DNA of 64,000 nucleotides, from positions 66,386,643-66,450,642 of the forward strand of contig NC_084799.1 of NCBI RefSeq assembly GCF_963169125.1, given 5' to 3'. The position numbers were made by a program, and so were the translations under genes. Positions 1-64,000 of the stretch are shown here, piece after piece (position 1 is the first letter of the stretch; every line of letters begins with the position of its first letter). The DNA is from Humulus lupulus. Its lineage: Eukaryota > Streptophyta > Magnoliopsida > Rosales > Cannabaceae. The notes beneath the pieces are model-generated. The model was not told the origin of the DNA. It made no database searches and saw nothing but the letters and a program-made list of their open reading frames with translations.

Positions 1-2229
1 AAATAATTATGATTTTGACCGTTAACAATAACGTGACACGTATCTACCTAATCAGTTCACTAACACAGCTAATGGAGGAGCCCTAACAGAATTACAATTT
101 TACTATCATTGAGTACTTTCCTACTAAAAAAATATTGGGCCATGTTCGGTATTTCTCCAAACATTAGGTACTATACCGTTATTATCCCTTAATTTTAAAT
201 TAAAAAAATAATTAAATTCAATTTTATAATTTAAAAAATATAAAATATCTCAATTAATTATAAAAAATTAAATTCTTATTTATTTACAAACTTAAGTCTA
301 TTAAAAGTTATAAATTTAAATAAAAAAACAAATAAATTAATAAAAAAGAGAGAAATAAATCTAACATCTCGACAGAGATGAGAGGGAGGGATGCATAGTG
401 ACTTTGAGAGGTTGGATTCCTGCAAATCATATACATTGGTTGCAATTTGAATGCTATACTGATCACAACCATGAAACGAATGGCAAGAACAAAGTATTGG
501 GATTAAAACCCAGCCGCACAAGTTTAGCAAGAATCTCAGTAAAAATGTGAGACCTCAAAAGTTCTTGGGTGGGTTATGAACAATTTTAAATTTTTTTTAC
601 AAAAAGCGCAAATCATAAAATTCTAAAAGCTTCAAATATAAAGATTCACCAAAAATACCAGAATCTGAAACTTGGAAACCCATGCCCAAAATCAAACCTA
701 GATTTTTCTGATGGGAAGCTTGGAGATGTCGGGGATGAAGTCAAAACCTCTGTGATGTCTGTTTGTCTAGATCCATCATCACCCGTTTGCCGAAGTCGAT
801 CGCCGCCTCACGCTGACTCAGGTCGAGAAAAGCCCTGCTGCCCAGGTTGAGCCTCGTGTTTCCAACCTCATCGATTAACTTATGGAAGAAGAAGAAAGGT
901 GGGGAGGAAGATGTACAGTGGCAACGTGGCTACAGTGGCGTTCCACCGGAGGTGAGGAAGAAGATAGTGAGGGTGAGGAAGAGGAATAGACAGAGATCGG
1001 GAAGAGAGAGAGAGTGGTTTCAAGAGAATAGTTTTAGAATTTGACAATGTCTTTTATCCAATTAGCACTTTGGATCTTCTATTTTGAGAAATGAATTTTT
1101 GGATGATGTGTACTGTAATGTAAAATAGATTAAATAGAATCCTAAACTTGATTTTAGTCACAATGTTGTAAGCTAGAATTACAAATAATTCACTAAATTA
1201 ATAATTTAAAACAAAGACAAAATTATTTTGCTTGACAACTATGTTACTATATTCAATTTTTTCTTCATCAAAATTGGATTTAGAAGTCTATTTAAACTAT
1301 TTTACAAAATATAGGGTCCAAAAAATTTTTGTCAAAATACAGAGTTTAAACAAGTAATGAAAAAAAACATAGGTCCAAAAAAGTATAAACATTTTAAAAA
1401 AAAATGTTTTTTAATTTAGATATTCCAAAATTAATGGTTTTAATTTAGATTTTGTTTTTTTATTTTAATTTAGATATAATATTAAAAATATTATTATTAT
1501 AATTTTGATGTTTTAAAAATGTATTTTTAAATAAAATTTTTATTTTAAAATTAATTTTTAAGAATGAGTTTAATTTGTACCTTACACGTGTCCCTAATAA
1601 GGAATTAACTTAATAGAATTGAACAAAATTACTATTTTACTCACTTTAGGTATTTTACCCACAAAAATAAGAGAATTTATGCTGGTTACAAACTCCAAAC
1701 ATTGAATACTTTTGTTGCAAATATTCCTTAATATATAATTATATTTATTTAGACTTAAATATTCTTTCAATTTGTGTCGCAAGTGAAAGGATGTATATAT
1801 AAGCCCGGCCCATTATTTAATTTTAATATATTTTTTTTGAGAAAAGAATACAAACACCACATAACACTCAACTAAGAAAGGGACTTCTTCTTCAAGTATA
1901 TTTTGTTGTTTTATGAGCTTTTTTATATAAATTTTTGGAGGCAATTTTATCTTATGTTGGTCATGTTTATAGGTTTTTTTTTTTTCAGTTGCAGTTCTTA
2001 TGTTTTACACTTTATAACACTTAGGTCCCGAAAGTTGATTTTGTATCAGTTAGGTTTACAATCTGTTCAAATCGTATTATTTAGGTCCCTAAATGCTATT
2101 TTTATTTCTTTCAAAATACATAAATAAAATATAAAAAATGGTGAATCATTCTTAAAAAAATTAGACCACTTAATTTATAACAATACCAAACATGACATTG
2201 AAAAAAAAATATTTTCATGGCAATTCAAA
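1..2229. other. AT-rich non-coding DNA, no gene seen
   Basis: No open frame here looks like a protein and no RNA gene is visible. The short frames are AT-rich or low complexity. A GA-rich patch at about 880-1015 gives a lysine/arginine-rich 65-codon frame that resembles purine-rich low-complexity DNA rather than a gene. Two blocks, about 75-200 and 1600-1745, look like diverged direct copies of each other: both contain CTCCAAACATT and an ATTCCTTAAT-like end. They may be the edges of an old unrecognised repeat. Confidence 0.6.
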
Positions 2230-2410
2230 AAATATTTAATGGTTTTATAAATTAAATTAATTTTTCATTAAAAAAATTCTTACCTATGTTGTCGCAATAG
2301 GGTCACGAAATACTGAGATTTCGTGTCCTGCATGTACTCTACTGCGACGACTTGTTGTCGTTGTATATTAATTTTTTTGTAAAAAAAATTCATTTTAATA
2401 TTAATTAGAT
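2230..2410. repeat. Palindromic non-coding repeat (possible CACTA/MITE remnant)
   Basis: The centre is a nested hairpin. CACGAAAT at about 2304 pairs with ATTTCGTG at about 2317, and outside it GTTGTCGCAATAG at about 2290 pairs imperfectly with CTACTGCGACGAC at about 2340. The AT-rich flanks are also roughly inverted. GTCGTCGC-type inverted motifs are common in subterminal regions of plant CACTA elements, so this may be an internal piece of one. No terminal repeats or target duplication were established. Confidence 0.35.
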
Positions 2411-3456
2411 CTAATTATAAATAAAACCAATTTATATAACGACCAGTAATTTAATATTAATTAAAATTATAAATATTTAAGAGAAATTATATTAATATGA
2501 AATCAAAATAAAAATAGTACTGAAAATGTAAAAACCTAAGTAGTATCGAATATGTAAAAAAAAAAACTAAGTAGTACCGAAAATATAAAAAACTAAGTAG
2601 GTTTATAGATTGTATCCCATTTGTTCTACGGAATTTCTGTATTGCTACCATTAGTTCCCCAATAGAAAGAAAAGAAAGGTAAGCGAAGTTTCTTACAAAC
2701 AACATTTGAAAATTTGAAAGTGCTCATGACATAGATAGGAATAAACCAAAGGACAATATTTATTAAGATTTCATAACTCTATCTTGAAAAAAAAATATCA
2801 CTTTATTTTTATTCATTTTACATTTTACATGCACAATAAAATGTGCATTTTTTGTTATACCAAGTAACTTGTTATACTATATATAAACTCATTAGTTTTT
2901 AAAATAGAGTTAAAAGTAATAAAAAATATCTTATATAATAAGATATCATAATATAACATAAATATGAGTCATCTTTTAAAAGGTTACCAATCAATATATT
3001 AAGGTTACTATTAACACTCAGAAATTATTAACGGCAAAGACGACTCAATAACTCTTCAATAAATGATTATGAAAAACATTTAGGGTGAAGTAAATGAAAT
3101 CACTCAAAGTTGAGAGAAATGAGGAAGTCGATGAAGAAGAAGTATTCTCATAGATGACACCAAAATGTTGACACTGATTTTTGGGTCAATGCCAACTATG
3201 GTAGTAGTGGTGTATGTTTTGAACAAATTTACCATTTTATAAATAAGAGAAATGTAAATATCATTTTGACCTCTATGTTGTGCAAAAATACTCGATTAAA
3301 CTCTTTGTTTTGTTAAATAATAGTTTGGTCATTTTGCAAAATGGAATAAAACATATAGTACCCTAACTAGAAATGCACACAGGACGGGGTAGGGAAATAG
3401 TGGGGCGTGCTCCCCTCATTCTTGTCCCCGTTAACAATTTTAATACTTGTCCTCAC
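2411..3456. other. AT-rich spacer, no gene seen
   Basis: The stretch is AT-rich with homopolymer runs and no convincing coding frame. Near its right edge, at about 3380-3456, a G/C-richer patch with GGGGCG and CCCCTC words is continuous with the 5849-5900 patch once the intervening LTR is removed. The LTR therefore landed inside an older GC-rich repeat. Confidence 0.5.
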
Positions 3457-5848
3457 TGTAAAGACCCAACTAATTTAATGTAACGTCCCTAAGGTAGGGT
3501 ACGTCTGCCACATACTCGTAATTCTAGGGTTTACGAGTATGTAAGGCACTTGACCAAAAGAATTAAATAAAATGATACGAAGAAATACAGAAAAATTTAA
3601 AACTTTTATATAAACTTATTAGAAGAAATTATTACACGTATGAATACTTTAAATTTAAGGCAGCCATATGAAAACTCTAAACCATTATTGCATTGCTACT
3701 GAGTCCGTGCTCCACAAGTTGCTCAACAGCTAAAGCCACACCTGGAAAAATGTTGGAAAATAACATAATGAGCTAACGCTCAGTAAGCAAATCTCATGCA
3801 TACACATACACATGAATGTCGTGAGTTTGTAGTGCACATATACTAATATGCTGACTTATATACTTATGCATTTCATTTATTGCTCATGCACTTTCAAACT
3901 TTACTTTTATGCTCTTTCTTTTAGTTTCACATTTTTATGGGCCCAATATCACTTGTGCACACTGTTTGATTCAGCCAATGCCTGCAGGGCTTGTTACACA
4001 TATCATATAGAATCCCATGGGTTCTCCTCCGGCTAGCCATCATCTCAGCTAGGCTCATCATAACACTCATTTCATCGTTGCCATAGCTGCCATACTTATT
4101 ACACATATGGAGGAGAAAGACGGAAACATGGCAAACATATCTGAATGGTCAACTCTGACCTAGCCCACACTAGTGGGCAGCCACTATAAGTCTTATAGAC
4201 TTCCGTCTTCTTTACTGAACTTACTTGATTGCTTCATCAAAACAGTGGCACCCTTTTTAACATCTTATTATCACTTTGCTTAAGCCTTGTGTCATTTAAA
4301 TGTTTAACTTTACATAAGACTTTTCAAGGCATTTCATAACTTTTCTCATATTCATATGCATGGTCTTATATCACATAATAATGTATCACATAACTGTATA
4401 TGCCATGCATACATGCTGATGCCGAAATGCCAATGTTCATGTTCATGATTCATGTTGATGGTATTCAATCAAGGCATTGTATCACATCTCATATAACTCA
4501 AAACATCTTTAGTTATAATACATGAAGCTTTGGGTTGGTGGCGTTGTTATACCTTAACATAGAGCTATGGCTCAGGTCTAAGGTTTCCAGCCTAAGAACT
4601 TAAACGCTTCATATATCATAACATATAACAAAATCATGAACATAACAGTAATCCACACATTCATCAACATAAGAACGCATACTTGCACATAATTCATATC
4701 AATCTTAACCAAGTAAGACATCTTTCACATATCACGAAATTCATCAAAGTCATATCACACAACACTATCATGATATTCATATAAGCATTCTTCACATACT
4801 TATCATATGCATCATCATCATACCATACTTAACTCATCAGATGTACACAATCAATGTAGTCATGCATCTTACACTTAAGCACAAAAGGTGAGATTTACTT
4901 ACCTTAGGTCCTTAGCTTATTTTAAAATTCCTCACCAAGAGTCAATCAATCAAATCCATACAAATCCTATTCAAGGCACATCATTTATTAAATTCTATCA
5001 AAATCATAAATATACACTATTGATAGTGTATATTAATAATACCAGAAACTATATAAATGATAATAATAAATTATTATCAACGTAATGCAAATAACTCTTC
5101 ATATAAAACCATGCTTTAAACCTTGCTCATAAGATAATGTACCCTTATGATAATAATAATAATAATCCCAACAAAAATAATAATTATCGTCTATAATTAA
5201 ACTTATTTCGATATTAATAACAAAATACTTCAATAGCAATACGTATATGGATGTATATATTCAAATAGTCATTTTATAAAAGAAATCATATTTTTAACAT
5301 AAAGTTGTAATAATCAATATAATGATAATAATATCAGCCCCTATAGCTTATACATATATAATCATATTTTTTCCATATTAGCATAGACGATATATCAGCC
5401 CCTATAGCTGCGATATATCAGCTTATGCTGATATATTAAACCACATTTTTACACATTTTAAGCACACTTAAAGCTGTTTAAACCACTTTGACTGAGTAAT
5501 ACGATATCCTAGCATCTGAGGGAAGGTTCTAGACTTCCTAGGCTAATCCTTGATTATTTTATTCATCTAAAATCCTTAAATCCTTAATAAACATACATGG
5601 GACAAATGTCACATTCTTAATTATTCTATCTAAACCTTAGGTTATAATAAGTAATATTTCTAGGACCAACTACAATAATTAAACCTTATGATAAAATTAA
5701 TATTTCTAAACTATAGGCTAAACTTATGAAATTCATAACTATATCTATGAGTTTCCAAAAATTTCTGACTTGAACCAATATTACGAAAACTAAAATTCTA
5801 CAGCGTAAGCTACTACTATTTAACTAAGTAAAATTCTGAGGTGCTACA
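3457..5848 (-). mobile_element. Solo LTR, Ty3/Gypsy type, minus orientation
   Basis: The block begins TGTAAAGACCC and ends GGTGCTACA, so it has the TG...CA ends of an LTR. On the minus strand it starts TGTAGCACCTCAG. It is flanked by CTCAC (3452-3456) and CCCAC (5849-5853), a 5-bp target duplication with one change. No gag or pol frame is present and the length is about 2.4 kb, so this is a solo LTR left after LTR-LTR recombination. It contains two clean short palindromes (5010-5033 and 5412-5437) and a repeated TATCAGCCCCTATAGCT word. Orientation is inferred from terminal resemblance to the other Gypsy LTRs here. No internal sequence remains to assign a lineage. Confidence 0.75.
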
Positions 5849-5900
5849 CCCACCTATTCCTTGTTGGGAATAGGGCAGAGAATCCCCACGTCACCCTATT
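5849..5900. other. Short host spacer between two solo LTRs
   Basis: These 52 bases separate two independent LTR insertions. The sequence carries the right-hand target duplication of the first LTR (5849-5853) and the left-hand duplication of the second (CTATT, 5896-5900). It is part of a GC-rich repeat that continues at 3380-3456. Confidence 0.6.
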
Positions 5901-8132
5901 TGTAATGCCCCGAATTCTCCGATGTGGTTTAGTGGCGGTTTAGTAGGGCAGGAGGGCCATAGCTGTTTAATTACGCCATTTAATGAATATATGCATGTTT
6001 ATGTGAATTATATTATAATATGATGTTATATGCATGCATGTGAGTCCACATTTGAAATAATATGATGTTTTGATAATTTGGCCCATTGAGGGTAAATTTG
6101 TGTATTTGGGTGCATGATGTGATTTGTGAATGAGATTCCATTATTATGGAGATATATTCGAGCTATTCGACATGAGATGGCCTATTTAGTGGATTAGCGG
6201 TTTTCTCATAACGAGGTCAATTATTGGATAATAAGAATGTTTAATTGATAATAAATTGGGAGTTATTGAGGTCAGGGTGAAATTCTGGAAGTTTTGACTA
6301 TAATACCCCCGGGAGTGTTTTTGGGACCCCGAGCACTAGGTTTTATTTGAGGTTACTTAAGCTTGAAGTAGCTTGTCAGATAGAATGTACGTTAGAAAAC
6401 CTCTCGTTCTTCCCCGTTAGCTCATTTTCACCGTTCGAAGCGTTTTCGAAGATATCTTGAGTTCTGGGAGTCGGAATCAGGCGAGGATCGAGGCATAGCG
6501 ATCCTAGAAAAGATTAGAAGCTTCTTGACCGAAGGATTTGACGAGAAACAACCTAATCGAAGGTAATCTAAGTTTAAAGTTTTGAGTTTTTAGAGTTTCT
6601 AAGCTTATAATTGGCTTTTGTGAATCGTTGAGTTTTTGGCTCGATTGAGCCTTGGGTTTTGATGGTTTTGGAGCATTGGGAAGCTTGGGAACTTTGATTT
6701 GATGATTGGAGAATGTTTAGGTATGATTTTGGAGGCTTTGGGAAGTTGAAAACGTGTTTGGGAATGGCCCAGGGTTGGGGGCTGCGACCCTTGCTTGAAG
6801 AAGCAGGTGGGGAAGTTGTGCCTGTTGGGCGCCACGGCCCTTGATGATGGGCGCTGCGGCCCTTGTTTCAGAGGTGGCTGGGGGCCGTGGCCCTTGATGC
6901 CAGGGCCGCAGCCCTTGAGCAGGGTTGAGCTCGTTTGAGTGTTTTGGCCCCGGGAACATGGTTCTAGGCCTCGGGATCACTCCTACTACCCGGATTAGTG
7001 GGGATTGATGTCCTGGAGGCTAGATATTGGTTTGGGAGCCCTTGATTATCATTTTATTGATGATATCCTATAATGTGTTATGATTAGGTGACCGCTAAAG
7101 GACTAAAAGCTAGACCGTTCTCAAGGGTTGTTCTTCTATTCATTCTAGCTTGAACCTGAGGTAAGAAAACTGCACCCCGAATGTGACATGCATGACTATT
7201 CTTGAGGCATGTTGATTGTGTAAATGTGGACATGGATTGATCATGGAATGCTTAGTGAATCTTGCTCACTTGTGCATGGTACTGACTCATTAGTCAGAAG
7301 TGGCAAATGTGTCAGTATCAACTGTGAAGCTGTGACTTATTAGTCAGGTTCGGTAGTGGTACTAGGCATTGGTCACACGGTGCTGACTCATAAGTCAGGA
7401 CGGCCTTAGCGTGTTCAACGCAAGCCAATAAAGATTAGATCTAATCGATATCTGCATTGGATGACTCAAAGAGCATTAATGCCTGACCGACCTTAAGTTC
7501 GATGAATATTATAAGCGCTTGTGTGACTTACCTATCAGTCACCGGCTAGTGGCTTACCTAGCAGCCACTCTTCTGTTTAAATTAGTGACTTGCTTGTCAG
7601 TCACCCAGTATGGTTTTTCTAGAACCTCAAGTGATATTCACTTATCTGTTTAAGAGCTATAAGCTCTGTGTGGTTATAATGATAATCATTTGATAATGTT
7701 TATATTAAATACTGTGTTTTCTTGCTGGGCTTTGGCTCATGGATGCTATGTGGTGCAGGTAAAGGGAAAGAAAAGCTCACCCAGCCCTGAGTGGAGAGCT
7801 TAGGTGGTGATGTGTACATATGCAGCCGCTTGACCACCACGGCCAAAGAGTTCTCAGAGGAACTAGGGGGTTTACCCTATTTTTGCCGCTTAGGTCGGCG
7901 GGTTTGTGATTTTGGAACAGTAATGATCATTTTGAGTTGTAAATAACTTGTAAATGATCTTGTGGGCCCATGAACATTTTTATGTATATAATAAAATATA
8001 TCCTTTCCTTTTTACTGATTTTCTACCTTAGCCTATTAATAACACTTAGAACACGTTTTTAACCAAAGGACTCGGGTAGCGGGTCAAATTTCCGGTTCAT
8101 CGTAACGGTTCTGGGGTAACCAGGGCATTACA
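5901..8132 (+). mobile_element. Solo LTR, Ty3/Gypsy type, plus orientation
   Basis: The block starts TGTAATGCCCCG and ends CAGGGCATTACA. It is flanked by a perfect 5-bp duplication CTATT (5896-5900 and 8133-8137). There is no internal coding region, so this is a 2,232-bp solo LTR. Its ends and many internal words match the reverse complement of the LTR at 36566-46183, so the two are the same family in opposite orientation. At 7283-7604 it has five copies of a short TGACT...AGTCA stem-loop motif. The region 6770-6920 is GC-rich with repeated GGCCGTGGCCC-like words. The frames at 6605-6980 are products of this composition, not genes. Confidence 0.9.
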
Positions 8133-8370
8133 CTATTTATTTAAAAAATAAATTTTTGAAGAAAAAAAATGAATTTCATAAAAATTAAAATATTATGCAT
8201 TTTTTTTTTTTTGAAATGGACAATATTTATAGTTTAAAATATTAAATATTATCCTAAATAAAATTTAAAATCTTTAAAAATTTATTAAAAATATGAAATA
8301 CATAAGAAAATAGTACACAAAGGGACACCCATTTAATATTTAGGGATAAAAAATTGTCGAGAATTCATGC

Positions 8371-9156
8371 TAGGGCTGCACATCTGGACCCGAAAACCCG
8401 ACAACCTGCAAGATCTGCCCAACTCGCATCCGAAAAACCAGAGAAAAAGATGAAACACGTTTTTTCGGGTCGGATTAGGTTGAACCTGACCAGGGCATCG
8501 GGTCGGGTTCGGGTGGCGGAATACAGGCCCGAGTATATATATATATATATATATATTTTCAGTTTTTTACTTTACTTTTTTTAAAGATTAAAATCTAAAA
8601 AAAATACAAAACCCTAAAAGGACTACTCGACTCTCCCCCAATCCTTTTTCCCTCTCTCTCAACTTCACTCTCTCTCTCTCTCTCTCGGCTCAATCCCCCT
8701 CATCGACATCGACTCACCAGACCACGACAACCCACCACGGCAGGCGCCAACCCAAGTCCCGTTCGACCACCACACCACCACGCCAGCCCCCACAGACCAA
8801 CTCCTCCCCCCTCGCTCTCTCCCTCTTGGTATCCTTCCTCGCTGCTTGGTGCTGTCTCGAGGTCCGACTTGTCCTTGCCGTCGACGCCGCAAGTTGCAGC
8901 CAACAACTCCAACTAGCTTCCAGCAAGGGCTTTGGCTGGGCATTGTGTCTGGGCAGTGGCAGAGGTAAAAACAACGAAACCCGACCCAATCCAAACCCAG
9001 CCACACTTGCACCCATTTCGGTCGGGTTCGAAATCACTTTTCCCCCACCTGAACCCTATCCCACCTGAACCCGAGAAATCCAAAACTAATTCGGGCGGGT
9101 TCGGTATTAGTTTTCTCCATCTGAAACCCGATGAACCCGCTCGATGTGCAACCCTA
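8371..9156. mobile_element. Non-autonomous hAT-like element with captured-looking interior
   Basis: The ends are inverted: TAGGGCTGCACATC at the left and GATGTGCAACCCTA at the right. They are flanked by a perfect 8-bp duplication ATTCATGC (8363-8370 and 9157-9164), the hallmark of hAT elements. GC-rich GGGTCGGGTTCGGG-type words near each end extend the inverted arms. The interior holds a (TA)n run at about 8533-8557, a CT-rich leader-like stretch at 8640-8700 and a GC-rich segment (8700-8930) unlike its surroundings. That segment could be captured host 5' UTR or exon sequence, but no recognisable protein domain is visible in any frame. No transposase is present. Confidence 0.8.
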
Positions 9157-9373
9157 ATTCATGCTCATGTGCATCCCTACCCTAAACTTATTTTGTTCAA
9201 AATATTTTTTATTATTAATTTTAATAAAAATTAGGATATAGGATGGCGTAGGAAAGAAGAACGTTAAAGTGCAAATAAATAATAAAAAAAGAATTTGAGA
9301 ATCGTGCATCTGAGCTTCATCTCATATTTTCATTACGATTTTGTTTTTGTGAGGCGTTGTTGTTGATTTAGAA

Positions 9374-10761
9374 ATGGCAGGTGGAGGGATTGCTTCGGGA
9401 TCCAGAGTTTATACCAAGTTTCTCAGGCCGCAATCCACAGACCTTCAGGCGGCCGCCATGTGGGGTGTCGCGGCCACCACCGGTGCACTTTGGCTCGTCC
9501 AGGTTCCCCACCTCTCTCTCTCTCTCAAACCTAAATTATTATTTTCTTGACCACCAAACACAAATTACGATCGCTTTCTGTTCTTTAAGAAAAAAACTAC
9601 GGGAAATTTCATTCCAAAATCGTGCAATTTAACTACGAGGTAGTGGAGATTGCTTGGGTATTTTTATAAATATTTGATAGTGACACAAATTTGCAATTTA
9701 ATTTTTGGTTTTCCCTTCACAAATCCAATAAGCTCGAGTTTGATTTGGTTTCTAGCAAAACGTTGGTGAAGTAACGCATTTTTTCTTAAAAATATATTCA
9801 CATAATTCGTTTTGTACCAGTAAATGGATTATTAAGACCTCAGATTTAGAAACGTTAAGCTTTCGATCTTAGGTATGTGGAATTATAATTTTGTTCTCAT
9901 GGATTATGAATTTCACCATTAAAGTTTTGTATATATGCAAACTAGATTTATGAACCTTGTGCTTTTAAACTAACTAGATTCTTGGATCCATATCTTCGTT
10001 ATGTCTACTCTTCGAAATGTAGTTGGGACTCGAAACTTTCCTTTCTTCAGTTGATACATTTTAATCATCTGGATTCTACATTTCTAATAGTTTTCATGGC
10101 TAAAGACAGATCTTGAATAGCTAGCTATACCCAAGAGATAGCTCAACCAATCAGGCACGAAGTCTAAATTCGAGTTCCTTGTGGATATTTACATAGCAAT
10201 TGTTATAGGTTTTTTTGGTCTCAAATGTTTATAAGGCTAGATAGATAGAGATCCTATTTTCTAAAAAAATAAAAGAAACTACTTGCCATCATTTCAATTC
10301 TTGCCCAAGCTTGGAATTAATGATATTAGTTATTGTTACATTGTACTAGTTGGCTTTATCTTAAAAATATAGGAGTTTAGATATGCATGAAAAGTCTTAT
10401 TTTTCACATGGTAAGATAATAACATATTAGGAGTTAATTTACGCTTGGAGCTAAGTATTTTTCAGCACTGAATGAGATTAGGCCTTCTTCTAACATCATA
10501 TTTTCTGAAAATGGTGAATAGTTCCGTTTCTTCTTGGATTCTTATTTAGCATTACAAACTGAGCAGATTTTTCTATAAATAACATTCTCCCAATTTGCAC
10601 ATGAATTTGCTTATTTTCTTTTCATTTGCCTGTTTCTTTTTTCATGCTAGGCTTACCTTTTTGACGTGTTTACTTACCCTGATTCATTTTAAAACGTGTA
10701 ACAGCCGTTTGATTGGTTGAAGAAGACATTTTTTGAGAAAGCTCCGACTGAAGGCCTGTAA
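9374..10761 (+). CDS. QCR10: Cytochrome b-c1 complex subunit 10 (6.7 kDa-type), two exons
   Basis: Exon 1 is 9374-9502 and exon 2 is 10705-10761. The 1.2-kb intron has GT...AG ends (donor after GTCCAG, acceptor GTAACAG) and is in phase 0. The product is 61 residues: a short N-terminus, a Gly/Ala-rich membrane-spanning segment (about residues 25-42, with the sequence AAAMWGVAATTGALWLVQ) and a basic tail PFDWLKKTFFEK. Small plant bc1 subunits share this design of a DLQAAA-WG...WLVQP-type single helix followed by a W-K-K-T-F tail. The expected role is a peripheral subunit of respiratory complex III in the inner mitochondrial membrane. The family match is from memory of the protein pattern and was not searched. 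The stop codon overlaps a strong donor-like GTAAGT (10759-10764), so an extra 3' exon in some transcripts cannot be excluded. Confidence 0.8.
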
Positions 10762-11522
10762 GTTTAGATGCATGATCCAACTATAGAGACTATTATAGTC
10801 ATGATTTTCATTGTGTTTGGCTGTGGAGGTTCTTCTCTGTTTCAATAATATGCTATGCATTTTATTTACAAACATGTAGTTTAAGTAAAAATAATATGTT
10901 CATTGAACGAACACTTTGACATGTTTTTTTTTGTCACATACATTAATATCATTCAATTGGTGTTACTGTGTTTTTTCCCTTCATGTGTGCAATTTTCTAG
11001 CATAGGTAGTCTAGTAATCTGTGGCACCCAATTTTGGGTACTCTTGAACGACTTTTTCAATTTATTCTTTAAAATAATACCAAAATCTCACTTTTTAATT
11101 TTACATTACACTATTTATTTAGTTTTTTCTAATTCATAAATAATGAAACGAGAGGAGATAATGGGAGACGAGATAGAGGTTTAATAGTAATGTCTAGATG
11201 TAGATAAGAAATTTCAACAATAAATAAAAAAAAATAGAAAATATAACTATTAAATTTAGATAGAGGTATTAATAGTAATGATATCAGTGCCTTTTAATTT
11301 TCTTTATATTTCGAAGATATAACTATTTTACATGTGCTTCATTTATTAAATTAAGTCATTATCTAAAATCCTTAAAAAAAAAAAAACACACGTGGACAGA
11401 TAACTAAGGGCACCGTTTCATTTTTTTCCGATACCTTACCAGAGGTTTTTTTATTAGACGAGAAACAATTATTTTTGAAAACAATAGAATTATTGTAACT
11501 TTTTCTATGGTTAAAACAAAGA
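10762..11522. other. 3' flank of QCR10 and spacer
   Basis: The stretch holds the presumed 3' UTR of the preceding gene and AT-rich spacer up to the tRNA gene. No coding frame is convincing. A CAA-rich word (AAAACAAAG) directly precedes the tRNA, as is common upstream of plant tRNA genes. Confidence 0.5.
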
Positions 11523-11595
11523 GCGCCTGTAGCTCAGTGGATAGAGCGTCTGTTTCCTAAGCAGAAAGTCGTAGGTTCGACCCCTACCTGGCGCG
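11523..11595 (+). tRNA. trnR-CCU: tRNA-Arg, anticodon CCU (decodes AGG)
   Basis: The 73-nt sequence folds as a complete cloverleaf. The acceptor is GCGCCTG with CTGGCGC, the D stem GCTC/GAGC, and the anticodon stem TCTGT/GCAGA around the loop TTCCTAA, giving anticodon CCT. The variable loop is short. The T stem is GTAGG/CCTAC with loop TTCGACC. The discriminator base is G. There is no intron, and CCA is not encoded, as expected for a nuclear gene. The acceptor stem has one T-T mismatch at its sixth pair. The A box (TAGCTCAGTGG) and B box (GGTTCGACC) are intact. Confidence 0.97.
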
Positions 11596-11606
11596 GCATC
11601 ATATGC

Positions 11607-11610
11607 TTTT
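11607..11610 (+). terminator. RNA polymerase III terminator of tRNA-Arg
   Basis: A TTTT run lies 11 bases after the tRNA 3' end on the coding strand. It is the first T run of four and fits pol III termination. Confidence 0.7.
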
Positions 11611-12017
11611 AATTAACCTTTAAAACTTCATTATTAAGTAAGGCTTTAGCAAAGAGAAAGACAAATAATGAAGGATTCGTGGAACAGAAACATAATAAAA
11701 TGTGTTGGGACCTTATAAATTGCAACCACAACCACTGGTATAGCTAGCCAAACTTTTACATTTGGGCCCGGATCCAAGGCATCAATAATTTAACTGAATA
11801 AACTAGACAAGCTTTATAATCCTTGTTCTAGACTTTCAGGGCATTCCAGGCACTCAAATGGTCCCCAAGAAGGGGTTTCTGTTACATCTTGCATTCTATA
11901 TTGACATATGCATAAGTAAAAGAAACCAAACATTTATATTGCAACAAACGAGACTGTCATAAAGCTTCAACCCAATAGCTAGATAAGCACTCTCGACAAA
12001 TATATGATACAAATGTT
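11611..12017. other. Presumed 3' UTR and downstream flank of NET4
   Basis: The stretch lies just past the stop codon of the minus-strand NET4 gene and contains no separate coding frame. It probably holds its 3' UTR and polyadenylation site, but I could not place the cleavage site. Confidence 0.45.
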
Positions 12018-15000
12018 TTACGTTGCCAAAACTGGAACTCGCTGTCGCTTGTGTCCTACAAAGGCCTGCCGAAGCCTTTCATATCCATCCCTGTAATGTT
12101 CAATAGAGAAGCACAGCTGCCTTATGACCTCTCTTTTTTCTTCTGCTCCATCCAAAATTTCAACCCTTTGCCTCTCAACTTCCTCCTCCAGTTCCCGAGT
12201 TCTTGAATTCAGATCCTTTACTAGTTTTTGTGCCCCTTCAGCCTCTACCAATTGTTTGTTCAATTGATCTATCTGATCATCTCTCGAGCTAACATTTGCT
12301 TTAAGTGTCAAAACTCTTGAATTTAAATCATCACTTTCAACTATCAGAGAATCAATGCTCTTATTCAAAGTTTCAATGCTGTTATCTCTCTCTACCATTT
12401 CTGCCTTCAGCTTCTCAATTACACCATTAAGTCTCTCCTCCATCTCGGACTTTTCGGCCTTGATCTTTCTAATCTCCTCCTCTAAACACCGTCCCTGGTT
12501 TTCTATATCCTTAAGCTGTTGCTCAAATCGAACACGTTCCTCGAGTAATTTAGATATTTCGGCCTTGACTTGTGCTTTTTCAGGAAATATCTTTTGCTCA
12601 GCATCTGATACTGCTTGTTTCAAATCCCTGGCCTCATGATCCCGATCGGACAAACTACTCTTCAGCCTTGAAACTCTTTCCTTTAACTTCATAACCTCCC
12701 TTTTTTCCACATTAAGCATGGATTTATATGTAGCAACATCTTTCTGAGCAAGTTCAAGCTTGTTCTGCAAAAGCTTTTCAGACGATTTATTTCTTTCAAG
12801 TTCATATCTCAAACTAGTAATTTCATTCTCTGAAACTTGAAGCTTGCTTTTTGTGATTCTCAGCTCTTTCTCCAAAGCCTGAATCTTGCTGTCTGAGTTA
12901 ACATCTTCTTCCAAACCACCACTTACTTGACACACTGATTCTTCTTGTTCCTCGAACTCCATCTCCCGTGCTTCGACCTCTTTCTGTTCTGATGATTCAG
13001 GCAAAGATAAATCGATTTCGGAAGACATGCATTTTCGGAGCTCAATCTTCAATCTAGAAATCTCTTCTTCCGAGTTATGAATTTTCTCATTTGCAAACCT
13101 TAACTCTTGTTCGTATCCGGCAATTCTAGCAAAAGAATCTTCAGAGTAGTCGCTTTTACATCCCCTTGATGAGCTGCTGCTATCCACATTATCTTCCTCT
13201 TGGAGCCGGAGCTTCAGTTTCACTTCGCGAAGCTCATTTTCCAGCTCAAATATCCTTCTTTGCAACACTTGATCACCACCGCCAACATTTCCGAAAAGTC
13301 CAGAATAATTGTTGACCGAGGAATCATCAGATTCTGCTTCAGAATCTGTCAAAGTAGATGATTCATCTCCTTCTCTCTGGTAGTTATCAGAGTTGCCACC
13401 CGAGCCAAGAAAGAAATCAAAACCAGCCGCTCGTGTACTAGATTTTCGGCGGCTTACCTTTTGATCAGGAGAGGGCCACACAACATTCAGGTCAGTGCCA
13501 TTATCAGACATTGTAGAGCTCTGGGAATGGAGATCCGAGGGAATGTTCTTCTTCAATTCTCCTGTCACGTGATCATAACGTTCAGCCAGTGACCGGTACA
13601 TGCGATAGAACTCCTCAACATGAGAAACTAATTCTGGCCGCTTTTGGTAATACATCTCAGCCTTCTTTGCAAATGAATCACCATCTTCCTCAATCAGCTT
13701 CAACATCCGTTTCACACTCTTGTCCATCTCTGAAATCAAGGATCGTTTTGTCATTTTCTTGTTCATCATTTGGTGCAAAGAAATCATGGCTCTCAACTTA
13801 ATTTTTTTTGTCAAATCAATTGATCAATCTATCAATTTTGCAAGGTTTATTGTGTCCCAACATTTGGGAAGTGGGGAATTTAAGGCATCCTACATCACTA
13901 GATGATGAACAGAAGAAAGGCTAAAATTATCCAGATAAGACGTTTTGACATATGCCCCATTTAGGATAAGAAACAAAGGTCTGTGTTACCGGAACAAAAA
14001 AGCCTAGATTGTAGGGAATAGGCAACAAATGTCGTTTTATAACAAGTCTCTTATCGACAAGAATTGTTATTTCTCAAATGAATCAGCATTAGGCAACAAA
14101 ACTATGTGACCCAAATTTGGAATTAGAAACTAAAAGATAAATATACATGAGATACATCAGCTTTTTTTTTTTTTTTTCAAAAAATAAAAACTATTAGATA
14201 TGTTTAGTTGCTTACCTTCAAGATTCTCAAAGAGCCATTTAGAATTTTTAGAATTAATGTGGCTATCCCACCACCAGGAATGGGACTTCTTTGATTCTAG
14301 CCTTTTCATGATTTTGTGGGAGTGAACCTGAAACAAGAACCAGCAACATAATTAGTAATTTTCCTGCCCAATAAAGAAAGGAACATGCTCAATTTCACAT
14401 GTTTAACTGAAAACAAATAATTAAGGGAGGTGGAAGAGTGCTTGCTTAAACCTACTTATTCAACTGCATATATTGCTGGGTACAAATTATTTTAAATTTA
14501 AACCTCTCTGGGAGTTTTCATGCTCGTATATGAAAGCTAATAATGACTTACACAAATGACATGCATGATTCAAGTAGTTTACAAAAAGTGGATTTTAGCA
14601 TATATGCCCCTAAGTTCACTCAGTTTGACAATTCAGTCTATAAGAATTTTTTTTTTAGCAAACAAGTCCTTGTTTCCTTGAGTTATATAAACAGTAGCAA
14701 CTAGATTTTCATTGTATTTTAAAAAAAATTCTTAATTTGTGAATGATTTTTTTGGGGATCATTTTATACAAAATATTTGGAGGTGTATAATATTGAGAAT
14801 TTTATTAAATTTATCCATAAAAAAGCATAGAATTTTGTTAAAAATTAATTAAAAGACTTAATTGTTACTTTTTTGGTCAGACTGAATTACTGAACAGCTA
14901 AAAACTCAGAGCTATCACGCTAAAAACCATCATAATAAATATATGTGGTCACCACAGAGACACATCAAAGTTGCACAGTTAATGGCAAGAAAAAAAATTA

Positions 15001-15263
15001 TTATATTCTTATTACCAAAATAAAATAAATAATGAACAATGGGTAGTATAAATATTCCTAAATTGAAATTCTTTGAAATCCCTAAGAAAGTGAATTCAAA
15101 TTCATCAGCAGATGAATGGCTCATGCTTATACATATATAATAGATTATACATTACTTAAAGTTCTTTAAATAGTAAAAGAAAAGAGGAAATAAGAGAGGA
15201 AAAAGAAAAAGTAAAAGTAAAAGTAAATGGTGGGATAGCATTACTTACCAAAGAAGTAGCCAT
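12018..15263 (-). CDS. NET4: NET4-type NAB-domain actin-binding protein, three coding exons
   Basis: On the minus strand the coding exons are 15263-15249, 14327-14216 and 13729-12018, with GT...AG introns (donors GTAAGT and GTAAG; acceptors TTTCAG and TTTCAG). They join in frame to 612 residues. Exon 1 encodes only MATSL. Exon 2 gives the start of the NAB domain ([12 protein letters not shown], about residues 18-29), and exon 3 continues it ([19 protein letters not shown] ... YYQKRPEL ... [18 protein letters not shown], to about residue 105). Next come an acidic Ser-rich linker and long coiled coils (about 190-600). The C-terminus, [19 protein letters not shown], is typical of the NET4 subgroup. 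NET proteins bind F-actin through NAB and link it to membranes; NET4 members act at the tonoplast. A long uninterrupted frame reaches 13814, but its first residues lie in the intron and replace the WWW motif, so the spliced start is preferred. Confidence 0.92.
14592..14930. repeat. Possible small inverted-repeat element in NET4 intron 1
   Basis: The left edge (GGATTTTAGCATATATGCCCC, followed by AATTCAGTCT) and the reverse complement of the right edge (GGTTTTTAGC, followed by AATTCAGTCT) are similar over about 60 bases. The inside is AT-rich. This suggests a decayed MITE within the intron. I could not define a target duplication. Confidence 0.35.
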
Positions 15264-16440
15264 TTAGCTACTCTGGTTGAAATTGAAACTTGAATTGGAA
15301 TCCTCAACCTTGGTATTTCTGCAATATAATCTCCAATTCAATTAAAATACATGTATATAAGTACGACCCATCGAAATGATTATTTATTATTTATTTTTTT
15401 CCTTTCGTTTTTTATATAAATGGGATAAAACTCAACTCTCAAAAGTCGGAACAAGTGTTATCCATACAAGAGTAAGACAATGAATCGAATCAATCTGATG
15501 TTACAATTTACATCTGACTTGCATGCAGTGGCTCTCTGAGACAAAAACTACCCCATTCACCATTGACACCGACTCATTTAAAAAGGCTAATCAGGCCCCA
15601 AGTTCCCTAGGCCTTTCTAGGCCCAAAAAATCACATAATCATATAGTACTCAAAACATTCAAGACGAGCGCGTGAATTACGTGCACAAAATGATCTGTAT
15701 GAATCAGCGGAAAATTGACTAAACCACAAATGTACAGACTGTCTCGTACAGAGGTCCAGCTATTCCAACCACTCCTTTTTTAATTCTCAGTAAAAGAATC
15801 ATGTGAATTTCTATTTTTCCGAGATTAAAAAAAAAACTCATGCCGCAGATGAAAACCATGATATAATCGAATCAGTAAAATTGATGAATATGAATCGAAA
15901 TTGTGTTTCGAACAAAATAAAGAAAGAAGATCATTACGTGTATCTTCGTGATCGGAAGTTAAGAAGAATTGATTTTCAATTTTTTTAATGAATTAATAGA
16001 AGAAAAACGTACGAAACGATTTACGTTATGCAATTGAGACGAAATGAAAGTTTTAGAAATCTTGGATTTGAATTTTGATCATGGCATACATAAACGATCT
16101 CAAATCCTAATATAATCTGGAAAATATAAATCTATTGATTCATAATTCAAATACTGAGAGAAGAAATAATTTTCATTAGAGGAAGAAAAGAAAAAGCTTA
16201 CAGGAAAGAGGAGTGACTGATCCGACTGAGAGCGAGAGCGAGGAGCTACCAGTTTCTCAGTTACCAAACTGAAATTTTGTAGAGTTTGTGAACTTTTTCC
16301 GGGAAAGAATTTTGGAATTCTTGAAGGTAGTACGCTCCAAGAATAGTTTCAAAAAGTAACTTTGTTCCGTTTTTCTTTTTCTTTTCGTTTCAATCCCTCG
16401 CTTTCACATTAAATAGTTAGTCGCTTATAATTTTCAAAAA
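15264..16440 (-). promoter_or_regulatory. Probable 5' UTR exons and promoter of NET4
   Basis: Upstream of the MATSL codon on the minus strand is an acceptor-like TATATTGCAG at about 15319. A candidate leader exon with a donor TCCT|GTAAGC lies at 16202, and its leader is rich in CTCTCGCTCTC-type words (about 16225-16245). This fits a 5' UTR interrupted by an intron of about 0.9 kb. The transcription start is not visible directly. No other coding frame here is convincing. Confidence 0.5.
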
Positions 16441-18486
16441 AGTCAAATACTAATAATTTATCTATATGAGATCATTCTTATATTAATGAAAAAGATTATT
16501 ATATATATATTAGTATTTCTTTTGGAAAGGCAACTAATAGTCCGCGTTCAGGCTTATAAGTAATGAGTGTGTCTTATATAATCACATCTGCCGGTCCATT
16601 TGAATTCTCTTTAATTTACTATGTTACCCTGTGTTGTTAATCATTTAGAGAAACAATATACGATAAGCAAAAGGGTATATTTGTCCCAAACTTTTGTTAA
16701 CTTCAAAGAATATAAAATCATGAATCTTGCTGAGGAAACAAATTTAGAAAAAAGTATGGGCTACTAGGTTCGTCTCATTATCCCAGTACTACCAAAAAAA
16801 AAATGTGGGCCCACCTGAAATTTAACTTGACGCGGCTAAGGAGTAAGAGCATGGGCTGGCAATTAGAGAAACAGGGCCCACCATTACCGCTCCACGAAAA
16901 ACGGGCACGATATATTTAATACTTGCACGTGGCAAGAGCATATCGTTCGCGATATTTTGAATCGATGCAGTGTGTCCGAAATCACGATAGTTTTTTTTTT
17001 ATTCGAAAAATAAAAATAAAAAATTGCGATTTTTTTTTGGGCTTATCCGGTGCACTACCACTCTTGAGTATACTTGTGCAACCTTTTTTTTTTATTTCTG
17101 GTACTTGATTTTCAGTTTAATTTTTTTTTATATATTTGTACATTATAATTATTTATAATATTTTATAAATTTTAAATTTTTTTAAAATAATTTACTATAT
17201 TAAAAATAGAATTTAAATATATTATTTTTTACTAACATATAAAATAATTATTCATATAAAGTTATTTAAATTATATTTGTGATATTATAAATTATTTAAA
17301 ATTTTCTAAAAATTTATAGATTATGTTCTAAATAATTATAATATATACAATAATAAAAAAATTGCCCTAATAATTATATAAATACAGAAATAAAAAAAAA
17401 AAATCCGGATACACCAAAAAAATAGGGTGTGGATTGTAAAATATTTTAATATATTTATTTTGTTAAAAATAAAATAAAATTAAAGACATGTTGATACGTG
17501 TCTTATAATACGCATGCATTTTCGCTATTTGGCCTGCAATTTGAGGTTGGACAGCCACTTTTCTACATATTTATTTCTTCAAATTTGAATAAGAACAATA
17601 AAGTAAAATAAATGATCTCATTTAACACGGGACCCTATAAATAGTATCAATTTTATAATATCACAACTCACTAATCAAAGAAAACTTTGCACGTTATGAT
17701 GACTTCTCCATTGTCAAAGAAATTGGAAAAGAACCCAAGACCAATTTTTAATTAGTCTTATAATAAGTCCTCATTAAGCATTTTTTGAAGTTAAATTCGT
17801 ATTTAATTTAAAGTCATTATGATGTTTAAATAAAATAAGAGAAAAAAATGAGAGATTAAAAGTGAGATATTTCATTCTCTAAAAAAAAAAAGTGAGATTT
17901 TTCTAGTTAGAATATGGTTATATTCCATACAAGCTAGTGAAATTACACGTGTCAACAACACTTAAAGTGATTTGTGGTTTTAAAAACACAAAAAATAGAA
18001 TGCTTACGTTGAAATTTGGTAAAGATAGAAAGGTATGAATCATGTGGTGGGATAACTTAGAAACAGCTAATCCTACTACAGCGTTTCTTTTTCCTAATCG
18101 AATAAAATTTCTCGTAAATTTGTTGGCGAACAAAGACCTTTTATCCTATTTTTGAAAGAAAAAAAAAAGAAAGTTGACAACTGAAAAGCAAGGGAAGAAT
18201 AGTTTGTGTATGGGCCCAGCCCAATCGAAATGCACAATAAACGTGCCGAGTTGAGCCATGACTGCATGGCATGTGATTGTGGACTGAGTTAAGTTAGTGG
18301 TCCAATACGTGTGGCCCGATCCGTTTAGACATGTCACTTGTGCCCACATAATGAGGTGGTGGTGGTTTAAACAAGCCTAACGTGTCAAGAATAAATAAAA
18401 AGCATTAGATATCATTTGGGTATTTATAGTGTCAATGAGTATCTAGGGTAGTACTAATCCTAGTACAAGGGTCAAACAAAGAGGAT
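16441..18486. other. AT-rich spacer upstream of NET4, no gene seen
   Basis: There is no plausible coding frame. One block, about 17030-17440, is roughly palindromic: TTTATTTCTGGTA near 17091 matches the reverse complement of ATACAGAAATAAA near 17385, and a TATCCGG word near 17045 matches CCGGATA near 17405. It may be an old MITE. The rest is homopolymer-rich AT DNA. Confidence 0.5.
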
Positions 18487-18547
18487 GTTGAAGAATAAGA
18501 AGAAAAATACGAGAGAGGGAAGGAGAAAGTGAAAGGTAATAATAATA
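18472..18547 (+). pseudogene. 5' stub of a methylesterase-like pseudogene, cut by the MULE
   Basis: The sequence just left of the MULE ends in (AAT)n, and the sequence just right of it continues (AAT)n into the methylesterase-like frame. Read in that frame, the left stub is Lys/Glu-rich and already has a stop (TAA at about 18495), so it was either decayed or 5' UTR. The assignment rests on continuity across the insertion, not on a domain. Confidence 0.4.
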
Positions 18548-18660
18548 GGGAATTTCATTATTTATGTCTAATAATGTCTAAAATTACCAAAAAATCCCAA
18601 CACTAACAATATTTTCAAATTAATGCTAAACTTTTCCCTCATACCCGAAATACCCTTCCC
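18548..18660 (+). repeat. Left terminal inverted repeat of the MULE
   Basis: About 110 bases match the reverse complement of the right end with few changes. The shared words include ATTTCATTATTTATGTCTAA, CCAAAAAATCCCAACACTAA and TTAATGCTAAACTTT, and the block closes with an AATACCC word. CT-rich leader-like sequence of the protease gene follows directly, so transcription probably starts close to the repeat. Confidence 0.92.
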
Positions 18661-19021
18661 ATTCAACCTCAGCCTTCTCTCTCTCAGTCTCGGTTTCTCT
18701 CTCTCTCAGTCTCACAAAAATCCCCCCAAAACCATCGAACCCCCACCTTCGTCGAGCCGTCGAGCCCGCATCTCCGTCGAGCCCCCACCTTCTCCGTCGA
18801 GCCCCCACCTTCTCCCATTTCTCCGTTGATCTCGAGACCCACTGCAAACTCCCATTTTTCTGTCAAACCCGTGACCCACGGAGCATATTTCCTTCAAAGT
18901 TTAAAAAACAAAGGTAAAATCTTGAACCTAAGTCCATATTTGCTTTGTATTGTTGTTGAATCTGTGATTTGTGGAATGGGTTGTCCGATTTTGTGGGAAA
19001 TTTTTTCTGGGTTTGAACCAG

Positions 19022-19445
19022 TGGCTTGATAGGTTCGATTATGGTTCGATAGTAGGCTCGATAGGGGTAGTTTGAACAGTTCGATGATGGATCGATAGGA
19101 GCTCGATAGATCTATGGCAATATATGAAACTAACTCGATAGGATCGATTATGGTTCGATAGTAGGCTCGATAGAAGCTCGATAGGAGCTCGATAGAAGCT
19201 CGATGGATATGTGGTATATATTACAAGGGCTCGATAGGTTCGATAATGGTTCGATATTAGACCAGACTGTAGCTCGATGGTTATTTATGTAGACAGATTT
19301 TTCTTAGCTCGATAGGCTCGACACTGGCTCGATAGGCTCGATAAATTTAGGTTGTTGATATTGCTCGATGGAACTTGATAGTTGCTCAATAGGGTATGTT
19401 GCAGCTCGATTATATCTCGATAGAGATCGATAGAGCTCGATGACA
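19022..19445 (+). repeat. CTCGATAG-type subterminal repeat array, left arm
   Basis: The words GCTCGATAGG, GGTTCGATAG and AGCTCGATGG recur about every 10-30 bases with irregular spacing. About 25 copies of the TCGAT core are visible. The array lies in the 5' leader or first intron of the protease gene. The right arm carries the same word in opposite orientation, so relative to each element end the motif points the same way. Confidence 0.85.
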
Positions 19446-20704
19446 ACTTATTTCAGTGTTTTTATGAAATTTTTTTTATTCTGTTTTCTTACCAATTTTT
19501 TTTCATGTGTTGTTACAGATGCCTAAGTTGCTTGTTCCATTCAGTGATCACTTTCCTGGTCGAGTGACATATCGGGGTAGTAGTACTTTAAATCACATTA
19601 AGACCAGGTTTTTGGAGCTCGGGCTGCTTGAAAGGGCTAAGGAATCCCCTTTCAAGCAATTCTTTTTGGCTTCGGAGTTTAATTTCTCCGGAGTCTTGGT
19701 GCATCAACTGTTGCTGAGGAAAATCGCCAGCAACAACGAAGATGAGGTGCATTTTTTCTTGGGGTCGAAGTCTTGTAGATTCGGCATGGGAGAGTTTGCC
19801 CTGGTGACGGGGTTGGATTTCAGTGCCTTCCCGTCACCAGAAGAGTTGGAAGGGCGTAATCTCAGCGACCGGTTGATAAAGGAGTATTTCAACGATGCTG
19901 AGAAAGTAAAGCTGTCACAGGTGGACCATGCTTTCAAGACTTGTACGGTTGTGGAAGATGTGTACAAGCTTGGTCTATGTCTGTTTGTTGAGGGGGTTCT
20001 GAATGCCATTGAGGGCAAGTTGCACATTTGGTGAGATATTCTAAAAATTGTTGAGAATGTAGAGTAGTTCTTCAGCTATCCATGAAGTACTCTTATAGGA
20101 GGCTGTTGCATTATTGTAAGAAGGACATGGTGAAGCAAAATGCCAACTATGATGCCAAGAAGGATGCCAAGGTGCAGCAAGAGTCCAAATACAGTATGTA
20201 TGGTTATGCCCCCGCCTTACAGTACTGGGCATATGAGGCTATCCAACAGCTTGCGGTGGAGCTTGTTGTGAGCTTGGGAAACATGTTCCTGAGGATGCTT
20301 AGTTGGTCGCATCGGAGGAACAAGGATTTCACCAAGTCCGTCATCGCACCGATATTATTGAAGAAGAATGTAAGTTATGTTTTTTTTTCTATCTATATGC
20401 TTATCTTTTATCATTATTTGAGTTAACCAAATGTTTTATGTTGTTTGCAGTTAATTGTTCTTCCGATGTTGAAGCCTCGGCTAGCAGAAAAAGACTATTA
20501 CTTGTCTTTGACTGAGGGGAGATCTTCCCCTTTATCCTGGGCTTGGCCAGGATCCCTCGGAGACTGATGAGGAGGAGGATGCGACTTTTGAGAAAATGGC
20601 AGAGAAAGTTTCTCAGGCTGCTGAGGCAGCCAAGATATTTGTTGATGCTGCCCCGGGGGAGGAGGTTGTAGGTCCCACCCCTCCTATTGCCCCAGCCTCA
20701 GCCC

Positions 20705-20872
20705 CAGCCTCAACCTGTGCCCCAACATCAGCCCCAGCCTCAGCGTCAGCCCCAACACCAACCCCAACACTAGCCTCAGCCTCAGCCCCAGCCTCAACCT
20801 GTGCCCCAACATCAGCCCCAGCCTCAGCGTCAGCCCCAACACCAACCCCAACACTAGCCTCAGCCTCAGCCC
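20705..20872 (+). repeat. 84-bp in-frame tandem duplication in the Pro/Ala linker
   Basis: Two near-perfect copies of an 84-base unit encode two copies of a 28-residue Pro/Ala/Ser/Thr-rich block (PASTCAPTSAPASASAP and onward). The unit length keeps the reading frame. It enlarges a disordered linker between the DUF1985 and protease regions. Confidence 0.9.
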
Positions 20873-21496
20873 CTGAGCTCGCCGACTTGATTGAGTGGTT
20901 GGACAGAGTCGAGGGTCGACAAGAGACCCTCTTGAAGAACCAGTCAGTGATCTTGGACGTACTCAGTCAGATCCTGACATTTATTAAGGAGAAACCGAGG
21001 GGGTCCAATGAAGATTCAGAGTCAGAGTCATTGGATATTCCGCTAGACTATGTTGATGATCCAACGACGCCTCCTACCATCATTGTGACACCAGATGCTG
21101 AGACTCCGGGAGTCGTTATTGTCAACCCTGAGGATGTTGCTGGGGTTTAGTTTCAGAGGGCTAGACGCCAAAGACGCAAGCCAGATTGGTTTGAGGACTA
21201 TACGGATCCCACGAGGAAAAGACCTCGCACTGCTGCAGCTGCACCAGCAGACGAGGCTACACAAGAGGCTACACATGTGCTGGACCCTCTCAAGAAGCCA
21301 GATCCCAAACAATATAGGACAATGTGCAAGTGGCTTCTTGGAGACATGCCCAACAAGACCCCGCGGGATGTAAAGACTGGGAGTCACGGTCCAGCGTGGT
21401 TTCTGACGTTGAAGACACCCCAGTCGTGGCTCAATGATGGGGTAAGCCATTTATACCTAATTATGGACTGTTTTCAATTTTACATGTTTTATTTTT

Positions 21497-22110
21497 ACTG
21501 ACTCGATGTGAGCTCGATAGGAGTTCGATAGTAGTTTGACATGGATGTTAAAATAGGGGTTGTTCTTTACTGTTTCAGAGTGGCTCGATGTGAGCTCGAC
21601 GGAGCTCGATAGGTAGTTCGATAGGGATGTTAAAATAGGTTGTTTTTTTTACTGTTTTAGACTGGCTCGATGTGAGTTCGATATGAGTTCGATAGTAATT
21701 CGATATGGATGTTAAAATAGGTTGTTTTTTACTGTTTTAGACTGGCTCGATGTGAGCTCGATATGAGTTCGATAGTGAAATTTCCCTTAAAAATAGGGTT
21801 TTTCTTTACTATTTCAAAGTGGCTCGATGTGAGCTCGATGGAGCTCGATAGGGAGTTCGACAGGGATGTTAAAATAGGTTGTTCTTTACTGTTTCAGACT
21901 GGCTCGATGTGAGCTCAATAGGAGTTCGATGGTAGTTCGATAGGGATGTTAAAATAGGTTGTTTTTACTGTTTTAGACTGGCTCGATGTGAGGTCGATAT
22001 GAGTTCGATGGTAGTTCGATAGGGATGTTAAAATAGGGTGTTTTTTACTGTTTTAGACTGGCTCGATGTGAGCTCGATATGAGTTCGATGTGAGCTCGAT
22101 GGAGCTCGAC
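21497..22110 (+). repeat. Tandem array of about eight 75-85 bp units in protease intron
   Basis: Each unit contains GGCTCGATGTGAGCTCGATA, then two or three TTCGATAG words, then GGGATGTTAAAATAGG and TTTTTTACTGTTTTAG. The copies vary in length and one is partly replaced by GAAATTTCCC-like sequence. The array fills most of intron 21442-22164. Each unit ends in a pyrimidine tract plus TTTTAG or TTTCAG, which looks like a 3' splice site. Confidence 0.9.
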
Positions 22111-22883
22111 AGCAGCAATTTATAATAGTCTTTGCTAATTTTTTTATCGTACTCTCTTTTGCAGCATATTGATGCGTCAGAACACATGCTTTGTATGCGT
22201 CGCAAGTATTTTCCCAATATATATCGACAGAATGCAGTTGTGATGAACAATTATTTCTCACAAGTGATACCTGCCCGATATGATCAGTACAAGCAAACAG
22301 CCGACAAAACAAAGTATTATTGGGATGCTGACATTATGTCCATGTTGACCGGCATCGAGCAGCAGTTTCTGGCATCTTGGGGAGGAGTTGAGGATGTATA
22401 TTGGTGCCAGAACTATGGACAACAACATTGGTTTGCCATTGAGGCTTCCATTTCTAGTTGGACTCTGACTGTTTACGATTCGGAAAACTCGGTGATTAGT
22501 GACGCAAAGCTTGAGGATATTATGAGTCCATGGTGCTTTATGCTTCCTTCTCTGTTAATGCAGAGTAAACTGTTTACTGATAGCTTGATGTTGAAGATTC
22601 CATCAGCAGGAAATAGGCCGCATCGGTTCACATTGCGTCGCAAACAGAAACACGAGCTCCCTAAGTCAAAGAGAAGGTAACAAACATCATCTTCATACTA
22701 ATTTTGTTTCTAACTAAATTTATAGTAATGTGCACTTAATATTTACTTTTTTCTTTACAGCGGGGATTGTGGTGTGTATGCTATCAAGTATATTGAGCAT
22801 CTAATGGTCGGTCTTCCATTGGAAACTATCTGCGATGAAAATATGGAGGTGTTCAGGAACAAGTGGACCACAGACTTGTGGTA

Positions 22884-23150
22884 TCAAAATTTGTTACCTT
22901 GATGATTGTATATATATAGGGTCTTTACATGTACAGTTTGTTGTTCATATTTTTTTTATAACTTTCATGGGCTGTTATTGAGCTAATATCAAGCTATATC
23001 AAACTATTATTGAATTATCAAAATTTGTTACCTTCATGATAATCTTGTATACGGGGTCTTTACATCTCCAGTTTCTAACTGTTATCATTTTTTTTATAAC
23101 TTTCATGGGCTGTTATCGAGCTAATATCAAGCAATATCATTTTCATATCG
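22884..23150 (+). repeat. Tandem duplication of the protease gene 3' end (about 133 bp)
   Basis: Copy 1 starts at TCAAAATTTGTTACCTT, within the last codons of the protease gene, and copy 2 starts at 23017 with the same word. Both run through GGGTCTTTACAT, a T-rich tract, TTTCATGGGCTGTTAT and GAGCTAATATCAAGC. The repeat is imperfect (about 85-90 per cent by eye). It occupies the space between the two convergent genes. Confidence 0.85.
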
Positions 23151-23228
23151 AACCATTAACATAAATTTTAAGAAAAATCAAATAAAAAGAGTTTATTAAT
23201 ACAACAAGTTCAAATGGGAAAAAAGAGT

Positions 23229-26200
23229 TTAAAGCTTAGCTTTGCATGTAGCCCTGTTGTGGCCAAGACCACCACACATGCTACACTTGCGCTCTTTGCG
23301 AATGATTTCTCCATTTGATGGAGTGCGGTTTGTCTTCCTTCTTCCCACCTTACTCTTCTTCGGTCGACCAACTGGTTGTTTTTCAACGGGAACCCCAACT
23401 TGCATTTTCTCTATGTTCTCAGGAACTTCCCAATCATCCTCGTTGCCAGTTAGGTAAATTGTTTCTTTGTAAGACTCCCTCCACATCTCAGTAGTGTAAT
23501 ATGGTGAACACAGTGAGTAAATGTTGACATTGCGCAACATGGCCGCAGCCACACCATGAACACAAGGGTAACCCATTATTTGAAACTGACCACAAGAGTA
23601 TGATTTGGTCATCAAATTCACCTCACCATCACCTTCTGGGTCTACCACATGAAATTCAAACTGTCCAAGAGGATGGACTTTCAAGTACCTTGCATCATCC
23701 GCAATGCCTGAGACATCTTTCTCATATATTGTTGCTAATTTGGATGTGCACTTCTCTACCTCCTCACAACGCGCGACAAACCATGACTGAATTGTGAAAC
23801 GAATGAATTCCACAAAAGTAGTGACTGGGAAGGTTCTTGCGTCTCTGGTTTTGTTGTTGAAACTTTCAGCGTAGTTGCTTGTCATTACATTGTATCAATT
23901 CCCAGGAAAGTATGCACGAGTCCACTTATCGAAGCCAATACCCTCGAGATATTGAGCTATGGCAGGATCCATTTGCTTTATATTGTTGAAGAACCTGTGA
24001 AATTTTGACTTCCGAAATGCATATGCCGCATTCCACATCTCCTTGTGACAGTGATCGGTCTTGAACTTAGTGATTACATTCATACTTATGTGATGGTAGC
24101 ATGCGCCGTGGTAGGCATCAGGGAAGACCAACTCAAGAGCATGAATAATGCTAGCATGCCTGTCTGATACAAAAGACAGATTATCAACAACTCCAATGGC
24201 TTCCTTCAATTTCATCATGAAATACTTCCAAGAAGCATGATTCTCACTGTCAACAATCGCGAATGCAATTGGATAAATGTGGTTATTCGCATCCAATGCG
24301 ACAGCACACAACATGTGGCCACCGTACCTTGACTTCAAGAAAGTGTCGTTCACACATATAACAGGACGACATGATGTAAATCCCCTTCTACAAACTCCGA
24401 GTGAGAAGAAACAGTAAAGAAAGCGACCGTCATCTGTGACAAAATCAGTAATTGTACCTGGATTCTTTTGCTGCAGCATGTACAGGTAAGAAGGTAACTT
24501 GGAGTACGATTCTTCAGGTGTCCCCCTGACATAACCGAGTGCCTTCTCTCTGCATCTCCAAGCCTTCATATAACTCATATCGATCCCAAAATTATTCTTC
24601 ATATCCTCCTTTATGCTGTTTGGTGGATAGCTAGTGCCATTAGTAGCATATTTGTTCTTGATAAGGTGCCCAATGACAGAAGGTGCTGCTTGACGGTGGT
24701 CTTTTTGTCGCAATTCTAGTGAGCAAGTATGTACACTATTATAAACAGTGATCTCAAACATCTCTGATCGCGCTACTTTTTTCCCTCTTATTCTCCAACC
24801 ACAATCAGGATCCTTGTAGGTGATATACAACACATCAGTACCAGACTTCTTAACCATAAACTCAAAATTATTCTTCATTGCAAAGAGAGCCGCTTTGGTT
24901 TTCAATTCCATCTTGTTCTCAAATGTCTTCCCAAGATGTAATTCCCCCAACGCTACACCGGATGAGGGTGATTCAGAACGACTACAAGCTATGATATCTT
25001 CTTTTGTAAACATGGGAGCACTCCATTTTCTGTGATCTTCTGTTGAACATATTGAAATGTTCCCTGTATAGTTATATTCTGTTCCACCAGGACGACTAGA
25101 GCTGGTGCCAGGTGTTCGACGTCCTTTACTTGGTGGGTTCGTCCGTGCAATATGACGTATTGGTTGTTCTTGTGCTTCTTCTACTTGCAAATGTTCAGCT
25201 AATAGATCATCATCCACTGAATTGTCTCCTAAGTCCTCATTGTGTTCAGCTACCGGATTGTCATTCACATAGGGGTTGTACTCATACTAGTTGTCCCTCA
25301 GGTCACCAATAGGAAATCCTAAAGTACTGGCTGCTCCCTCAGGTCCGGGAGTGGAATATGGGTCTGCAATGACAATCTTTTTAACAGGAGTGACACACAA
25401 GGCCAACCTTTCTTTAGATGTTACTCCTAAGAATGCACGGACACCAAGATCACTTTCAACATGAACGGGTGTAAATGGTTGGTCGTCGCAAGTGTAAGGA
25501 ACCTCCAATTTCAACTCATACATCTGTTTATCAACTTTAAGTTCCTTGTGCAATATGTCAAGAAGTTGCAAGTACGTTATAGTATCCTCCATCGGTATCA
25601 CCATGCATTGAGGGTTCTTGAAAATCCACTTATTCCCTTGTAATTCCCAAACACCATTGTAGGGTACAAAAACGTAGACAATAGAGCCTGTGTTGGAAAA
25701 AAAAACATTAACATTGTCAGGAAAACTGTCATTTTTTCAGAAATACATTAAAAAAGAACATTATCGAGCTTTATCGAGCTATCATCGAGCTTTATCGAGT
25801 TCTCATCGAGCTCTTATCGAGTTAGCATCGAGCTACCATTTCTCAAAACTGAACAAAAACCTAACCAAACCCTCTATCGAACCGCATCGAGCTCTTATCG
25901 AGTTAGCATCGAGCTACCATTTCTCAAAACCGACCATAAAACCTAACCAAACCCTCCATCGAACCCTATCGAGCTCATATCGAGCACATATCGAGAAAAC
26001 CTAAACCTATCGAGCTCAAATATTGTAGGGTCCATTCGAACCCTTATCGAGTTTTCATCGAGCACAATCGAGCACTAAAACCCAAACCTATCGAGCTATA
26101 ATCGAGCTCACATCGAGCTACATCGAGCTCTTACAAGACCTTCTTCTACATACCATCGAACCGTTATCGAGCAAAAAAATTGCAGAAAACCCAGAAAAAC

Positions 26201-26327
26201 ACAGATAGCGGAATCTCTCAAAAAATCCCGAAAAATACACCAATATAGGCTCAGATCTGTTCAAAATAGCCAAAAAAATGTAAACAAATAATACCCAACA
26301 CATAAAATGTAAAATCTTATTACCCAT
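23229..26327 (-). pseudogene. mudrA-type MULE transposase, single frame with two nonsense codons
   Basis: On the minus strand a first coding exon of four bases (ATGG, 26327-26324) joins an acceptor CAACACAG at 25688. One frame then runs from 25687 to 23229, for 820 codons in all. The N-terminal domain (about residues 1-120) matches that of the second MULE at 51.9 kb. The catalytic region has VNDTFLKSRYGG, VSDRHASI and CYHHISMN. SWIM-like and zinc-knuckle motifs follow (SCGQFQIMGYPCVHG; CSMCGGLGHNRATC). The SWIM-like motif has only one Cys in its first pair. Only two stops break the frame: TAG at 25289-25287 (CAG expected) and TGA at 23897-23895, in the conserved GN-YN motif (CGA expected). 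Both are C-to-T changes in methylation contexts. The acting site would be the nucleus. Confidence 0.9.
25765..26175 (-). repeat. TATCGAG-type subterminal repeat array, right arm
   Basis: The words TATCGAGCT, CATCGAGCT and TATCGAACC recur throughout, about 30 copies of the ATCGA core. They are the reverse complement of the left-arm motif. The array lies in the intron and 5' leader of the transposase gene. Confidence 0.85.
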
Positions 26328-26524
26328 GGTTTTTCTCCTCCAAAAACTCTCAAAATAGATGTTGCCTTTGATATTAACGACTTCACAGAGACAATGGAGA
26401 TGACTAACAATGATTTTGACAAGAAAATTATACAAAACTGTAGGTTTTATGGATGATTTCGTGAGAATTAGAGAGAGAGAGGGAGGAGAGTGGAAGAGAA
26501 GGTTTTGTGATTTTTTGATATAAT

Positions 26525-26638
26525 GGAAGGGGTATTTTGGGTATGAGAGGAAAGTTTAGCATTAAATTGAAAATATTATTAGTGTTGGGATTTTTTGGTA
26601 ATATTAGATATTATTAGACATAAATAATGAAATTTCCC
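26525..26638 (-). repeat. Right terminal inverted repeat of the MULE
   Basis: As reverse complement it begins GGGAAATTTCATTATTTATG and follows the left repeat through CCAAAAAATCCCAACACTAA to an AATACCCC word. It differs from the left copy by about a dozen substitutions and one A insertion near the tip, so the copies have diverged moderately since insertion. Confidence 0.92.
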
Positions 26639-27072
26639 TAATAATAATAATAATAATAATGGGAACCAATTAGGACTACACTTCGTGCTAGTCCATGGAT
26701 CAAGCCATGGAGCCTGGTGCTTGTACAAGATCCGTGCTCTGATTGAAACTTCGGGTCATAAAGTCACATGCCTTGACCTCAAAGGCTCAGGCATCGACTC
26801 TGCTGATCCAAACACCATTTTTACTTTCGCTCAGTATAATTGCCCTCCCTCCCACCCAACCAAAAGGTAAACACTCGGCACAAACACTCTATTCAGTAGT
26901 CAAACATATATGTATTGAAAGGGTTTTCTTTATTTTGAAGGTAGTACTGGTGGGACATAGCGCAGGAGGGCTTAGCCTTACGGATGCAATACATAAAAAT
27001 GCTGAGAAAATTCTTTTTGCCGTGTTTGTTGCTGCTAACATGATGAAAAACGGTAGAGATGAAAAACGGTAG
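26639..27072 (+). pseudogene. Methylesterase (MES, alpha/beta-hydrolase) pseudogene fragment
   Basis: After (AAT)n the frame reads GLHFVLVHGSSHGAWCLYKI, then GHKVTCLDLKGSGID and TFAQYN, the typical start of plant methylesterases (MES17-like). A 74-bp intron (26867-26940, GT...AG) precedes VVLVGHSAGGLSL, which holds the nucleophile Ser of GHSAG. Before the intron a short segment between YN and SLPPNQK is missing, with a frameshift. After exon 2 the sequence ends in a duplicated ATGAAAAACGGTAGA word. The region that should hold the catalytic Asp and His is absent. The family hydrolyses methyl esters of hormones. This copy is non-functional because it is split by the MULE, frameshifted and truncated. 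Confidence 0.88.
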
Positions 27073-28241
27073 AAATGACGAACGTATATTAATTTCAGTG
27101 TGTGGATAATTTTTTGTTTTGTTTTAACGGTTTTTTATTTTTTTCTGTTAATTTTAATGGAATATTTTTATATTTAATTGTATATTGTAAACATTACTTA
27201 AACTTAAATAAAATTAAATAAATAAATAATTAAACAAATTCAAATAAGATATTTATTTAGATATTTTAAAATAATAATTATTTAAAAATAATAAAACCAT
27301 ACATTTTATAACTTAAATAAAATTTAATTAAACTTAATATTGCATTAAACATATAATATATAATCTTTTGTTGTTACTACAAAATTAAAAAATTATAACA
27401 AACATAAATTTAAATAAAAATAAATAAATTAATTGATTAAAATAGGATATTTTAAAGAAATTTTATGATAATTTAAATTAATAATTAAATCATACTTATT
27501 TAAAAATAATAAATGCATACATATCATTTTTTATCTTATAAATTTGTGTGATAGTTTATTTTTTATCAAGTGATTGAAGTTTTTTCTTTTTTTATCAAAT
27601 TCATCAAATGACATTGCGAAATACATTAGAAACTAAAAATAGTTGATGCATGTATACTATTGTCTATACTATAATTTTTTATATTTCTATTATTAATTTC
27701 TTTTTAAATATTATTATATTATATATATATATGTCATGTAGTCATGTAAATATATATCTATGTCAACATTGTGTTTAGAAGTCATATATATGAGATTATT
27801 GATATAAATATTTATATATACTATAGAACTATAATTATTTTTATTTTATATATATTTAAAAAAAATAATGAACTAGTTTTTACTAAAATTATAGATAATG
27901 TTTATAACTTTAAAACTAAGCAAACGTGCATTGCACGTTGCTTCTACCTAATATATATATATATTTATATTATTAATTTCTTATTTACTTATTAATTGAT
28001 ACATATACATACTATAAATCACCCCTTAATACCTGTTTTTTTTTTTCTTTTTTACAAAATTTTATTTTAGACTTAGTTGAGCTAGCTTTGGTAAAATAAA
28101 AAAAATAATATAAAATAAAAATAAAAACGCTTCACTCACTATTATTTCTTGCGAAAAAGTATAAGGGGATTTTTTACGTTTTTATTCTCTCTTTCCATAG
28201 TTTTTTTTTATCTTCCCACCAAAAAGAGTTAAGGGTACTCA
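27073..28241. other. AT-rich spacer, no gene seen
   Basis: The stretch is very AT-rich with TATATA runs (27720-27735 and 27950-27965). No coding frame resembles a protein and no RNA gene was found. Confidence 0.6.
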
Positions 28242-28921
28242 TGTTAGAATATTTATTTATATGGTATATAAAATCAATTTGTTACAACTAATTGATTTAA
28301 TATATCAAAGTCAATATTTTATTTATTGACATATATTTTAATTAATTGTCAACATTATTTGTTACCCAATTTTGTTTGTTACCCGATTTTCCATATCCCA
28401 ACTGAATGAGAGATTATCTCAATCTGTGGCAGAGACTTTGATGGAATGTTTCACTCTATAAATATAGAGTACTGGTCCCCAAGCTCACTACTCATTATTC
28501 TGTCTTTCAGTAACTCCATCTAATAGAGTTAGTGAGAGTTTGGAAGCCTATGTACTCGTTCTAATTTATTTTCTTTTCTTTTGTAGATGTAGAGTTGTAG
28601 ATCGAGATTATCAATAACAATAGCTGGAGGTACATATATTCGTTCCTATAGATTTTATAACAATCCGTTTATTCCGCATTAGGATTGTTATGCATCTAGA
28701 TTAATTTTTAATCTAACATTTGGTATCAGAGCTAGGTTTACCTCTGCCTTGATTATCTTTCCATGCTTTATAATTACACATTTGTTTTGGTCGTATGTAT
28801 ATCTATAAATATATTGTTCAAATTTTCGTTGCTCAATGTAATTATAATTTTTTTTTATTTATGTTTATAATATTTTGGAGGCAATTTTATAAATATACTT
28901 CGGCTGCCACATATATATATA
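28242..28921 (+). mobile_element. Copia-type LTR with primer binding site, truncated by Tat insertion
   Basis: The LTR runs 28242-28718. It starts TGTTAGAATATTT and ends TAATCTAACA, with 7-bp mirrored tips (TGTTAGA / TCTAACA). A TATA-like CTATAAATATAGAG lies at about 28455. Directly after it is TTTGGTATCAGAGCTAGG, the tRNA-Met-type primer binding site of Copia elements. About 200 bases of internal sequence follow before the Tat LTR begins at 28922. No gag frame survives, and the rest of this element is not seen downstream. Confidence 0.85.
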
Positions 28922-29735
28922 TGTTACACCCAGATTTTGAGATAAGAAGTTATGACCTCGAAAAATGGGCTCGTTAGGTGTGAGCTCGAAACACATACGG
29001 TCGTCATATGATTCAACCGTCGAACCTCTTTGAAGTAAACGACGACCTCGAAGATGTGTGACCTCGAGTGTGCTCTGAGCTTGCAATGGTCATGGTATGA
29101 CATACTTTTCCATGATTGCTTCGAGCGAGATAGATCGAGCTCGGGAAGTACAAGCTTGGATGTGACAACATCATCAGCTTCTATTTGTTCCAAACATACC
29201 GCGAAGTCAGGCGATGAGCTCGTGGTTGACTCATAGTCTCGGCAAGTTCAATGCCAATTGCTGATCTCGAAGATTTGATGAATCATCTGGGATAACCCAT
29301 TACGTGTGAACATGTTTATTGTTGTACAATCCCAATATTTAAGAGATATCATTTAATCTGTTATCCGTTCCCAATCTTCATGGGATGTTTCCATGTATAA
29401 AGGAAATAATGCATTAAATAGCATTATTTCAATTGATTTACAGAATATCTTCCCAAAATATGTGGGAATGAATTCTGCAACCTTCCCTATAAATAGAGAA
29501 GGAAACATCATTTGTGGAGGACTGATTTCTGATTTCTTGAGAGAAAATTCTGGGCAACTCTTCTCTGAAAAGTTTCCAGAAAACTCCTAAGTCTTAATAA
29601 CATAGACTCGTGGACTAGGCAGAGTTAACTGCTGAACCACGTAAAAATCCTTTAGTTTTCTTCTTATTTCATTTGCTCAAATATTTTATTGTTTAATTGC
29701 TCTACTATTTAAGTTGACGAAAAACGGCGTCAACA
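28922..29735 (+). repeat. 5' LTR of the Tat element
   Basis: The LTR is 814 bp with TG...CA ends (TGTTACACCCAG ... GGCGTCAACA). TATAAATAG at 29488-29496 is a likely core promoter, followed by a leader with the typical GTGGACTAGGCAG and ACCACGTAAAAAT words near the 3' part. The left flank is a TA-rich microsatellite, which blurs the target duplication. Confidence 0.88.
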
Positions 29736-29757
29736 GTTTTGTGCTTTCATTGAGAGC
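29736..29757 (+). promoter_or_regulatory. Primer binding site region of the Tat element
   Basis: The sequence GTTTTGTGCTTTCATTGAGA begins right after the LTR. This TTTGTGCTTTCATTGAGAGC-type sequence follows the 5' LTR in many Tat elements and is where the tRNA primer would anneal. The exact tRNA was not determined. Confidence 0.7.
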
Positions 29758-29811
29758 CATTAAACTGTACGTGCGTGAGTCTGTTCAGTCAGAGAGCCTC
29801 CCGAATCAACA

Positions 29812-32800
29812 ATGGCAGCAAATGATCCCAATTTTCATGAGGAGGAAATTTTAGATGAAGTTGACTACCCTCGATGCCCTGGAAATCAACCTATGGTGAA
29901 TTCGGACCTTGGTGAGAGGAGTGGATCATCCGACTCTCGGGGACCACTAGCCCCCAGGGACGACGAGGACATGTACTACAATCCTAAACGATATGTCCCG
30001 ATAGAGGAGCTCAAAAATCGTCAACTGCATAAGCAGTTGGCAGAGGCCAAGAAACGTAATGAGGAGCTAGCCAGACTAGCTGCTAAAGCGTAGGCAGTTC
30101 AAGCCCCACCTCTGCCAGAGGCCCAGGCTCCACCTCCGCGGGACGTTCATGTTCCACCATGTAGGCCTTGAGGGTGGCCACGCAAAAACGCTGCCACCCG
30201 AAGAGCGGAGCAACCTCCACCGCCAGCAAAGTAGCCTGCTCCGCCGAGGCCCCAGAGAAGTAACCAGGCTGGAGGTCCTACCAACCCAACTGCGGAGGCA
30301 CTGGCTGGAGTAGGGAATAACCGAGCCCCCTTGGAGGCTCGGACCCAAAATCCTGGTAATGCGCAGAACGCTGCAGAGCCTGATCGAGCAAACTCAGGGC
30401 CTTTTAGGCCCCGTAATGGATGGCAGCCACCATCACCAATAAGGCACCCACCATCGCCAATAAGGTATCCCTCACCAACTCGGAGGAACACATAATCGAC
30501 CCATGGTGATAGGGAAAGGCGAGCTGGGTGAAGGTGTGGAAATTGGGAGACTACTAGGGAGCATAGGGGTCCCCAACCCACGAGAAGCCAAATGTCTCGG
30601 TCTCACACTATTGAGACGAGGCAATCAGCAAGAATACTATCTCGGAACAACCATGCAACGAGCCATGTCAATGAAGGCTCGGGAGACACTAGATCAGTCA
30701 GTATATATGACCAGGAACGTAGAAACACTGGGAATCGAAGAAATCACCCAAATTTACGAGAACATCTGAACCATAATCGGGGGAATGATAATCCATCGAA
30801 CCCAGATCTGAGGGATCATCTCAATGGGCGCAAGAACCCTGCGCTAAGGCATGAAACTGGAGTTGTAATCAACGATAACCAGTTCCCGCTACTTCAAGTC
30901 AGACCCCCGGTAGATCCAGCCCAAGAAAGGATTGAACAGTTGGAAAGAGCGTTCAGGCTCTTACAAAACGAACGAGGTAGGGAACGGGATGAAGAGTTCG
31001 ATGAAGAACTCGAGCCCTTCGCCCCGCATATTTCTAGCACCTCGTTTCCTCAAGGATTCAGAATTCCTCATGTCCCACCATTTGATGGGAATTTGGATCC
31101 GTATAGTCATTTAAGCACGTTCAACACAATCATGCGAGCCAGTAATGTGGGCTACGAGCTCAGATGCATGCTGTTCCCAGCCTCGCTCACGGGACCAGTG
31201 AAGAACTGGTTTAAGAAGTATAAGAGACATTCGATTGCTTCTTGGGATCAATTATCAAGAGATTTCAAGAAGCAATTCAAGGCCATGGTCGGCATTAGGC
31301 CCGAGGCGTCTGCCTTGACCAATGTCCGAAAACAGCCGAATGAATCACTGAAAAGTTACCTCACGAGGTTTAATTTGGAAGTTGCCCGAGCTTGTGACGT
31401 CGACGACAGTGGCCATTTAATGGCTATCCGAGTCGAAGTAATGCCTGGAAGTCCTCTCTAGGAGGATATGCAGAGGAAGCTCGTAAGGTCCCTAACCGAG
31501 TTCAAACGACGAGCTAAGAGGTTTGTTAATGTAGAAGAGGAGAGGTCAGCATTGAATATGGCCTATCAGCCCATTACTACAACAACAAACGCAAACTCTG
31601 CCTCGACCTTGGCGGATCCTACGACCTCAAAACCCCCTGGGGACAACCCTTCTAAAAGAAAGAAGAATGAAGGGAATAATCCCGAGGCAGAAGGGGGAAA
31701 TAAGAAGAAAGAGGAAAGATATTTCTTCGTATACAAGGTGTATACCGAGCTCAATGAGTCTCTAGAGAATATCTACCTGGCTAATGAGAACCAGGTCCCT
31801 TTTAGACGGCCTGACCTTATGAGAAATCAAAAAGCAAAAAGAGACTCCAGCAAGTACTGCAGATTCCATAGAGATATCAGACATACAACCGATGAATGCA
31901 GGCAATTAAAAGATGAGATCGAAGGCCTGATCTCGAGAGGATATTTCAGACAATATGTTAGGAATCAAAACCCCAATCAGGCTTCCACCAGCCAGAGGGC
32001 AGCAGCAGCACCGCCTGCCCAGAACAGCAAATCCCGAGCACGGGAAGATGAACGACCCCCTCTGATTGATGGAGAAGATGTTATAACCATCTCGAGGGGA
32101 CCACATATTGCAGGATCGGGTAGGAACGCCCAAAAAAGATATGTCAATGACCTGAAAACTGGTGACGGGTCCCCTTACGAACTCGAACCCAGAGCTCCAA
32201 AACAACAAAGGGTTGAGTCTCAACCCATAACTTTTACTGAGGATGATGCGTCTCACGTACAATTCCCTCACAACGACCCGCTGGTCATCACCCTTCAGCT
32301 CGCAAATAAGAGGGTACATCGGTTCCTAATTGACAATGGGAGCTCAGTGAATATCCTCTACAAGGCCACTTTAGAAAAGATGGGACTCACGCTTTGCGAC
32401 CTAAAGGCCTGTGCAACGACATTGTACGACTTTTCAGGAGAAGGGATTGCCTGTATGGGATCCATCGAACTCCCCGTAACCTTGGGAGACTTCCCAGTCT
32501 TGACAACCAAGATGATGGAGTTTGTAGTGGTGGATCTTCCATTGGCCTACAATGTTTTGCTCGGAAGACACGCCCTAGTAGGGCGGGGGGCCGTTTCGTG
32601 CGTTAGGCACCTGGCCATATAGTTCCTGACTTCTAGTGGCATCGGGACGCTAAAAGGAGACCAACTCACTGGCAGGGAATGTTACAGCATTTTCGTGAGA
32701 GGGAAGAAGCAGACAAGCACACAAACGCTTGTAGTAATTCAGAGTAAGGATGGGACAATTTTCGAAATAGATGAAGAGATTGATCCAAGAATAGAAGAAA

Positions 32801-33683
32801 GGGCTGACCTCGAGCCCCTAAAAGAACTCGAAGAGGTTGATCCCCCAAAAATTGTGAAGGTAGGGAAAAACCTTCAAGAAGAAACAAAATATCAATTAAT
32901 TTGCTTCTTGAAGAAGAACCAGGATGTTTTCGCATGGTCATATTCGAACATGGTAGGAATAAGTCTGAATGTGATGAGCCACGCCCTTAACATCGATATG
33001 AGCTTCCCCCCGAAGCAACAAAAACGAAGACTCCTAGACGATAACAGGAAGAAAGCCCTGAAGGAAGAGGTTGACAGGTTGAAGGCAAACCAATTCATAT
33101 GAGATGCCTTCTACCCTGATTTGGTCGCTAACCCAATACTAGTTCCAAAGCCTAACGGAACATGGCAGACCTATATCGATTACTCCGACCTCAATAAAGC
33201 ATGTCCTAAGGACTGCTTTCCCCTACCTCGAATCGATCAGCTCGTAGATACCACAGTCGGGCACAAACTTATGTTGTTCATGGATGCTTATTCTGGATAT
33301 AACCAGATTGCCATGCATGCCCCGGACCAAGAGCATACGAGTTTTGTGACAAATAAAGGACTATACTGCTACAATGTCATGCCATTCGGGCTCAAGAATG
33401 CTGGAGCCACGTACCAACGACTCGTAAACATGATGTTCTCCGAACATATAGGTAATAACATAGAAGTGTATGTTGATGATATGTTGGTCAAATCAAAACA
33501 TAACAATAACCAAGTGGACGACCTTGAAGAATGCTTCGCCGGGTTGCGAAAGTACAACATGAAACTCAACCCCCAGAAATGCTCTTTTGGAGTATCATCA
33601 GGGAAGTTCCTGGGTTTCATTGTGAACGCGCGGGGAATAGAGGTTAATCCTGACAAGATCCAGGCGTTGATTAACATGCCCTC
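29812..33683 (+). pseudogene. Tat gag-protease-reverse transcriptase frame with eight nonsense codons
   Basis: One reading frame runs from ATG 29812 to the LTR insertion at 33684 without a frameshift. It is interrupted only by stops at 30091, 30169, 30232, 30493, 30529, 31459, 32620 and 33100. Gag includes the capsid region FPQGFRIPHVPPFDG and a KYCRFHRDIRHTTDECRQLK zinc-type motif. Protease has FLIDNGSSVNILY with the DNGSS variant of the active site. RT has YIDYSDLNKACPKD, FMDAYSGYNQI, MPFGLKNAGATYQR and an intact VYVDDMLVKSK catalytic box. Most of the stops fit CAG-to-TAG or CGA-to-TGA changes. The family copies its RNA into DNA in cytoplasmic particles; this copy cannot make the full polyprotein. 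Confidence 0.92.
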
Positions 33684-35978
33684 TGTAACGCCCTGGATAG
33701 CCAAGACCGCTACACTGTGTACTTATAAAGGTGCAGGACTTGCTAATCAAGTCATTTAGTTAAAAACGTGTTACTGAAACCATAAATGTGCTAGGGTTAA
33801 GAAAGGTTTTGGTTTCAAAAGGTACGTTTCATATAATTAAACATTTTACACATGGGATCCCAAAAGAAATAGCGTTTATAAGTCAGTTTACAAAATTTCC
33901 AAAATACAAACAACCACCAGCCTCTCTAAGGGCAAAACAAACGTTTATGGTTCTCCTGTTCCTGTCTTCCCCTCAACCGTGACGGCTGAGCAGGTGATCA
34001 TGTACATTCTGCTCTCAAAGCTCTCCAAATCAGGGCTGATCAAGTTTGCCCTTGCCTTTACCTGCACCACGTAGCACCCGTGAGCCTAGGCCCAACAAGA
34101 AAACATATCATCACATAACAAACAACGATAACAGTTGAATAACCCTTTAAGCATGATCATTTACTTAACATTCCACATTAATCACATAGCATGTAAACAT
34201 AACCAAAGATTCAACTAATCAACACTCAGCTATTCAGCTCAACAAATTCACCAACCATTAATAACAATTAGGTTACAAGATAATTAAGGCCGACAACTTA
34301 GGTCGCACCCTCTGTTTATCCCACTGACTTCAGCCCGCTTAAACCGAGCTCAGTGCATAATAAGCTGTCCTCGGCTACCAGTGGCCGAGCCGTGCCCTGT
34401 GCGCAAATTAAACTTTGGCACTCTTAGGCCCTTCGTTTACTATTTACATGGCATGATACCATCCTTTATAAAGCATACAAATCAGGGAGCTCTTATTCCC
34501 ACTATGAATCCACAACCAAGTGCAGTTTTCTTACCTTTAGTTCCCAAGTGTACTAACTACGTGCGATGCCTCTTCAGCAAGATCTGATCCCCGAGCCCTA
34601 GCTTAATACCTAGTCACAACCAAGATAAGGCATACCATCAATAATCGTAAAAGGGCTCCTAGAAAAAGTTCTAGTCTCTGGAACATTGAACTCCACCAAA
34701 CATGATAATAGATTCAATCCCGAGCACCCTAGGTTAAATTCCCATGCTTAAAATCCCAAAATCCCTTAAGGGCCACGACTCAAGCCTCCCATGCCGCGGC
34801 ATAGCCCCCAAAAAGATCCCATCAGAGCTCAGAACTAGACACGGGCGGCGGCCTTACTCAGACCATGCCACGACCCGCCCTCCATCTCCAGCATCCATCA
34901 GCTTCAGAGGGCCGCGGCTCACCAAGAACTATGCCGTGGCCCGACCCCTTCGAACCCAGAAAATCCTCCATTTTTTACTCTCAAACCTCACTTAAACCCA
35001 TCCAAAACTATCCCAATTCCACAACTCAATTATCCCAAAACTTCCCACATGATTCCAGCAACACAACCCAGCTGAAACCTATACTAGAAACTCATTAATA
35101 ACTCACTTCAATCTCTGAAACTCACATGCTCAAAAACATCAAAACCAGTCATGCAAACTCAGAATTTAAACTCTAAATTACGAATTGAAGCTTACCTTCT
35201 TTGATGAACCAACTTCCTTAACAATCCTGAACTATAACCCAAGCTTTCAAGCCTCAATTCTGCCCTTCAACACCAAAGTTCATAAACACTTCAAAACCCA
35301 GCTATAACATAGAATTTTAATCACCATGCTTCAAGCTTAAATCTTACCTTAGTTCTTGGCTGAATCCTTAGCCGAACTCTGGATTAATCCTTCCAAATTC
35401 CAGCCCAATCCACTAAATTCCCAGCTGAGTTCCTTAGGTTCTAGTGATTTTTCCTTTAAGAGAGAAAGGAAAAGAGAGGGAGGGTCGGTTCCTTATGTTC
35501 CACTATGTTCTGAGTCTCTTACTTAGTCTATCTTTAAGTGGTTAAGTTAATCCCAAGGCTCGGGGTGCTGGAAACGTCCCCGAGGGCAAAATAGTAAAAT
35601 TCCCCAGTATTCCCACCTAGACTTCTTAACCACAAATATATCTCCAATTATTTATTTCCATAACCCAATAATCTAAATAACCATCAAATACTTGAAATAC
35701 CCCTTGACTTGTCCAAAGTCAAGTATTAAGCCCCGTTGTGACTTTCCCGTTACCTAGCTCCCTAGGATCGCCTCAAGTCGCTTGTTGCAGATTCACTCAC
35801 ATAATAATGTGGTTCTCACAAATATAACATATAATCACATTAACATTTACATAACCATACAAGCATGCTTATCATATAATCATGCATTAAATCAATAAAT
35901 TCACACATAAACCAATTATGCCCTCCCGACACACTAATCAAGGCCCTTAAGCCATATTATTGATTTTGGGTCGTTACA
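33684..35978 (-). mobile_element. Solo LTR, same family as the Tekay-type element at 58.6 kb, minus
   Basis: The block starts TGTAACGCCCTGG and ends GGGTCGTTACA. It is flanked by a perfect CCCTC duplication (33679-33683 and 35979-35983). As reverse complement it matches the LTR at 58630-60854 closely at both ends and through the middle (for example the GACTTGATTAGCAAGTC word). Removing the block and one duplication restores the RT-RNase H frame of the Tat host. It is 2,295 bp with no internal region, so a solo LTR. Frames within it are not genes. Confidence 0.93.
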
Positions 35979-35983
35979 CCCTC

Positions 35984-36565
35984 ACCTCGAAAGCATAAAT
36001 ATGTCTAGAGTTTGACTGGACGGATGGTGGCATTAAGTAGGTTTATCTCGAAATCTACAGACCGCTGTCTTCCATTTTTCTACCTTTTGAGAGGGGGCAA
36101 AAAATTTGAGTGGACAGAGGAATGCGAGCTAGCATTTCAGGAGCTCAAGAAGCACCTCACGGAGCCTCCTATCTTGGCAAAACCAATCACAGGGGAAATT
36201 TTGTACCTATATCTCGCTACAACCAAGCATGCCATCATCGTTGTGCTCGTCCGAGAAGACTAGAAGGTACAAAAGCCAGTTTACTATGTCAGTAAAAGGT
36301 TACTGGGGGCAAAATCGAGATACCCCTTAATGGAGAAATTGGCTCTTAGCCTAATTCACTCGTCTCAAAAGCTCCGACCTTACTTTCAAGCATCCCCCAT
36401 CCATGTGCTGACTGACCAACCACTATGACAAGTCTTATCAAAGCCAGAAGCCTCGGGCCAATTATTAAAATGGGCTGTTGAGCTCAGACAATTCGAGATC
36501 ACTTATCATCCGAGGACAACCATAAGAGGACAGGCCCTGACAGACTTCATAGTGGAATGTACTGG
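35984..36565 (+). pseudogene. Tat RT thumb and RNase H segment
   Basis: The segment continues the Tat frame after the solo LTR. It contains TGRMVALSRFISKS, FEWTEECELAFQELK and LYLATTKHAI, then an RNase H core with KPVYYVSKRL, YPLMEKLAL and FEITYHPR. In-frame stops occur at 36006 (TAG), 36261 (TAG) and 36426 (TGA). It ends at ECTG, where the second LTR is inserted. RNase H removes the RNA template during reverse transcription. Confidence 0.88.
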
Positions 36566-37264
36566 TGTAACGCCCTAAACTCCAGGGACCGTTACGGTGT
36601 GCCTTGTAAACAGTGCTAAACTCGCTAACCGAGTCATTTGGCCAAAATTGTGTAACTAAGTATGATTAGCAGTTTAGGGATTAAAATTTTTGGTTAAGAT
36701 GTAACGCTTCACTAGAACGTTTACTGTATACATTGGGATCCCAAAAATATAATTTAAAGGTCTATTACAGGAAAATATTTACAACTGGCCGATCTAAGCG
36801 GCAAAATAGGGTTTAACCCTAGTTCCTTTCCTTCAAACCTCGGCCATGGCGGTCGAGCAGCTGCATATGTACACATCAACACCTAAGCTCTCCAACTCAA
36901 GGATGGTCCAGCTTCCTTTTGCCTTTACCTGCACCACATAACACCCATGAGCCGAAGCCCAGCAAGAAAACTCAATATGCTCATGAACAGTCATATCATG
37001 ATATCAAATCATATCTGGCATGCCTAGCAAACATAGCCTTATTCAAGCATGCAAATAAACTCAAACAATGCTGGGGAATCGAGGATCAGAAATCCTGCCC
37101 TCCTGATTGGATGACTATCAAGTCAATCCTAATCAGGTGAGTGATTTAACACTAGAGGTTCTGGTAAACCATACTGAGTGACTGATAAGAAAGTCACTAT
37201 GGGGCTCAATGCTCATAGCCGTGTAACGAAACCGTTACCTGGGCTTTCTTGCTATGGCTCTAAT

Positions 37265-37470
37265 CAGATGAGTGACTGATGGGTAGTCACTAGCTTAAAC
37301 AGATGAGTGACTGCTAGATAAGTCACTAGCTTAAACAGACGAGTGACTGCTGGGTAAGTCACTAGCTTAAACAGATAAGTAACTGCTGGGTAAGTCACTA
37401 GCTTAAACAGATGAGAGACTGATGGGTAAGTCTCTAACTTAACAGATGAGTGACTGATGGGTAAGTCACA
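37265..37470 (-). repeat. Six tandem copies of a 36-37 bp stem-loop unit in the LTR
   Basis: The unit is AGATGAGTGACTG...GTAAGTCACTAGCTTAAAC. Six copies are visible with small changes. Each contains GTGACT...AGTCAC arms that can form a short hairpin. The related LTR at 5901-8132 has only about two such units (7520-7605), so the array has expanded here. Confidence 0.9.
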
Positions 37471-38329
37471 CAAGCGCTTTTAGTTTTCATCGAACTTGAG
37501 GTCGGTCCGGCATTAACGCTCTTCTGAGTCATTTAATGCAGATATCGATTAGATCTAATCTTTATTGGCTTGCATTGAACACACTAAGGTTGTCCTGACT
37601 TATGAGTCAGCACTGTGTGACCAGTGCCCAGTACCACTGCTGAACTTGACTAATAAGTCCCAGCTTCACAGTTGATACTGACACCTTTGCCAAATCTGAC
37701 TAATTAGTCAGTACCATGCACAAGTAAGCATTGCTATCAGTATATGTATCATATGTCAAATATCATAGAGTAGGGCATTCAGCAGGCTTACTTAACAGTT
37801 GCTAGCATAATTATGATCATGCACAAACACAGAGACTCAAGCTCTGATCAGTCTCATACTCAATGCTCATGGCATGCCCTAAACACATGTTTCTCATGCA
37901 TCACATGCATCACACTTAATCATCCAACATGCATCAAGAATAACCATGCATGTCACATATGGGGTGCAATTTTCTTACCTCTGGTTCGAGCGAGAATTAG
38001 AACAAGAACGACCCTTGAGAACGATCGATCCTTTAATCCTTTAGCGGTCACCTAGTCATAACCAAATACAATCTCTGATTAATGAAAATCAACAATAATA
38101 GGGTCTTAATCTAAACCCCACTCTTGGGACCTCGAAACATGCCCACACAGTGAGTAGATTCGATCCCGGGCCTTAAGGATTGAAACCCCGAGCCAAAAAC
38201 CCTTAAAAACACATAAAATGAGGTTCTAAAGAAACAGGGTAGCGCTACAGTGCTACCCTCCTAGCGCCCCAGCGCTCATCACAGAGCCAAACCGCCCTAA
38301 CATCCCCTGCAGGTAGCGCTGTAGCGCCC

Positions 38330-40221
38330 TGTTGGTTTTTATTGATCAAATTAGAGATTATGCGCAGCGGAACAACAATCAAATTGTCAAATTAATCCCA
38401 TAAGATTTCTATATCTACTTCTTCACACTCATATATATATTGAATCAAGGACAAGAATAGAAAAAATTACCTCAGGTCCTTCCTTGCTGCTATCATTTCG
38501 TATGGCTGAATCCTTGAGATCTCACACCAAGATCTTCCAAAATGTTCTCAGGCACACAAAGAACGAGTGTGGGCTCGTTATACAAATAATAGGCAACAAC
38601 TATTTATCAGATGTTCTCAACACATGAGATCTGATAAAGTTTGGACCTAGGTTTTTTGAAGAACAATAACCTTTGTTTTTGTCACTGTTCTCTTTTCTCT
38701 GAGAGAATCCTAGATATTTTTCTATCCCTGAAAAATTACATTATGTGAAAACTGATATCCAATATTTAATAATATCCAATATATTAAAATATTTGTTATT
38801 TTAAACAAATTCAAAATAACTGATCAGTTATCAGATTTTTGTTTAAATAATAATATTTTAATCATATTAAAATATCTCATTATTTATTTAATATTTAAAT
38901 AACTAAAATTGTGGAATCAAGAGACTAAGTCCATCTCTTATGCGTGTAGCACAGTGCCTGTGCACTGTGCCACACGTGAACCACATGCCTGTGCAGGCAT
39001 GTGATTTTTCCCAATTATTATTATTTAAATACCAAAAATCCCAAAAATAAATTAATTCAAAATTAATTATATTTTTGTTAAATCAAATAATTAATTAATT
39101 ACACATAATTAAACAATAATTATGTTTGATACATAGAAAAATATTTTACTTATCACATAAGTCCTTTTTGCCCATTTTTTGTATTTGCCTTTGACAGTGA
39201 TTGTTTGAGCCATTTCGGAGATCATGGACCTGTAACATTAAGCTCCAATAAATTGAAACTAAATAATTAAACTCTTTAATTATAATAGTTAATTTATTAA
39301 TTCTGATATTACTCCACTATAAATTCAGAATTACACTCTTTATGTTATAGATATACTTTTACAGAAATCTTTTTCTTAAGTCGTCCATTGATTTAACCAT
39401 CTTACAATAATTCAACCCTCTAATTAATTAGTTCATAAATTAGAATGGGAGAATTACCATTTAACCTTTCTAATTTACTTCTTATTCCTTAAGTACCATT
39501 AATTCACTAGTGAATAATTAATCTATAATCTAATTATAGATTGGAGCTCAAAATCATTTAGTTCCAGAATTAACCCTTAAGAGAACTAATATACGATCCG
39601 TTAGGAAAGATTAGATTCCGCATTGTTGATACATGTTCCCAGCCATCCATGATATTAAATCTCCAAAACAATAGTCATTAGCCTCATTCTTTGAAGAGAC
39701 CTTAACGAATGAATCAAAAGATTTAATAAACATGAACAGGAGTTCATGAACACTCAGGATTTAGGTTGATCTATAAATGATCATCTGTTATGATATGAAT
39801 TACAAGTCTTTATTATTAAATGGTTTTTGGATAAAGACTCTAATTCATATCAGTCCATGTCATATATAATCATATTATATAAAGCACCTTTACCGAGATG
39901 TCTTACCACATCAATAATCCGAATCTAGATTATTTGTATCATTATGATACTCAATAAACCGCACTTACAACTCCAATTAAAGAATTCCATAACTTTAATT
40001 TGTTGTTGTTGACTATTTTTATTCATTCATGTGATCTTAATTCTCTCGTACTAATACAAGATCACATCCTCAATAATGAATATGGAATTTTTCTGATATT
40101 TACAAAATTATTCAAACAATAATTTAACAATCTAAATATGACAATAATAATAAACCATTGTATTTATTTATTCACAGGAAAAACAAATGTCTTTACATGC
40201 TTTTAGGACACACTCCTAACA
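38330..40221 (-). mobile_element. Solo LTR, probable Copia, minus orientation
   Basis: The block starts TGTTGGTTTTTATTG and ends CTCCTAACA. It is flanked by a perfect CGCCC duplication (38325-38329 and 40222-40226). On the minus strand it begins TGTTAGGAGTGTGTCCT, a start I associate with long-LTR plant Copia elements, although no coding region is present to prove it. The length is 1,892 bp. It interrupts the 36566-46183 LTR. Confidence 0.85.
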
Positions 40222-40942
40222 CGCCCTATACTGGGCGTTGTAGCGTTACCTTCAGCCAGCAACTGCCCAGAAAATTCTTCCTTCGATTCCACCATTTCTA
40301 ACCCAAACCAAAAGCTTCCAAACATCAAATTAAGTCCCAAATAAACCCAAAAACCATCCTCACATGACCCAAGCATCACAACCCCAATAACCCTAGCCAA
40401 AACTCCAATCAATTCCCAACTTTCCAACCCAAAAACCAGCTGAATCTCAACTAAGAAAACAGAGCAAAAGCAAGAGTTCTAATGGCAAAAAACTCACCTC
40501 AATCTCAGCAACACACCCTCTTCAATGGTGGAGCATAACCCTAGCTTACCCCAGCTTGGTTCCTTGGCTTGATTCCTCAAAAAGAGCTTGAAAATTCAGA
40601 GAGAAATGGAGGAGAAATGATGTACGGGAGAAGGTGATTTTGGTGCTCTGTTTTGAGAAGGTTTCTACAGCTTTCTAAGCTTAAATGGCTGAACAAATCC
40701 TTTAGGGTGAAAAGACCTAAATGCCCTCAAGTTTAAAATAAAACCTTAACAGCCACCAAGGGCAAAATCGTCCTTTCACACCTATTTTGTTAATCATAAT
40801 TAACACCCTCCAATTCCCGCTATTCTCAATATTCTCACATACCAATAAATCATATCCCATAGATGAAATATAGTGAGAAATAAAACCAAATAATTGTGAA
40901 AAACACTAAACCCTAAGGCAAGAGGTGTTCTCTGGTTTCTCC

Positions 40943-41950
40943 ATGGCAAGTCGCAAGAAGACCAACCAAAAGCCTGCTACTAGATCTAGGGTAAATGATT
41001 CTCCATTGATCCAAGAAGCTTGTGAGGAAAAAGTGACTGGTGTAGATGAAGATTTGCCGGAGGAAATGGAAGAAGTTTTCAAGGATTCGATGGGGGAGTT
41101 CCCAGAAGTTGGGGGTCGAGGACTGAGGGAAACTAATGCGGGTTCATCTAGAGATATGCGAAACGATGTTACCTAGAATAATATGGCGATGGGCGAGAAT
41201 GAATTTCAGAACCAGGCGAAGGACAAATGGGCTTAGTTTCGAACATTATTGCCAAATCAGGGAGGGGCTAAACTGAAATTTGAGGAACCCCTAGTTCGAG
41301 AGGGCCAAAAAATTGCTTAGGTAGATTTGGAGAAGATCCAAGTGGAAACTTCATTTTGGAACTTAGCTGTGATTTGTATGGTTCTTGGAGCTAATCCTCC
41401 GTTTGCTGTTTTTGAAGGATTCATTAAGAGGATTTGGGGTAAGCTAGGTATAGACAGAATTGCTCAATTGAATGCTGGGTATACTCTAGTGAAATTCAGA
41501 GATGAAGTAACCAGAGACTTGGTTTTGGAAGCTGGGGTGTTACACTTTGATAGAAAACCAGTGATAGTGAAGCCTTGGACTGCTGATCTAGACACTCTTA
41601 AGGCAGTGAAATCTGTTCCAGTTTGGATTGGACTACTGGGGCTTGGATTGCAATATTGGGGTACCAAGTGTTTGAGCGCCCTTATGAGTACAATTGGGAA
41701 TCTGATTCTAGTTGATAAAGTTACTAAGGATAGAACAATGATGCAATTTTCTAGAGTGTTGGTTGAGATAGAAATAACTGAGAAGGTCCTTAAATCCATT
41801 CAGTTTCTCAATGAAAAGGGGCAGCTAATGGAGCAAATTTTAGAATTTTAATGGCTACCAACTCAATGTAAAGAATGCAGGATTTTTGGTCATACTGAGA
41901 TGATGTGTAATAGGAAACAAAAGGAGACATGGAGGCAGAGAGGAGACTAA
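40943..41950 (+). pseudogene. LINE ORF1: DUF4283-type nucleic-acid-binding protein with zinc knuckle
   Basis: The frame starts at ATG 40943 (MASRKKTNQK). A DUF4283-like RNA-binding region follows (FEGFIKRIWGKLGIDRIAQL to VKPWTADLDTLKAV, about 41410-41610). A CCHC knuckle, CKECRIFGHTEMMC, lies at about 41875-41920. In-frame stops are at 41174, 41234, 41318 and 41849; three of these fit TGG or CAG to TAG. The protein would coat LINE RNA in the ribonucleoprotein. Confidence 0.88.
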
Positions 41951-42169
41951 GCAAGACCCCAAGAAGTAGCAAACATTAACAAAGGATAAAGAGATAACTA
42001 CTGGGGGTTTTGATATTGATCAACAGAAGACAGATGCTAAGGAAGTAATTGAGTCTCAGGCTATGTCAAATCCTCCTAGTAATTCGACAAAGTCAAAGCA
42101 GAATGTTGATCTGGTTATTAGGGACTCCAGCAAAAGCAATCCTACTGAATGGACTACACCTAAGCGGGT

Positions 42170-42186
42170 GGGGGGGGGGGGGGGGG
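42170..42186 (+). repeat. G17 homopolymer between LINE ORF1 and ORF2
   Basis: Seventeen consecutive G bases follow CGGGT. Runs this long are rare in AT-rich plant DNA. It lies in the ORF1 3' part or inter-ORF region. Confidence 0.95.
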
Positions 42187-42299
42187 AAATAAGAGGTTAG
42201 TTCGAAACTCACAGAACAAATTGAAGAACTCATATAGTGCTCTGCAAGAGAAGGTTTTGGAGGTCACAAACTTGGGACTGTCAACAACAAATATTTTTA

Positions 42300-45200
42300 A
42301 TGGAGAATCACAACATTCTTAGTTGGAATGTGAGGGGTATTAATAAAAGGGAGAAACATAAATCCCTGAGTTCGTTTTGTTTGGTGAATAAAATTGGTTT
42401 AGGAACCTTGTTAGAGACTAAACTGAGAAGGGACAAAACTAAGAAAATGATGAGTTTATTTTTCAGTGGCTGGAATTATTTTACTGGTTCAGCTTCTGAA
42501 GGGAGAATCCTACTGATTTGGCAGAGGCAAAGTATATCAGTTGAGGTCCTGAAGGAGAGTGATCAATTAATACATGTCTATGCTTAGGAAGTGAGGTCTA
42601 ATAAGAAGTTTTGTGTGACTTTTGTGTATGGTAGAAACACGATTGAGGATAGAATGCAGCTGTGGGATGATCTTTCTGGTTTATGCTTTCCAGCCACTCC
42701 TTGGCTTGTGGCTGGGGATTTTAATGCAGTGTTTGAGGTTACTGACAGAGTTGGAGGCTGTAATATTACTGCTATGGAATTGGTGGATGCTTAAAAGTGG
42801 AGAGCCTTAGGGTTGGTTGATGAGATGCGCACGAGCGGTTCTCATTTCACTTGGACAAACAAGCAAGCGAATGAGAACAGAATACACTCTAAGCTGGACA
42901 TAATTTTTATAAATGAAGATTGGTTGGACTTATTCCCTCATGCTGTAGCTGTTGTCAACTGGGATTTGCTCTCAGATCATTGTTTTTGCATTATAAAGTC
43001 TGGAGCTGCTTTAAATTGTGGTATCAAACCTTTTAGATTTTTTAATATGTGGATTGACCATGACAAATTTAAAGAGGTAGTGATGTAGAGCGGGAGGATG
43101 CCTAGTAAGGGGTATGGTCTGGGAAAAATAGTAAGGAAGCTGAGTAGGCTCCAACAGGTCCTTCAAAAATTTAATAAGAGTTCAATGGGAGATGTTGTTC
43201 AGAACTATACTATTGCTAAGGAGACATACCAAGCTGCTCATTTGTCTCTCCAAAATGACCCTCACTCATCAGAGTTGCAAAGAGAGGAGAGGATAATAGG
43301 TGAATTGTTTGCTAATCATGATAGAATATATGACAGCTTTCTTAGGCAGAAAAGTAAAGTGAATTGGCTTCGTTATGGTGATGACAATACAACTTATTTT
43401 CACGCTTGCTTAAAACAAAGAAGGGCGTCTAACCGGATCACTTCCTTTGTTAATGAGTCTGGTCAGTTGGTTGAGAGGTTTGAGGATGTAGTGGCTCATT
43501 TTGTGAACCACTTTCAAAAGATTATAGGGAGTCAGAGTAGTGCTTCGGTGCCTGTTCAGAAGTCTTGCTTCAGATTTGGTCATAGGTTATCTTTGGACCA
43601 ACAGATTGGTCTGATAAAACCGTTTACTAGAAAGGAGGTGGAAGATGCTTTGTTTAGTATTAGTGCAATTAAAAGTCCAGGCCCGGATGGGTATGGATCA
43701 TGTTTTTTCAAAGCCATGTGGAAGGATATGGGAGCAGAAGTTTCAGAGGCCATTCTTGATTTCTTTGAGAGGGGTATTCTGCCTGAAGAGATGAATAAGG
43801 CTACAATAACTTTGATTCCTAAGGTTGATACCCCTACCAAGGCAGTAGATTTTCGGCCCATAGCATGTTGTAATACCATTTATAAATGCATTTCTAAAAT
43901 GCTTTGCGGTAGATTGACGACAGTCCTTCCTAGTCTAGTTAGTCAAAATCAAGGAGCGTTTGTGCAAAACAGATTGTTGGCGCATAATATTCTGATACTT
44001 CAGGATATTATTAAAGGTTATAAAAGGAAAAACATCTCTCCTAGATGTGTAATGAAGATAGACCTGAGCAAAGCTTATTATGATATGCTAGATTGGCATT
44101 TTTTGGAGGATATTCTCATTGCTTTCTATTTTCCAAACAGATTTATCAAATGGGTGATGACTTGTTTAAGGGATACTACTTATTTGATCTTAATGAATGG
44201 TAGGATTCAAGGTGGATTTAAAGGGAAAAAAGGTCTTAGGCAAGGCGACCCTATCTCGCCTTTATTGTTTGTCCTAGTGATGGAGTATTTCACCCGGCTT
44301 CTCTGTCAAGCTACCCTTAACAAGGAGTTCAGGTTTCATCCAAAGTGTAAAAATCTGAAACTTGTTAACTTGTGTTTTGCTGATGACTTGGTTATATTTT
44401 TCAAGGGCGTGTCTAAATTAGTTCAGATTATTAAGGACTGTTTCAATGAGTTCAGTTTAGCTTCTGGTTTGTCAGCCAACTTGGAGAACTCTCAGGTATA
44501 CTTTGGGGGCTTGACTGACAGAGAAGTGCAGCAGCTGTTAAATAGGCTCCATTTTACTGAAGGGAGCTTTCCTCTAAAATATCTGGGAGTGCCTCTTCGA
44601 ACTACAAAATGGAAAGCTGGAGATTGTGCTATTATTATTAAAAAGATTCAGCTGAAACTTCACAATTGGTCTAGTCGCCATCTCTCTTTTGCAGGAAGGG
44701 CTCAATTGATTAACTTTGTTCTTCTAAGCATCAGGTCATTTTGGATGAGCATCTTCATTCTTCCCAAGAGTGTTATCAAGGAAATTGATCAATTATGCAG
44801 GAACTTTCTCTAGGGGCGCAAAGACAGTAACAGCAATCGCAGCAAATTGCATCTTACAACATGGGATCAAGTTTGCCTGCCGAAGAGCATGGGGGGTCTT
44901 GGGTTTAAGCAGGGGGCTACTTGGAACAAAGTGCTTCTGGCTAAGTTTGTTTAGGCTGTATCCTCTAAGCAAGATATTTTGTGGGTGAAATGGATTGATT
45001 CCATTTATCTTAAGGGGCAGGATTTCTGGAACTATAAAGTCCAACAGGATGTGAGTTGGTATTGGAAAAAGATTTCCAATCTGAGAGATGTTTTTCCAGC
45101 TAAAAACTTGGAAGAGGCAATCAAGAATAACAAGATCAGTGTGAGAACTCTGTACAACAGGTTGCTGAATTCAAATAAAGTGTATTTTGCAAATGTGGTC

Positions 45201-45689
45201 TGGTGTTCCTTAGCAGTGCCTAAACATAGATTTATTTTGTGGCAAGCTACTCTTGGACACCTGCTCACCCGAGAAAAATTACATTTGTGCAATCTGAAGC
45301 TATCTTCATTACTGTGCCCGGTCTGTGAAGAGGAGCAGGAATCACATTCCCATCTGTTTTTTGCTTGTCCTTTTTCTCATCAGCTTAGAACAAAACTGGA
45401 GAAATGGCTGGGAAGGGATACTTGGCCGAGAAGGTATGAGGATTGGAGATCTTGGATGATGGGAAAGCCTAATGGCTTGAAGCAAAGGGTTGCTGCTGCA
45501 GCTTTGGCAGCTGCTGTTTATATGGTTTGGAGAAACAGGAACAAATGTCTCTTTGATTTTAGCTCATGGTCTGTTGATTTTGTTGATCAATTGATCAAGT
45601 ATTGTTTGAAAACTAGACTAACTAGGCTTCCTAAACTGAAAGTCAAAAACAATGATTTTGTATTTTTTGATTCTCTGATTCAGATGTAA
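42300..45689 (+). pseudogene. LINE ORF2: endonuclease-reverse transcriptase with zf-RVT domain
   Basis: One frame of 1,130 codons runs from ATG 42300 to 45689 with five stops (42585, 42792, 43086, 44811, 44952) and no frameshift. The N-terminal endonuclease has ILSWNVRGIN, WLVAGDFNAVFE and LSDHCF. RT has SPGPDGYGSCFF, IALIPK-type ITLIPKVD, FRPIACCN, QGAFVQNR, LRQGDPISPLLF and CFADDLVIF with the catalytic Asp pair present. The usual KAYD motif is KAYYD here, one extra Tyr. The C-terminus has a zf-RVT domain (LWQATLGHLLTREKL ... CPVCEEEQESHSHLFFAC). The enzyme would nick DNA and prime reverse transcription from the poly(A). Confidence 0.93.
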
Positions 45690-46183
45690 AGGTTGTTGGC
45701 TGGTCGGCTAGGCTTTGCTTGTTGTGTATGTGTTTTGATTGAATCTCAATATACTCATATTTTCATCAAAAAAAAAAAAAAAAATTCATATCCCATTACC
45801 CTTTAATTCCCGGTAACGCTCTAATCATTAAAATCATCCCGAGACTCACTCCGAGCCCCGAACTTAAACCCGTTATGACCAGACCGAACACTTGCATTTC
45901 ATGATCGTCTCATGCCGAAAAGCTCGAACAAATCCACATATAATGTGGTACCATTCATAACCCACCCACATGCATGAAAATACACAATCACGCCCTCAAC
46001 GGGCCAAATTACCAAAATGCCCTTATAATTAAAATAAACCCATATGCATGCATTTATCATCGTATAATAATATAATTCACATAAACGTGCATATGATCAG
46101 TTAATAACATAATAAATCAATCATGGCCCTCCCAGCCTCCTAATCAAGGTCCTTAACTTTATTAGGAAATTTGGGGCATTACA

Positions 46184-47936
46184 ATTAGAATGACTAACAA
46201 TGAAGTTATAACCCCAACCCACGAGTTGTGGAAACTTTATGTTGATGGGTCTTCCAACGAAAATGGATCGGGGGCAGGAATCATATTGGTCACTCCAGCT
46301 GGAAGCTGATTTCACTCCGCCTTGAGATTTGACTTCGAAGCATCTAACAACGAAGGTGAATACGAAGCTCTATACTTCGAATAGCCAAGGTACTCAAGGC
46401 TAAAGCGATACACTGCTATAGTGACTCGCAGTTGGTGGTCAACCAAATTTTAGAGGAATACCAGGCTCGCAGAACAAAAATAGCTGCATATTTAGAAAAA
46501 GCAAAAACAACACTCGAACATTTCGAGTTCTACATAATAGAGCAGGTTCCACGAGAACAAAATTCCAATGCAGACGCCCTAGCCAGACTCACCACATCCA
46601 CTGAGGTCAACGAGCTGAATGTTGTGCCAATCGAGTATCTGTCGACACCCAGTATTAGCGAGCCGGAACAGGAAGATGTCTGCATGATCAACTCCGAGCC
46701 AACCTGGATGACCACAATAGTTGAGTACCTTGAAATCGACATTCTCCCAGTAGAACGGAACAAGGCTCGAAAACTAATGTATCAGATCCCCATATACACT
46801 ATTGTGGAAGGAATGCTATATCGGAGAGGATACTCTATGCCACTACTCCGATGTGTGACTCCACCCGAGGCCAAAAAGATCCTAGATACACGAGGGATTC
46901 TGTGGGGACCACACTGGGGGGCATAGTTTATCAAAGAAAATTATATGCCAAGGATACTTCTGGCCCACTATCAAAGCAGACTTATTCGATTACGTCAAGA
47001 AATGTGATAAGTGTCAATGGTTCGCTACAATCCCACGAGCTCCACCTTCCGAGCTAACTATGATGACCTCCCCATGGCCATTTGCGGTATGGGGAATTGA
47101 CCTCATAGACTCATTGCCAACTGGCAAGGTGGAGTTAAGTACGCAGTAGTCGCAGTAGATTATTTTACAAAGTGGACCGAGGCCGAACCTCTGGCAAAAA
47201 TTACCTTAAAGAAAGTTTTGGACTTTGTGGTAAAAAATATAATCTACCGATATGGAATGCCAAGGAAGATAGTATCGGATAATGGTACTCAGTTCGATAG
47301 TGAACTATTTACCAATTTTTGTGAGAAAAATGGGATAATAAAGAGCTTCTCCTCTGTGGCTCATCCCCAAGCGAATGACCAAGTCAAAGTTGTGAATAAA
47401 ACCCTGAAGAGTTCTATGAAGAAGAAATTGGAAGAAGCTAAGGGAAAATGGCCCGAGGAGCTACCACAAGTTTTGTGGGGATATCGAACCACAACTCGCA
47501 CTTTAACAGGACATACCCCCTTTTCTCTGGCATATGGATGCGAGGCTATGCTACCAATCGAGGTCGAAGTACCCACTATTCGTAGCCATGCTTTTGACCA
47601 AATCTCGAACCAATCCCAGCTCAAAGTAAGTTTGGACCTGATTGAAGAAAGATGGGACGAGGCTCAACTAAAAAAATGTAACATATCAGCAGCGAGTTAC
47701 TCGATATTTCAATAAAAAGGTTTAGGACAAGAAATTCGGATTGGGAGACTTGGTGCTGAGGCGTGTGTTCCTAGCCACGCGGGACCCAGCCACTGGCGTG
47801 CTCGTGCCTAATTGGGAAGGGCCTTATCAAATCGAATCAGTTATCCAACCTGGCGTCTACAAATTGGCAAGATTAAACGGGGAATTGGTACCATGAGCAT
47901 GGAATGGCGAACATCTACGACCTTACTATCAATAGT
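46184..47936 (+). pseudogene. Tat second RNase H and integrase, frameshifted
   Basis: The segment resumes the Tat frame with ELWKLYVDGSSNENGSGAGI, the start of the archaeal-type RNase H peculiar to Tat elements, then SDSQLVVNQI-like sequence and PREQNSNADALARL. A small deletion near 46375 shifts the frame. Integrase follows: a degraded zinc-binding end (YVKKCDKCQ), then WGIDLIDSLPTGK, the second catalytic Asp in IVSDNGTQFDSEL, and a core ending WGYRTTTRTLTGHTPFSLAYG. The third catalytic residue, a Glu in the QVE-type motif, is Lys (AAA, 47386-47388). Further frameshifts lie at about 46920-47130 and 47715. The integrase is not functional as it stands. Confidence 0.88.
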
Positions 47937-48163
47937 GTAGGAATGATGTCACCTGTAACCGTGCTTGTTTATCTTTACTACGCTTCTGTTAATAAATTGT
48001 TCAATTCTGAATAAAGTTTATTTTCGTTTCAATATGCTGTATTTTTTGCAAACTCTCTTAATTTAGTAACCTATGGTCACACCCATAGGATATTAAGGGG
48101 GGATTAGTGGTATATATACCATAAGCTTGAAAAAAATAAAAAATAGCATACACGAAAATAAAC

Positions 48164-48480
48164 AAAGTGTTTGGATATAACCAAACACGCGAGCTAAAAT
48201 AATTTGGACATAACCAGATTATTAAAAGTAAAGTGTTTGGATGTAACCAAATGCGCGAGCTAAAATAACCAGATTGTTAAAAGCAAAGTGTTTGGGTATA
48301 ACCGAATGCACAAGCTAAAATAATTTGGACATTAAAATTAAAAGTGTTTGGATATAAACAAATGCGCGAGCCAAGATAATTTGGGCATAATCAAAATATT
48401 AAAAAAGTGTTCGGATACAACTGGATACGCAAACCAGTACGATCTAGATATAACTAGATCGAAAATATATAAGTGTATGG
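48164..48480 (+). repeat. Five to six tandem units (about 55-66 bp) downstream of Tat integrase
   Basis: Each unit begins AAAGTGTTTGGATATAACCA and continues with a GCGAGCTAAAATAATTTGG-like word. The copies vary in length and decay toward the right. Variable tandem repeats between pol and the 3' LTR are common in the Tat lineage. The 47937-48160 and 48481-49060 flanks hold no coding frame on either strand. Confidence 0.88.
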
Positions 48481-49060
48481 ATTACGAACCAAGAACATGA
48501 CCTAAATAGGTTTGGAACAAACCATCTAAAATTGATCGACGAAAATGAGATATAAATAAACCCACTTCAAGTTAAGTTGAGATCGAGGCCAGAATATCTT
48601 GCAAAAAGATAGTTTCGACCTCCTAACTTTGGGGAGCTACCCGAGGACGAGGAAAAGTAACTAGAAAATCAGGGTATAACTAAACTACCCATCTCACATG
48701 CCATATAAGTACTTTCGAGTGCATGGTAAAAGTAAGTTCTGACCTTGACGAATAATGAGATCAGACACGGATATATCGAGCAAACTATGCAAAAATGTAT
48801 AGAAACTCGAGCTAAAATCCACCGCGTGTTTGTATGAATAAACAGACATAAGGACAAACTTTTAATACAAATTGCTTAAAATATTTCAATTTAAGAGATG
48901 TAAAGCAAAAATATTAAAGTAAAGTCAAATATGGTATTGTAAATATCATAAGAAAATAGCTTTTTTACGAGCTATAAATTGTCTTAGCCCCAAGGGAATA
49001 AAAAACAAAAGATAAAAACTATTACAAAGGTCTCAAAGGGATGTAGCCCAGGATCGAGAT

Positions 49061-51350
49061 TTAGGAGGAAGGAGCGCCTTCCTTAGCCTTCTCAGCATCC
49101 TCCTGAGCAGCCTCCTCCGCATCAAGCTGAGCTTGCCATTTGGCCACAAGCTACTCCTCAAAAGAGCCCAGGAAGCTGGTATCGAGATCGGTGTTGCTGG
49201 CCCAGATCCTGTACATGGCTAGGTCAACCGCCCAATCCTTCCTCTCCTTGAACTCTTCGAGAAGACGAGCCTTCTCGCCCTCCATTATCTCGAAGGTGGA
49301 TTTTTTCTCCTCCTCAAGCTTGGCATTGACCTTCTCGAGCTCCCCGATCCTGGCATTCAGCTTCTCAAGCTCCCCGATCCTGGCATTCAGCTTCTCAAGC
49401 TCCTCAACCTTGGCCTTCATCTGCTCGACCTCAACCTCCAGCTTTGATTTTTTGGCCTTAAACTCGTCAGTGAGCTTGAGTTGAAGATTCTTCGACTCCT
49501 GAGCATAGGACATGCTCAAGTGGACCTCATTGTTCAGCTTGTAATTTGGCTGAGCAAAGGCAGTAAGGGACTAACACACAACAAAACCCAGTTAGAACAT
49601 ATGCTGAGCACAATTACAACAAAAAATAAGGTGAGAGAAGTTACCGTAGCAGCGAGCTCGACACTCTTGTCATAAAAGGTGTTGTAGTCCCGAGCATTGT
49701 TCAAAAACTACCACTGGGGAGCCTCAAAGCTGTTGATGCTCTGGCCTACCCGAGACAGGACATCCAAGCCAAGTGTAGCCCCATGAGTCTCGGCAGCATT
49801 GTCAACGACATACTCATCAACATGAGTAAAAATCAACAACAGGCACCCTTTGGACGCTGGTTTATTTAGAGGAGGGCCGAGCATGGGGAGGATCTTGATG
49901 GCAGGAGGCAGAGGAGGAGCATCTGTGGTGGAAGCATTGACCTGGGAGGCAGTATCCGCGACCGAGCTCGTAACAATGGGAGCTGGGGGAGGAGGAGTCT
50001 TCTCGATCCTTTTAGAGACCTTAGCAAGTCGATCAGACTTTTGCGAGGCTCTCGGGCGCTTACTCTTCTTGGCCCCCTCACCCCTGGCGAGCACGGTCTC
50101 GAGATCGGAATCCATAGTACCTGCACAGTCACACCACATTATAAGAAATTTCAAGACACAAAAAGTTAGCATAATGCAGATAGTCAAGGAATAAAAGGAA
50201 AACTAATGAGGAACCTAACTGGAACTCTCCCACGAGCTCGTGCTCGGTGACCACATAATTCCCCCATCTTTGGAAGAGGCGGGGGGAGTCCCTTCCCTAT
50301 ATGTGGAAGTCAACCTCGAAAGGTCCCTATAATCATTCATCCCGTATTGGATGGCTATTCCATCCCAGACCTCGTTCAGACTATGCATAGTATCGTACTT
50401 CCCTAGCCAACTATCAAACCTATGAACCCTCTCATCTACCCAAGATCATACATAAAAATTGTCCCTATCATTTGGGCACAAGATTAGGGTGTCGAGTTTA
50501 TGCTTAAGTAGCGAAGGAGACCATAAAGTTGAGCTAAGGATGACCGCACCTCTGTCACTCGAGCTCGAAGCCTCATCATTGGCCTTGTTCCCCGAGCACA
50601 GACTCCTAGGACGACGAGCTGGGGATCGTGCCTTAGAGCTTCGCCTCAGGGGAAGGCTGCCGGTTGGAAGAGGCACAAACTCCCACTTGGTGTACTTCTT
50701 GTAGGCTCTATCATTTGTGGAATGATGCTTCTCCAGGAGACCACATGCTCAAAGATTATCTTCATGAAGAAGATAAGACAGGGAGCGCCTACAATAAGGG
50801 AGTTGAAGCAAAGTCTCATTGTGCTCCTTCATCTCATCAGTGGGAGTAGGGCAATGATAGTTGGCTGAAGAAGTGAATGTATTATGAGTGGTTCGAGCCT
50901 AAGCAAAAATTCGAGCATAAAAAGAAAAAAGATCGTATACTTACGGATTCGCCTGAACGAATAGTATCTGGAGGAAGCCAGGCCGTCCGTCCAAAAGAAC
51001 GCTAGCTTGAAATTGGGGGGATGGTTCGGCAAGTCCTCGAAGATTTTCTTCTCCCTGGGATAGCTCGAGAGGTAGTAGAAGCTATCTCCTCCCCGAGCTC
51101 GGGAGGGGTTGCTTTTCAAGCAAAAGAAATACACAATCTCTTTTGGTGAAGGTCCTTCCCACTTTAGCTTGTGGTAAAGCGACCTCGGGGCTGACAAGAC
51201 CCTGTATGAGTTGGTATGGAGTTGGAAGGGCACGAGCCCAACATAATCCAGAAGGTCCTTAAAAAAAGGACTTCAAGGGAAATAAGGCCCCTGCCCTCAT
51301 ATGCTCTTGGCTCCAAGCCGCAAGCTTCAACTTATTGTTAGGATCGCCAT
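49061..51350 (-). pseudogene. Antisense spliced gene of the Tat element (PF04195-like domain, coiled coil)
   Basis: On the minus strand, opposite to gag-pol, is a degraded multi-exon gene. Its N-terminal part (about 51300-50930) reads FPLKSFF, then LVPFQLHTNSYRVL, YFFCLKSNPSRARGGDSFYYL and KKIFEDLPNHPPNFKLAFFW, like the PF04195 putative gypsy-type transposon domain. A Lys/Ser/Pro-rich middle and a coiled coil follow (EELEKLNARIGELEKLNARI, two direct copies of an 11-residue unit), ending at TAA 49061. Introns 50121-50219 and 49571-49644 have GT...AG ends and restore the frame. A frameshift in a T run (about 51258) and stops (for example 49151, 49708) break it. Reverse-oriented genes at this site are known in Tat elements (gene 23 of Grande); their function is unknown. 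Confidence 0.75.
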
Positions 51351-51447
51351 CTTCCGGGGAGCGGCAGCTACGCTCTTTGGAAGTAGGGATCGTACTCCGC
51401 CGTGTCATGCACATATGGCGGATCTCTAACCGGGATATCATCATGGA

Positions 51448-51911
51448 CTATAACGTCTGGATTTGTCTCGGGAACACATGTTCCAACTCACCTTGAGTTC
51501 CTTTGAAACCATGACATGGAGGAGAAATGTTCTCTTCAAATCGAACTTCTTTATTAACGCTGGCAGAAGCCGATGCATTTCTTATACCTCCCTTCTTAAT
51601 CAATGTCACACATAGAGGAATGAGCTTCTCTATAGATTTCGATGCTAACCCAATGAATGCACGCACATGCCTATCATTTTTTATAACGGTAGGTTTGACG
51701 GATTGTGATATGCATGTGTACGGGACCTCAATTTTCAAGTCATGCACACATTTATCCACTTCAAGCTCATCGTACAGAATATCAAGCAATTGCTCATACG
51801 TCACACCCTTCTCCACGGGCAGAACTTGATTTTCAGCATCCCTGAAAATCCAATCCCTATTTTCAAGTTCCCAAACACCATTGAATGCAACAAATACGGA
51901 AACAGTCAAGT
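51448..51911 (-). pseudogene. N-terminal domain of a second mudrA transposase
   Basis: After an acceptor TTGTTGCAG at 51912 the frame reads TVSVFVAFNGVWELENRDWI, then EQLLDILYDELEVDK, LKIEVPYTC and VRAFIGLASK. Each block aligns with the N-terminus of the first MULE transposase (FVPYNGVWELQGNKWI, LQLLDILHKELKVDK, LKLEVPYTC, VRAFLGVTSK). The frame needs one base from an upstream exon, and an ATGG at about 52527 could supply it as in the first element, but its donor reads AT instead of GT. The frame ends at 51448; beyond it the other frame holds more transposase-like sequence to about 51378. Confidence 0.85.
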
Positions 51912-51975
51912 CTGCAACAAAAAAACAAAAAAAAAAAAGTCAAAAAATTAAACTACAACATAAAATAGCAAAATG

Positions 51976-52370
51976 TCGATTTCTATCGAGGTCAAACTAT
52001 CACACTATCGAGGTCAACCCATCGATTCCAATCGAGTCCTATCGAAGCAATACTACATAATTAAGTTTTATGCCTCTATCGAGGCTCATCGAGGCATATC
52101 GAGGTAGCCATTTCCCCTTATGTGAGGATGTTATCGAGACCCATCGAGTCTCATCGAGGCATATCAAGGTAGCCATTTCCCCTTATGTGAGGATGCTATC
52201 GAGACCCGTCGAGGCTCATCAAGGCATATCGAGGTAGCCATTACTCCTTATGTGAGGATGTTATCGAGATCCATCGAGGCTCATCGAGGCATATCGAGGT
52301 ATACAAATAATATAATACATGAGGATTTATCGAGGTCCATCGAGGACCATCGAGTCCTATCGAGGCAGAC
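51976..52370 (-). repeat. ATCGAGG-type subterminal repeat array of the second MULE
   Basis: The words CATCGAGGC, TATCGAGGTAG and TATCGAGAC recur about every 10-20 bases. A longer unit of about 70 bp with GTAGCCATTTCCCCTTATGTGAGGATG recurs three to four times (52085-52265). Position relative to the transposase leader matches the right-arm array of the first MULE, but the base after TCGAG is G instead of C. Confidence 0.88.
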
Positions 52371-52747
52371 AAAAACCCAGAAAAAAACCAAGAAAGGAAC
52401 GAAAATTCATTCCGACAGTGAAAAATTACAATAAAACATGAAGGCATACACAGATCTGTTCGAAATAATAAAAGCAATGTTGATAAACAAGTTTCCTCAC
52501 TACATATAACAAATATATACTTATCCATATGATTTTTATCCGAAATCTAAAATGAAGTCCTTGCCTTGAAAGGATTCATAACTTGCCGAAATAAGCTCGA
52601 AAATTTGTATAGATTAAGCTGCCTTATTTTTTTTTTGTGTACAAGAGCTTGAGAGATTGAGAGGGAAAACGTGAGAGATCGAGAGGGAGAAGACAATGGG
52701 AGAAAAAGAGGGAAATTTATGATAGGGGCATTAGTGGTAATCCAAAG

Positions 52748-53343
52748 TGTTGACCCTTGTTTTGGTCAACTGACACGGAGTCAAATGCTTGATGTGATGG
52801 AAGGTGTTGAAATAGATCTAATGGGAAGAACAGTAAACGACACAACAAATTATAGTGGTTCGGCCCCACGAATTGGTAATGACCTACGTCCACTTAAGCT
52901 ATTATTGATATTAATTCTCAAAGGAGTGATCAAAGAACTAGGGTTCTCTGAGTTTCACAGGCCTGAGAGAGATGAATCATACAATCGTAAGATAATCGCC
53001 CTAATTAACTTGTAAAGTATAAACTTAAATCACCCAAAAGTCCATTCCTTGAGGTATTTCTCTCTATTTATAGGCTCAAGGAGGATTACACGAATTAGTT
53101 ACAAATATTCTTTCCTAAATAATCGGATCATCATGGATCATGGGAGATAATCTCGGATATGATTACAATTGTACAAAATTATCTCTAAATGTATGGAGCA
53201 TACGACCAGGCTGGTCGTATATAAAATCCAAATGTTATGTCAGGGGAATCTCACTGGTCGATGGTCGAACAAAACTTCTGCCAGGTGTCAGCCACGTGTT
53301 AAAAATGCTTGCCACGTCATCCATGCCTGCTTTTTGGATAACA
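52748..53343 (-). mobile_element. Solo LTR inside the second MULE's terminal repeat
   Basis: The block has TG...CA ends (TGTTGACCCTTG ... GGATAACA) and a perfect CAAAG duplication (52743-52747 and 53344-53348). On the minus strand a TATAAATAGAGAG core-promoter-like word lies at about 53066-53078, giving the orientation. It is 596 bp with no internal region. The lineage was not determined. Confidence 0.88.
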
Positions 53344-53435
53344 CAAAGAATACTAGAATAAAAATGTGAGGTTTTTTTCGGTTGGTATAATTTTATCATG
53401 TAGTGTCACTTAATGCATTAAAAGTCAAATTTCCC

Positions 53436-54049
53436 TATTTAATTCTCTTGTATATATTGAAAAGGTGTACTATTTTGTTACAAGGACAAATTGTAACTAT
53501 AATTTGTTTTACATTTACATGTATGATGGTGTGTAATGTTGTTACTGAGAATTTTCTACAAATTTTTTTTCCTATAAATTTTTTGAAAAATTTGAATAAT
53601 CTATATGATACCGACATTAAGATTCAAACAATTTGTTGCACGCATACTTGTTTCGATATTTATACATGTGTGTGCAACATACATTTTAAATTCTAATTTC
53701 GACATTTTAAAATATCTGAAATTTCTTGAAAATTTGTAAAAAGTTTCTATGAGTACGTTATACACCAAATAAAAAAGAAAAAAAAAAGTTACATGTACTA
53801 AAAATAATGTAAAATTCTTTATTGGCATATTTGATAAAATTGACAAAATTAATTATGGAATGTATTTTCGAAATATATTGTGTGGTATTTTCGAAATGGG
53901 TAGTTTCCTGTTTTGTTGTGAAATGTTTTCTAATCAGATTATTCTATATATGCTAATAAAATAAATATATAATTTACTATAAAAGAATATCTTTTCTTGA
54001 AATTTGTTTATATGGAAATTATTGGTATTTATTTTTATTTCTTGATCTG
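53436..54049. other. AT-rich spacer, no gene seen
   Basis: The stretch is AT-rich DNA beyond the second MULE end. Short frames on both strands lack protein character. Nothing else was identified. Confidence 0.5.
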
Positions 54050-54900
54050 ATTTGTTTGTCTAAAAACCGTGTACAGCTTGCAGAGATAATATATATTTTG
54101 TTTCCTTATTTATTTAAGGAAACTGGGTTTAAAAACTGTCCAGGTTCAATGAATCTGTTTGAACGGATTGCTAGTCTGTTTGAACAGATTCTGACTTTCC
54201 TGTTTGAGAAGATTTTCCATTTATTGGCGGATTGGTTTCTGATTTGTTTTCCACGACCTAAAGAGATTCTAAAAAGTATATAATCATCCTTAGGTCGTTG
54301 GTTTTTGATCAACTCTCTTGGTGTATTATTTTCCAAATATTTTCAAGTTTTAGAGAGACTTTTTATTATGTGAAGAACTTGAGTTCAGCAAGTTCTTAGT
54401 AGTTTAATACAGTGTACTTCTGTATTGTTTTCTTTGTGTTAATTGTGCAGGTTGAACACACTTGGACATTGTTCATCAAGCTTCGGGAGAAGTCTTGTTC
54501 GTGAGTCACTTTTCGGGAGGAAAAGTGTAAGTGTTATGATTTGAAGGGAGTTCAAGATCTTAGCACTTCAGAAATTTGATTAGGAGTTTAGATTACAACA
54601 ATTGCGACAAATTCAAGAGGGAGTCTTTATTTGTATAAATCAATTTGGTTTTGTAATCATTTAGATATTCTTCTAATAAATTTCATTATCTGGGCATGGC
54701 CCCGTGGACTAGTAGCAATCTGCAAAAATTGCTGATACCACGTATAATTTCGTGTGTTTTTTTATCTTATGTTCGTTTTTATCTTCTGGTGATAAACTGT
54801 TTAAACATATCTGATTTCTGTTCAAACAGTCTTTATGTCCGTTTAAACATTTCTGTAACAGTTCATAAATTAGTTATTTAATTTGAGTAATTAAGTTGGT
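54050..54900 (+). mobile_element. Probable Copia-like LTR remnant
   Basis: There is a TATATAA-type word at about 54278, an AATAAA-like polyadenylation word near 54677, and the phrase CCCGTGGACTAGTAGCAATC followed by ACCACGTATAATTTCGTGTG. This combination is usual in the R-U5 part of plant Copia LTRs. CTGTTTGAACAGATT and CTGTTTAAACA palindromes recur (54155-54205 and 54795-54855). The LTR tips and target duplication were not found, so the limits are approximate. Confidence 0.5.
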
Positions 54901-56879
54901 AATCATACAAAACAGAATTTCAAATACTTATAACTACAATTAGTGATTAAACAATAAATTTTCATATTTAAATGTCTATAGATAAATTTACTTTGAAAAC
55001 ATCGGTCGGCCTTCTTATACTAGTAATTTTTATACATACATCTGTTCTGGGTGCAGGAATATACAAATACAAATACATATGTTCATATCTTTTGCCGTCT
55101 TGTGTTGTGAGTTGTCACTCATGTCATTATTTTCTACAATTTTATTTTTATTGAAAAAAATTTAAAGCTGTATTTCTTGAGAAATGCACAACACCGTCAA
55201 CTTACCTTTTAAGAAATGTTCATAACATAATGTCAAAAGAAAATTGGTCAAAAGTGTTAGTTAAATTATAAAGCTTTAGCATGTTACCAATTGAAAAAAA
55301 TAATTATAAATCCTAGATATATATCACTCATTTTTTCTAGAGAGGATCGAATATACCAAACTAATGATGTTTCAGTAAAATTTTGTTTCAGCGCTTTTTA
55401 ACTTGTAAAAATATGTTTAGTTAACAAAGAAAGAAAAAGTAGGAAGTTTATATGAAGAGTTTAAAATAATAGTGGCAAATCTGAATAATTAAGAAGATCT
55501 TCAGAGAAAAGAGAGTAACAATCCTTTCATTTCAATTGTTTGGTAGGAGAAATTCGAGATTTAAAATGATAAATTTATGTAATTATTATATTAATTTTTG
55601 CATTATTTTCTGTTAAGAGCATATTTGTCGTTATATTTTATTTATATAAAATATAATACAAATCTTTTCTTTCATTTTGATTTGTGGAGTTATCCCTTCA
55701 TTCGAGGACCAAAAATTTAACCAAAGTGGATAAAAACCACTCCACGTCACTACCATTATTCTTGCCAGACAAGAAGATTTTGCAGATCTCCTTCTATTCC
55801 TCTCCCTCCACTCATTTCTTTTTGCCTCAAACATAAATACATTTAGTTCATAAATTATGTGAATCTTATACTACACACACACACACACAATATAATGCAT
55901 GGAATTTTACAAATATGGTCAACTCTTATTATTAATCTTTGGTGATATTTGGTGAAGTAATGGAATATAATATTTTTTTTATTCTTTTGTTTGATTTTTT
56001 TTATGAAGTATTGAAATACCATTTCAATTGAGTGATTTTTCTATTATTTTAGTGAAATAATTATTCTATCCAAAAGTGAGAGAAAATATCATTTTAATAT
56101 TCAAATAATTTTTTTATTAATATTTAATTTTATCTTATTTCTATTCTTATTACCATTCTCGTTCCTATTACATTGTCTTTATTATTCCCAACCAAACATA
56201 CTTTTACTTTTATTTAATTTATTACATACATTTATGCTAGGAATCTATTCGCACGGCAGCGCATAATATTACAGATTAGTAAAAGTATGAGAGGGAATAT
56301 TTAAAAAAAAAAACTGTCTCAAATTTAAGAGTAATTTATAAAAAGATATATATATATATATTTGTAATATTATTTTACAAAATAACATTATTTTGATAAT
56401 TATTCACAAAATACTATTCCATACATAATGTCGAGTGCATCGTAAAGATTATTTTATGAAGAATTTAAATAAAAATGTTATCTTGTAAAATAATAATAAA
56501 GGGCTATATATTTCGAAGGTCCCTTTATTTAAACATAGTATTGCAAATAATTAAAATGTGGTACAACATTATCGGGGAGATCTTGAATTTTTCTCCAATA
56601 CCTCCGCCTTCGATCCCTTTTACTTAGATAATTGGGGGAATGAATGAATGGTTTAGGTTGAGCTATACAAATATTTATAAAGATATGACCTAGCTAGCAG
56701 CTAGCTAGCTCAAATATAGTAATTTAATGTAGTATTATATTTAAGGGTTTTTTCTTCAGCATAAATATCAACTTTTTATGATTTTTTTACATTTATACTG
56801 TGCTTCATTTTTTTTTTACATTTTTATTAACTTAAGTTTTCAAAAATACGATTTTAATGTTTCGAAATTATAAAAATAC
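54901..56879. other. AT-rich spacer, no gene seen
   Basis: No coding frame is convincing. Simple repeats include (CA)n at about 55874-55889, (TA)n at about 56346-56361 and AGCTAGCTAGCT at 56699-56710. Confidence 0.5.
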
Positions 56880-57560
56880 GATTTACACTAAACATCAACC
56901 CACAAAACATAATGTTGAACAAACAACAAGAAAGCAACACAACAATAATCTCACAACAACACAGTGCAACCCATTGTAGCTACAAAAAAAAAAAAAAAAA
57001 AACACAAAAACACCATAAAAAAACTCATTCTTACATTTTAAAAAAGCAACACACTGCAATACAAAATAAAAAAAAAACAACTTAAATGCAACATGGCAAC
57101 AACTTCACAACAATACAGTGCTGAAAAGACAATTAGATATCAATTCATTGCATTAACTCAAATAAACTAAAAAACAACCTCAAAATAAATTTTCCATGCA
57201 TTTTTAAATGTGTCAAAAATAAACTAAAAATGTATCTCAATACAACTAAACATATATACAAAATAAACTTAAAAAAAAACAACAATTGGAAAACAACTAA
57301 ACATTAACCACTACATACTAATATATTAAAAAACAACAATTGGACAACAACTAAAAGTCAACTCATAGCATACTAACATGTTTTTTTAAAAAAAAATTAA
57401 AATATATCTGAAAACAACTAAACAATAAGTAAACATCAACACAACAACATAACAACTATATATAAACTTAAACAACTAAAAAAATAACATGAAAACATCT
57501 ATACATAAATCTAAACAACTAACAAAACACATAAAAATCGTATAAATGATATTTTTTTTT
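56880..57560. repeat. A/C-rich, G-poor low-complexity tract
   Basis: The plus strand consists of AAACAACTAAACATCAAC-like words with very few G bases over nearly 700 bp. The words AACAACTAAACA and AAACAACAATTGGA recur at irregular spacing. No protein-like frame exists on either strand. Confidence 0.7.
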
Positions 57561-58010
57561 ACTAAATTATATATTTTGATGTAAATTTCTCTTTTTTTAA
57601 TTACTCAAAAATAATAATTAGATGAAAATGAGAAAAACAAAATAATAAAAGAACCCATTTGTACATAATTTTTTATTTTACAAATAAACATATTTGTACA
57701 TATATATTTATATATATCAATAATATATTATTGAAAGTTTTTTCCAAAATAAGCTTGCACAAACTATTCCACTAACTAATGAAACTTCTTGAACTCACTT
57801 AATTTCAAGGTATGCAAAACTAAATCAAATGATGGGACTTAGTGGATTGTTGTTAAACAAGACCTTTTAAGAAGTTTGATGCCAACGTTTGAAGAATAAG
57901 ATATATATATATATATTTATATATAAATCTCTCTCTCATTAATGCAATGAGTTCAAAGTCTGTAATTGTTAGACATTACAATTGGTATCCAAAGCATACG
58001 ACATCAAATA
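57561..58010. other. AT-rich spacer with an LTR-edge-like end
   Basis: The stretch ends with GTTAGACATTACAATTGGTATCC at about 57967-57990, which resembles an LTR 3' tip plus a degraded tRNA-Met primer site (ATTGGTATC). No paired LTR was found, so this is only a possible remnant. Confidence 0.35.
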
Positions 58011-58552
58011 GATGGGAATCAATACCGTGATTGACAAGGAGAAGAAGAAGCCTTGCTTTCAACAAGCTTCTACAATGAGTGGACAAGCGTCCATTACCTC
58101 CACCAAGTCATCCTTGGGTATTATTGCTGGGTCTTTCATCATCCATTACCTCCGTAGGCTTGGTCACGGTAAAATTAAAAAATATTAACTTCAAACCGTA
58201 TATATATAAAAATGAAAAATTTTGTCATATTTAATTATATACATAGATATGTGTTTATCAATGTCTATATTGTTACATTTAAAATTTTATATCCCCAACT
58301 AAATTTCAAAATTTTCACCATTTAAAATTAACGGTGAAAAAAATATTGTGAAGTTGTCTTGTGAGTATTGTTAATTTTGTAACTATATTTTTGGTTTTTG
58401 ATGTGGAGCAGGGAGATCCTAATTTGTCTGAACATGGATATGTCAGCAAGTTCATATACGGGCTTGGACCTAACCAACCTCCAACTAGTGTCATCATGAA
58501 GCCTGAATTTCAGTGTATGATCATGTATATAATACGAGCCCTATTGAGGTGA
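58011..58552 (+). pseudogene. Unrecognised exon-like fragments
   Basis: A frame from ATG 58011 (MGINTVIDKEKKK) runs about 50 codons to a donor-like GGTAAAAT at about 58168. A second block follows an acceptor-like GTGGAGCAG at about 58410 and encodes GDPNLSEHGYVSKFIYGLGP, then NQPPTSVIMKPEFQ, ending near a donor-like GAGGTGAGC at 58549. Codon use looks protein-like, but I do not recognise the family. It could be a captured or decayed gene piece beside the retrotransposon. Confidence 0.35.
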
Positions 58553-58629
58553 GCAGAACACAACTTAATTAAAGTATATATTGGGAATTCACCTGGTTTA
58601 GTTTTATTTGGCAAGAGGTCCACCTGGCA

Positions 58630-60854
58630 TGTAACGACCCAAAATCACTAATATGGCTTAAGGGCCTTGATTGGTGTGCTGGGATGGTATAATTGGTTTA
58701 TGTGTGAATTTGCTGATTTAATACATGATTATATGTTAAGAATGCATGTGTGGTTATATGAATGTTGAATTGTGATTAAATGTTATAATTGTGAGAACCA
58801 CATTATTATGTGGGTAAATCTGCAGCATGCGACCTGAGGCGATCCTAGGGAGCTAGATAGCGGGAAAACTCACAACGGAGCTTAATAGTTGACTTTGGAT
58901 AAATCAGGGGTATTTTAGGTATCGTGTATTTATCTAGACTATCGGGTTATGAAAATAAATATATGGAGATATATTTGAGGTTAGGAAGTCTAGGCGGGAA
59001 TATTGGGGAATTATACCGTTTTACCCCCGGGGACGTTTCCGGCACCCCGAGCCTTAGGTTGACCTAAGTGATAAGGATAACTTACTAAAAATAGAAAGTT
59101 GTAGACAGAAGAAATAAACTGACTTAGACTTTCTTCTCAGCTCTTCTTTTCTCTCTCTCAAGGAAAGCACAAGGAAGGGCAAAACAGGGAATTTCTGGGA
59201 CTTTTGAGCTGGGAATTGCTGGGAATGAGGCTGGATTTTGAGGCTTAGTTCAAGACTCATCCAAGGAATTGAATCAACACTAAGGTAAGCAGGGATTTCT
59301 CTCTCTTTGGTTTAAAATTCTGAGTTTCAGTTGGGTATTGAGGTGTTTGTACCATTGATGTTTAGGGTGGAATTTGAGCTGGAAAACTTTGGGAACTAGT
59401 TGGGTTTTGATTAGAGAAAGGATCCAACTGAAGAGGCAAGCTTTAATTCATGATTTAGAGGCTTAAATCGAGTTTGGCATGACTGGGTTTTGAGTTCTTG
59501 GGTTAGGAAGTTTCAGTAATTGAAATGGGTTTTTGATGGATTTCTAGCCTAGGATTCAGCTGGGTTGTGTTGTTGAAATCTTGTGGGAAGTTTTTGGATA
59601 ATTGAGTTGTGGATTTGGGGTCGTTTTGAGTGAGTTTGCATGAGGTTTGAGAGTTAAAAATGGTGATTTTTCTGGGTTCGAAGGGGTCGGGCCGCGGCAT
59701 GGTCTAAGTAATGCCTCGGCCCTTACCTGTTTTTGGGCATTGGGTGGTCTCTGATTGGAGCCATGCCGTGGCATGGTTGGCTAATGCCGCGACCCTTAAG
59801 GGATTTTGGGATTTTGAGATTCTAGGCTTGGGAATTTAACCTAGGGTGCTCGGCATTGAATCTTTTACCATGTTTGGTGAAATTCAATGTTCCGGATATT
59901 AAAACTTTTTCTAGGAGCTCATTTAAGTCTGTTGATGGTATCCTTTACCTTGGTTGTGACTAGGTGATAAAGGCTTAGGTTCCGGAATGATTCGTGCCTG
60001 GGGAGCGTCGCTCGTAATCCGAAACCATAAAGATTAAAGGCAAGAAAACTACACCTGGTTGAATATCTGTAACGAGACTAAGGGCTTCCTATTGTAAACA
60101 CTTGAAAAGATGGTATTATGCCATGCAAGCTAATTAGTGAACCAACAATCTAAGGGTGCCAAGGGTTACACTAGCGCACAGGGCGCGGCTTGGCCACTGG
60201 TAGCTGAGGACAACTTAATATGCACTGAGCTCGGTTTAAGCGGGCCGGAGTTAGTGGGATAAACAGAGGGTGCGGCCTAAGTTGTCGGCCCTGATTAGTA
60301 TGTGATATGAATGTTATAAGTGTTTGATTGCATCCATGATTCTGAATACATGCTGAATGGTTAATGTGGATTACTTGATGAGAGTTCGTGCTTAGTGGGT
60401 TTGCTATCTGTTTTTACTGTTTGTGTTGCACATGTTTTCTTGCTGGGCCTTGGCTCACGGGTGCTACGTGGTGCAGGTAAAGGCAAGGGCAAGCTTGATC
60501 AACCTTTATTGGAGAGCTCTGCGAGCGGAATGTACATGGACAGCTGCTCAACCGCCACAGTTGAGGTTTAAGCAGGGACGCGAGACCCAAAGATTGTCTA
60601 TTTTGCCTTAGTATGGCTAATAATTGTTTATGTACCTTTGGAAGTCTGTAAACCAACTTTTAACTCTGTTTCTTTTGGGATCCCATGTAAATAACAGTTT
60701 AATTATATAAAATGAAACTTTTGAGATCAAAACCTTTTTAACCCTAGCTCATACATGTTTAGCGACGCGTTTTTTTAAACTAATGACTTGATTAGCAAGT
60801 CTTGCACCTTTATAAGTACACATTGTAGCGGTCTTGGCTATCTAGGGCGTTACA
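58630..60854 (+). repeat. 5' LTR of the Tekay-type element
   Basis: The LTR is 2,225 bp and starts TGTAACGACCCAAAATCAC and ends CTAGGGCGTTACA. It matches the minus-oriented solo LTR at 33684-35978. GC-rich CCGCGGCATGG and GCCGCGACCC words lie at about 59690-59805. The small frames at 59054-60656 belong to LTR sequence and are not separate genes. Confidence 0.92.
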
Positions 60855-60857
60855 AAT

Positions 60858-60870
60858 TGGTATCAGAGCA
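60858..60870 (+). promoter_or_regulatory. Primer binding site (tRNA-Met type)
   Basis: TGGTATCAGAGCA begins three bases after the LTR and is complementary to the 3' end of plant initiator tRNA-Met, the usual primer of Copia and chromovirus elements. Confidence 0.9.
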
Positions 60871-61336
60871 TCCTAGGTTTAAGGGTTCCTGAAGATAGGC
60901 TGGACATGTACATTCACTGTTGGAGACAAGCTCAAATCAGGGTTCGGTATTGTGTATATGTGTTTATATGCTTATGTGCCTGAAATGAGTTATGAATGCT
61001 GTTGTTTATTGGATTTATAGGAAGCATGAGATACTGATAGGGCCTGACCCTTGACTGTTGTGTGAGAATATTGAGGCGTGTTTATTAGCATTGCCGTGCA
61101 TGTAGATGAATATTTGGATGATTAATTGTATATTGTGCATGGATGAATGCTTGTTTCATAGCTATTGTGTAATGAGATTGGAGGCGTGCTTATTAGCAGC
61201 CAGTGCATGAGAATGGATGCTTATATGTTGATTGTTTGTGATTGGTTATGTTCTATTGGTGGATCTTGGAGAAGTTTTTACCCTGTCATCATGGTCTGAC
61301 TGCCGAGTCGTTATTTGCAGATTGACTTGGATAGCT
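60871..61336 (+). other. Untranslated leader of the Tekay-type element
   Basis: About 470 bases lie between the primer site and the gag ATG. No coding frame is seen. GGAGGCGTGCTTATTAGCA and a similar GAGGCGTGTTTATTAGCA occur twice (about 61072 and 61180), a short direct repeat. Confidence 0.55.
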
Positions 61337-64000
61337 ATGCGTCCAAGAAAATCTACACGACTAGCCGGCACTAGGTCCGAGATCGGGGGTGATGGCCAGG
61401 GCTAGACTCCTCCGCCAGTGCCTGAGAACTGGCAACAGTTAATGGCTGAGACACAGGCTCGATTACAGAGTCAAGATGAGCAGATTCGTATTTTGCGACA
61501 GCAGGCTCCATCAGGGAGTGCTGCCCCTATTGTACCACCTGCAGTGGTACCGGTTGTGCAGTCAGGGGAGGTTGGTAACAGATGGGAGCCGTTGTATGAG
61601 CGGTTCAGGAAGCAGCAACCCCCAATCTTTGAGGGTGGATCGGATCCATTGAAAGCCGAGCAATGGCTAACTATGATCACCGTAATTCTGGATTTTATGA
61701 GGATAGAGGGGCATGATAGGGTGGCCTGTGCCACTTATATGTTAAGAGAGGATGCCCGTATTTGGTGGGAAGTGGCATCGCAGACCAGGGATGTTACTAC
61801 TTTGAGTTGGGAAGGTTTCAGAGACTTGTTCAGTCAGAAGTACTACAATGTTGCTGTCAGAGCAGCAAAGGTCAATGAGTTTGTGAGTCTTGTGAAGGGC
61901 AATATGACCGTTACTGAATATGCCCTAAAGTTTGATAGGCTTGCAAAGTTTGCTCCAGATCTTGTGCCTACTAATGCTGCTAGGCAAGATCGATTTATCA
62001 GGGGGCTTAATGCTATGATAGCGCGGGATGTCAGGATTACAATGGTACCTGGAGGAACAACTTATGCCCAGGCCATTGAGAAGGCTCTTACCGCTAAGGA
62101 AGCGGAGAACCAGATATGGAGGGAAAGTGCGGTGAGGCGCGAGGGCCACAGAGCGGTGCCTCCTCACTCTGGGATAGGTAGGGGTGGAGGCCCCAATGAC
62201 TTCAAGAGAAAGGCTCCTGACACTTCGACCGCTGCTGGTCCTGATAAGAGGGGTCGAGGTGGTCAGGGTGGCCGTCAGGGTGGTGGCAAGGCATGGCGGA
62301 CCTATCCGGAGTGCCCGAGGTGTAGAAGACGCCATCTGGGCGAGTGTCGGGCCAAGGCGTGATTTGTGTGCGGAGCAGTAGGGCATCTCAGGAAAGACTG
62401 CCCAACGGTGAAGAAAGGTGAAGCACGAAAGGTGGATAGCTTGACTCCAGCTCGAGTATTCACCTTGACTCAGGCAGAGGCCGAGGCTAGTCCCTCGGTA
62501 GTGACAGGTCAGCTTTCTAGTGCTGGCTTTCCTTTTACAGGATTTATTGATTCTGGTGCTACACATTCTTTTGTTTCTAGTAGAGTGATTGATAGATTGT
62601 GTAGACCTAGTGTGTATCAGACTGCAGGGTTTGGGACTTTATTGCCTACAAGGGAACTGATAGTTTCTAGGAGATGGATTAGGGCACTGCCAGTGATGGT
62701 TGATAGTAGGGAACTCTCGGTGGATCTGATTGAGTTAGACATGGAGGATTTTGATATGATTTTGGGGATGGATTGGTTGGTCAGGTATGAAGCTACTATT
62801 GACTGCAGGAAGAAGATGGTGACTTTTGAGCCTGAGGGCGAGGACCCTTTTGTCTTTGTGGGTGCGGTGTCTGGACCCCGCGTACCCATGATTTCAGCGT
62901 TGAGAGCCAGAGACTTGTTGCAGGGGGGATGCATAGGTTTTCTAGCCAATGTTGTGGATACTGCTAGAGTTATGCTGGCAGGGCCGCGAGAGACCAGATT
63001 GGTGTGTGAGTTCTTAGACGTATTTCCTGAGGACGTACCAGGGTTGCCGCCGCACAGGGAGATTCAGTTTGAGATTGAGTTAGCACCGGGGATAGAACCA
63101 GTATCTAGGACACTGTACAGAATGGCACCACCAGAACTGAAAGAGTTGAAGATACAGTTGCAAGAACTTCTGGATTTGGGATTCATCAGGCCTAACTATT
63201 CTCCATGGGGCGCTCCAGTGTTGTTTGTTAAGAAGAAGGATTGGACCTTGAGGATGCGTATAGATTATAGAGAATTGAACAAGTTAATTATCAAGAATAG
63301 GTACCCTCTACCAAGGATTGATGACTTGTTTGATCAGCTGCAGGGAAAGACGGTGTTCTCAAAGATTGATCTTCGATCTGGTTATCACCAACTGAGGATC
63401 AAAGATGAGGACATACCGAAGACGGCCTTCCAGACACGGTATGGGCATTATGAGTTCTTGGTCATGTCTTTTGGTCTGACCAATGCCCCAGCAGCCTTCA
63501 TGGACTTAATGAACAGGGTGTTCAAGGACTTCTTGGATCAGTTCATCATTGTCTTCATAGACTACATCTTGGTTTATTCCAGTTCAGAGGCAGAGCATGA
63601 GCAGCATCTCCGACAGGTTTTACAGAGGTTAAGGGAGCATCCGTTGTATGCCAAGTTTAAGAAGTGTGAGTTTTAGTTGCCAGAGGTGACTTTTCTTGGG
63701 CACATAGTTGGGGCAGAAGGGATTAAGGTGGATCCGTCCAAGGTAGAAGCAGTAAGGGATTGGCCGAGGCCAAGGAATGCCTCGGAGGTTCGAAGTTTCC
63801 TTGGATTGGCCGGTTATTACAGACGGTTCGTAGAGGGGTTCTCAAATATTTCTTCATCGACGACAGAGTTGACAAGAAAGAATCATAAGTTTGTTTGGTC
63901 AGAGAAGTGTGAGAACAGTTTCCAAGAGTTGAAGCAACGACTTATTTCTGCACCTGTGTTGAGTCTTCCTTCGGAGGAAGATAAGTTTGTGGTCTATTGT
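61337..64000 (+). pseudogene. Tekay-type gag-protease-RT polyprotein, three stops, RT active-site change
   Basis: The frame starts at ATG 61337 (MRPRKSTRLAGTRSE) and stays in one frame past 63676, to the window end as far as can be seen. Gag has the Retrotrans_gag core (EQWLTMITVILDF, then DARIWWEV and FRDLFSQKYYN). A zinc knuckle follows, [12 protein letters not shown]. Protease has [14 protein letters not shown] has [29 protein letters not shown] and [18 protein letters not shown]; its catalytic box reads FIDYILVYS, with Tyr (TAC, 63563-63565) where the second Asp belongs. Stops are TAG 61403, TGA 62360 (just before the knuckle) and TAG 63674 (TGG expected). The element could act only with proteins supplied by intact relatives. 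Confidence 0.93.

Follow-up and report, generated by a model that had tools for sequence, protein, structure and literature searches.

Word arrays in Mutator-like elements of hop look like the targets of a VANC-type anti-silencing system

We found that Mutator-like elements (MULEs) of hop (Humulus lupulus) carry dense arrays of a short TCGAT-containing word next to a gene for a VANC-like protein with a DUF1985 domain, and we consider it highly probable, judging by sequence, fold model and analogy, that these arrays are the cis-targets of a VANC-type anti-silencing system. In Arabidopsis, VANC proteins remove silencing marks from transposons. The DUF1985-Ulp1 protein of the hop element would most likely bind the 7-bp words, which follow one another at intervals of about one helical turn in predicted introns of both genes, and would remove silencing marks, including methylation, from copies bearing the matching word, leading to expression of the transposase and of DUF1985-Ulp1 and perhaps to movement. 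As each lineage pairs a word with a DUF1985 protein of its own, the effect would be confined to that family. The original prediction knew of no named function for such arrays; this was out of date, as the short-word arrays of VANDAL MULEs have been identified as targets of VANC proteins (Hosaka 2017, PMC5735166).

The stretch of DNA analyzed (the window, 64,000 nucleotides of contig NC_084799.1) contains one MULE with three arrays (MULE 1) and part of a second MULE with one array (Table 1). The TCGAT arrays are beyond chance: per-array dinucleotide shuffles (1000 each) gave at most 8 copies, and in whole-window shuffles (n = 50) no 450-bp stretch held more than 4. The arrays predicted in both arms of MULE 1 and in the second MULE were found again, with 25, 25 and 21 copies, while array 2 had been overlooked. 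Using the TCGAT core as anchor, base -2 was G in 68 of 77 MULE 1 copies (23/25 and 20/25 in the two arms) and C in 14 of the 21 second-MULE copies, so that the predicted contrast of GCTCGAT with CCTCGAT holds within the window; the wider family of the second MULE (family 2) mixes A and C at this base. Spacing had been called irregular; within clusters it is regular. MULE 1 words with neighbours less than 17 bp away sit 9-12 bp apart, mostly 11, and 12 of 13 such pairs in the second MULE are 10 bp apart, which is about one DNA turn. When the spacings were inspected by eye, no constant phase was seen over the longer gaps between clusters. The CpG observed/expected ratio was 1.5-1.7 in the arrays versus 0.46-0.55 in coding parts, which is no separate evidence because the words themselves contain CpG. 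A 138-bp unit present 1.9 times between the convergent gene ends (22882-23139), with ATCGAG-type and decayed word copies, is perhaps a small fourth array. Elsewhere in the window we observed a 36-bp tandem repeat of 5.9 copies (37261-37469), unrelated to the word arrays, and open frames at 30592-33759 and 61418-63676 that we take to be retrotransposon gag-pol by resemblance.

Table 1. Features of the two MULEs in the window (splice sites by eye; a slash marks a predicted splice junction).
Feature	Position	Strand	Remarks
MULE 1	18547-26639	.	about 8.1 kb; end bases from sequence
Predicted 5' intron around array 1	18914-19518	+	AAAG/GTAAAA ... TTACAG/ATG
Array 1, 25 TCGAT	19022-19445 (TCGAT span 19035-19441)	+	consensus G(C/T)TCGAT(A/G), mostly 11 bp apart
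DUF1985 (VANC-like) coding start	19519-20034	+	adjoins predicted array 1 intron
Predicted intron around array 2	21442-22164	+	interrupts Ulp1 domain at WLNDG/HIDA
Array 2, 27 TCGAT	21503-22100	+	about seven 80-bp tandem units
Ulp1-type peptidase (C48) exon	22165-22680	+	
mudrA-type transposase	23229-25687	-	DBD_Tnp_Mut, MULE, SWIM, zinc finger/knuckle matches
Predicted first transposase intron around array 3	25688-26323	-	ACCATGG/GTAATAAG ... CAACACAG/GCTC; joined product MGSIVYVFV
Array 3, 25 TCGAT (as ATCGA)	25763-26175 (TCGAT span 25763-26170)	-	10-11 bp apart
Second MULE, transposase N-terminal piece	51448-51909	-	53% identical to MULE 1 over 104 residues
Second-MULE array, 21 TCGAT	51985-52363	-	CCTCGAT-dominant, mostly 10 bp apart

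MULE 1 has the marks of a Mutator-like element: a MULE transposase domain, terminal inverted repeats (TIRs) of 116 bp that are 91% alike (18548-18663 and 26522-26637), and a 9-bp duplication, AATAATAAT, on both sides, which lies within a TAA microsatellite and is therefore not unique. It consists of two convergent genes, one with DUF1985 and then an Ulp1-type peptidase on the forward strand and one for a mudrA-type transposase on the reverse strand. All three arrays lie inside introns that we predict from splice sites placed by eye, and each time the word reads in the same direction as its gene; the predicted short first transposase exon directly precedes the array 3 intron. The residues flanking the predicted array 2 intron have contiguous counterparts in the Parasponia protein P0020, which holds DUF1985 and Ulp1 in one protein, and GDCGVYA in a later frame is presumably the expected Cys region. 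The window copy is damaged, with two in-frame transposase stops and a DUF1985 open frame of 188 aa, compared with 319-350 aa in many other copies; open frames are longer in other copies of the element. By eye, the DNA just past the right end (26660-26870) resembles the beginning of an esterase gene (LVHGS.HGAWC.YK), and MULE 1 seems to lie within that gene or immediately ahead of it. A coding tandem repeat rich in proline, alanine and serine (42/84 bp, 20689-20873) lies between DUF1985 and Ulp1; VANC proteins are reported to contain variable regions in which peptides are repeated in tandem (PMC5735166).

Two of the three arrays sit in the arms and mirror each other, as had been predicted when the motif was said to have the same direction relative to each end; however, the sense of the adjacent gene describes the direction better, because the intronic array 2 fits gene sense alone. 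The mirrored arms, together with word differences that accompany transposase differences between families, suit another reading, in which the words are subterminal repeats read by the MULE transposase to pair the ends. Subterminal transposase-binding repeats occur in CACTA and Ac/Ds elements. We regard this reading as improbable for hop, since the arm arrays start about 470 bp inside the ends, past the TIRs, since family 1 (MULE 1 and its relatives) has a large mid-element array in the predicted Ulp1 intron (27 copies in the window copy W1, 28 in L071 and 60 in L069, at L069 3110-4320), and since the second gene supplies a candidate binder with a relative solved on DNA. MULE 1 encodes a VANC homologue, and the nearest relative with a solved structure is VANC21 in complex with its target DNA; for this reason the DUF1985 protein appears a better candidate binder than the transposase N-terminus favoured by the original prediction. 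The fold model matches VANC21, but it is confident for roughly residues 20-200 only (mean pLDDT 56.7) and the TM-scores are below 0.5, which counts against the VANC reading. Covariation of the word with the transposase N-terminus, as originally proposed, cannot be told from covariation with DUF1985, because between families 1 and 2 the two proteins have diverged to a similar degree (53% identity for the transposase, 52% for DUF1985).

Searches with the MULE 1 proteins and for inverted repeats found nothing of the second MULE in the window beyond one arm and the N-terminus of the transposase. In L070, a relative of the second MULE, both genes are present and convergent as in MULE 1, with an array ahead of each; its DUF1985 shares 52% identity with the MULE 1 protein, and the Ulp1-intron array is lacking. 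Used as a query, the MULE 1 TIR matched both ends of L071 but one end of L069 and neither end of L070; L069 and L070 are therefore termed long rather than full. Across the 2.48-Gb genome, a 17-base string of two words occurred 184 times and its reversed control 0 times, and a DUF1985 match (one over just 20 residues) adjoined the string in all 8 loci fetched, loci that were chosen by the word itself. Among loci chosen by protein similarity instead, the best 30 of 150 scored matches per search, an array was present in 30/30 transposase loci of family 2 (15-30 TCGAT per 1 kb; one locus is the second MULE of the window) and in 30/30 DUF1985 loci of family 1 (15-31 TCGAT per 1 kb). The DUF1985 side of family 2 was seen in two loci (L070 and L086), and the transposase side of family 1 in three (W1, L069 and L071). 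By hand count, 55 of the 150 DUF1985 matches, window copy included, tie for the top score, a sign of recent spread. Within family 2, the copies in which CC dominates (L009, L029, L037) cluster in the transposase tree, at an unstarred node (85/80) and with most other forks open, which gives covariation with the transposase weak support.

We compared variation at A/T sites of the word core (T..AT), the linkers and the flanks. In the 30 copies of family 2, 25 of 2085 core cells were off consensus, versus 400/4699 in linkers and 412/7031 in flanks, so that the core varied 7-fold less than the linkers. In family 1 the core varied 2.6-fold less (core 20/680, linker 103/1381, flank 159/1021), a weaker result drawn from 9 of 41 available DUF1985-side rows, mostly diverged, in a gappy alignment (1207 columns for 700-bp rows). 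The core C and G of family 2 were changed in 6-7% of cells, above T..AT, as expected for CpG that becomes methylated after insertion. CpG was kept in 615/695 core, 98/111 linker, 325/388 coding and 183/254 flank cells of family 2; the whole array, not the word alone, retains CpG better than the flank, and since linker CpG is kept as well as core CpG, the word is not singled out by the CpG that it keeps. Base -2 diverged by 12.3% in family 2 and 10.0% in family 1, no better kept than the linkers; as this base carries the contrast between the two families, its variability counts against the VANC reading.

These figures bear on whether the arrays are neutral intronic products of slippage without function. 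Tandem periods of 11, 80 and 65 bp in the arrays, and a copy number that runs from 15 to 31 among loci with near-identical genes (L039-L068), agree with slippage, which may well have built the arrays; still, it leaves the conserved core sites unexplained, and the identical word in three separate MULE 1 arrays and the arrays in 60/60 loci also speak against it. We therefore rejected slippage as the sole explanation, for which we see hardly any chance, while it is still the likely route of array growth. The original prediction had named absence from most family members, or an origin by slippage only, as outcomes against protein binding, and neither was what we found.

When characterizing other DUF1985 lineages, we used rows from the 150 family matches, 5 fetched and 14 hand-picked for diversity (one of these, N upstream, was dropped), giving 21 rows with three from families 1 and 2. 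The most strongly over-represented 6-mer in the 1 kb before DUF1985 reached P 0.005, the floor of 200 shuffles, in 13 of 21 rows. It was GCTCGA or CTCGAT in families 1 and 2, GTTGCT or AGGTTG in L072-L076 (word GGTTGCT), GGTCGC or GTCGCT in L077, L083 and L090, and GAGCTC in L080 (word TAGAGCTC); L077 has just four copies of its own word, and the L083/L090 word GGTCGCTTAG is present on both strands. The other 8 rows (L078/L087/L089, L079/L084, L081/L085 and L088) had no clear array in this 1 kb (P 0.05 in one row, no significance in the other 7), which goes against the VANC reading; these lineages may have arrays elsewhere or may have lost the system. Word labels were assigned before the DUF1985 tree was built, and the words sort by clade on that tree, similar words being found in sister lineages; the tree itself is limited by its long branches and open forks. 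Common descent alone could yield such a pattern, because array types follow clades and independent shifts are few, and co-evolution of word and protein rather than joint descent is suggested. The words might instead be sites for host transcription factors, or sequences for intron-mediated enhancement that drive the element genes, as the location of the arrays would allow, all three in predicted introns and two of them close to gene starts; but one would not expect a host factor to require a separate word for each DUF1985 lineage, and we find this very improbable. Protein-binding arrays that shift between families, as originally predicted, are thus favoured by the partial core conservation, the 60/60 loci and array types that follow the DUF1985 tree.

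The VANC reading also agrees with known systems. VANDAL21 (Hiun) of Arabidopsis, the element of VANC21, is likewise a MULE with a transposase and a DUF1985 protein, has dense same-direction arrays of short words in introns (predicted ones in hop) and terminal noncoding DNA, has tandem repeats that expand and shrink between copies, and has related families with different words (PMC5735166). The words of VANC21 (YAGTATTAY) and VANC6 (AGTTGTCC/AC) are without CpG, whereas the hop word has a CpG in its core (PMC5735166). Unlike in VANDAL21, the L083/L090 words of hop occur on both strands. VANDALs have been described as having no TIRs or short degenerate ones, and MULE 1, with 116-bp TIRs at 91%, falls outside a strict non-TIR definition; in a published table, TIRs of the VANDAL group measure 46-174 bp (PMC6446971). 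KAONASHI and KIU MULEs, like the hop element, have an Ulp1 domain in the VANC-type gene opposite mudrA (in MULE 1 the join to DUF1985 is predicted), and the parts of these reports available to us describe Ulp1 MULEs with and without TIRs in grapevine and with TIRs in melon, and give arrays or words for Arabidopsis only (PMC13317346, PMC2528002). Among the matches listed in our literature search, none ties hop to VANDAL or anti-silencing. Eudicot VANC systems, in work by Sasaki in EMBO J in 2022, are said to have gained and lost DUF1985, DUF287 and Ulp1 domains, with specificity reportedly set by word sequence, density and helical spacing. At sequence level, MULE 1-type elements of hop look like VANC systems rather than strict non-TIR VANDALs, a further case of the known type with its own word. 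Distinctive in hop are the core CpG, the sense arrays in predicted introns (family 1), the 116-bp TIRs and the several word lineages in one genome.

A bolder proposal, which we put forward tentatively and hold to be rather unlikely, is that four or more VANC-word pairs exist in parallel in the one hop genome (types CTCGAT, GGTTGC, GGTCGC and GAGCTC, of which some have sub-variants) and that words with a CpG core (CTCGAT, GGTCGC) act as a switch gated by methylation, in which host CG methylation would block binding and binding would prevent methylation, each family being locked on or off.

Hop offers a second, well-populated plant genome for the study of VANC-type arrays, with thousands of first-look candidates each for DUF1985 and the transposase N-terminus, of which 150 were scored per search. 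Several protein-word pairs stand side by side, some about one position apart, and together with the solved structure of VANC21 on DNA they make the question of how VANC proteins change target directly testable. Such pairs could also yield new components for removing methylation at chosen targets.
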